A stretch of DNA of 33,715 nucleotides, taken from assembly GCA_017556765.1 (NCBI GenBank), contig JAFYME010000043.1, positions 1-33,715 on the forward strand. The letters run 5' to 3'. A program made the translations under genes and the position numbers. The notes beneath the pieces are model-generated. The model had not been told where the DNA came from and searched no databases. It was given only the letters and a program-made list of their open reading frames with translations. Source of the DNA: Bacteroidales bacterium. GTDB taxonomy: Bacteria > Bacteroidota > Bacteroidia > Bacteroidales > UBA932. Numbering within the stretch: position 1 is the stretch's first letter; each line of letters begins with the position of its first letter. Positions 1-33,715 of this stretch are shown one piece after another.

Positions 1-2
1 GA

Positions 3-1109
3 AACCTTGCATACAGAGCCCTCAAGCCTATGATCCCTATGGCTCCGGAGAATCCATACGCAGTACGCGTGGTTTCAGATATCCTCGAGTCTAACGGTTC
101 ATCTTCAATGGCTACAGTATGTGCAGGCTGCCTCGCCCTCATGGACGCAGGTGTGAAGATCAAGAAGCCTGTTGCAGGTGTTGCGATGGGTCTTATCACA
201 GACAAGGACAATCCTAACGAGCGCTACGCTATCCTTACCGATATCCTCGGTGACGAGGACCACCTCGGAGACATGGACTTCAAGGTGACCGGTACAAAGG
301 ACGGTATCACAGCTACTCAGATGGATATCAAGGTAGACGGTCTTTCATATGACGTTCTCGAGAAGGCTCTCGAGCAGGCACGTCAGGGTCGTCTCCATAT
401 CATGGGCGAGATGATGAAGACCATCAGCGAGCCACGTGCAGAGTACAAGGAGTTCGTTCCACGTATGGTTCAGATCCGTGTTGCAGGCGAGTTCATCGGC
501 GCTATCATCGGAAAGGGTGGCGAGACTATCCAGCGTATCCAGCGTGAGACAGGCACTACAATCACAATCACTGAGGAGCAGGTTGACGGCGTATCACAGG
601 GCGTAGTTGACATCTTCGGTCTCGACAAGGAGTCTATGGACAAGGCCCTCAACTGGATCAACGGCATCACAGCTGTTCCGGAAGCAGGTACAGTTTACCA
701 TGGCAAGATCGTTTCAATCCTCGAGTTCGGTGCATTCGTAGAGATCCTCCCAGGTAAGGAAGGCCTCCTCCACGTATCAGAGATCGACTGGAAGAAGACC
801 GAGAAGGTAGAGGACGTTCTTCATGTAGGTGACGAGGTAGACGTGAAGCTCCTCGAGATCGACGAGAAGACAGGCAAGATGAGACTCTCTCGCAAGGCTC
901 TCCTCGAGAAGCCAGAGGGATACGTTGAGCCTGAGCGCAAGCCACGCGGAGACAGAGGTCCACGCCGCGATGACCGCAACGGCGCTCCACGTCGTGACGA
1001 CCGCAGAGGCGACCGTGGCCCACGCCGCGATGACAGAGGCCCAAGAGGTCCGCACCGCGACCGTCCGGCTGACGCTCCAGAGCAGAACAACGAGCCAGAG
1101 ATGTTCTAA
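3..1109 (+). CDS. pnp: Polyribonucleotide nucleotidyltransferase (PNPase), C-terminal part
   Basis: 3'-to-5' phosphorolytic exoribonuclease that degrades mRNA in the cytoplasm, releasing nucleoside diphosphates. The frame is open from base 3, so the gene starts before the window and this is the C-terminal part only. Visible in order: the second RNase PH domain ([15 protein letters not shown], then [17 protein letters not shown]), a KH domain with its GxxG loop ([15 protein letters not shown]), an S1 domain ([20 protein letters not shown] to [10 protein letters not shown]), and a strongly charged tail of [10 protein letters not shown]-like repeats ending in EPEMF. The RG/RD tail is an RNA-binding-like extension beyond the S1 domain. 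The catalytic RNase PH core order is as in the family. A strong terminator follows the stop by about 20 bases, so pnp ends its transcript here. The internal ATG at base 30 is not a start: the family sequence continues upstream of it. Confidence 0.97.
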
Positions 1110-1131
1110 GACATCACTGATATAAAATAGC

Positions 1132-1188
1132 CTGAGGGCTTCTGAGAAATGGCACAACGCCGCTCTTCTCAGAAGCCCTCAGTTTTTT
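1132..1188 (+). terminator. Rho-independent terminator of pnp
   Basis: A perfect 16-bp inverted repeat (1132-1147 with 1167-1182), a 19-base loop and then a run of six T. It lies just after the pnp stop and is orientated for + transcripts. Confidence 0.93.
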
Positions 1189-1250
1189 ATCTGCATGCAC
1201 ATTGCTTCCCTCTCCCGAAACTTCATAAGAGTTTGCGTCTCATGAAAAAC

Positions 1251-1362
1251 CAGGTGGAACGTAAATTATTAGTTATCAGGAATTTAGTTCATTATGGGTG
1301 GGATAAATTTCCCACCCACAGCACCATATATCATTGATGATCAATCATTTATATTCCACCTG
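1251..1362. repeat. Inverted repeat at the 3' end of the RAYT-like gene
   Basis: Bases 1251-1266 and 1347-1362 are inverted copies matching at 14 of 16 positions. The inner copy overlaps the last codons and stop of the transposase gene; the 80 bases between hold the palindrome at 1295-1318. This could be one structured end of a transposable unit. Confidence 0.6.
1295..1318. repeat. Palindrome flanking the RAYT-like gene (3' side)
   Basis: TGGGTGGG / CCCACCCA arms of 8 bp around an 8-base A/T loop. A near-identical palindrome lies on the other side of the gene at 2314-2337. Such paired hairpins are what is expected of REP sequences beside their cognate Y1 transposase. Confidence 0.75.
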
Positions 1363-2265
1363 AAAATGAAGGAACTTCCCTATCTGCATCCTATTTGCTG
1401 ACGTACACGCAGATAAGCTTCCATATAGATCAAATTTCTCATCATCCGATAAGGATATTACATCCCCGGCATGCTTGAAGCCATGCTCACGGACATATCT
1501 TATCAGCTCCCGGTACTCCCTGTCGGATTTCACATATTTAACCTCATTGATTTCATATTCACTGCCTGCGTTGGAATTGATTGCCATAAGCATATTATCA
1601 TGACCACCATAGCACCCCTCCAGAAGATCATATCTGATGACAGAGTACCTCGAAATTATATAGTCGATGATCTGGTTTCTCTCTTCCTTCTCCAGACCTG
1701 ACAACATTCTTCTAAGCTGTGGGTATGAAAGGTACATGCCACGTCCAGCCTCATAGTCAATCTCCTTGATGATACGTCTGAGCTTACTGGACGCCTCTTT
1801 TCTTATGATCTTATTTGAAAACGGGTTCCTCGAATGTGCATATGCGAGAAAATTCCATCTGTAATCCTGCGCTCTGCTGCAAAGCATCTTCTCTACCGGA
1901 TTATTATAGAGATATGAAATTGCAGTGCGCAAGAGCTTTATTCCACTCTTTACAGAACTGCCGAAGCGCTCTTCAAAAAGAGGCCCTATACGATCATGAG
2001 CCGAATTGTATTCTTTGACGAAAAGCGATGTAACATGAGATATGAACCTGCTCATCGCACTTGCGGAACGAGAGGTGAACAATGAATGAACATGATCGAT
2101 CATAAGGCAAAGACCATAGACGATGATATCGTACCTTACTGCAAGAACAGAAAAAATCGTATAGTACACGATGTAATCTTCCACATCATAGAAAATATTG
2201 AAGCCGGATACGGTACGTTGGTACACATGATTAGCTTCTCCCTCCTTGAATTTCCTTTTCTCCAT
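1345..2265 (-). CDS. REP-associated-type tyrosine transposase (Y1/HUH superfamily, COG1943)
   Basis: Single-strand DNA transposase of the IS200/REP-associated group: HUH nucleases cut and join DNA at hairpins using one catalytic tyrosine. The HUH pair is seen as MIDHVHSLF near residue 59, with the preceding strand (IVYGLCLM) usual in the family. The candidate catalytic Tyr lies in AISYLYNNPVEK, which matches the family block Y-x-x-NPV. At 306 aa it is much longer than IS200 TnpA (about 150 aa) and carries an extra C-terminal half that I cannot assign, resembling the C-terminal additions of RAYT proteins. Its start is ATG after an A-rich stretch. It stands alone between pnp and a nucleotidase gene with no accessory tnpB. 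Matching palindromes at 1295-1318 and 2314-2337 flank it. Most RAYTs are single-copy domesticated genes; whether this one still mobilises its palindromes cannot be seen here. Confidence 0.85.
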   Translation of the reverse strand: MEKRKFKEGEANHVYQRTVSGFNIFYDVEDYIVYYTIFSVLAVRYDIIVYGLCLMIDHVHSLFTSRSASAMSRFISHVTSLFVKEYNSAHDRIGPLFEERFGSSVKSGIKLLRTAISYLYNNPVEKMLCSRAQDYRWNFLAYAHSRNPFSNKIIRKEASSKLRRIIKEIDYEAGRGMYLSYPQLRRMLSGLEKEERNQIIDYIISRYSVIRYDLLEGCYGGHDNMLMAINSNAGSEYEINEVKYVKSDREYRELIRYVREHGFKHAGDVISLSDDEKFDLYGSLSACTSANRMQIGKFLHFQVEYK

Positions 2266-2313
2266 ATTTTGTGTGTTTCATAAGGATTTATAAATCAACA
2301 ACTTAAGCCTGCG

Positions 2314-2337
2314 TGGGTGGGGTAAATCCCCCACCCA
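2314..2337. repeat. Palindrome flanking the RAYT-like gene (5' side)
   Basis: Arms TGGGTGGGG / CCCCACCCA of 9 bp around TAAATC. It shares the arms and the TAAAT-type loop with the palindrome at 1295-1318 and lies about 50 bases upstream of the transposase start. Confidence 0.75.
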
Positions 2338-2572
2338 TAAACAGTTAACCTACTGAATATCAAGGCAATACACCACACCGCTGCATCGAGGATAATTTAT
2401 GACAACCAGCATTATTCCAATATGTATCAACGCTGTCATATACCAGGGTAAGTGTATGGCAAAAGTATCCTAAGTCGCAGAATGAATGTTTAAAAAAGAG
2501 AAAAAGAACATATCAAAAAAAGCAAAAGTTTTCAGAAAAAGAAAAATCTGCATGCTGTGAGGGGATTTTATA
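2338..2572. other. Gene-free stretch upstream of the nucleotidase gene
   Basis: No open frame of note and no RNA gene recognised. It becomes very A-rich towards its right end (about 2490-2550), as is common upstream of promoters in this group. A weak 7-bp inverted repeat (TATGACA / TGTCATA, near 2399-2443) is the only other structure seen. Confidence 0.5.
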
Positions 2573-2580
2573 TAACTTTG
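2573..2580 (+). promoter_or_regulatory. Bacteroidota-type -7 box for the 5'-nucleotidase gene
   Basis: TAACTTTG fits the TAnnTTTG consensus recognised by the Bacteroidota primary sigma factor. It lies 20 bases before the ATG and after an A-rich tract. No clear -33 TTTG is present. Confidence 0.7.
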
Positions 2581-2600
2581 TCCGGATAATATGTTCATGT

Positions 2601-4211
2601 ATGCGTAAACTGCTATTTATATTTGCGACGATTCTCGGGCTGGGACTGGCAGCGTGTGAGACCATCGATCCGCCACCGGGAAATCAGACCGAAACTCCGG
2701 AAAAACCGGACGGTAACGAGGAAGAGGAAAAGCCGAAGCCGGAAGAACCGGAGGAAAAGGAATTCGTGATCCTCTTCACCAATGATTTCCATAGTCAGAT
2801 CGAACCGCTCGGCAAGGAGGAGACCTACAATGCGGACAGAGGAGGAATCAAGAGGATAAAGGCATTGGTAGACAGTGTCAGAGCAGCTGAGCCGCATGTA
2901 CTTCTGGCAGACGCAGGAGATCTTGTACAGGGAACATACTATTTCAGTCTCCTGAACGGAGTGGTCGAAATGATGATTCTCGAAGAGCTCGGATACGACG
3001 TCCGCACCTTAGGCAACCATGAATTCGACAAGAAGATGGTCGGTCTGGGAGACATGCTGGCACTAAGTTCAGTACCTGTAGTGACGTCAAACTATGACTT
3101 CTCAAACACCATCCTTTCCAGTATGGTACAAAACTCGATCATTCTGGAAGCCGGAGGGACAAAAGTAGGATTCATCGGCCTGAATGTCATGCTACAGAAT
3201 CTGGTAGACCCTACCGCGTGCGAAGGTGTGGAATGGCAGAACGCCATAAATGTAGCCGACAAAGAAGCGCAGAAGCTTCGCGAAGCCGGAGCGGACATGG
3301 TCATAGCGCTCTCACATCTGGGATATGAAAAGACTGACGAAGTCTATTATGACAGAGGTATCGCATTGAACACCAGACATATAGACATGATCATAGGGGG
3401 ACATAGCCATACATTCCTCAACTACCCCGATTATGTGACAAACCTCGACGGAGAGGAAGTCCCTGTCGTGCAGACCGGCAGCAAGGGAATATGCCTTGGA
3501 TACGCAAAGATCAAGATCGACAAGGCCGGAAGACCTTCATTCACATACAGGCTGATCCCGGTAAAGAGCCATCTTGACGCAAAGATCGACCCTGCATTCT
3601 CAGACATGATAGACGTCTATTCCGCAACTGTCACTGAGAAGATGGAAGAGGTCATCGGTCATTGTCCCAGAGCAATCAGAAAAGGGTCTCCGGAAAGTCC
3701 GCTCGGTAATCTCACAGGAGACGCCCTCATATGGATGGCAGAAGAATATTATGGAGTCAAGGCTGACGTCGGAATCTACAACTCCGGAGGCATCAGGGCC
3801 GAGATATCGGCCGGAGACCTTACCGTCGGAGACGTCTATGCAGTCTACCCGTTTGACAATGTGCTTTCCATCGTGACCCTCAGCGGAAAAGACCTCAAGA
3901 AGCTGTTTGAATATGTGGCTTCAAACGGAGGCCTTCCGATAAACAAAGAAGTAAAGATGGTTATCAGCAACAAAAGGGTAAAGTCCGTGACGGTCGGCGG
4001 AAAGCCTATAGAAGACTCGAAGACATATACTGTCGCAACGATCGACTACCTCGTGAACCTAGGCCGATATGGTCTTGAAAATGCCCAGAGCAGGCATGAT
4101 TCCCCGGAAATAATCAGAGACTGTTTCGTCAGCTATTTCCGACACCTTGCATCAAAGAGCAGCAGAAAGGAAATCACAGCTTCCAAGGACGGAAGAATTA
4201 AAGTGGAATGA
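2601..4211 (+). CDS. 5'-nucleotidase / UshA-family metallophosphatase, lipoprotein
   Basis: Probably hydrolyses nucleotides (or related phosphate esters) outside the cytoplasm so that nucleosides and phosphate can be taken up. It begins with a lipoprotein signal (MRKLLFIFATILGLGLAAC), then a linker rich in Pro, Glu and Lys. The metallophosphatase domain follows, with metal-site blocks TNDFHSQ, GDLVQGTYY, GNHEFDKK, ALSHLGYE and GGHSHTFL. The C-terminal 5'-nucleotidase domain has SPLGNLTGDAL, YNSGGIRAEI and VYAVYPFDNVL. Both domains are in one 536-aa chain; in many Bacteroidales they are split into two genes. It has its own promoter and stops 71 bases before ftcD. Exact substrate is inferred from family only. 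A nucleoside:H+ symporter gene elsewhere in the window (24735-26018) would be a natural partner. Confidence 0.92.
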   Translation: MRKLLFIFATILGLGLAACETIDPPPGNQTETPEKPDGNEEEEKPKPEEPEEKEFVILFTNDFHSQIEPLGKEETYNADRGGIKRIKALVDSVRAAEPHVLLADAGDLVQGTYYFSLLNGVVEMMILEELGYDVRTLGNHEFDKKMVGLGDMLALSSVPVVTSNYDFSNTILSSMVQNSIILEAGGTKVGFIGLNVMLQNLVDPTACEGVEWQNAINVADKEAQKLREAGADMVIALSHLGYEKTDEVYYDRGIALNTRHIDMIIGGHSHTFLNYPDYVTNLDGEEVPVVQTGSKGICLGYAKIKIDKAGRPSFTYRLIPVKSHLDAKIDPAFSDMIDVYSATVTEKMEEVIGHCPRAIRKGSPESPLGNLTGDALIWMAEEYYGVKADVGIYNSGGIRAEISAGDLTVGDVYAVYPFDNVLSIVTLSGKDLKKLFEYVASNGGLPINKEVKMVISNKRVKSVTVGGKPIEDSKTYTVATIDYLVNLGRYGLENAQSRHDSPEIIRDCFVSYFRHLASKSSRKEITASKDGRIKVE

Positions 4212-4213
4212 CC

Positions 4214-4244
4214 TTGGTTTATTCACGGAAAAGCTATAACTTTA
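4214..4244 (+). promoter_or_regulatory. Probable promoter of ftcD
   Basis: TTGG at 4214-4217, 19 bases, then TAACTTTA at 4237-4244. Spacing fits Bacteroidota promoters and the -7 box differs from TAnnTTTG in one base. It lies downstream of the frame's furthest upstream start, which supports the ATG at 4283. Confidence 0.6.
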
Positions 4245-4282
4245 AAGGTTGTTTGAAAATTTACAAAAACAAAAACCAACAT

Positions 4283-5986
4283 ATGGAAAGAATCATCGAG
4301 TGCGTGCCTAATTTCAGCGAAGGCCGTAACATGGAAGTGATCGACGCCATCGTGGCTTCGATCGAGAAATCAGGTGGGGTAAAGGTCCTGGATGTCGATC
4401 CGGGCGAAGCCACAAACCGTACAGTCGTGACATTCGTCGGAAGTCCGGAAGCTGTCGTAGAAGCAGCGTTCCAGGGCGTGAAGAAGGCCGGAGAGCTCAT
4501 CGACATGCGTCAGCATCATGGAGCTCACCCTCGTTCGGGAGCGACTGACGTGCTTCCGCTCATCCCAATTTCAGGAATTACCCTTGAGGAGTGCGCAGAG
4601 CTCGCAAGAAAGCTTGCGCAGCGCATATATGACGAGCTTGAAATTCCATGCTACTGCTATGAGGCCGCTGCTCAGAAACCTGAGAGAAAGAACCTTGCGG
4701 TATGCCGTGCAGGCGAATACGAGGCTCTACCTGAGAAGATGGGAGACCCTGACCGCATGCCGGACTTCGGACCTGGATGCTACACAGAGCGTGCAGCTCA
4801 GGCAGGAGCCACAAATGTAGGAGCACGCGATTTCCTTATCGCCGTGAACTACAACCTCAACACGACATCTACACGCCGTGCAAATGCGATCGCATTCGAC
4901 GTACGTGAGAAGGGCCGCCCGAAGAGAGAGGGCAACCCTATCACAGGCAAGATCGTCAAGGACGAGAACGGCAAGACCGTGATGATCCCGGGCACATTGA
5001 AGGGCTGCAAGGCAATCGGCTGGTTCATAGACGAATACGGCATCGCCCAGGTATCGATGAACATAACTGACATCAACACAACCCCGCTCCATGTTGCATT
5101 TGACGAGGTATGCAGGGCAGCACAGGCACGAGGTCTGCGCGTAACAGGAACTGAGATTGTAGGACTCGTCCCTAAGCGTACCCTTATCGAAGCAGGTCGC
5201 TATTTCCTTGAGAAGCAGCAGCGTTCGACAGGTATCTCCGAGGAGGAGATCATGAAGATCGCAGTCAAGTCCATGGGCCTTGATGACCTCAAGCCTTTCA
5301 ACCCTAAGGAGAAAGTCGTAGAATTCCTTATCGAGGACGAGAAGGACGCCGCAGCTCGCGAAAGACTCGTCCGCATGACATGCAAGGGCTTCGCATATGA
5401 GACCGCATCAGAGTCTCCGGCACCTGGCGGCGGATCGATTTCAGCATACATGGGCGCTCTCGGAGCAGCTCTCGGAACCATGGTTGCGAACCTTTCGTCT
5501 CACAAGGCAGGATGGGACGCACGCTGGAAGGAATTCTCTGACTGGGCAGACAAGGGTCAGGCAGTGATGAACAAGCTTCTCGCTCTCGTTGATGAAGATA
5601 CGGCAGCATTCGACAAGATCATGGCCGCTATCGGAATGCCTAAGGGTTCCGATGAGGAGAAGGCAGCACGTGCAGCAGCTCTCGAGGCGGCGACACTCTA
5701 TGCTACCGAAGTTCCTTTGAAGACCATGAAGGCTGCATACGAGGTATTCGACATCGTACGCGCAATGGCCGCAGAAGGAAATCCGAACTCAGTATCTGAC
5801 GCAGGCGTAGGCGCGCTCGCAGCCCGCAGCGCAGTTCTCGGAGCACAGCTCAACGTACGCATCAACGCAGCAGGCCTCGCAGACCGCGAGGCAGCAGAAA
5901 GACTCTGCGCTGAAGCAGCCGAGATCGCGGCTAAAGCCATCGCAGCCGAAGCAGAAGTGCTCGAGATCGTAAACGGCAAGATCTAG
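4283..5986 (+). CDS. ftcD: Bifunctional glutamate formimidoyltransferase / formimino-THF cyclodeaminase
   Basis: Last step of histidine breakdown: moves the formimino group from formiminoglutamate to tetrahydrofolate (EC 2.1.2.5), then releases ammonia to give 5,10-methenyl-THF (EC 4.3.1.4). The N-terminal formiminotransferase subdomain starts at MERIIECVPNFSEGRN, with HHGAHPRSGATDVLPLIP and NVGARDFLIAVNYNLN. The second subdomain runs to about residue 330 (QVSMNITDINTTPLH, TEIVGLVPKRTL). The cyclodeaminase domain follows (ASESPAPGGGSISAYMGALG, then NSVSDAGVGALAARSA). At 567 aa it is the full fused form also seen in animals. I chose the ATG at 4283 because family similarity begins there and a promoter lies just upstream; an in-frame start at 4208 would add 25 unconserved residues. 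hutU follows on the same strand after a 293-base repeat array, with no convincing promoter of its own, so the two may share a transcript. Confidence 0.96.
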   Translation: MERIIECVPNFSEGRNMEVIDAIVASIEKSGGVKVLDVDPGEATNRTVVTFVGSPEAVVEAAFQGVKKAGELIDMRQHHGAHPRSGATDVLPLIPISGITLEECAELARKLAQRIYDELEIPCYCYEAAAQKPERKNLAVCRAGEYEALPEKMGDPDRMPDFGPGCYTERAAQAGATNVGARDFLIAVNYNLNTTSTRRANAIAFDVREKGRPKREGNPITGKIVKDENGKTVMIPGTLKGCKAIGWFIDEYGIAQVSMNITDINTTPLHVAFDEVCRAAQARGLRVTGTEIVGLVPKRTLIEAGRYFLEKQQRSTGISEEEIMKIAVKSMGLDDLKPFNPKEKVVEFLIEDEKDAAARERLVRMTCKGFAYETASESPAPGGGSISAYMGALGAALGTMVANLSSHKAGWDARWKEFSDWADKGQAVMNKLLALVDEDTAAFDKIMAAIGMPKGSDEEKAARAAALEAATLYATEVPLKTMKAAYEVFDIVRAMAAEGNPNSVSDAGVGALAARSAVLGAQLNVRINAAGLADREAAERLCAEAAEIAAKAIAAEAEVLEIVNGKI

Positions 5987-5988
5987 AC

Positions 5989-6253
5989 GTCATACTGAAC
6001 ATACTCTGTCATACTGAACATACTCTGTCATCCTGAATATACTCTGTCATCCTGAACATACTCTGTCATCCTGAACATACTCTGTCATCCTGAACGAAGT
6101 GAAGGATCTTTCGGATAAAGATTCTTCGCTGACGCTCAGAATGACAACAGAGAAGCTCAGAATGACAACAGGGAAGCTCAGAATGACAACAGAGAAGCTC
6201 AGAATGACAACAGAGAAGCTCAGAATGACAATAGAGAAGCTCAGAATGACAAT
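5989..6253. repeat. Palindromic element with both arms tandemly amplified
   Basis: The centre is an imperfect hairpin at about 6084-6148 (left arm GTCATCCTGAACGAAG..., right arm ...GACGCTCAGAATGAC). To its left are five 19-bp copies of an outer-arm unit (GTCATCCTGAACATACTCT and variants, 5989-6083). To its right are five 21-bp copies of the other outer arm (AGAGAAGCTCAGAATGACAA plus C or T, 6149-6253). Left and right units are inverted relatives but differ in length and spacer, so the two sides expanded separately. Related elements occur in hutI (12966-13112) and at 26048-26077. The array fills the ftcD-hutU gap and would be transcribed if these genes are co-transcribed. Confidence 0.9.
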
Positions 6254-6279
6254 AGGGACAATCCATAACGACTATATTT

Positions 6280-8301
6280 ATGAACAGATTCCACGAAGAT
6301 ATATTAGCAGGTATTCCGGCTGTGCTTCCGGAGCCGAAACCATACGACACCACAGTCAGCCATGCCCCTAAGCGCAAGGAGATCCTCAGCGCTGAGGAGA
6401 AGGTGCTGGCCATCAAGAACGCCCTCCGCTACTTCCCTGCCGAGAACCATGCGCTTCTCGCCGAGGAGTTCGTTCAGGAGCTCAAGGAGTACGGACGCAT
6501 TTACATGTACCGTCTCCGTCCTGACTACGAGATGTACGCACGTCCTATCGACGAGTATCCTGCAAAGTCAAGGCAGGCTGCAGCGATCATGGCCATGATC
6601 CAGAACAACCTGGACTACCGTGTGGCGCAGCATCCGCATGAGCTCATCACATACGGAGGAAACGGAGCTGTGTTCCAGAACTGGGCGCAGTACCGCCTCG
6701 TGATGCAGTACCTCGCGACAATGACCGACGAACAGACCCTCGTCATGTACTCGGGCCATCCTCTCGGACTCTTCCCTAGCCACAAGGACGCTCCACGCGT
6801 GATCGTGACCAACGGTATGGTGATTCCAAACTATTCGAAGCCTGACCATTGGGAGAAGTTCAATGCTCTCGGAGTTTCGCAGTACGGTCAGATGACAGCT
6901 GGTTCATATATGTACATCGGCCCTCAGGGCATCGTTCACGGAACAACGATCACAGTGATGAATGCCGCACGCAAGCAGCTCAAGGCCAATGGATTGGCCG
7001 ACACTGAGGAGAACATGAAGGGTATGCTCTTTGTGACAGCAGGTCTGGGCGGAATGTCAGGAGCTCAGCCAAAGGCGGGCGTGATTTCAGGCGTAGTAAG
7101 CGTTTGCGCTGAGGTCAACCCTCATGCTGCACACAAGAGACACAGCCAGGGCTGGGTCGATGAGATCCATACCGATCTCGACGAGCTCATACCTCGCATC
7201 AGAAAGGCTGTAGAAGGCAAGGAAGTCGTTTCCATCGCATATCAGGGCAATGTTGTAGACCTTTGGGAGAGACTCGCAGAGGAAAACGTACATGTTGATC
7301 TCGGTTCAGACCAGACATCCCTCCATAACCCATGGGCAGGCGGCTACTATCCTGTGGGATATTCATATGAAGAATCCAACCGCATGATGGCCGAGGAGCC
7401 GGAGAAGTTCAAGGAGTGTGTGCAGGAGTCCCTGCGCCGCCACGCCGCTGCAGTCAACAAGCTGGCTGACAGAGGAATGTACTTCTTTGACTATGGTAAC
7501 GCGTTCCTTCTTGAAGCATCACGTGCAGGAGCTGACGTTCTCCGCGAGGACGGTCGCTTCCGCTACCCTTCATATGTACAGGACATCATGGGACCTCTCT
7601 TCTTCGACTACGGATTCGGACCATTCCGTTGGGTATGTATGTCTGAGAATCCAGAGGATCTCGCGAAGTCTGACGCGATCGCGGCACGCGTGCTGAGGGA
7701 GATCATGGCAGAGGCACCGGAGGAGATCCAGGGCCAGATGATGGACAACATCCGCTGGATCGAGGAGGCAGGCCGCAACAACCTCGTCGTAGGCTCGCAG
7801 GCACGTATCCTCTACGCCGACTGCGAAGGCCGCACGAAGATCGCCCTCGCATTCAATGAGGCAATCAGAAACGGCGAGATCACAGCCCCTATCGTCCTCG
7901 GACGTGACCACCACGACGTATCAGGCACCGATTCGCCATTCCGCGAGACATCTAACATCTACGACGGTTCGCAGTTCTGCGCAGACATGGCCGTACATAA
8001 CGTGATCGGCGACGGATTCCGCGGAGCTACATGGGTATCGATCCACAACGGCGGCGGTGTCGGCTGGGGCGAGGTTATGAACGGAGGATTCGGAATGGTT
8101 ATCGACGGTTCGGCAGATTCTGACCGCCATATCCAGGAGATGCTCCTTTGGGACGTGAACAACGGTATCGCACGTCGCAGCTGGGCCCGCAACGAAGGCG
8201 CCATGAACGCGATCAAGCGTGAGATGGAGCGTACTCCGGGCCTGAAGGTAACCCTCCCGAACATCGCAGACGAAGAAATGATCCGAAACATCCTGGGATA
8301 A
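6280..8301 (+). CDS. hutU: Urocanate hydratase
   Basis: Second step of histidine degradation: adds water to urocanate to give imidazolone-5-propionate (EC 4.2.1.49), using tightly bound NAD+ as an electrophile in the cytoplasm. Family blocks are clear: YGGNGAVFQNWAQY, MYSGHPLGLFPS, TAGSYMYIGPQGIVHGT, VTAGLGGMSGAQPKA, DQTSLHNPWAGGYYPVGYS and, near the C-terminus, RDHHDVSGTDSPFRET and SIHNGGGVGWGEVMNGGFGM. The length of 673 aa is that of the longer bacterial form; enterobacterial HutU is about 560 aa. The ATG follows the end of the repeat array by 26 bases, with no strong Shine-Dalgarno, as is usual in Bacteroidota. A bidirectional terminator follows the stop. Confidence 0.97.
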   Translation: MNRFHEDILAGIPAVLPEPKPYDTTVSHAPKRKEILSAEEKVLAIKNALRYFPAENHALLAEEFVQELKEYGRIYMYRLRPDYEMYARPIDEYPAKSRQAAAIMAMIQNNLDYRVAQHPHELITYGGNGAVFQNWAQYRLVMQYLATMTDEQTLVMYSGHPLGLFPSHKDAPRVIVTNGMVIPNYSKPDHWEKFNALGVSQYGQMTAGSYMYIGPQGIVHGTTITVMNAARKQLKANGLADTEENMKGMLFVTAGLGGMSGAQPKAGVISGVVSVCAEVNPHAAHKRHSQGWVDEIHTDLDELIPRIRKAVEGKEVVSIAYQGNVVDLWERLAEENVHVDLGSDQTSLHNPWAGGYYPVGYSYEESNRMMAEEPEKFKECVQESLRRHAAAVNKLADRGMYFFDYGNAFLLEASRAGADVLREDGRFRYPSYVQDIMGPLFFDYGFGPFRWVCMSENPEDLAKSDAIAARVLREIMAEAPEEIQGQMMDNIRWIEEAGRNNLVVGSQARILYADCEGRTKIALAFNEAIRNGEITAPIVLGRDHHDVSGTDSPFRETSNIYDGSQFCADMAVHNVIGDGFRGATWVSIHNGGGVGWGEVMNGGFGMVIDGSADSDRHIQEMLLWDVNNGIARRSWARNEGAMNAIKREMERTPGLKVTLPNIADEEMIRNILG

Positions 8302-8307
8302 TTCCTT

Positions 8308-8345
8308 AAAGAGGCAGATTCGCTGATGAATCTGCCTCTTTTTTT
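8308..8345. terminator. Terminator between hutU and the Wzi-like gene
   Basis: Perfect 14-bp stem (8308-8321 with 8328-8341), 6-base loop and a T run on the + side. It also has an A run on its left end, so it can serve the convergent gene whose stop begins at 8344. Confidence 0.92.
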
Positions 8346-9819
8346 ATCTTATTCTTCTGGAACCGCCGCATCCGACACGGAGAGTAAGTCCGACACTGTC
8401 CTTATAAAGTTCTCCGATGTCACAATATCCACCAAGTGAAAAAGAGACCGGCAGGCCGGTAAGTGCCTTATCCAGATCACATTCGAAAGCGAATGAAAGC
8501 TGCCATGGGTGTGTTGCAAAGAAGTCGTCCTTGATCCTGTAGTCTCCATATTGCCTGCTGTAAGTGGCTTTGAATGTGTATGGAACCTTATCAGCCAGGA
8601 CTCCGCTCACACCGAAATGATGTCCCAGCACTCTTGTACTGGCGATATTATCTATCGTTCCATCTTCTCCGGGAGCATAAGGAATCATCAACGGCAGACC
8701 TATCACACGACCATAATTTGTCCATCCTGACCTGTATATTCCATTGTTGAAATAACAGTCCATGCCTCCCAGGACCTTTCTTCCATAATAGTAGTCATCG
8801 GGATCCTGCTTAGCCAGTTCATCCTCTGTGGCCGGTCTGTCGTGCAGCGGGCCTGACTGCCATACAGTATGTACAAACTCATATACGACATCAGTAACCC
8901 ATGTCCTTCGTTCATTTCTGTTCATCATCAGCGTCCACACTCCGTCAGGGAAACCCCACCACCTGAGTCCCGAACGGTCTTCGTATGGAATATCATACTG
9001 AAAGGTCAGTGCAAAAGCCGGATTGTTGTATTTTAAACGATAATATTGCCTGCCCAGATGATTACCCAAAACATTCTCTTTTTCAGCATCCGGAGAATCG
9101 TCTCCACCTTCTTTTGACAGAAAGACACGGATATAATCCGAGAAAGATGAGGGCAGATCTCCGAATCTCGGAGAACATCCGCCCCACTGGACCCAATGTT
9201 CCAGTCCAGTCTCAATTTCAAATGCTTTTACAGGGGATATCTTTATGGATACAGCCTTGTTGTGGAGCATCGTATTCTTAACGAAACGATTGTCAATGAA
9301 CTGATAATGAGCGTAGTTTCCTTTTATGCCCACATGGTGTCCCTTATTCAGGTAAATCCAGTCCGACCACATGTTCACTCCGGGGATATTGCGTGCGTTA
9401 CGGGTATACATCATGTCTCCACCGGTGATCGAGATGTCTCCGAAATCTTTTTCGCGCGGTTTCATTCCTATGTCCATATGGAGCATTCTCCAACTGCCGG
9501 AGAGATACAGGCGGTCCACCAGACCTGAAACCTTCGCGTCATCAAGCGGATTGCGTGAAACCAGGGATGCCACAAGATTTGTTCCCGCTTCGAATATGAA
9601 TCCTCCAGCTGTATGCTTCTGTACATTTCCTCCTCCCATGACCAAGATCGAAGATGAATTTGGAATGAGGCCGTCATATCCGGTCCTCTGCCAGAAGGGC
9701 AGATATGGCCCTGTTCCACCCAGAAGACGTGCCGACATGTCCCATTCCGCCTTCCACTCCTGCGAATGGACAACTAATGAGATAAAAAGACAAAATACGG
9801 CGAGCAGGGACTTTCTCAT
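8344..9819 (-). CDS. Wzi-family capsule assembly outer-membrane protein
   Basis: Predicted outer-membrane beta-barrel of the Wzi group, which in enteric bacteria attaches capsule polysaccharide to the cell surface. The mature part starts after a classical signal peptide (MRKSLLAVFCLFISLVVHSQ). The N-terminal block EWDMSARLLGGTGPYLPFWQ, with an invariant-looking PFW and many later short strands rich in aromatic residues (YYRLKYNNPAFALTFQYD, RRTWVTDVVYEFVHT), is typical of Bacteroidota Wzi-like proteins. I set the start at 9819 because the signal peptide begins there; the frame extends to 9918 but a -7 box at 9837-9844 makes that region untranscribed. Length is 491 aa, similar to family members. 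No capsule-synthesis genes lie beside it. It sits between hutU and hutH on the opposite strand, so it is not part of the hut operon. Confidence 0.82.
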   Translation of the reverse strand: MRKSLLAVFCLFISLVVHSQEWKAEWDMSARLLGGTGPYLPFWQRTGYDGLIPNSSSILVMGGGNVQKHTAGGFIFEAGTNLVASLVSRNPLDDAKVSGLVDRLYLSGSWRMLHMDIGMKPREKDFGDISITGGDMMYTRNARNIPGVNMWSDWIYLNKGHHVGIKGNYAHYQFIDNRFVKNTMLHNKAVSIKISPVKAFEIETGLEHWVQWGGCSPRFGDLPSSFSDYIRVFLSKEGGDDSPDAEKENVLGNHLGRQYYRLKYNNPAFALTFQYDIPYEDRSGLRWWGFPDGVWTLMMNRNERRTWVTDVVYEFVHTVWQSGPLHDRPATEDELAKQDPDDYYYGRKVLGGMDCYFNNGIYRSGWTNYGRVIGLPLMIPYAPGEDGTIDNIASTRVLGHHFGVSGVLADKVPYTFKATYSRQYGDYRIKDDFFATHPWQLSFAFECDLDKALTGLPVSFSLGGYCDIGELYKDSVGLTLRVGCGGSRRIR

Positions 9820-9836
9820 CGAAGTAAAATTTAGCA

Positions 9837-9844
9837 CAAAGATA
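9837..9844 (-). promoter_or_regulatory. -7 box of the Wzi-like gene
   Basis: TATCTTTG on the - strand, 17 bases before the chosen ATG at 9819; TTGG lies 17 bases further upstream. It supports the shorter start. Confidence 0.7.
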
Positions 9845-9887
9845 ACCATAATACGTCTTTGCCAAGCCGGAAATCCACAGATATCAC

Positions 9888-9895
9888 TATATTTG
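9888..9895 (+). promoter_or_regulatory. -7 box of hutH
   Basis: TATATTTG matches TAnnTTTG and lies 25 bases before the hutH ATG. It is divergent from the Wzi promoter about 45 bases away. Confidence 0.7.
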
Positions 9896-9920
9896 TATGA
9901 TTTATCAATAACAACCAACT

Positions 9921-11396
9921 ATGAACCATATAATTTCCAGCAAGAGACTGACCATAGAGAAGGTCAATGAAATCATCGTCAAAGGCATGAAGCTCGAGCT
10001 CAGCCCAGAGTCTGAGGCAGCGATAGTAAAATGTCGTAAGTTCCTGGACAGCAAGATGGAAGACATCGGAAGACCTGTCTATGGAGTTACTACCGGATTC
10101 GGTTCGCTCTGCAACATCACCATCCCTGCTGAGGATCTCTCACAGCTCCAGCACAACCTTGTGATGTCACATGCATGCGGTACAGGAGAGACAGTCCGTC
10201 CTGAGATCGTGAAGCTCATGCTTCTTCTCAAGGTCCAGTCGCTTTCTTATGGATATTCAGGAGTGCAGCTAATTACAGTGCAGCGCCTTATCGACATGTT
10301 CAACAATGACATCCTTCCTGTCGTATACCAGCAGGGTTCGCTCGGAGCTTCCGGCGACCTCGCTCCCCTCGCCCACATGTGCCTTCCGCTCATCGGCATG
10401 GGAGAGGTCGTGTACAAGGGAGAAGTGCGTCAGAGTACCGATGTATGGGCAGAATTCGGCTGGGAGCCTATCCGCCTTCAGTCGAAGGAGGGACTTGCGC
10501 TTCTGAACGGAACACAGTTCATGAGCTCGCACGCTGTATGGTCCCTCATCCAGGCCGAGAGGCTTTCCGACTGGGCCGACAAGATCGGAGCGATGTCTCT
10601 TGAGGCATACGACGGCCGCATAGAGCCATTCTACCCTCAGGTACATGAAGTACGCGCGCATCAGGGCCAGATCGAGACTGCGGCACGTTTCCGTCAGCTC
10701 CTCGAGGGCAGCGAGATCATCAAGCAGAAGAAGGTTCATGTTCAGGATCCATATTCATTCCGCTGCATCCCGCAGGTTCATGGAGCCTCAAAGGATACCA
10801 TCCGTTATGTGAAATCCGTAATCGAGATCGAGATCAACAGCGCGACAGACAACCCTACAGTCTTCCCTGACGAGGATCTGATCATTTCTGCAGGAAACTT
10901 CCATGGACAGCCTATCGCGATCCCTATGGACATGCTTACAATCGCTCTTTCCGAGCTTTCAAATATCTCTGAGAGACGTATATACAAGCTCATTTCAGGT
11001 CAGAGAGGCCTTCCGAACTTCCTTGTGGCAAAGCCTGGTCTGAACAGCGGCTTCATGATTCCTCAGTACACTGCCGCATCAATCGTGAGCCAGAGCAAGG
11101 GCCTCTGTATGCCGGCTTCAGCTGACTCAATCCCGTCATCACAGGGTCAGGAGGACCATGTCAGCATGGGTGCAAATGCTGCTACAAAGCTTGTACGTGT
11201 TGTCGAGAATACAGAGCGCGTACTCGCCATCGAGCTCTTCAATGCAGCTCAGGCGTTTGAGTTCCGCAGACCGCTCCGCTCTTCATGGGAGATCGAGAAG
11301 ATCTTTGCAAAATACCGCAAGGTCGTTCCGTTCATCGATGACGACAGGTACATGCATCCGCTTATCGAGAAGTCGGTAGAGTTCATAAAGGGTTAA
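9921..11396 (+). CDS. hutH: Histidine ammonia-lyase
   Basis: First step of histidine degradation: removes ammonia from L-histidine to give trans-urocanate (EC 4.3.1.3). The Ala-Ser-Gly triad that forms the MIO prosthetic group is in QGSLGASGDLAPLAHM. Other family blocks are PVYGVTTGFGSLCN, QHNLVMSHACGTGE, EGLALLNGTQFMSS, QDPYSFRCIPQVHGA, SATDNPTVFPDED and SSQGQEDHVSMGANAA. The 491-aa length is normal for the family. It has its own promoter and is separated from hutU by a gene on the other strand, so it is probably a separate transcription unit from ftcD-hutU. A long hairpin follows the stop. Confidence 0.97.
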   Translation: MNHIISSKRLTIEKVNEIIVKGMKLELSPESEAAIVKCRKFLDSKMEDIGRPVYGVTTGFGSLCNITIPAEDLSQLQHNLVMSHACGTGETVRPEIVKLMLLLKVQSLSYGYSGVQLITVQRLIDMFNNDILPVVYQQGSLGASGDLAPLAHMCLPLIGMGEVVYKGEVRQSTDVWAEFGWEPIRLQSKEGLALLNGTQFMSSHAVWSLIQAERLSDWADKIGAMSLEAYDGRIEPFYPQVHEVRAHQGQIETAARFRQLLEGSEIIKQKKVHVQDPYSFRCIPQVHGASKDTIRYVKSVIEIEINSATDNPTVFPDEDLIISAGNFHGQPIAIPMDMLTIALSELSNISERRIYKLISGQRGLPNFLVAKPGLNSGFMIPQYTAASIVSQSKGLCMPASADSIPSSQGQEDHVSMGANAATKLVRVVENTERVLAIELFNAAQAFEFRRPLRSSWEIEKIFAKYRKVVPFIDDDRYMHPLIEKSVEFIKG

Positions 11397-11416
11397 CACC
11401 ATCGGCTGTTAAATGA

Positions 11417-11454
11417 CAGGAGCCCCAAAAGATTTCAAACTTTTGGGGCTCCTG
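11417..11454. terminator. Hairpin between hutH and a convergent lipoprotein gene
   Basis: Perfect 15-bp stem (11417-11431 with 11440-11454) around an 8-base loop. The T tract is weak on both sides (CTATTT on +), so termination may be partial. It stands where both convergent genes need a terminator. Confidence 0.75.
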
Positions 11455-11473
11455 CTATTTAAAATCAAGAATG

Positions 11474-12676
11474 TTACTTCCTTACAAGAGAAAACGGATT
11501 CTTGGAAATCATTCCTCTTCCTGCTGAAGCTGACCTTACAGCATACTCCTCATAAACCATAAGTTCCACCTCACCTTCGTACTCGAATGATACCGCATTA
11601 TCAAATCCGTCATAGAGAGTACCGGTAATAGTATAGACATCATCAGTGACATCAATAGTAACTGAACCTTTGCAGAGCGCTGCCTCCTCAGTAAGAGCCG
11701 GACACATGTAGAAACAACCCATGTACATTCCCCACATCGAAATACCTCCAATCAACGTATTGACCTCGTAGCTCTCCGCGTAATTGACATCGATGAATTC
11801 AGAATAGGTTCCTGCAGGTACTGCTGACATGCCCGGTTCGAGATTGATATAAAGAAGCATAGAATAACCAGGGCCATAATCAGTGAGAAGATCATAGTGC
11901 TTATCTCCTATTGAGATAGCCCATGTCTCTGACTGGCCGTCCTCCATCAGATCACCAAGGCAGAACATGCTTGCCTGAGTAAGTCCCGGAACTTTCACAT
12001 CTGACGAAAGGTTGCTGAATTTGCCTTCCTCAGTAGAGTTCTTGAGCTTTGCCGGTCCTTCATACTCCATAGACAGTTTGTCGCCACCGTCAATGGTAAG
12101 ATCAAGCACATATTTATATCCAGACTCAGTCTCTGTAATTGTAATTGTACCATCGGTAAAGCCAGCATAGTCATAAACTGCCTCACCATCAACGACTTTA
12201 ATGATATAAGACTCATCAAGTCCCCATGTGCCTGATTCTGCAGTACCGGCTTCATCCATAACATAAGTACCAGCTGGTATCAATGCATGATCCGGATCGT
12301 CAGGCAAAGCAAAATTAAGGTCGAGACAAACAATTGTACCAGTGCCTACATATTCATCATACTCGTCGACTCCGAGTGATCCTTCGATAAAATTAACACC
12401 GGCATTTCCATTTCCAACCTCATAATAGTCACCATAGTAGTATCCTTCAAAGAGGATATCAGGAATCACCAGGTCCTGAACATTGTCCTCATTCGGTTTA
12501 TCTTCCGGTTTTTCCTCCTGATTATCATCCGGTTTCTCTTCTGGTTTCTCGTCAGGTGGAGTTACTGGAGTTTCGTGTTCCGGAGTTTTGTCATCATTTG
12601 GTTTTTCCTTGTCGCAAGCAGCGAAGACAAGGGATGCGCAAAGCATAAGCGCAAAGAATTTCATCAATCCTTTCAT
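11474..12676 (-). CDS. Lipoprotein with two repeated domains, function unknown
   Basis: A secreted lipoprotein: MKGLMKFFALMLCASLVFAAC is a clear signal with lipobox, and the Cys is followed by DKEKPNDD and a long linker of Pro, Glu, Lys and Asp (to about residue 75). The rest is acidic and aromatic and appears to be two copies of one domain. The two halves align through ALIPAGTYVMDEAG with SAVPAGTYSEFIDV, and through GTITITETESGYKY...SMEYEGPAKL with GSVTIDVTDDVYTI...SFEYEGEVEL. I do not recognise the family; the low-complexity linker after the Cys is common in surface-exposed Bacteroidales lipoproteins. The start at 12676 fits the signal peptide and a -7 box at 12714-12721. The frame extends to 12736 but that would add 20 residues before the signal and start upstream of the promoter. 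It lies between hutH and hutI on the other strand. Confidence 0.85.
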   Translation of the reverse strand: MKGLMKFFALMLCASLVFAACDKEKPNDDKTPEHETPVTPPDEKPEEKPDDNQEEKPEDKPNEDNVQDLVIPDILFEGYYYGDYYEVGNGNAGVNFIEGSLGVDEYDEYVGTGTIVCLDLNFALPDDPDHALIPAGTYVMDEAGTAESGTWGLDESYIIKVVDGEAVYDYAGFTDGTITITETESGYKYVLDLTIDGGDKLSMEYEGPAKLKNSTEEGKFSNLSSDVKVPGLTQASMFCLGDLMEDGQSETWAISIGDKHYDLLTDYGPGYSMLLYINLEPGMSAVPAGTYSEFIDVNYAESYEVNTLIGGISMWGMYMGCFYMCPALTEEAALCKGSVTIDVTDDVYTITGTLYDGFDNAVSFEYEGEVELMVYEEYAVRSASAGRGMISKNPFSLVRK

Positions 12677-12713
12677 AGCAGTTCGTTTAAATTTATAATG
12701 AGTAAAACTAAAG

Positions 12714-12721
12714 CAAATATA
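12714..12721 (-). promoter_or_regulatory. -7 box of the two-domain lipoprotein gene
   Basis: TATATTTG on the - strand, 37 bases before the ATG at 12676. Confidence 0.65.
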
Positions 12722-12772
12722 CGTGTTACATTCCAAAAATCATATACCTGAGATTTAATAATGTATTTTATG

Positions 12773-12780
12773 TATCTTTG
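12773..12780 (+). promoter_or_regulatory. -7 box of hutI
   Basis: TATCTTTG, 26 bases before the hutI ATG at 12807. It gives hutI its own transcription unit, divergent from the lipoprotein gene. Confidence 0.7.
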
Positions 12781-12806
12781 CTGAATATAGATCAATATCA
12801 TTGACG

Positions 12807-14171
12807 ATGAAAACTGTAATACACAATATCGGCACCTTGGTAGGCATACTGCCTTCAGATGTCATAAAGCTGGAAGGAGCTCAGATGAATCATGTGGAGT
12901 GCATCGAGGATGCGTATCTCGTGATTGAGGACGACATAATCACTGAGTATGGAGAAATGTCAGATTCTGTCATTCTGAAGGGTGAGTCACAGTCCAGCCA
13001 AAGGGGCAATTCACCTGTCATTCTGAACGGAACGAAGTGTAGTGAAGAATCTTTAAGTGAAAGATCCTTCGCTGACGCTCAGGATGACAAGAATGGTGCT
13101 CAGGATGGGAACATAGAGTATATCGATGCGAAGGGTGGTTTTGTAATGCCGGCTTTCTGCGACTCGCATACTCATATAGTGTATGCCGGATGTCGAGACG
13201 GTGAGTTCAGGGACAAGATTGCAGGACTTTCTTATGAGGAGATCGCAGCGCGAGGAGGCGGAATCCTGAATTCGGCTGACCTTCTGCATGAGACATCAGA
13301 GGACGAGCTGTACAGACAAGCGATGGAAAGAGTGCGTGAGATCATGGCCATGGGTACAGGAGCTGTGGAGATCAAGAGCGGATACGGTCTGACAGTCGAG
13401 GATGAGCTGAAGATGCTTAGAGTGATAAGAAGGATCAAGGAGACAGCTCCGATCACTGTAAAGGCAAATTTCCTTGGGGCACATGCAGTCGGACGAGCAT
13501 ATAGGGGCAGACAAAGCGAATATGTCGACCTCGTCTGCGAGGAGATGTTGCCAAAAGTGGCAGAAGAAGGCCTTGCAGACTTCGTTGATGTATTCTGCGA
13601 TACTGGATTCTTTACAGTAGAAGAAACGGCCAGAATCCTCGAAAAAGCGGCAAATCTGGGCATTCGTCCAAAGATTCATGCAAACGAACTGGAGGTTTCT
13701 GGTGGAGTTCAGGTCGGAGTAAAGTATAATGCACTTTCTGTTGATCATCTGGAGAAGACAACTGAAGCAGAAATCGAGGCACTAAGAGGCAGCGAAACAA
13801 TGCCTACAATGCTCCCGGGCTGTTCCTTCTTCCTCGGTATCCCATTCGGCAACGCAAAAGGTTACATAGAAGCAGGCCTACCGGTAGCACTGGCATCAGA
13901 CTACAATCCTGGCTCAAGTCCAAGCGGAAACATGCGATTTGTAATGGCTCTAGGATGTATACGCATGCGACTTACACCTGAGCAGTCTTTCAATGCATGT
14001 ACAATAAACAGTGCATACGCAATGGGAGTAAGCAAGGAACTCGGTTCGATAACAGTCGGCAAGAAAGCCAACCTGATCATCACAAAGCCGGTTCCGTCTC
14101 TCGCATTCATACCATACAGTCACCAGACACCAGTGATCGAACAGGTGATATTGAACGGAACACGTATCTGA
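12807..14171 (+). CDS. hutI: Imidazolonepropionase with an in-frame palindromic-repeat insert
   Basis: Third step of histidine degradation: hydrolyses imidazolone-5-propionate to N-formimino-L-glutamate (EC 3.5.2.7). It belongs to the amidohydrolase superfamily. Metal and substrate blocks are intact: FCDSHTHIVYAG, RGGGILNSA, EIKSGYGLTVEDELKML, KANFLGAHAVG, KIHANELEVSGG, NALSVDHLE and ALASDYNPGSSPSGNM. Residues about 54-102 (SVILKGESQ... to ...GAQDGN) are not family sequence; they are encoded by a copy of the palindromic repeat also found after ftcD. Removing these 49 residues leaves 405 aa, the usual HutI length, so the insert is a clean in-frame addition in the N-terminal beta-sandwich region, just before the HTH metal site. 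The start is the ATG at 12807; a TTG two codons upstream is less likely. It is followed by a terminator. Confidence 0.95.
   Translation: MKTVIHNIGTLVGILPSDVIKLEGAQMNHVECIEDAYLVIEDDIITEYGEMSDSVILKGESQSSQRGNSPVILNGTKCSEESLSERSFADAQDDKNGAQDGNIEYIDAKGGFVMPAFCDSHTHIVYAGCRDGEFRDKIAGLSYEEIAARGGGILNSADLLHETSEDELYRQAMERVREIMAMGTGAVEIKSGYGLTVEDELKMLRVIRRIKETAPITVKANFLGAHAVGRAYRGRQSEYVDLVCEEMLPKVAEEGLADFVDVFCDTGFFTVEETARILEKAANLGIRPKIHANELEVSGGVQVGVKYNALSVDHLEKTTEAEIEALRGSETMPTMLPGCSFFLGIPFGNAKGYIEAGLPVALASDYNPGSSPSGNMRFVMALGCIRMRLTPEQSFNACTINSAYAMGVSKELGSITVGKKANLIITKPVPSLAFIPYSHQTPVIEQVILNGTRI
12966..13112. repeat. Palindromic element inside hutI
   Basis: The core hairpin at about 13017-13088 runs from TGTCATTCTGAAC through GAAGAATCTT and AAAGATCCTTCGCTGACG to CTCAGGATGACA. 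An extra left outer arm (TGTCATTCTGAAGG, about 12968-12981) and an extra right outer arm (GCTCAGGATGG, about 13098-13108) flank it, echoing the amplified arms at 5989-6253. The total insert is 147 bases, a multiple of three. Confidence 0.85.
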
Positions 14172-14193
14172 ACCTCTCAAATACAATGACATC

Positions 14194-14224
14194 AAACGAC
14201 AGACCGAACAGTCTGTCGTTTTTT
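14194..14224 (+). terminator. Terminator of hutI
   Basis: Perfect 11-bp stem (14194-14204 with 14211-14221), 6-base loop, followed by more T. Confidence 0.9.
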
Positions 14225-14236
14225 ATCTCTCAATGT

Positions 14237-14420
14237 CAGCGACACACCGTTTTAAAGTAAAAAACGTGTATCGCGAACAATAATCCCACTTAAACATGGG
14301 AAATAATGCAGCGACACAGCGTTTTAGTGCGAAAAACCTGTATCGCGAACAACTATCCCACATAAACAAGCGAAATAATGCAGCGACACACTGTTTCAAG
14401 GGGAAAAAAGTGTGTCGCTG
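14237..14420. repeat. Tandem 72-bp repeat of hairpins
   Basis: Three copies of GCGACACA(C/G)... begin at 14239, 14311 and 14383, exactly 72 bases apart; the third copy is cut after its hairpin. Each copy folds: 14239-14247 with 14266-14274, 14311-14319 with 14338-14346, and 14383-14391 with 14410-14418. Between hairpins is a spacer with TCCCACTTAAACA-like sequence. It lies between the terminators of hutI and of the long lipoprotein gene. No protein use is evident although the - strand frame is open. This 328-base gap (14172-14499) holds only these repeats and the two terminators. Confidence 0.85.
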
Positions 14421-14441
14421 ACAAATGAAATGCGAGATATA

Positions 14442-14472
14442 CAAAAAAGAGGTCGGCAATTGCCGACCTCTT
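14442..14472 (-). terminator. Terminator of the coiled-coil lipoprotein gene
   Basis: A perfect 26-base palindrome (14447-14472, AAGAGGTCGGCAA and its complement, effectively no loop) followed on the - strand by a T run. It lies 27 bases after the stop at 14500. Confidence 0.92.
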
Positions 14473-14499
14473 CGTATGTATTGATTGTAGAATCAATTA

Positions 14500-17400
14500 T
14501 TAGAGTGAGTACTCACTTGCATCAGCTGGCTGGAACTCGATAAGTACAGTCTTAACGTCTGTCTTACCATAGTTGAAGTTGTGAGTAAGAGTGTACTCAA
14601 CCTCAGCGTATACAGAGTGGAGAAGGATACCGTCATCAGCCTTAAGAGTGATAACGCCGTCAGCATACTCATACTTGTTAGTTGGGTAAGCGTGGTCACC
14701 GTTCTCGTCAGTAGTGTAAACTCTCTTAAGAGTTACAGTGTAGTCAGCTCCGTAAGTTACATCAGCCTTAGAGTTGTAGAAGAGACCCTTGCTTGTCTTA
14801 CCATCTACGTTGATGAGGTTACCCTCCTCCTCTGTGCTTGTAAGAGTAAGAGCAGAGAATGACTTAACTGTTGTAGGTACGCCTGGGAGACGAGTTACAA
14901 CGATGCTGTCAGCAGCGAACTCGAGTGGATCAGCTGTGTAGAGAACTACGTTCTTGCGATCGAGCTCAAATACACCGTTAACCATGAGAACTGCCTCAAC
15001 CTCGATCTCATTAAGCTGGAATGTGTTACCGTTAGTCCAGTCCTTGATTACTGACATACCCTCGTCAAGTACGAAGTACTCAACTGCCTCGTTCTCGTCC
15101 TCGATAACGTTAACTACATCTGTAGTCTCAGGTGCTGGAGCGCCCTCAGTCTTAACGATGAACTGAACAGTAAGGTTATTGTCGTTGTCAGTATCCTTGC
15201 TTACGTTGAAGTACTTGCCAAGGTCAGCCTGGTCAATAGTGTAAACACCCTTAACGATATCACCGTCAACCTCTACGCGGCCATTGTTCTCGTCAACAAC
15301 TGTTACATAGTCAGCTGTAGAGAAGATAAGACCGTTAGTAGGAACGTCGATAGTTGCATCAAGCTCGAATGCGAATGGAACCTCGAACCAGAAGTCGTTA
15401 AGACCTGTCTCATAGAGAGTGTAAAGCTGTACACCGTCCTCAGTCATTACTGACTCAGCCTTGTTGTAGTCGTAGAAGCGAACGAGACCAGTGTTGTATG
15501 CTACATTCCACTCAGTACCCTTAGCGCCACCAACCTTAACAGTGTTAACCTCGTTTACAGAAGCACCTGTGTTCTCAAGAGCTGCCTTGAATGCTGCCTT
15601 TGCTGTTGCCTCGTCAGCATATCCGAGGAACTCAACGCCAGTTGCCTGGAGAGCCTCATCGAACTCAGCATAAGCTGCGTCGAGGAAGTTAACCTCAGCT
15701 GCATAGAATGGGTTCTCACCATCAATTGTAAGAATTGCATGACCACAGTCAACAGCTACTGGAGCTGGCTGCTTGCCGAGGAGGAGAGTTGCAGTAATAG
15801 TAGCTGTTACTGACTCGTGCTCCTTAACCCAAGTGATCTTGTACTCGTTGTAGTCGTTCTCAGCATCGTAAGCAGGGAATGCATAACCATTCTCAGCAGA
15901 TGGGATGAGACGGAGAGTTACGAACTCGTCACCGATGCTAGCCTGGATGTCAACGTTAGTTGCGAGCTGACCGTTTACAGTAACCTCTCTCTTAAGAGTT
16001 GTACCAGTCTGAACGATTGAGTAGAGTGAGTATCCCTCGAAGTTCTCAGGAACTGTGTAAGCAGCGTTTCTTACGAGCTCGTTTCTGTAAAGAACAGATG
16101 CATCGTTAAGAACAACTCTGAGTGAGTCAGCAAGACCCATAGTCCAAGGAACTACAACTGCAGGAACATCGTAAGAGATGAGCTTGTTAGTAAGCTGAAT
16201 CTTAGAATCAGCAGCAACCTTGATACCATTTACATTGTAAACTACGTTGAAGTCGAACTCACGACCCTTATCCTCCTTAGTGTACTGGTCACCAAGTGTG
16301 AATGTGAAGTCAGCCTCCTTCTCATCGTAATCAGCAGTGAAAAGCCATCTGAAAGTACCTGGCTCAACCTCGATAACGTTACCCTCATTGTTCTCAGTCA
16401 TAACAACGTTACCGTTCTTTGCAGTAAGAACTCTCTCAACATTGAGGTCGTACTGTGCAACTACCTCATCCTTAACAAGGTTACCAGCTGCATCCTTGAA
16501 TGCGAGCTTGTTGTCCTTAAGGATAACAACTGTAGTATCAGCCTTGTCGTAAGGAAGGAGATGTGTCTCGTTAGGCTCGAGAGTGTACTCCTTATTGTTA
16601 GCGTCAACGATTACTGGAGTGAACTCAGCTGTCTGAGCAGCAACGAGGTTAGTGAACTCAGTAGCACGGTCGTTGTTTCCGTCATAAAGAAGGAGTGAAG
16701 TGCTGTAGATGTTTCTACCCTCGAAGAACTCTGGCTTGAAGTTCTTAGCAACAACTGAAACGAGGAGATACTCATCCTTAGCAGTTACGTCAACGATCTC
16801 GAGAGCAGCGGCAGGAGCCTCAGTCTCAGTTGAACGAACCTTAACCTCCTTAACCTCCATTGAGAGGTTCTCAGCATACTGAAGAGCGATAGTAGAAGCT
16901 ACCTTAGAAGCGTCCTCAGCGTTAACCTTATAAGTAAGAACTGAAATAGCTGGAACGTAAAGATCAGTTGAGTTCTCAGCGTTAGGATCTACGCGTACGA
17001 TAGCGAAGTCGATAGTACCCTTGTGGTCATTGTACTCAGGAACGAATACGATGCTCTGAACACGGCCCCAAACATCCTGTACGAGGTTGTTGAGCATTGT
17101 AAGAGTCTGCTGAGTTGCCTCGATCTGTGAAGCAAGGCCCTCGATGAGAGAGTTAACCTCTGCAATCTCATCAGCGTGAATGTTCATTGCTGCAGTAAGA
17201 GCCTCCTGAAGGTCAGTGATTGACTTGCCAAGAAGGATATCCTCGTCCTTAAGCTGCTCGATAACACCCTCGATACCCTCTACATCATTCTTAAGAGTCT
17301 CGATTGCAGTCTCATGGTTAGTGATAGCCATGTCGTACTGAGCGATCTTCTCCTGGAGAGTAGCCTTGAATGCCTCGTAAGCTGCGATGTGTGCCTTAAG

Positions 17401-18306
17401 AGCAGCGTCTACGTCGTCGATAAGGAAAGAAAGAGTAGATACTGTTGCAGTAAGCTTCTCAAGAGTCTGGTTGATCTGAGCTACCTCATTGTCAATCTTC
17501 TCCTCAAGAGTTGTGTAAACTGATGCAAGACTTGCTCTGAGAGTCTCGATCTCCTGATAGATCTGATCGTCAGCAGCCTTACGCTCCTCTTCCTCAAGCT
17601 TGAGAAGGTTGTCGAGGTTTGTGCAAGTCTTCTCGATCATATCGATCTTCTCCCAAAGAGCCTCATCCTCGATTTTTGATCTCTCGATCTCCTCTGCAAG
17701 GAGAGTGTTGATTGCAGATGCGAACTCCTGAACAGTCTGGATGCTAGAGTAGATCTCCTCCTCCATTGTATCGATGTAAGCGTATACTGCGTCCATCTGA
17801 GCCTCCATCTCTGCCTGATATACCTCGAAAGCAGTTGTGAGGTTCTGTACACCCATAGTGTTCTGAGCTACTGCCTCGCAAAGAGAGTTTACAGTTGCCT
17901 CGAGATCCTCGATGCGCTTAACTGCACCAGCGATAGCTGCTGAGTTTGCGTCGATGTCACCCTGAAGCTCAGCCTTTGCATCAGCAAGAGCCTTCTGGAG
18001 AGCTGCGATTGCAGCCTCTACCTCAGCCTTGTCAGCCTTAGTTGCGATAGCTGCGTTGAGCTCTGCAACTGCTGCGTCGATTGTAGTGTTGAGCTCTGTC
18101 TCGAGAGCAGCAAGCTCTGCCTTTGTAGCAAAGTTTGCGTTGAGCTCTGCCTGGAGATCAGCGATAGCCTTCTCGAAGTCGGCCTCGACAGCATCAACCC
18201 TCTCATTCACATTCTGGATGTCTGTGTCATAGTCAGTACATCCAACCACAGCAACTGCTACTCCGCAAAGAAGCAACTTGCCAAGTTTAGTGAAAAATGA
18301 TTTCAT
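14500..18306 (-). CDS. Very long coiled-coil lipoprotein, function unknown
   Basis: A 1268-aa secreted lipoprotein. The signal and lipobox are MKSFFTKLGKLLLCGVAVAVVGC, then TDYDTD, an acidic patch that fits the surface-export signals described for Bacteroidota lipoproteins. Roughly residues 30-420 are heptad-rich and nearly free of Pro (AELNANFATKAELAALE, ATKADKAEVEAAIAALQ), which predicts a very long coiled coil. The remaining ~850 residues are rich in Val, Thr, Asp and Asn and look like a string of beta-sandwich domains, but I recognise no named family with certainty. Some database entries of this shape are labelled as having a PL29 lyase N-terminal domain because of the coil; I see no catalytic evidence. 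Codon use is strongly biased to a few codons, suggesting high expression. It lies 57 bases after an ompA-like gene on the same strand with no terminator or clear promoter between, so they are probably co-transcribed. Confidence 0.85.
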   Translation of the reverse strand: MKSFFTKLGKLLLCGVAVAVVGCTDYDTDIQNVNERVDAVEADFEKAIADLQAELNANFATKAELAALETELNTTIDAAVAELNAAIATKADKAEVEAAIAALQKALADAKAELQGDIDANSAAIAGAVKRIEDLEATVNSLCEAVAQNTMGVQNLTTAFEVYQAEMEAQMDAVYAYIDTMEEEIYSSIQTVQEFASAINTLLAEEIERSKIEDEALWEKIDMIEKTCTNLDNLLKLEEEERKAADDQIYQEIETLRASLASVYTTLEEKIDNEVAQINQTLEKLTATVSTLSFLIDDVDAALKAHIAAYEAFKATLQEKIAQYDMAITNHETAIETLKNDVEGIEGVIEQLKDEDILLGKSITDLQEALTAAMNIHADEIAEVNSLIEGLASQIEATQQTLTMLNNLVQDVWGRVQSIVFVPEYNDHKGTIDFAIVRVDPNAENSTDLYVPAISVLTYKVNAEDASKVASTIALQYAENLSMEVKEVKVRSTETEAPAAALEIVDVTAKDEYLLVSVVAKNFKPEFFEGRNIYSTSLLLYDGNNDRATEFTNLVAAQTAEFTPVIVDANNKEYTLEPNETHLLPYDKADTTVVILKDNKLAFKDAAGNLVKDEVVAQYDLNVERVLTAKNGNVVMTENNEGNVIEVEPGTFRWLFTADYDEKEADFTFTLGDQYTKEDKGREFDFNVVYNVNGIKVAADSKIQLTNKLISYDVPAVVVPWTMGLADSLRVVLNDASVLYRNELVRNAAYTVPENFEGYSLYSIVQTGTTLKREVTVNGQLATNVDIQASIGDEFVTLRLIPSAENGYAFPAYDAENDYNEYKITWVKEHESVTATITATLLLGKQPAPVAVDCGHAILTIDGENPFYAAEVNFLDAAYAEFDEALQATGVEFLGYADEATAKAAFKAALENTGASVNEVNTVKVGGAKGTEWNVAYNTGLVRFYDYNKAESVMTEDGVQLYTLYETGLNDFWFEVPFAFELDATIDVPTNGLIFSTADYVTVVDENNGRVEVDGDIVKGVYTIDQADLGKYFNVSKDTDNDNNLTVQFIVKTEGAPAPETTDVVNVIEDENEAVEYFVLDEGMSVIKDWTNGNTFQLNEIEVEAVLMVNGVFELDRKNVVLYTADPLEFAADSIVVTRLPGVPTTVKSFSALTLTSTEEEGNLINVDGKTSKGLFYNSKADVTYGADYTVTLKRVYTTDENGDHAYPTNKYEYADGVITLKADDGILLHSVYAEVEYTLTHNFNYGKTDVKTVLIEFQPADASEYSL

Positions 18307-18363
18307 AAATAATACTGTTTGTTAAATTAAATAATAAATATTGAGTTTCGTTTATCTCCGATA

Positions 18364-19572
18364 TTACTCAAGTGTGCAGGTTACCACACGGTTCTTGTTG
18401 TTCTCTGCGAATGGCTGAACTGTGTCACCCTTGAATGCAGTTGAAATACGCTCTGCAGGAACTCCAAGCTTGATGAGTCTCTCCTTAACAACCTTAGCAC
18501 GGTTCTCAGAAAGCTTCATGTTGCCAGCTGGTGTACCGGTCTCCCTGTCAGCGTGACCTACGAGGGCAACGTTGAAGTCAGGATTTGCCTTCATCCACTC
18601 AGCAAGCTTAACGAGCTTCTCGCCCTCAGCCTTACGGATGTATGTAGAGTTGATTGTGAAGAATACATTGTCTGAATTCTCAGCAGCCTTTGCAGCACGC
18701 TCAGCGGCAGCCTTCTCAGCAGCCTCTCTAGCAGCCTTCTCAGCAGCAGCCTTCTCAGCAGCAGCCTTCTCAGCGGCAGCCTTCTCAGCAGCAAGTCTCT
18801 CAGCCTCAGCCTTCTCAGCAGCAGCCTTTGCAGCAGCCTCAGCAGCAGCAGCCTCAGCAGCAGCTACAGCAGCAGCGTAAACAGCTGAAGGACGTGTGTT
18901 GTCGCCAAGACGGAAAGTGATGCCTGCGAGGAGGTTGAACTGCCAGTCTGCGAGGAGACCGCTCATATCCTCCTTAGAGTTGAACTTGTCAGAGTAGAAG
19001 TTGCTGTTAGCCTCAAGACCGAGAGCAACTCTCTTTGATACCCAGAAGTCAGCTCCGAGACCGAAACGGCCTACAACGAGAGGAAGCTTGTCCCAGTAGT
19101 ATGGGAGCATTGCAGAATACTTAGGATCTGCCTTAAGAGCTGCAGCCTCTTCATTGTTGAAACCATAAGCGCCACCGATACCAGCGAAGATATAAGGGCT
19201 GAAGATTCTGTCATGCTTGAAACCTCCGATGAGGCTAGCAAGGTCGAGAACGTAGTCAGCGTTGAGCTGGCCGTACTGGAACTTATAAAGCTCCTTCTCT
19301 GTAGAAAGCACGCTTCCCTTGCCCTGCCATCCGCTAAGGCCGAAACGCACTCCCATCGCATGATGGAAGTTGTAGGAAGCTGAAAGCTGAGCTGCAGGAG
19401 AGATAAGCTCAAGGAACTGAGCCTCACCTCTTGTGTGAGCTGCTCCACCCTGAAGCTTAAGGCTCCAGTGAGGACGGAACTCGAGGCTCTCGTCGCTCTT
19501 ACTCTGCTGCGCAGACGCAACACCACCCAACATGAGCAGTGCCACGGCAATCATAGTCAGTCGTTTCATCAT
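18364..19572 (-). CDS. OmpA-family outer-membrane protein with Ala-rich linker
   Basis: An outer-membrane porin-like protein that ties the membrane to peptidoglycan. It starts with a signal peptide (MMKRLTMIAVALLMLGGVASAQ; the second Met is also possible as start). About 200 residues of beta-barrel follow (HWSLKLQGGAAHTRGE, FSPYIFAGIGGAYGF, FGLGADFWVSKRVALGLE, FNLLAGITFRLGDN). Next comes a helical linker of about 65 residues made almost only of Ala, Glu and Lys, with AAAEK repeats. The C-terminal OmpA domain has FTINSTYIRKAEGEKL, NVALVGHADRETGTP, the Asn-Arg pair in LSENRAKVVKERL and FAENNKNRVVTC. At 402 aa it is typical of Bacteroidales major OmpA proteins apart from the linker. It heads the likely operon with the long coiled-coil lipoprotein. 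Its leader of about 90 nt carries a hairpin. Confidence 0.93.
   Translation of the reverse strand: MMKRLTMIAVALLMLGGVASAQQSKSDESLEFRPHWSLKLQGGAAHTRGEAQFLELISPAAQLSASYNFHHAMGVRFGLSGWQGKGSVLSTEKELYKFQYGQLNADYVLDLASLIGGFKHDRIFSPYIFAGIGGAYGFNNEEAAALKADPKYSAMLPYYWDKLPLVVGRFGLGADFWVSKRVALGLEANSNFYSDKFNSKEDMSGLLADWQFNLLAGITFRLGDNTRPSAVYAAAVAAAEAAAAEAAAKAAAEKAEAERLAAEKAAAEKAAAEKAAAEKAAREAAEKAAAERAAKAAENSDNVFFTINSTYIRKAEGEKLVKLAEWMKANPDFNVALVGHADRETGTPAGNMKLSENRAKVVKERLIKLGVPAERISTAFKGDTVQPFAENNKNRVVTCTLE
18730..18793 (-). repeat. 15-bp minisatellite inside the OmpA linker
   Basis: Repeats of TTCTCAGCAGCAGCC (with one A-to-G variant), about four in a row, encoding the AAAEK units of the linker; degenerate copies continue on both sides (about 18681-18876). 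The period is a multiple of three, so gain or loss of copies would change linker length without a frameshift. Confidence 0.8.
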
Positions 19573-19604
19573 AAAGTAGTATAGTATAGTTAAACATTAC
19601 ATGC

Positions 19605-19623
19605 TTATCACGCCCCGTGATAA
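19605..19623 (-). promoter_or_regulatory. Hairpin in the 5' leader of the ompA-like mRNA
   Basis: Perfect 7-bp stem (TTATCAC / GTGATAA) with a 5-base GC loop, about 30 bases before the start codon. Leader hairpins stabilise ompA mRNA in enteric bacteria; a similar role here is inference. Confidence 0.45.
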
Positions 19624-19669
19624 CCGATTTGGGCCTCGATTACCGACTAGGCAGAACAATAGTAATGCA

Positions 19670-19677
19670 CAAAGGTA
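19670..19677 (-). promoter_or_regulatory. Promoter -7 box of the ompA-like gene
   Basis: TACCTTTG on the - strand, with TTG exactly 19 bases upstream of it, in an A/T-rich region. It predicts a 5' leader of about 90 nt. Confidence 0.75.
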
Positions 19678-19763
19678 ATCAGTTTTTTTGAATTGGCAAT
19701 AAAAAATAATGAAAAAAGCGGGCCGAAAGCAGTATATATTAAATAATTCAAGGTAATAGCAGA

Positions 19764-19805
19764 ATGCTCTCAGGAAAGGACATATGGTTCTTTTCCTGAG
19801 AGCAT
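19764..19805 (-). terminator. Hairpin after the 753-aa membrane protein gene
   Basis: 14-bp stem (19764-19777 with 19792-19805) and a 14-base loop, 24 bases after the stop at 19829. It has no good T run on the - strand, so it may be a weak terminator or an mRNA 3' end barrier. Confidence 0.55.
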
Positions 19806-19828
19806 CTATTATACATGTATGGAAAAAA

Positions 19829-22090
19829 CTACTCGACCACAGGCGTAGCCACAAGAGCTGTATCCGTAACCGCCAATGAATCCGTCACTTCCACAACTTC
19901 CTCAACGACTGCTTCAGGCTGGTTGTAACGCGGAAGCGGAGACTTGAGGCCGAGGCCTGCGAGTACATTGAAGAGCCAGAGGCCGGCAGCGACTGCAGCA
20001 ACCGCAAGAACAGCGATCACCCACTTCGCCCATGGAGCAAGTCCTTTCTTCGCGTATGGATCCTTGAGCTTCATCTTAGGGAACTTCGCTATATCTGTAA
20101 GTGTCTCGCCGAACGGGATGCTGATCTTGGATGCGGCATTCACCGCCCAGCCGTTTGCGTTAAGGAGCGGAGCGATATTGCGGCGGCGGAGCTTCATCCA
20201 CGCCATGACCATCGCAGGGCCGGAAATAAGAAGCAAGATGCCGACAAATACTACGATAAGCTGCCACCACTTCAGGGCCACGATACCCTTGGCAAGCGAT
20301 ACGACAGCTGTACCGATCATACCGAGGGCCATTCCTATGGCAGCGAAAATACCGGCGAACTTAGCAATGTCGAAAGGAGGAGCTGCAGCAGGCTTGGTAC
20401 CGTCAGCTGCTGGAGCAGCAGGGATTGCAGCCGGAGCCGCATTGATCTTCGCATTTGCATCTGCAATCATCTTGGCATCCTTGTCAGCCGCACTCTTATT
20501 TATCAGATTCTCAATCGTTTTCGCCATCCTTCTATATGGAGACCAGAAAGCCTGACCTACGCTTATAGGATTGTCGATCACCTTAGTGATGACAGCATCC
20601 CACTCTTCACCTTTCTCGTCATAGTAGAGCGCATTCTTTCCGACAACAAGATCTCCTATCTCGCCTACTGTAACGGCAGCTACAATATTAAGCTTTGCAG
20701 AGCTTGTCTTTGTAGTACAGTCGCAGTAGATAAGGAACATACCGCTGGCAGCAGCCTCTGCATTATGCTTACCCATATCTGCAACCTTCATACAGAAGCG
20801 GCACTCCCTCTGGTCGACGATAAGACGTCCTGACTGGAAAATAGCCTTAACACCCATATCCTTGGTATAGAAATCATTGAGTGTTACAAAGTTACGCAGA
20901 AGCTTATAGAAGTCGCGGTATATATGGAGGAACCTGTCTACCATATCGATGTTTGCGGCTTCCTCTGCAAGCGCAGCATCCTGAGCTACCAGGTCAAGAA
21001 GGGCAGCCTTCTTATCCTTCGCGATGAAATCCTTGATTGCATCCAGTCCGAGAGCCTCTACTGCCGCACCGGCCTTGGCTCCCTTCCACGCTGTATATGC
21101 AGCGAACTGTGCTCCGATAGCCACCCAGTCCTCCTCAGTAAGCACCTTCTTATCTGCTGCAGCTATGGACTTCAATGTCTCGAACTGAGCCGCCCATGCC
21201 GGGTTCACAGGCTCAGAAAGGTCGATTTCAGCCTTTCCTGTCACGCGAGCGATAGGATACGCTGCGATTTCCTCTGTCTTGCCGGTAAGATTCTCTGCGC
21301 TGATAGCCTCTATACGCGAAGTCTGGACATCAAGAGCAGCTGTACTGTCAGGAGAGAAGGACGCGAGCTTCGAACGCATGAAGAAGTCCTTCACCTTGGC
21401 ATCAAGCGCATTATATGCATCAATTGCCGCATCGGTCTTGTCTCCGTATGGAGCCTCTACTGCAGCCTCCTGCCATGCGACATAATCAGCGAGAGTCTTA
21501 TAGAACGCCTCGATCATATCCGCATTGACGCCCTGCGCACCGCTTCTGTCAGCGACGCCTCCGAGCGAAGCCACGGCTGCAGCAATCGCTGCCTTCTCGT
21601 CAACATCATCAGACGAAGCCTCTGTAATGACGCCATCACCGTTGAAACGGGTCTTGGCAAAGATCGCCGCAACATCAGACGTATCTGCAAGAGAAATGAC
21701 ATTTCCCTCCTTGCCGAGATTGTCAAGAATCTGGCGTGCAGCTCCATAGAGCTTCTTTCCGGACTCATTTTCAAGATCCAGCTGAGCTATGTCGATATTG
21801 TCCGAGCCCTTAAGGACAAGATCAGCATCCTTGAGAGCACCTGTAATCCATTCTGCCGTAGCTATGACATCATTCACTCGGATCTTTCCATCGGAATCGA
21901 TATCCATATAAGCAAGGCTCTTTTCATCAATTTCGAGACCTTTTACCGGACATGAGAGCACCGTCCACATCTTCGGATCGAGCTCAGCAAGACGAGCGAT
22001 GGCCTCACCGGAATTGATCCTTACGCGTGATGAGCCGCCAATGTTGTCAAACTCCCACTTGTACTTTTTGTCTTTATTTATCATTGCCAT
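19829..22090 (-). CDS. Uncharacterised membrane protein with EF-hand-like loop and CxxC/CxC cysteines
   Basis: I do not recognise the family. What can be seen in its 753 aa: no signal peptide; an EF-hand-like calcium loop at residues 63-74 (DIDSDGKIRVND); a second, degenerate FNGDGVITEA near 149-158. A long Ala-rich helical middle follows. Four cysteines in two pairs (C430-x2-C433 and C456-x-C458) could bind a metal ion. A Pro/Ala linker lies near 551-572. Three hydrophobic segments follow, about 577-604, 608-632 and 688-712, and an acidic Val/Glu/Thr-rich C-terminal tail ends in TPVVE. The large N-terminal part is therefore probably cytoplasmic, anchored by the C-terminal segments. Start is MAMIN at 22090, preceded by a -7 box; the Met two codons later is possible. 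It is downstream of the CYTH gene on the same strand but has its own promoter. Confidence 0.75.
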   Translation of the reverse strand: MAMINKDKKYKWEFDNIGGSSRVRINSGEAIARLAELDPKMWTVLSCPVKGLEIDEKSLAYMDIDSDGKIRVNDVIATAEWITGALKDADLVLKGSDNIDIAQLDLENESGKKLYGAARQILDNLGKEGNVISLADTSDVAAIFAKTRFNGDGVITEASSDDVDEKAAIAAAVASLGGVADRSGAQGVNADMIEAFYKTLADYVAWQEAAVEAPYGDKTDAAIDAYNALDAKVKDFFMRSKLASFSPDSTAALDVQTSRIEAISAENLTGKTEEIAAYPIARVTGKAEIDLSEPVNPAWAAQFETLKSIAAADKKVLTEEDWVAIGAQFAAYTAWKGAKAGAAVEALGLDAIKDFIAKDKKAALLDLVAQDAALAEEAANIDMVDRFLHIYRDFYKLLRNFVTLNDFYTKDMGVKAIFQSGRLIVDQRECRFCMKVADMGKHNAEAAASGMFLIYCDCTTKTSSAKLNIVAAVTVGEIGDLVVGKNALYYDEKGEEWDAVITKVIDNPISVGQAFWSPYRRMAKTIENLINKSAADKDAKMIADANAKINAAPAAIPAAPAADGTKPAAAPPFDIAKFAGIFAAIGMALGMIGTAVVSLAKGIVALKWWQLIVVFVGILLLISGPAMVMAWMKLRRRNIAPLLNANGWAVNAASKISIPFGETLTDIAKFPKMKLKDPYAKKGLAPWAKWVIAVLAVAAVAAGLWLFNVLAGLGLKSPLPRYNQPEAVVEEVVEVTDSLAVTDTALVATPVVE

Positions 22091-22115
22091 ATGTATTGAA
22101 TTCTAAAAAATCGCA

Positions 22116-22123
22116 CAAATGTA
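22116..22123 (-). promoter_or_regulatory. -7 box of the 753-aa protein gene
   Basis: TACATTTG on the - strand, 25 bases before the ATG, in the 62-base gap after the CYTH gene. Confidence 0.7.
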
Positions 22124-22152
22124 ACCATTTTTTCCGAAAGAGCTGATTCTCA

Positions 22153-22629
22153 TCACTCTTCACCCCAGTTACAGAATGGGTTGCTCAAAAGACACGAATT
22201 GTAATATCTGCGGTCTCCTGTGACTTCCCTGCCCAGCCATGATGGCCTTTCAAAAGCCTCGTCTTCAGAAGAAAGTTCGACCTCGGCGACTACCAGGCCC
22301 CGATTGTCTCCGTAAAACTCATCGACTTCAAAGACATGATCCCCCGCTTTCACAAGATGTCTGATCTTGTCAATGACACCTGAGTCACACAAGCCTATAA
22401 GTTCTTCAGCGTCCTTCAAAGGGATTTCCGTCTCCCATTCAAATCGGCTGCACGAACCCGGCAATGTCGGCCCCTTGATCGTCAGAAAGCCTTTTTCTCC
22501 TCTTATTCTAATACGGACTGTCTTACCTGAAGAGGAACAAAGGTAGCCCTGAACAATACGCGAGGATTCGGTCACAAAGGGTCTGAAATCACCCGACACA
22601 AGAAATTTTCTTTCTATCTCCAATGACAT
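22153..22629 (-). CDS. CYTH-domain protein (probable inorganic triphosphatase)
   Basis: Member of the CYTH / triphosphate tunnel metalloenzyme family. Bacterial members of this short type hydrolyse inorganic triphosphate with Mg2+ or Mn2+. The defining EIERKFLV motif is at residues 4-11. Tunnel-lining charged strands are seen in TVRIRIRGEKGFLTIKG, SRFEWETEIP, VIDKIRHLV, VFEVDEFYGDNRGLVVAEVEL and ending in EVTGDRRYYNSCL. The 158-aa length matches single-domain members. It has its own promoter and a divergent small gene upstream. Substrate is inferred from the family; adenylate cyclase or thiamine triphosphatase activity occurs in relatives but is less likely. Confidence 0.9.
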   Translation of the reverse strand: MSLEIERKFLVSGDFRPFVTESSRIVQGYLCSSSGKTVRIRIRGEKGFLTIKGPTLPGSCSRFEWETEIPLKDAEELIGLCDSGVIDKIRHLVKAGDHVFEVDEFYGDNRGLVVAEVELSSEDEAFERPSWLGREVTGDRRYYNSCLLSNPFCNWGEE

Positions 22630-22649
22630 AAATGATCATTTATATTATG

Positions 22650-22657
22650 CAAATGTA
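22650..22657 (-). promoter_or_regulatory. -7 box of the CYTH gene
   Basis: TACATTTG on the - strand, 20 bases before the ATG at 22629. Confidence 0.7.
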
Positions 22658-22720
22658 CTCTATTTTTGAAAAACCTCATGCAATATGGCTTCACGGCGTT
22701 TCAGAATTCAAAAAAAAAAT

Positions 22721-22728
22721 TAAATTTG
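22721..22728 (+). promoter_or_regulatory. -7 box in front of the 48-codon ORF
   Basis: TAAATTTG, with TTTC 18 bases upstream at 22699-22702, after a run of nine A. It ends only 7 bases before the ORF's ATG, so the transcript would begin almost at the start codon. Confidence 0.65.
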
Positions 22729-22735
22729 CACTACT

Positions 22736-22882
22736 ATGAAAGATACAGAACACACATACGTACATCCAGAAATCAGCATAATCGAGATCGAAGCTGAGCA
22801 GGTTTTCCTTACAGAGAGCGGAGAAGGCAGCAACGAAGGGTTATTTACAGACCCTTTCGACTATTCAGACTTCTTCGAATAA
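22736..22882 (+). CDS. Small acidic protein, 48 aa, function unknown
   Basis: Starts MKDTEHTYVHPEISIIEIEA and ends DYSDFFE. It is very acidic, has no signal peptide or membrane segment, and contains a Ser/Gly/Asn stretch (ESGEGSNEG). Support for it being real: a good promoter box immediately upstream, the stop 23 bases before a lipoprotein gene on the same strand, and an xPEIxxIEIExE core that recurs in short ORFs found before surface-protein genes in Bacteroidales (from memory, not checked). Possible roles are a peptide precursor, a translated leader controlling the lipoprotein, or a small partner protein. I cannot choose between them. Confidence 0.6.
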   Translation: MKDTEHTYVHPEISIIEIEAEQVFLTESGEGSNEGLFTDPFDYSDFFE

Positions 22883-22905
22883 ACCATCCTAAACTGCATC
22901 CCCAC

Positions 22906-24738
22906 ATGAAAAAGATAGCACTGTTCATATCGGCTGCCCTTGCTGTATCGTCTTGTGTACAGCCGGAACCGGAAACAGCCGATGTTCCCATAACCGCCCA
23001 TACCGCCCCTCAGACCAGGACATCAATGGGAGAGGGCGTCGATGGCATGCATGACGTACTCTGGACCATCGGTGACGTCATAGCCGTTTCCGACGGCTAC
23101 CTTGAAGGTATCTACGTGACACATCAGGGTGGTTCGTCAAGCGCAATATTCAGCCCCAAGACGAAAACGAACATCAATTTCAGCACGGGAGTCATCGCCG
23201 GATACCCGGCGGGAAACATATTCCTTGGCACTCCTGACCTCAATGAAGACATATATCTAACCATACCGCAGGTTCAGAAATACACGAAGGACTCTTTTGC
23301 AGAAGCGACGATGCCGATGGTCAGCGACGTTGCATATGAGCCTGTACTCAACTTCCACAATGCAGCCGGAGTGATACGCCTGACCCTTTCCGGCGACGAA
23401 GAAGTCAGTGTATCTTCGATAACATTTACGACAGACCAGCAGTTCAGCGGAGATTTCTGCTACAATCCAGGCGAGCAGATATATAAGGAAGACAGCGCAG
23501 CAAGCGGATCAGAAAGCGTAACCATCGAGTGCGAGACTCCGGTAAGCGTCGGCAAAGAAGCCGTTGCATTCAATATAGTTGTCCCTCACAAGACATATTC
23601 AAAGCTCAGCATCAGCGTCAAGGCCACAGACGGAAGAGTGCATACCATAAACATGAAGGAAGGCAAACAGATCACCGTCCAGCGCAGCGGAATCGTGAAC
23701 ATTCCTTTGCATTTCGGAACATTCGGCACTTCGACAGCCCCGGAGATCAAGATGAGCACGACATATGTAACCTTCACCAATATCGGAATCTCTGTGGAAA
23801 TGAAGAACGTCACTTCATATTACAGCGGATTCGAGGAAAGAGCGTCATTTGACAGAGAGCTGTCTAGCGGCAATCTTCTTAAAGACCTTGAATGGAAAAA
23901 GCTGTACACAGGCCCTACTTCATATAAAGGTTCGGCGACAAGTTTCCAGGAAGAGTTCGGCGACGTCCTGATCGAGCCAGGTCACGAATACGCGTTCTGG
24001 ATCGTACCATACTCTGAGGATCAGTCGTATACAGAGGCTGACGTCCATTATATTTACATCCAGACAAAAGCCTTCACCCCAGGAGGAACCGTAACCCTGT
24101 CTTCCGACAACATAGAGGTAGACATGACCAGCATATCCCTGACTCTTACAGCGTCGGAAAACATCGAAATCATCTACAACATGTTGTTTTCCAATGAAGA
24201 CATGCAGCAGTTCGCCCAGGAGCAGGACATCATAGACTTCCTTCTCAGCGGAAGAGCCTATTTCATTGAAGATGAGTCAGATATCGTCGTACGAAAGTTC
24301 CTTTCTCCAGGCACGGACTACACGCTCGTAGCGCTTGCTGTAGACAGGAAGGGAAAATATGGATCTTTATTCCGTCAGGAATTCACAACTGTCGCGATAC
24401 CTTACAATGACATGGCCCTCGAAATAAACCAGGACCACAATGCGCTGAAGAGCGACCAGACACTCCGATGGAGCGTGTCCGGAGGTGGAGACGTTGCAGA
24501 ATACCGCTATATCTTCACCGAAACAGACCGTCATCTGTGGACCGGCACGCTTGAGTCATCTGTGAAAAAGGCCGGAGAGACCATGTACCTTGATCCTGGA
24601 ATCTACTACATCAGCAAGACGACCGATACTTATGCAAAGGTATCAATGGAAAACGGCAAGGAGTACATGTTCGTAATCCTCGCCGTAGACACTGATGGCA
24701 GACCGTCACCAGTCAGCCATTGGAAATTCGTTTATTAA
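22906..24738 (+). CDS. Fimbrillin-like lipoprotein with fibronectin III-like repeats
   Basis: Secreted surface lipoprotein. The signal is MKKIALFISAALAVSSC. The first ~280 residues resemble fimbrillin-family domains: after a short linker comes TAPQTRTSMGEG followed by VLWTIGDVIAVSDG, the TRT...W..GD.I pattern typical of that group, then FHNAAGVIRLTLSGDE and GIVNIPLHFG. Three fibronectin III-like beta domains follow (APEIKMSTTYVTFTNIGI..., VTLSSDNIEVDMTSISLTL..., DMALEINQDHN...), each ending in strands such as YAFWIVPYSED, YTLVALAVDRKG and YMFVILAVDTDG. At 610 aa it is longer than a fimbrial subunit, so it is more likely an adhesin or tip-type protein; that is inference. It is probably co-transcribed with the 48-aa ORF. 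Its stop codon overlaps the stop of the convergent symporter gene. Confidence 0.8.
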   Translation: MKKIALFISAALAVSSCVQPEPETADVPITAHTAPQTRTSMGEGVDGMHDVLWTIGDVIAVSDGYLEGIYVTHQGGSSSAIFSPKTKTNINFSTGVIAGYPAGNIFLGTPDLNEDIYLTIPQVQKYTKDSFAEATMPMVSDVAYEPVLNFHNAAGVIRLTLSGDEEVSVSSITFTTDQQFSGDFCYNPGEQIYKEDSAASGSESVTIECETPVSVGKEAVAFNIVVPHKTYSKLSISVKATDGRVHTINMKEGKQITVQRSGIVNIPLHFGTFGTSTAPEIKMSTTYVTFTNIGISVEMKNVTSYYSGFEERASFDRELSSGNLLKDLEWKKLYTGPTSYKGSATSFQEEFGDVLIEPGHEYAFWIVPYSEDQSYTEADVHYIYIQTKAFTPGGTVTLSSDNIEVDMTSISLTLTASENIEIIYNMLFSNEDMQQFAQEQDIIDFLLSGRAYFIEDESDIVVRKFLSPGTDYTLVALAVDRKGKYGSLFRQEFTTVAIPYNDMALEINQDHNALKSDQTLRWSVSGGGDVAEYRYIFTETDRHLWTGTLESSVKKAGETMYLDPGIYYISKTTDTYAKVSMENGKEYMFVILAVDTDGRPSPVSHWKFVY

Positions 24739-26018
24739 GCTACTTTCTGAGTCGAATCCTTCGGTTCCTTGAACAGGATCATGAAGAGAAACGCAACCAC
24801 AAGAGCATAAGCTGCAAACGCATACCAGGCCGCACTCCAGTTCGGCTCGGCTGCGTTGTACACAAAGTGGTTCACCACAGCCTGTGCGCTGAGGGTTCCG
24901 ATTGTCGCTCCGATACCGTTGGTCATGAGCATGAAGAGGCCCTGCGCGCTGTTCTGAAGCTTTTCGCTTGTGCGCATGTTGGTATAAAGGGCTCCTGAGA
25001 TGTTGAAGAAGTCAAATGCGACTCCGTATACGATCATAGAAAGGATGAGAAGCCATACGCCTGAGCCGGTGTTTCCAAGTCCGAAGAATCCGAAACGCAT
25101 CACCCATGCGATCATAGCGATAAGCATCACTTTCTTGATGCCGAAGATCCTCATCGCTACAGGAATGAGGAGGATACCGAGTGTCTCGGAGATCTGCGAG
25201 ATCGAGATGAGGGCGTTTGCGTTACGCGCTCCCCAGGTCTGAGCGAATTCAGGCACTTCCTGGAAGTGTGAGATGAATGGATTCGCAAAGCCGTTTGTGA
25301 TCTGGAGGGCAACTCCGAGGAGCATAGAGAACACGAAGAAGATCGCCATCTGTCTGTCCTTGAAAAGCGCGAATGCATCAAGGCCGAAACGCTGTGCAAG
25401 TGTCTGATTTTCACCAGCCTCTGCCTTGCATGGACAATTAGGAAGGGTCATGCAATATGCAAGCATCGCGATGCCGAGGACGCCGGAAACGATGAACTGG
25501 TTGTATGAGTGCTGATACTGTACGCCTGCTCCGTTGGTCATGAAGTTCACGAAGAGCATCGCGCAGATGAATCCTACTGTACCGAACACGCGGATAGGAG
25601 GGAAATCCTTGACTGTGTCACAGCCGTTCTGCTCCAGGATCTTGAATGCTGTGGAGTTCGAGAGGGCGATTGTAGGCATGTAGAAAGCTACGCTGACTGC
25701 ATAAAGGCCGAAGAGTACGCCGAAAGAGATATCGGTTCCTGCGGTCATGCCATAAAGACCCGCTCCGAGCATGGCTGCGCCTGCTATTCCGTGGCAGAAT
25801 CCGAGGAGTCTCTGAGCCGGGATGAATTTGTCAGCCACGATGCCCATGAGGGTTGGCATGAAGATGGAAACGATACCCTGCATCGAATAGAAGATACCGA
25901 TCCTTGTCGCCAGTCCCACGGACGCGAGGTAGCTTCCCATCGATGTAAGATAGGAGCCCCAGACCGCCCACTGGAGGACGTTCATGACGATCAGTCTGAG
26001 TTTGATTGATTTGTTCAT
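24735..26018 (-). CDS. Nucleoside:H+ symporter, NupG/XapB family
   Basis: Inner-membrane major facilitator that imports nucleosides with protons. The 427-aa chain has about 12 hydrophobic segments. The N-terminal block LRLIVMNVLQWAVWGSYLTS and the following SMGSYLASVGLATRIGIFYS are characteristic of the nucleoside symporter family, as are YMPTIALSNSTAFKIL, FPPIRVFGTVGFI, FGLGNTGSGVWLLILSMIVY and FDFFNISGALYTN. Length matches NupG (about 418 aa). It has a promoter divergent from tgt, and its leader contains a half-copy of the palindromic repeat. The 5'-nucleotidase lipoprotein in this window would supply nucleosides. The stop overlaps that of the convergent fimbrillin-like gene by three bases with no terminator between. 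Confidence 0.92.
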   Translation of the reverse strand: MNKSIKLRLIVMNVLQWAVWGSYLTSMGSYLASVGLATRIGIFYSMQGIVSIFMPTLMGIVADKFIPAQRLLGFCHGIAGAAMLGAGLYGMTAGTDISFGVLFGLYAVSVAFYMPTIALSNSTAFKILEQNGCDTVKDFPPIRVFGTVGFICAMLFVNFMTNGAGVQYQHSYNQFIVSGVLGIAMLAYCMTLPNCPCKAEAGENQTLAQRFGLDAFALFKDRQMAIFFVFSMLLGVALQITNGFANPFISHFQEVPEFAQTWGARNANALISISQISETLGILLIPVAMRIFGIKKVMLIAMIAWVMRFGFFGLGNTGSGVWLLILSMIVYGVAFDFFNISGALYTNMRTSEKLQNSAQGLFMLMTNGIGATIGTLSAQAVVNHFVYNAAEPNWSAAWYAFAAYALVVAFLFMILFKEPKDSTQKVA

Positions 26019-26047
26019 ATATTATCAGTTTTATGTTAATCCCTTCC

Positions 26048-26077
26048 TGTCATGCTGAACGAAGTGAAGCATCTTTT
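26048..26077. repeat. Half-copy of the palindromic repeat in the symporter leader
   Basis: TGTCATGCTGAACGAAGTGA followed by AGCATCTTTT: the left arm of the element found at 6084 and in hutI, without the right arm. The unit has changed CCTGA to GCTGA and GGATC to GCATC, a paired change that preserves a small internal inverted repeat (ATGCTGA / GAAGCAT). Confidence 0.75.
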
Positions 26078-26091
26078 CATCATGTATCAGA

Positions 26092-26099
26092 CAAAGATA
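26092..26099 (-). promoter_or_regulatory. -7 box of the nucleoside symporter gene
   Basis: TATCTTTG on the - strand. The leader of about 65-70 nt before the ATG at 26018 includes the half-repeat. Confidence 0.7.
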
Positions 26100-26121
26100 A
26101 GCGATTTTGATGAAAAGTTAG

Positions 26122-26129
26122 TATCTTTG
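26122..26129 (+). promoter_or_regulatory. -7 box of tgt
   Basis: TATCTTTG, 19 bases before the tgt ATG. It is only 22 bases from the opposing -7 box, so the two promoters share upstream DNA. Confidence 0.7.
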
Positions 26130-26148
26130 GCAGTTAAAATGTTTTTGG

Positions 26149-27279
26149 ATGAAATTCGTAAAGACGCATAATGACCCTCAGTCCGCTGCAAGATGCGGCA
26201 TCATAACAACTGATCATGGACAGATCGAGACTCCGATATTCATGCCTGTAGGCACAGTCGGATCTGTCAAGGGCATATACCACAGAGACCTCAAGGAGGA
26301 CATCAAGGCCGAGATAATCCTCGGCAACACATATCACCTTTACCTGCGTCCGGGACTTGACGTGCTCAAGGCTGCAGGTGGACTTCACAAGTTCGAGTCT
26401 TGGGACAGACCTATCCTTACCGACAGCGGCGGATTCCAGGTCTTCTCGCTCAGTCCGATCAGAAAGCTGACCGAGGACGGATGCATATTCCGTTCACACA
26501 TAGATGGTTCCAAGCATATCTTCACTCCTGAAAACAACATGGACACACAGCGTATCATCGGCGCCGACATAGTCATGGCCCTTGACGAATGCTGCCCCGG
26601 GGATGCTGATTTCAACTACGCGAAGAAGTCCCTCAAGCTGACTCAGAGATGGCTGGAGAGATGTGTGAAGCATTTTGACGAGACTGAGCCGCTGTACGGA
26701 TATTCGCAGGCCCTCTTCCCTATCATCCAGGGCTGTGTGTACCCGGAGCTCCGTCGTGAGGCTGTGGAACATGCCGCAGCTCTCGACCGCGAGGGATATG
26801 CGATCGGAGGCCTTGCGGTAGGAGAACCGACCGAGAAGATGTACGAGATGCTGGAGGTTGTCTGCCCGATCATGCCGGAGGACAAGCCTCGCTACCTCAT
26901 GGGCGTAGGTACGCCTGCAAACCTCCTCGAGGGCATAGCGCGAGGCGTGGACATGTTCGACTGCGTCATGCCGACCAGAAACGGTCGCAACGGAATGCTC
27001 TTCACATGGGACGGCATCATGAACATGAAGAACAAGAAGTGGGCGGACGATTTCTCTCCGCTCGACCCTAAGGGAACATCATTCGTAGACCACACATACA
27101 CAAAGGCTTACGTCCGCCACCTCTTCGTATCTGGAGAGATCTTTGCGGGCCAGATAGCCAGCGAGCACAACCTCGCCTTCTACCTCGACCTCGTGCGCGA
27201 AGCACGCAAGCACATCAAGGCCGGAGACTTCAAGGCATGGAAGGACGAGACCGTCCGCAGAATAACGACAAGACTTTAG
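26149..27279 (+). CDS. tgt: tRNA-guanine transglycosylase (queuine/preQ1 insertion)
   Basis: Exchanges guanine-34 in tRNAs with GUN anticodons for a queuosine precursor (EC 2.4.2.29). Family blocks: TPIFMPVGTVGSVKGI, LGNTYHLYLRPGLDVL, the catalytic-region LTDSGGFQVFSLSPIRK, FPIIQGCVYPELRR, AIGGLAVGEPTEKMYEML, RYLMGVGTPANLLEGIARG and the nucleophile Asp region VDMFDCVMPTRNGRNGMLFT. The usual zinc ligands CxCxxC near the C-terminus are absent: the corresponding stretch is DPKGTSFVDHTYTKAYVRHL, while the later His (ASEHNLAFY) remains. I believe this is shared by other Bacteroidota Tgt proteins, so it is probably a lineage trait and not damage. The 376-aa length is normal. An LptF/G gene follows after 4 bases, as an operon. 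Confidence 0.96.
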   Translation: MKFVKTHNDPQSAARCGIITTDHGQIETPIFMPVGTVGSVKGIYHRDLKEDIKAEIILGNTYHLYLRPGLDVLKAAGGLHKFESWDRPILTDSGGFQVFSLSPIRKLTEDGCIFRSHIDGSKHIFTPENNMDTQRIIGADIVMALDECCPGDADFNYAKKSLKLTQRWLERCVKHFDETEPLYGYSQALFPIIQGCVYPELRREAVEHAAALDREGYAIGGLAVGEPTEKMYEMLEVVCPIMPEDKPRYLMGVGTPANLLEGIARGVDMFDCVMPTRNGRNGMLFTWDGIMNMKNKKWADDFSPLDPKGTSFVDHTYTKAYVRHLFVSGEIFAGQIASEHNLAFYLDLVREARKHIKAGDFKAWKDETVRRITTRL

Positions 27280-27283
27280 AAAG

Positions 27284-28381
27284 ATGGAGTTTGACCTCAG
27301 ACCAAGGAAGATTGACTTATACATAGTCAGAAAGTTCATAAGCACGTTCTTCGTGGCCCTGATCCTGATCATCGGCATCGTCATCATCTTCGACATCAGC
27401 GAGAAGATCGACGATTTCGTGAGCAAGGAAGCGCCGCTGAAGGCCATAATCTTCGACTATTACGTCAACTTCGTGCCCTACTTCATGAACATGTTCAGCC
27501 CGCTGTTCGTGTTCATCACGGTCATTTTCTTCACTTCGAAGATGGCGGCTGACACTGAGATCGTTGCGATCCTTTCCTGCGGAATCAGCTTCCACAGGAT
27601 GATGGTCCCGTACATATTCTCCGCCACGCTCATCGCCATCATGTCCCTGTATCTCAATCTCTTCGTCATACCTGAGTCCAACAAGACGCGAGTCGAATTT
27701 GAGGAAACGTACATAAAGAGCAAGACGAAAGCCGTAGGACGAAACGTCCATTATCAGATAGCTCCGGGAGAGTTCGTCTATGCCGAATCGTTCAGCTCAT
27801 GGAACAGCACGGCATACAGGTTCACTCTTGAGAGGATCGAAGACAACAAGCTCGTTTCCAAGCTCTCAGCCGAGACAGCCGTATACAACGAGGAGACCGG
27901 AAAGTGGACTCTTAAGAAATACTTCATCCGCGACTATAACGATGACCTTACCGACGACATCAGAAGCGGAAAGCAGATCGATACCACTCTTGCCCTGACA
28001 GTCAACGACTTCTATCTCAACGAAAATACAGTCCAGACACTGAACTACGACGAGCTTGAGGAGCTGATCCGGATCCAGAAGATGCGAGGTGACGCAAACG
28101 TGAAGCTTGCATTGATCGAAAAACACACCAGACTTGCGCTTCCTTTCTCGGCTTTCATCTTGACTATCATGGGAGTAGCCCTTTCTTCCAAGAAGAAGAG
28201 AGGAGGAATCGGCTGGAACATCGGTATCGGTATCGCCCTGGCCTTCACATACATCCTCTTCCTGAGGTTCAGCCAGATGTTCGTACACACCGACACACTT
28301 CCTCCTGCGGTAGCTCTATGGCTTCCGAACATGGTTTTCGCATTGATCGCCGTATTCCTGTACAGGATAGCTCCGAAGTAA
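27284..28381 (+). CDS. LptF/LptG-family permease (YjgP/YjgQ)
   Basis: Inner-membrane subunit of the lipopolysaccharide export ABC system, which pulls LPS out of the inner membrane into the Lpt bridge. Topology fits: an N-terminal amphipathic stretch DLRPRKIDLYIVRKFISTFF, three hydrophobic segments (about residues 18-38, 64-84 and 98-124), a large periplasmic beta-jellyroll-like part (about 130-265), and three more segments at the C-terminus (LALPFSAFILTIMGVALSS, GIGIALAFTYILFLRFSQM, LWLPNMVFALIAVFLYR). The KKKRGGIGWNIGIGI loop is typical. 365 aa is the normal size. It follows tgt by 4 bases and is convergent with the next gene, with 6 bases between stops. LptF versus LptG cannot be decided from this alone. 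Confidence 0.9.
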   Translation: MEFDLRPRKIDLYIVRKFISTFFVALILIIGIVIIFDISEKIDDFVSKEAPLKAIIFDYYVNFVPYFMNMFSPLFVFITVIFFTSKMAADTEIVAILSCGISFHRMMVPYIFSATLIAIMSLYLNLFVIPESNKTRVEFEETYIKSKTKAVGRNVHYQIAPGEFVYAESFSSWNSTAYRFTLERIEDNKLVSKLSAETAVYNEETGKWTLKKYFIRDYNDDLTDDIRSGKQIDTTLALTVNDFYLNENTVQTLNYDELEELIRIQKMRGDANVKLALIEKHTRLALPFSAFILTIMGVALSSKKKRGGIGWNIGIGIALAFTYILFLRFSQMFVHTDTLPPAVALWLPNMVFALIAVFLYRIAPK

Positions 28382-28387
28382 TCAGAC

Positions 28388-29398
28388 TTATTTCTTCAAT
28401 GCCTCATACGCATATGAACCGGCTCCGAAAAAGATCTGCGTGATCGCCTGGGACGTATGCGAAAGGGTCGCGTATATGATTCCCAGCTCGGTCGGAATGC
28501 CGTAGATGCCGGAAAGGGCAAGGCTGATGATGAAATGGAATGCTCCGATGCCTCCCGGAACAGGCACGGCAAAGCCGAGACCGCCCACAAGCGAAAGGAA
28601 AAGAGCATCGATCAGGTCAAGGTCGCTGAGAAATGGCGCAGCCCATACAGTGCTTGCCGCCATGAGCCAGTAAGTCATCCAGATGAAAGCCGTATACGCA
28701 AAGAACATCCACTTGCGGTCCATCTTCATGCAGCTAGCAAAGCCCTGAAGAATGCCTCGGAATATGCCCCAGACCTTGCTGAAGACGGGATTTGTGTCCC
28801 TGTAGCGCCATAAAGCGAAGCAGCCTGCAGCACCGGCAAGAGCCAGCACAGCGACTATCCACCATATGCTGAAATCCAGCCTCTGGGCCATAGGAGTCCA
28901 TATCTGCTCGACGAAGAATCCGCCGAAACGGTTGAAGCCTCCTACGACAACCACCGCCAGGAGAAGGAGCATCACCAGAAGCTCCCAGCTGCGCTCAAGC
29001 ACCACTGTTCCAAGCACTTTGTCGTATGACGCCTTCTTATGTTCCGGATCATCCGGGGAAACAGGCTCGGACCTGCGGGTTATGACTCCGCAACGGATGA
29101 ATTCGCCGATGCGCGGGAAGACGAAGTTGGATATGTTTCCGATATTGATGCCGTTGAAGGCTGTTATCCTTGTGATGCTGCCGTCGATCGGAAGGAGAAG
29201 CTTACGCCAGCGGACAGCCCTGAGCCAGAATGCAAAAGAGCCGGCAGCCATCGACAGAAGTATGAACTCCCATCTGCAAGATTTCAATCCTTCCATGAAG
29301 TCCGCCCACTCCACATCCCTGAACGAGAAGTAGAGGAGAACGAACGCGAGCGACGCCGAAACGGCATATTTCAATATTTGTGATACCTTTTTATTCAT
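28388..29398 (-). CDS. Flippase-like integral membrane protein (LPG synthase TM / AglD family)
   Basis: Multi-spanning membrane protein of the family that includes the membrane domain of lysylphosphatidylglycerol synthase and AglD. Relatives move or modify lipids or lipid-linked sugars; the exact substrate here is unknown. Seen: a short N-terminal Lys-rich start, hydrophobic segments LKYAVSASLAFVLLYFSF, FILLSMAAGSFAFWLRAVRW, WELLVMLLLLAVVVVGGF, IWWIVAVLALAGAAGCFALW and others. The conserved blocks are FNGINIGNISNFVFPRIGE and FLSLVGGLGFAVPVPGGIGA, the latter with the Pro-Gly-Gly-x-Gly signature of the family. The 336-aa length is that of the stand-alone membrane domain, with no C-terminal synthase domain. 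Its promoter overlaps that of the divergent pfkB gene. Confidence 0.87.
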   Translation of the reverse strand: MNKKVSQILKYAVSASLAFVLLYFSFRDVEWADFMEGLKSCRWEFILLSMAAGSFAFWLRAVRWRKLLLPIDGSITRITAFNGINIGNISNFVFPRIGEFIRCGVITRRSEPVSPDDPEHKKASYDKVLGTVVLERSWELLVMLLLLAVVVVGGFNRFGGFFVEQIWTPMAQRLDFSIWWIVAVLALAGAAGCFALWRYRDTNPVFSKVWGIFRGILQGFASCMKMDRKWMFFAYTAFIWMTYWLMAASTVWAAPFLSDLDLIDALFLSLVGGLGFAVPVPGGIGAFHFIISLALSGIYGIPTELGIIYATLSHTSQAITQIFFGAGSYAYEALKK

Positions 29399-29427
29399 AT
29401 ATGTACATGTCTATGAGAGACAGGCTG

Positions 29428-29435
29428 CAAATTTA
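29428..29435 (-). promoter_or_regulatory. -7 box of the flippase-like gene
   Basis: TAAATTTG on the - strand, 29 bases before its ATG. Only 13 bases separate it from the opposing -7 box. Confidence 0.7.
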
Positions 29436-29448
29436 TCCAAAAGTTTGC

Positions 29449-29456
29449 TAACTTTG
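29449..29456 (+). promoter_or_regulatory. -7 box of the pfkB operon
   Basis: TAACTTTG, 26 bases before the pfkB-type gene ATG. Its -33 region falls across the divergent -7 box. Confidence 0.7.
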
Positions 29457-29482
29457 TTCGTTTTATATGTAAAAAGGAAATT

Positions 29483-30484
29483 ATGGCATCTATTTTAGGC
29501 ATCGGAAACGCCCTCACAGACATCCTGGCAGTACTTCCGGACGACAGTCTCCTCAAGGAGTTCCACCTCCCAAAAGGCAGCATGCAGCATGTCGACATGG
29601 AGACCGGAGACAAGATATGGAAGACGCTCAAGCCGATGGGAGTCGAGCTCGTGGCCGGAGGTTCGGCAGCAAACACGATCTCCAGCACAGCCATCTTCGG
29701 TATGGACTCGGGCTTCATCGGAAAGGTAGGAGACGACGACCTTGGTCATCTTTTCAAGAGCGATCAGGAGCAGTACGGCATCAGGTCGACATTGCTGAAA
29801 GGAGTGCATTCTTCAGGCAGGGCGATGGTCTTCATCACAGCGCCTAATGCAGAGAGAACGTTTGCCGTATATCTGGGAGCCGCCCTGGAGCTTGTTCCGG
29901 AAGACCTCAAGCCGGAGTATTTCGAAGGATATGATTATTTCCATATCGAAGGCTATCTCGTTCAGAATCAGGCAACTATCCGCAGAGCAGTAGAGCTGGC
30001 GAAGGAAGCCGGATGTATAATTTCCCTTGACATGGCGTCATACAATGTAGTCGAGTCAAACAATGCTTTCCTGCATGATCTCGTTGAGAATTATGTCGAC
30101 ATAGTATTCGCAAACGAGACCGAGGCGAAGGCATTCACAGGCTCAGAGCCTCGCGAAGCCCTTGACAAGATCGCCCAGTCGTGCCGCATCGCAGTCGTGA
30201 AGGTCGGCAAGGAAGGCTCCATGGTCAGGAGCGGCGAGGAGTACCATTTCATCGAAGCATGGCCTGCACAGCCGATCGATGCGACCGGAGCCGGCGACAC
30301 ATATGCAGCCGGATTCCTTTATGCCCATTCTCTGGGCATGCCTCTGAAGGTCTGCGGAGAAATCGGCTCGATAATAGCAGCAAAGGTCGTAGAGGTCGTC
30401 GGTACAAAGATTGATATACCACGATGGAAGGCCGCAAAGAAGGAAATCCGCGAGCTTATCGCGGCAAACACCCCTGAAGCATGA
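29483..30484 (+). CDS. PfkB-family kinase, adenosine kinase-like
   Basis: Ribokinase-fold kinase that phosphorylates a sugar or nucleoside with ATP. Family marks: the N-terminal IGNALTDILAVLP, substrate-site GGSAANTISSTAIFG with IGKVGDDDLG, and the C-terminal signature QPIDATGAGDTYAAGFLYA with the catalytic Asp of GAGD. The arrangement and 333-aa length match adenosine-kinase-like Bacteroidota proteins, so adenosine is a plausible substrate; ribose or other substrates are not excluded. The stop overlaps the start of the next gene (ATGA), indicating translational coupling in a three-gene operon with the DUF6913 and DUF368 genes. Confidence 0.88.
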   Translation: MASILGIGNALTDILAVLPDDSLLKEFHLPKGSMQHVDMETGDKIWKTLKPMGVELVAGGSAANTISSTAIFGMDSGFIGKVGDDDLGHLFKSDQEQYGIRSTLLKGVHSSGRAMVFITAPNAERTFAVYLGAALELVPEDLKPEYFEGYDYFHIEGYLVQNQATIRRAVELAKEAGCIISLDMASYNVVESNNAFLHDLVENYVDIVFANETEAKAFTGSEPREALDKIAQSCRIAVVKVGKEGSMVRSGEEYHFIEAWPAQPIDATGAGDTYAAGFLYAHSLGMPLKVCGEIGSIIAAKVVEVVGTKIDIPRWKAAKKEIRELIAANTPEA

Positions 30485-31026
30485 ACATGTTAGACACAAT
30501 CCTTGATGTCTTCCGCAAGAGGAAGATCAAGAAGTTCCTGAGCGACGTGCCGACAGGTCTGCGTCCCTTGAGAGAGATATCTACAGTCAATGTCATCATC
30601 GATGTTGAAGAACCGGGCTTTGACGTGCTCAAGGAGGACATCCTCGCATGGGGCCGCGCCAACAGCCTAAAGGTAAACATCTACTTCTTCGACTTCAGAA
30701 GGCTCGGAAAGGAAGAGCTGCTTCTTACCAGCATCAACACGACCATCCTGAAGAAGGAGCTGGACTGGATGGGCACTCCGGAATTCAGCAAGGTCGGCTC
30801 GCTCATGTATGAGCCGAGTGACCTTCTTATCTCCCTGATCGACAACGGCGACTACCCTATCGAGTTCCTCAGCAAATGCTCCAAGGCACGTTTCAAGATC
30901 GGCCGCTGTCCGTTTGAGGGTCACGCATATGACATGATCATCGTAGGAAATCCGACCGAGGATCTCCGCTCGGACGCTCGCAGGATTTTTGCAGCGATGA
31001 CCGACTTCATAAAAAGGATAATGTAA
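30481..31026 (+). CDS. DUF6913-type protein, function unknown
   Basis: A 181-aa soluble protein found widely in Bacteroidota. It has no signal peptide or membrane segment. It begins with a basic helix (LDVFRKRKIKKFL), then alternating beta/alpha elements (VNVIIDVEEPG, KVNIYFFDFRRL, DLLISLIDNGDYPIEFLSKC, HAYDMIIVGN). No catalytic motif is recognised. The first Met overlaps the stop of the kinase gene (ATGA), and the DUF368 gene begins 4 bases after its stop, so it is the middle gene of an operon. The DUF assignment is from memory of the shape and block order, hence moderate confidence in the name. Confidence 0.7.
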   Translation: MNMLDTILDVFRKRKIKKFLSDVPTGLRPLREISTVNVIIDVEEPGFDVLKEDILAWGRANSLKVNIYFFDFRRLGKEELLLTSINTTILKKELDWMGTPEFSKVGSLMYEPSDLLISLIDNGDYPIEFLSKCSKARFKIGRCPFEGHAYDMIIVGNPTEDLRSDARRIFAAMTDFIKRIM

Positions 31027-31030
31027 AAGG

Positions 31031-32047
31031 ATGAAAGGATTTGTAAAGAATCTCATGGTGGCAGTCAAAGGCGCATGTATGGGCGCTGCAGACGTCATTC
31101 CAGGCGTGTCCGGAGGCACAATCGCCTTCATCATGGGCATATACGACGAATTTGTAGGCTCGCTGGCCTCTATCAACGGCGAAGCAGTGCGCATGCTGCT
31201 GAAAGGACAGTTCAAGGCATTCTGGAAACATATAAACGGAGGCTTCCTGCTGTCGCTGGTCATAGGTATCGGCATCAGCGTCATCTCGCTGGCGAGCCTT
31301 ATGCAGTTCCTGCTCAAATGGTATCCTATCCATACATGGGCATTCTTCTTCGGCCTTATCGTAGCGTCGTCGATCTTCATCCTCCGCGGCATATCCGGAT
31401 GGCGCTGGAGCGACGTGCTACTGCTCATTTTCGGAGTGCTGCTCGGCGCGACCATCTGCACCCTCTCCCCTACTCAGACTCCCGAAGCCCTTTGGTTCAT
31501 ATTCCTCAGCGGAGCCCTGGCGATCTGCGCGATGATCCTCCCCGGCATATCCGGCAGCTTCATCCTGCTGATCCTTGGAAAGTACCAGTTCATAATGGGA
31601 TGCATTTCAGATCTGGTATCGGGCGTGGATTTCGGACGCAACTTCCTGATCCTCGGAACTTTTGCTCTCGGAGCGATAATCGGAATCCTCTCGTTTTCAA
31701 GATTCCTTCACTGGCTTCTTGCTCGTTGGAAGAAAGAAACCATGGTCATTCTCGCCGGCTTCATCATCGGCTCCCTCGTCAAGGTATGGCCATGGAGCAA
31801 TAAAGACGCCATCGTATGGTCACAGTTTGCAGGCGTATCCACTTTTGAGGAAACGCTGGCAGCCGCGCAGGGATCAGGCCTCAGCGAGGAAGCTGCCCGA
31901 AAGATATACGACACTACAATCTCCAAATATGTCGACCATATCGACCCGATGATAAAATCTGCTGTCATTTTCGCTCTCATAGGTTTCTTCCTCGTGACAG
32001 GCATCGAAATCGTCAGCAAGCTCATCGCACGCAGAAAAGCGGAATAG
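31031..32047 (+). CDS. DUF368 protein, PopT-type polyprenyl-phosphate translocase
   Basis: Integral membrane protein of the DUF368 family. Members (PopT) were shown to return undecaprenyl phosphate across the inner membrane so the lipid carrier can be reused for peptidoglycan and surface polysaccharides. The family signature is at the N-terminus (KGACMGAADVIPGVSGGTIA) and is echoed in the second half (ICAMILPGISGSFILLILGK), as expected of an inverted internal repeat of re-entrant elements. About eight or more hydrophobic segments are present, with SGGTIAFIMGIYDEFVGSL early on and VIFALIGFFLVTGIEIVSKL at the end. 338 aa is slightly above the common 280-310 because of a loop near residues 270-300. 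It is the last gene of the kinase-DUF6913 operon. Confidence 0.92.
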   Translation: MKGFVKNLMVAVKGACMGAADVIPGVSGGTIAFIMGIYDEFVGSLASINGEAVRMLLKGQFKAFWKHINGGFLLSLVIGIGISVISLASLMQFLLKWYPIHTWAFFFGLIVASSIFILRGISGWRWSDVLLLIFGVLLGATICTLSPTQTPEALWFIFLSGALAICAMILPGISGSFILLILGKYQFIMGCISDLVSGVDFGRNFLILGTFALGAIIGILSFSRFLHWLLARWKKETMVILAGFIIGSLVKVWPWSNKDAIVWSQFAGVSTFEETLAAAQGSGLSEEAARKIYDTTISKYVDHIDPMIKSAVIFALIGFFLVTGIEIVSKLIARRKAE

Positions 32048-32089
32048 TTTTCTGAAATACATGCCCGCACGGACATCCATTTCAGAAAA
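32048..32089 (+). terminator. Hairpin after the DUF368 gene
   Basis: Perfect 11-bp stem TTTTCTGAAAT / ATTTCAGAAAA (32048-32058 with 32079-32089), 20-base loop. There is no T run after it, so its termination strength is uncertain. Confidence 0.55.
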
Positions 32090-32103
32090 TGTCATCCGCC
32101 ATA

Positions 32104-32133
32104 TTGCAAATCCAAAAATAATCACTATCTTTG
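32104..32133 (+). promoter_or_regulatory. Promoter of the tRNA-Arg gene
   Basis: TTG at 32104-32106, exactly 19 bases, then TATCTTTG at 32126-32133. One of the clearest promoters in the window. Confidence 0.8.
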
Positions 32134-32182
32134 CAGCCACTTTTGACCTCAGACCCTCTGAGTCCAAAAGCAAATACGGATC

Positions 32183-32256
32183 GGTTCGGTAGCTCAGTTG
32201 GATAGAGCAACAGCCTTCTAAGCTGTGGGTCTTGGGTTCGAATCCCAACCGAATCA
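32183..32256 (+). tRNA. tRNA-Arg (anticodon UCU)
   Basis: Complete cloverleaf of 74 bases. The acceptor stem is GGTTCGG with CCGAATC (one G-T pair), the D arm is GCTC...GAGC with AGTTGGATA in the loop, and the anticodon stem is ACAGC / GCTGT with loop CTTCTAA giving UCU, which reads AGA and AGG. The T arm is TTGGG-TTCGAAT-CCCAA and the discriminator base is A. CCA is not encoded. A terminator follows directly. Confidence 0.97.
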
Positions 32257-32260
32257 CTTT

Positions 32261-32294
32261 AATCGCCCTCTCAGATACCTGAGAGGGCGATTTT
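32261..32294 (+). terminator. Terminator of tRNA-Arg
   Basis: Perfect 14-bp stem (32261-32274 with 32279-32292), 4-base loop and a short T run. Confidence 0.88.
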
Positions 32295-32302
32295 GGTTAT
32301 TC

Positions 32303-32323
32303 TTTCCCCACATTTTCCCCACA
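32303..32323. repeat. Direct repeat TTTCCCCACA x2
   Basis: TTTCCCCACA at 32303-32312 and again at 32314-32323, an 11-base period, about 50 bases after the tRNA. Short direct repeats next to tRNA genes can be integrase arm-binding sites; no integrase is visible in the window. Confidence 0.5.
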
Positions 32324-32391
32324 AGAGAATTTTAGGTAATGGTGCAAAAAATAGTTGGTAAACCTGTATAAAAACAGTTGGTGGCAACAAG

Positions 32392-32432
32392 CAAAAAATG
32401 AACAGCCTTTTCTCAGAGCTGTTCATTTTTTG
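32392..32432. terminator. Bidirectional terminator inside the IS, left side
   Basis: Perfect 15-bp stem (32392-32406 with 32418-32432); each arm ends in a run of A or T, so it works in both directions. It terminates the transposase mRNA and can block outside transcription from entering the IS. Confidence 0.85.
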
Positions 32433-32439
32433 TCTTGTA

Positions 32440-32467
32440 GCAGACGGCTTCGCTTATGGCCGTCTGC
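32440..32467. terminator. Second hairpin after the transposase gene
   Basis: Perfect 9-bp GC-rich stem (32440-32448 with 32459-32467), 10-base loop, between the transposase stop and the stronger terminator at 32392-32432. It lacks its own T run. Confidence 0.6.
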
Positions 32468-32483
32468 GGTGCCTTGCAGAAGG

Positions 32484-33470
32484 TTATTCTTTCTTCTTTT
32501 TCTCATTATTGAAATGTAGATACCATTTAACAAAAGCCTGCTGGTGCTCAAAAGATAATCCTCTGTGTATTCTCAGATTGTCTTTTAAGTGTCCAAAGAA
32601 TGACTCTAATGCGTTGCTTGTTTTGGGAATATCAGGATGGTCGATAAACTTAAACATATCCGGAATTGCATTTCGAATATGAATATAAGTTCTTCTGAGA
32701 GAGTCGTGAATGTAGTACTTCTTATTGTCAACAGGAGAGACGGCTTTCTGATTGATGAACTCTTCGTACTCTTCATACCACTTGTGGAACTCACCGATCC
32801 AATACAGTCTATCATTATGAGTCTTGATGTGACTTATCTGACAGACTAATCGTCGTAAATATATGCCAGCAGATGTTCTTGGATGTTGTGTTAGCCAGAC
32901 TAGGCACTCTCGCTCTATATGTGCTAGACATCGCTGTCTAACAGCATGTGGACAAGCTATACGAACGGCTTTTATGATGTCTTCGGATCCGTCAGAGGTG
33001 ACACTGGCGATACGTATACCCATCTGTTTGATCTTCTGCAAATCAGACTCAATCTCAACCCACTTCTCCTCATCCGTTATGCGATAAAACAGAGTAGCCT
33101 TGACATTATCTGCACGATATACTACCAAGCAGACCTTGTTGGGAAACCAGGTTCCATCAATCAATAAGTTGACACTTTTACGTCTTTGAATTGTCCAAGT
33201 CGGGGCATCATCTAAATACTCGTGGAACCAATACTTTAATTGGCGGACACTGTATCCGCTCTTCTCAGAGATATCTTCTATGGTTTGTTTTCCACGAACC
33301 CACGACTTGAACCATATGAATCGGTTGCGTTTGCTTATATCCTCTCGTCGATGAGTGAAAAAGCTATCGCAGTTCTTGCATTTGTATCTCTGGTGACCAC
33401 ATTGTTTGCCCCATTTGATCACATCTAGAAAGCCACAATATGGGCATCGAACTCTTCTCGTTTTTGACAT
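32484..33470 (-). CDS. IS256-type DDE transposase with N-terminal zinc finger
   Basis: Transposase that cuts and inserts the surrounding IS. It begins with an InsA-like zinc ribbon (CPYCGFLDVIKWGK, then GHQRYKCKNC: two CxxC pairs) and a helix-turn-helix-like region (TIEDISEKSGYSVRQLKYW). The DDE/MULE core has the first Asp in VNLLIDGTWF, the second in IASVTSDGSEDIIKAV with the downstream Cys/His motif RQRCLAHIERE typical of the IS256 type, and the Glu in TSNALESFFGHLKDNLR. The C-terminus is very basic (HFNNEKKKKE). It is 328 aa, shorter than classic IS256 (about 390-400), consistent with the variant that carries a zinc-binding N-terminus. All key residues are present, so it is probably active. 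A hairpin in its leader (33479-33510) may limit translation. Confidence 0.9.
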   Translation of the reverse strand: MSKTRRVRCPYCGFLDVIKWGKQCGHQRYKCKNCDSFFTHRREDISKRNRFIWFKSWVRGKQTIEDISEKSGYSVRQLKYWFHEYLDDAPTWTIQRRKSVNLLIDGTWFPNKVCLVVYRADNVKATLFYRITDEEKWVEIESDLQKIKQMGIRIASVTSDGSEDIIKAVRIACPHAVRQRCLAHIERECLVWLTQHPRTSAGIYLRRLVCQISHIKTHNDRLYWIGEFHKWYEEYEEFINQKAVSPVDNKKYYIHDSLRRTYIHIRNAIPDMFKFIDHPDIPKTSNALESFFGHLKDNLRIHRGLSFEHQQAFVKWYLHFNNEKKKKE

Positions 33471-33585
33471 CGTATCAAGTAGTTAGTTGAAACACGTTTC
33501 TTTAAACTACTCATAAATGCCTATATATCAAAAAGAAAGATGCAATCTTACCAACTGAAAATTGCATCATTACCGAATTTTAGAT

Positions 33586-33714
33586 TTACCCAATTTTTAC
33601 TTTTAGGCCTGATTTAAAGGCTTCTTTGACCAACTTCCTCGAGGCCTCAGCCTCATCTGCCATTGCCTTTTTCTGATCACTTGGCGCACCACCGGCATAA
33701 ATGAAATATTTATC
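33586..33714 (-). CDS. 3' end of an unidentified gene, cut by the window edge
   Basis: An open - strand frame enters from the right edge and gives 42 residues: DKYFIYAGGAPSDQKKAMAD, then EAEASRKLVKEAF and KSGLKVKIG before the TAA at 33586-33588. Codon pattern and the Lys-rich helical end look like real protein. The IS target duplication lies just 3 bases beyond the stop, so the IS did not break this gene. I do not recognise the family from this much. Confidence 0.6.
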   Translation of the reverse strand, partial: DKYFIYAGGAPSDQKKAMADEAEASRKLVKEAFKSGLKVKIG

Positions 33715-33715
33715 C

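What the first reader, a model, noticed from the sequence alone, without database searches (positions are those of the whole stretch)
12966..13112. Palindromic repeat inserted in frame in hutI, adding about 49 residues
HutI matches its family on both sides of residues 54-102, but this stretch is encoded by a palindromic element whose relatives lie in non-coding DNA at 5989-6253 and 26048-26077. The insert is 147 bases, frame-preserving and stop-free, and removing it restores the usual length of about 405 aa. This resembles the Rickettsia palindromic elements, which insert into genes and are translated. I know of no described counterpart in Bacteroidota with this sequence. It sits just before the metal-binding HTH block, so either the protein tolerates a loop there or activity is altered.
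Basis: partly seen in the sequence, partly recalled or inferred. Interest (0 to 1): 0.8.

Follow-up and report, generated by a model that had tools for sequence, protein, structure and literature searches.

The report
Palindromic repeat translated inside HutI enzyme
A short repetitive hairpin sequence that normally sits between genes lies, in reading frame, inside a histidine-breakdown enzyme of a gut bacterium, and related species carry different hairpin repeats in the very same loop, which suggests that mobile DNA is repeatedly turned into protein at a few tolerant spots.

Summary
hutI (12807-14171) carries a stop-free, in-frame insert whose core, 13016-13089, is a head-to-head pair of REP-type hairpins with worn end copies on both sides. 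The repeat matches at least 40 places in this incomplete genome, 7 of them in frame inside genes, murB (twice) and rsgA included. Repeat-free close relatives have HutI of 412-414 aa (454 here), and the rest of hutI is under strong purifying selection (dN/dS about 0.04), so the insert is very probably translated and tolerated.

The wider pattern is more interesting. Among 115 HutI of the genus (very likely Cryptobacteroides), this loop holds motifs of five palindromic-repeat classes in 39, needing at least 24 changes on the HutI tree. HutU, TruB, MurB and MiaA have reused sites too. One family there (57-nt core, arms that differ between copies yet stay complementary) is in frame inside genes in 15 of 18 fetched copies outside HutI.

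It works like Rickettsia palindromic elements. In-frame REPs are known elsewhere (PMC3733652), so this is a new variant of a known kind.

The parts
12807..14171 (+). hutI, imidazolonepropionase, 454 aa with the insert
   Evidence: NCBIfam TIGR01224 hutI, 396.9 bits against cut-off 298.15, best stretch residues 101-452, after the insert; motifs DSHTH, KIHAN, VDHLE, ASDYN present
   Evidence: no such repeat in L011 and L012
13016..13089 (.). head-to-head REP dimer, core hairpin
   Evidence: inverted repeats; DNA fold z -4.14; same layout as 6083-6146
12967..12982 (+). worn extra copy of the left REP end
   Evidence: direct repeat of 13015-13030, 94%
13098..13107 (+). extra copy of the right REP end (GCTCAGGATG)
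   Evidence: direct repeat of 13077-13086
6083..6146 (.). extragenic REP dimer of the same family
   Evidence: z -4.93
5989..6095 (+). 5.6 tandem copies, period 19 nt, of the left REP end
6134..6252 (+). 5.7 tandem copies, period 21 nt, of the right REP end
26048..26076 (+). single extragenic REP with a paired change in its stem (ATGCT/AGCAT)
1345..2265 (-). Y1_Tnp (RAYT-like) protein; a candidate type of mobiliser, but flanked by a different palindrome
   Evidence: PF01797 27.5 bits against cut-off 23; no TGTCAT REP (up to 6 substitutions) in its fetched locus

Best explanation
The insert is a REP-type palindromic repeat (a head-to-head dimer with worn end copies) that entered a variable loop of HutI, between the N-terminal strands and the first metal-binding motif, in an open frame. 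It is transcribed and translated as about 40 extra residues, and the enzyme still works well enough to stay under purifying selection. Repeats land in many places; in-frame, stop-free landings in tolerant loops survive, so the same few loops (HutI, HutU, TruB, MurB, MiaA) are filled again and again with repeats of different families. Shown here: repeat identity, frame, repeat-free loops in relatives, reuse of the loop, selection on the rest of the gene. Inferred: translation, tolerance in the folded protein, and movement by a Y1-type (RAYT) enzyme on single-stranded DNA.
For: Same repeat at 40 places in the genome (53 matches merged by hand; a lower bound, since 40 of 48 first-look candidates were scored). 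8 of 40 lie inside called ORFs and 4 overlap an ORF edge; one of the 8 (L237) is a false 5' extension, leaving 7 sites in 6 genes. REP hairpin: 105 of 105 cells paired on 15 distinct units, 13 cells with both sides changed, 0 of 500 shuffles reach either. Repeat-free HutI in L011 and L012. In 115 of 123 HutI parsed, motifs lie in the loop of 40 (39 without the doubtful L011): 65 hits in 7,155 nt against 32 in 137,963 nt elsewhere in the same genes. Tree: at least 24 changes for presence, 33 for family state. In 1.045 Mb of 103 loci around hut genes, 37 of 38 in-ORF motif hits fall in HutI (29) or HutU (8) (counted by eye; the script gave two of the HutI hits, L133 and L135, to an antisense ORF). 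dN/dS 0.041-0.047 against L042, L012, L124 and L131.
Against: None of 3 Y1_Tnp genes found in the genome has this REP in its fetched locus, though the genome is only 58% complete. The HutI survey depends on readable ORFs, so out-of-frame landings would be missed. Motif hits also occur outside the loop in 28 of 115 genes, 23 of those 32 hits being the loose F2 pattern. 14 loops longer than 16 aa have no assigned class. In the REP covariation test 5 of 7 pairs never vary, and two measures (pairs with a double change, number of pair types) do not exceed shuffles. The right junction shared by many REP loops could mean common descent with replacement in place and not repeated landing.
Confidence: 0.85

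Rival explanations
1. The repeats were inherited from a few old insertions and then remodelled in place (inversion, conversion by other REPs, tandem growth, partial loss), so the loop was hit rarely and edited often.
For: Many F1/F2 loops share the right junction, RATCT running into ATNGAC, CTNGAC or alike. Family-B arms are shared by some species in TruB (L302/L303; L314/L317/L319). HutIs L122 and L010 (99.4% identical after the loop) carry the B element in opposite orientation, 77 of 107 alignment columns identical once inverted. L136 (F5) still ends in an F2-like unit, and L132 looks like a shortened L133.
Against: Different repeat classes stand in the loop of close relatives (window F1, L042 B, L123 F4); L135 (F2) and L020 (F5) differ at dS about 0.19; conversion between unlike families has no clear homology to use.
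Confidence: 0.3
2. The segment is domesticated: the hairpin in mRNA or the extra loop in protein is selected for a function such as message stability, pausing or partner binding.
For: REPs elsewhere are thought to act on mRNA (abstract of PMC3733652, seen in listings); reuse of a few genes, two of them in the same pathway.
Against: Sequence, length and family differ between close species; repeat-free close relatives exist; host genes are otherwise unrelated.
Confidence: 0.1
3. hutI here is a decaying gene or the insert is an assembly error.
For: Single MAG, 58% complete.
Against: Frame kept, metal-site motifs present, dN/dS about 0.04; mid-contig; same type of insert in other assemblies.
Confidence: 0.03

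Closest known systems
Rickettsia palindromic elements (RPE; original papers not read, told from passages of PMC2229807 and PMC10969869)
   Same: Palindromic repeats inserted in frame in conserved genes and present outside genes too; one host protein, gmk, is translated and active (PMC2229807). TruB is a host of RPE-1 in R. conorii (PMC3733652) and of family B here.
   Different: Different phylum, a gut Bacteroidota; here several families occupy one loop in different species. RPE sequences were not compared here.
CGTC/TGTC-tagged REPs, including intragenic ones (PMC3733652)
   Same: TGTC tag, stem starting with AT pairs, dimers, in-frame copies within ORFs; two Xanthomonas recB genes carry REPs at about the same site.
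   Different: Stem is 5+2 pairs broken by GA/GA, loop GAA, end ATCT instead of a CCA-like tail; the parts I read report no single loop reused across dozens of species.
REPIN/BIME with RAYT transposases (partly recalled)
   Same: Head-to-head REP pairs; a Y1_Tnp protein is encoded in the window.
   Different: That gene is flanked by another palindrome (TGGGTGGGRTAAATYYCCCACCCA), not by this REP.

Membership tests
CGTC-type REP (PMC3733652) | terminal CGTC, often TGTC | tested here: met
   TGTC in 24 of 26 aligned units, CGTC in 1, TATC in 1
CGTC-type REP (PMC3733652) | 8-9 bp stem with AT residues in the first two pairs | tested here: inconclusive
   A-T and T-A first; 7 Watson-Crick pairs, split 5+2 by GA/GA
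CGTC-type REP (PMC3733652) | loop of 4-5 nt and short unpaired tail, mostly CCA | tested here: not met
   3-nt loop by the pairs tested; units end RATC(T); so filed as CGTC-like, not as a member
CGTC-type REP (PMC3733652) | copies in frame inside ORFs occur | tested here: met
   7 of 40 sites (less the L237 artefact)
Rickettsia palindromic element | palindrome of 105-146 bp inserted in frame in genes | tested here: inconclusive
   palindromic and in frame: met; size: core 74 nt, whole gain about 111-147 nt with borders unsure
Rickettsia palindromic element | belongs to RPE sequence families of Rickettsia | not tested
   no RPE sequence was fetched; the host is a Bacteroidota, so 'works like', not 'is'
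REP mobilised by RAYT | RAYT gene flanked by the same REP | tested here: inconclusive
   0 of 3 Y1_Tnp loci in a 58% complete genome

The most novel reading that the evidence does not exclude
Cryptobacteroides has a lineage-wide system of protein-coding mobile palindromes with preferred landing pads. Family B in particular lives mainly inside genes: a core of about 57 nt with 21-31-nt arms that diverge between copies while staying complementary, that can flip orientation in place, and that keeps frame in HutI, TruB, MiaA, AroE, LpxB, an M20 peptidase, TilS and a shikimate kinase. Landing may be guided by DNA sequence or structure and not only filtered by protein tolerance, with arms re-made complementary by template switching or by copying during transposition.
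Probability: 0.4. Interest if true: 0.8.

Novelty: new variant of a known kind. Interest (0 to 1): 0.62.

Why it matters
Protein-coding palindromes have been told mostly from obligate intracellular Rickettsia (and, from a title in a reference list, Wolbachia) and from scattered REP cases. A large genus of gut bacteria in which the same enzyme loops are filled with different repeats gives many natural replicates: one can ask how mobile DNA becomes protein, which loops tolerate it, how fast it turns over, and whether landing is targeted. It also suggests that translated repeats such as CHSERSEES or VIPGSDRES in predicted proteins can be real protein segments.

Tried and rejected
Chance resemblance was rejected. 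A REP-tag target idea (landing at a native GTCAT in the codons for Val-Ile) was examined: only 7 of 61 repeat-free short loops carry GTCAT there, so it is left open and not claimed. Arms of family B as inverted copies of the host gene were considered from L125 against L012 and not adopted: arms within one genome look loosely alike and some species share them, which fits arms being part of the element. Ribosome bypass or removal from the message was considered (recalled from mitochondrial byps) and disfavoured because open frames are kept. Rfam: no match for 12900-13200 at E<=1. The peptide SERSEES was found in one paper only, on hedgehogs. Nine paper searches bear on the elements; their listings show no description of them in Bacteroidales, in the held library only. 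The tenth was on HutI structures. One search printed nothing because of a faulty pattern and was redone.

Full report
What is there. The window is G000:C42 of a 1.55-Mb, 76-contig MAG, 58% complete. hutI lies at 12807-14171. The given stretch 12966-13112 is open in frame. Its core, 13016-13089, pairs TGTCATTCTGAACG... with ...CGCTCAGGATGACA and folds as a long hairpin. The layout is that of the extragenic copy at 6083-6146. There the two ends have grown outward into 19-nt and 21-nt tandem arrays. The hutI copy shows one worn extra end on each side.

Repeat family. The unit is TGTCATYCTGAACGAAGTGAAGRATC. I aligned 26 units of this genome, picked by hand among those found with at most 5 mismatches; 15 are distinct. 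The seven pairs tested are kept in 105 of 105 cells, with paired changes at two of them (13 cells, 0 of 500 shuffles reach this). Five pairs never vary, and two of the five measures do not exceed shuffles. Blast with 6083-6146 gives 53 matches in the genome at E<=1, which I merged by hand into 40 places; 40 of 48 first-look candidates were scored, so 40 is a lower bound. 8 of 40 lie inside called ORFs and 4 overlap an ORF edge. One of the 8 (L237) is, by eye, a false upstream extension of a lipoprotein ORF. The remaining seven are hutI, rsgA (L229), murB at two sites (L282), an rsmE-like ORF (L280), an FAD-oxidoreductase-like ORF (L240) and an ORF without Pfam hit (L243). RsgA and MurB are named; the rsmE and oxidoreductase names are mine by eye.

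Relatives. HutI queries match 38 of 61 relatives and 160 of 250 genomes of the genus, some of the latter weakly or in pieces. The genus name Cryptobacteroides is an inference: G205:C18 (22,401 bases) has the length of JADIMJ010000006.1, Candidatus Cryptobacteroides gallistercoris. I used 122 genus loci plus the window. 115 of 123 loops were parsed; 8 were dropped because fixed landmarks did not match: L140, L141, L163, L168, L188, L203, L208 and L213. L140 does hold a family-B insert. G025 contributes two HutI. The median loop is 13 aa; 39 of 115 are 19 aa or longer (counted; not the same 39 as below).

One loop, many repeats. Loose motif classes were F1 (this REP), F2 (GTCATnCCC...), F4 (GTCATTTCG...), F5 (...GACAGGCTCA...) and B. 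They mark 40 of 115 loops; the L011 hit is only nine bases and I count it as none, leaving 39. In the 18-row clade that holds the window, 12 loops have an assigned class, 3 are longer without class and 3 are short. The tree of the part after the loop (IQ-TREE, quick) needs at least 24 changes for presence and 33 for family state. Of its 112 inner branches 43 are open, so these counts are rough. Motif hits are about 39 times denser in the loop than in the rest of the same genes (65 in 7,155 nt against 32 in 137,963 nt). HutI pairs that differ little (L132/L133, L135/L136, L020/L135; dS 0.19-0.29) already differ in loop content, though L132 looks like a shortened L133 and L136 keeps an F2-like end.

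Other landing pads. In 65 parsed HutU loops (gene named by eye), 7 carry F1-, F2- or F4-like repeats at one position (L182, L153, L169, L171, L187, L173, L152), and L209 and L204 carry another long insert (read by eye). At the C-terminal MurB site the window's genome has this REP, L334 and L336 have other repeat-like peptides, and L335 is empty. In TruB, 26 of 34 loci were parsed and 19 of those rows carry a B-type motif (L260 and L302 are the same gene, so 18 genes). Thirty of the 34 were the best hits to a query that holds the insert and four came from the family-B search, so this share is biased upward; many other genomes match in pieces on either side of the insert.

Family B. The whole-genome search of seven genomes lists more matches than the 30 loci it gave. 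In those loci and the hut loci, 26 copies pass a core pattern. Leaving out the eight in HutI, 15 of 18 are in frame inside genes, counting L271, which one search showed to lie in an AroE-like ORF; 3 (L262, L265, L277) are outside ORFs. Host names come from one scanned gene each: TruB, LpxB, TilS, MiaA, an M20 peptidase, a shikimate kinase and AroE; the other copies were matched to these by eye. A pattern search of the window's own genome gives two copies, in TruB and MiaA. Arms are 21-31 nt in 25 of 26 copies (6 in L269). Because arms were found by maximising pairing, the fair control is that: 12 copies score 14-30, and 2-6 when the left flank is shuffled. In the 25 copies 471 of 500 inner positions pair, against 47% when arms are exchanged between copies; arms are 48% alike between copies, the first 26 nt of the core 90%. 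HutIs L122 and L010 carry it in opposite orientation. The core pattern (2 mismatches) is found in 13 of 151 genus genomes and, in the order-wide sample of 198, only in the window's own genome.

Mechanism. Shown: repeat identity, frame, repeat-free relatives, reuse of sites, purifying selection (dN/dS 0.041-0.047 against L042, L012, L124 and L131, 0.02 against L010; dS is above 1 and for L126, L129 and L011 saturated). Inferred: translation, harmless placement in the fold, movement by a Y1-type enzyme. Three Y1_Tnp genes were found; none has this REP within its fetched locus, about 1.5 kb each side. The structure of HutI could not be predicted. The best solved HutI, 2bb0, aligns from query residue 96 onward, so the loop's place in the fold is inferred.

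Known relatives. PMC3733652 (passages, and sections 6 and 15) describes REPs with GTAG or CGTC/TGTC tags, in-frame intragenic copies in several species, CGTC repeats in Bacteroidetes, and recB of two Xanthomonas hit at about the same site. PMC2229807 and PMC10969869 (passages only) summarise Rickettsia palindromic elements, with an active host protein. PMC2635572 was seen in passages only. The present case works like those. The use of single loops by several repeat families across dozens of species is what I did not find described, in the held library alone (search calls under tried and rejected).

Noticed in passing
window 1295-1318 and 2314-2337: The RAYT-like gene 1345-2265(-) is flanked on both sides by the palindrome TGGGTGGGRTAAATYYCCCACCCA, perhaps its own REP.
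   Followed up: partly
L181 and L198 (HutI loops): A further palindrome with core GACWTTGGCCCTTACGAACAGGA and arms that differ between the two sits in the HutI loop of two other species (read by eye).
   Followed up: no
L300 (G000:C3, round 16652-16882): A Y1_Tnp gene with many copies of a repeat that translates as QRHTISGRKSCIAS-like units on both sides.
   Followed up: no
L243 (G000:C73, round 44010): An ORF without Pfam hit holds a REP in frame and a C-terminal run of seven KPGMTEE-like units, which look like translated repeat ends.
   Followed up: no
G025: L010 and L039: One MAG carries two hutI genes on different contigs, both with long but different inserts in the loop; duplication or a mixed bin.
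   Followed up: no
L171: HutI loop with a His/Gly/Cys-rich run (CHGGGGCHGGGCHNHDGEE) and no assigned repeat, which might bind metal.
   Followed up: no
window 14232-14418: Tandem array of a 72-nt unit, 2.6 copies, between hutI and the large ORF 14500-18306.
   Followed up: no
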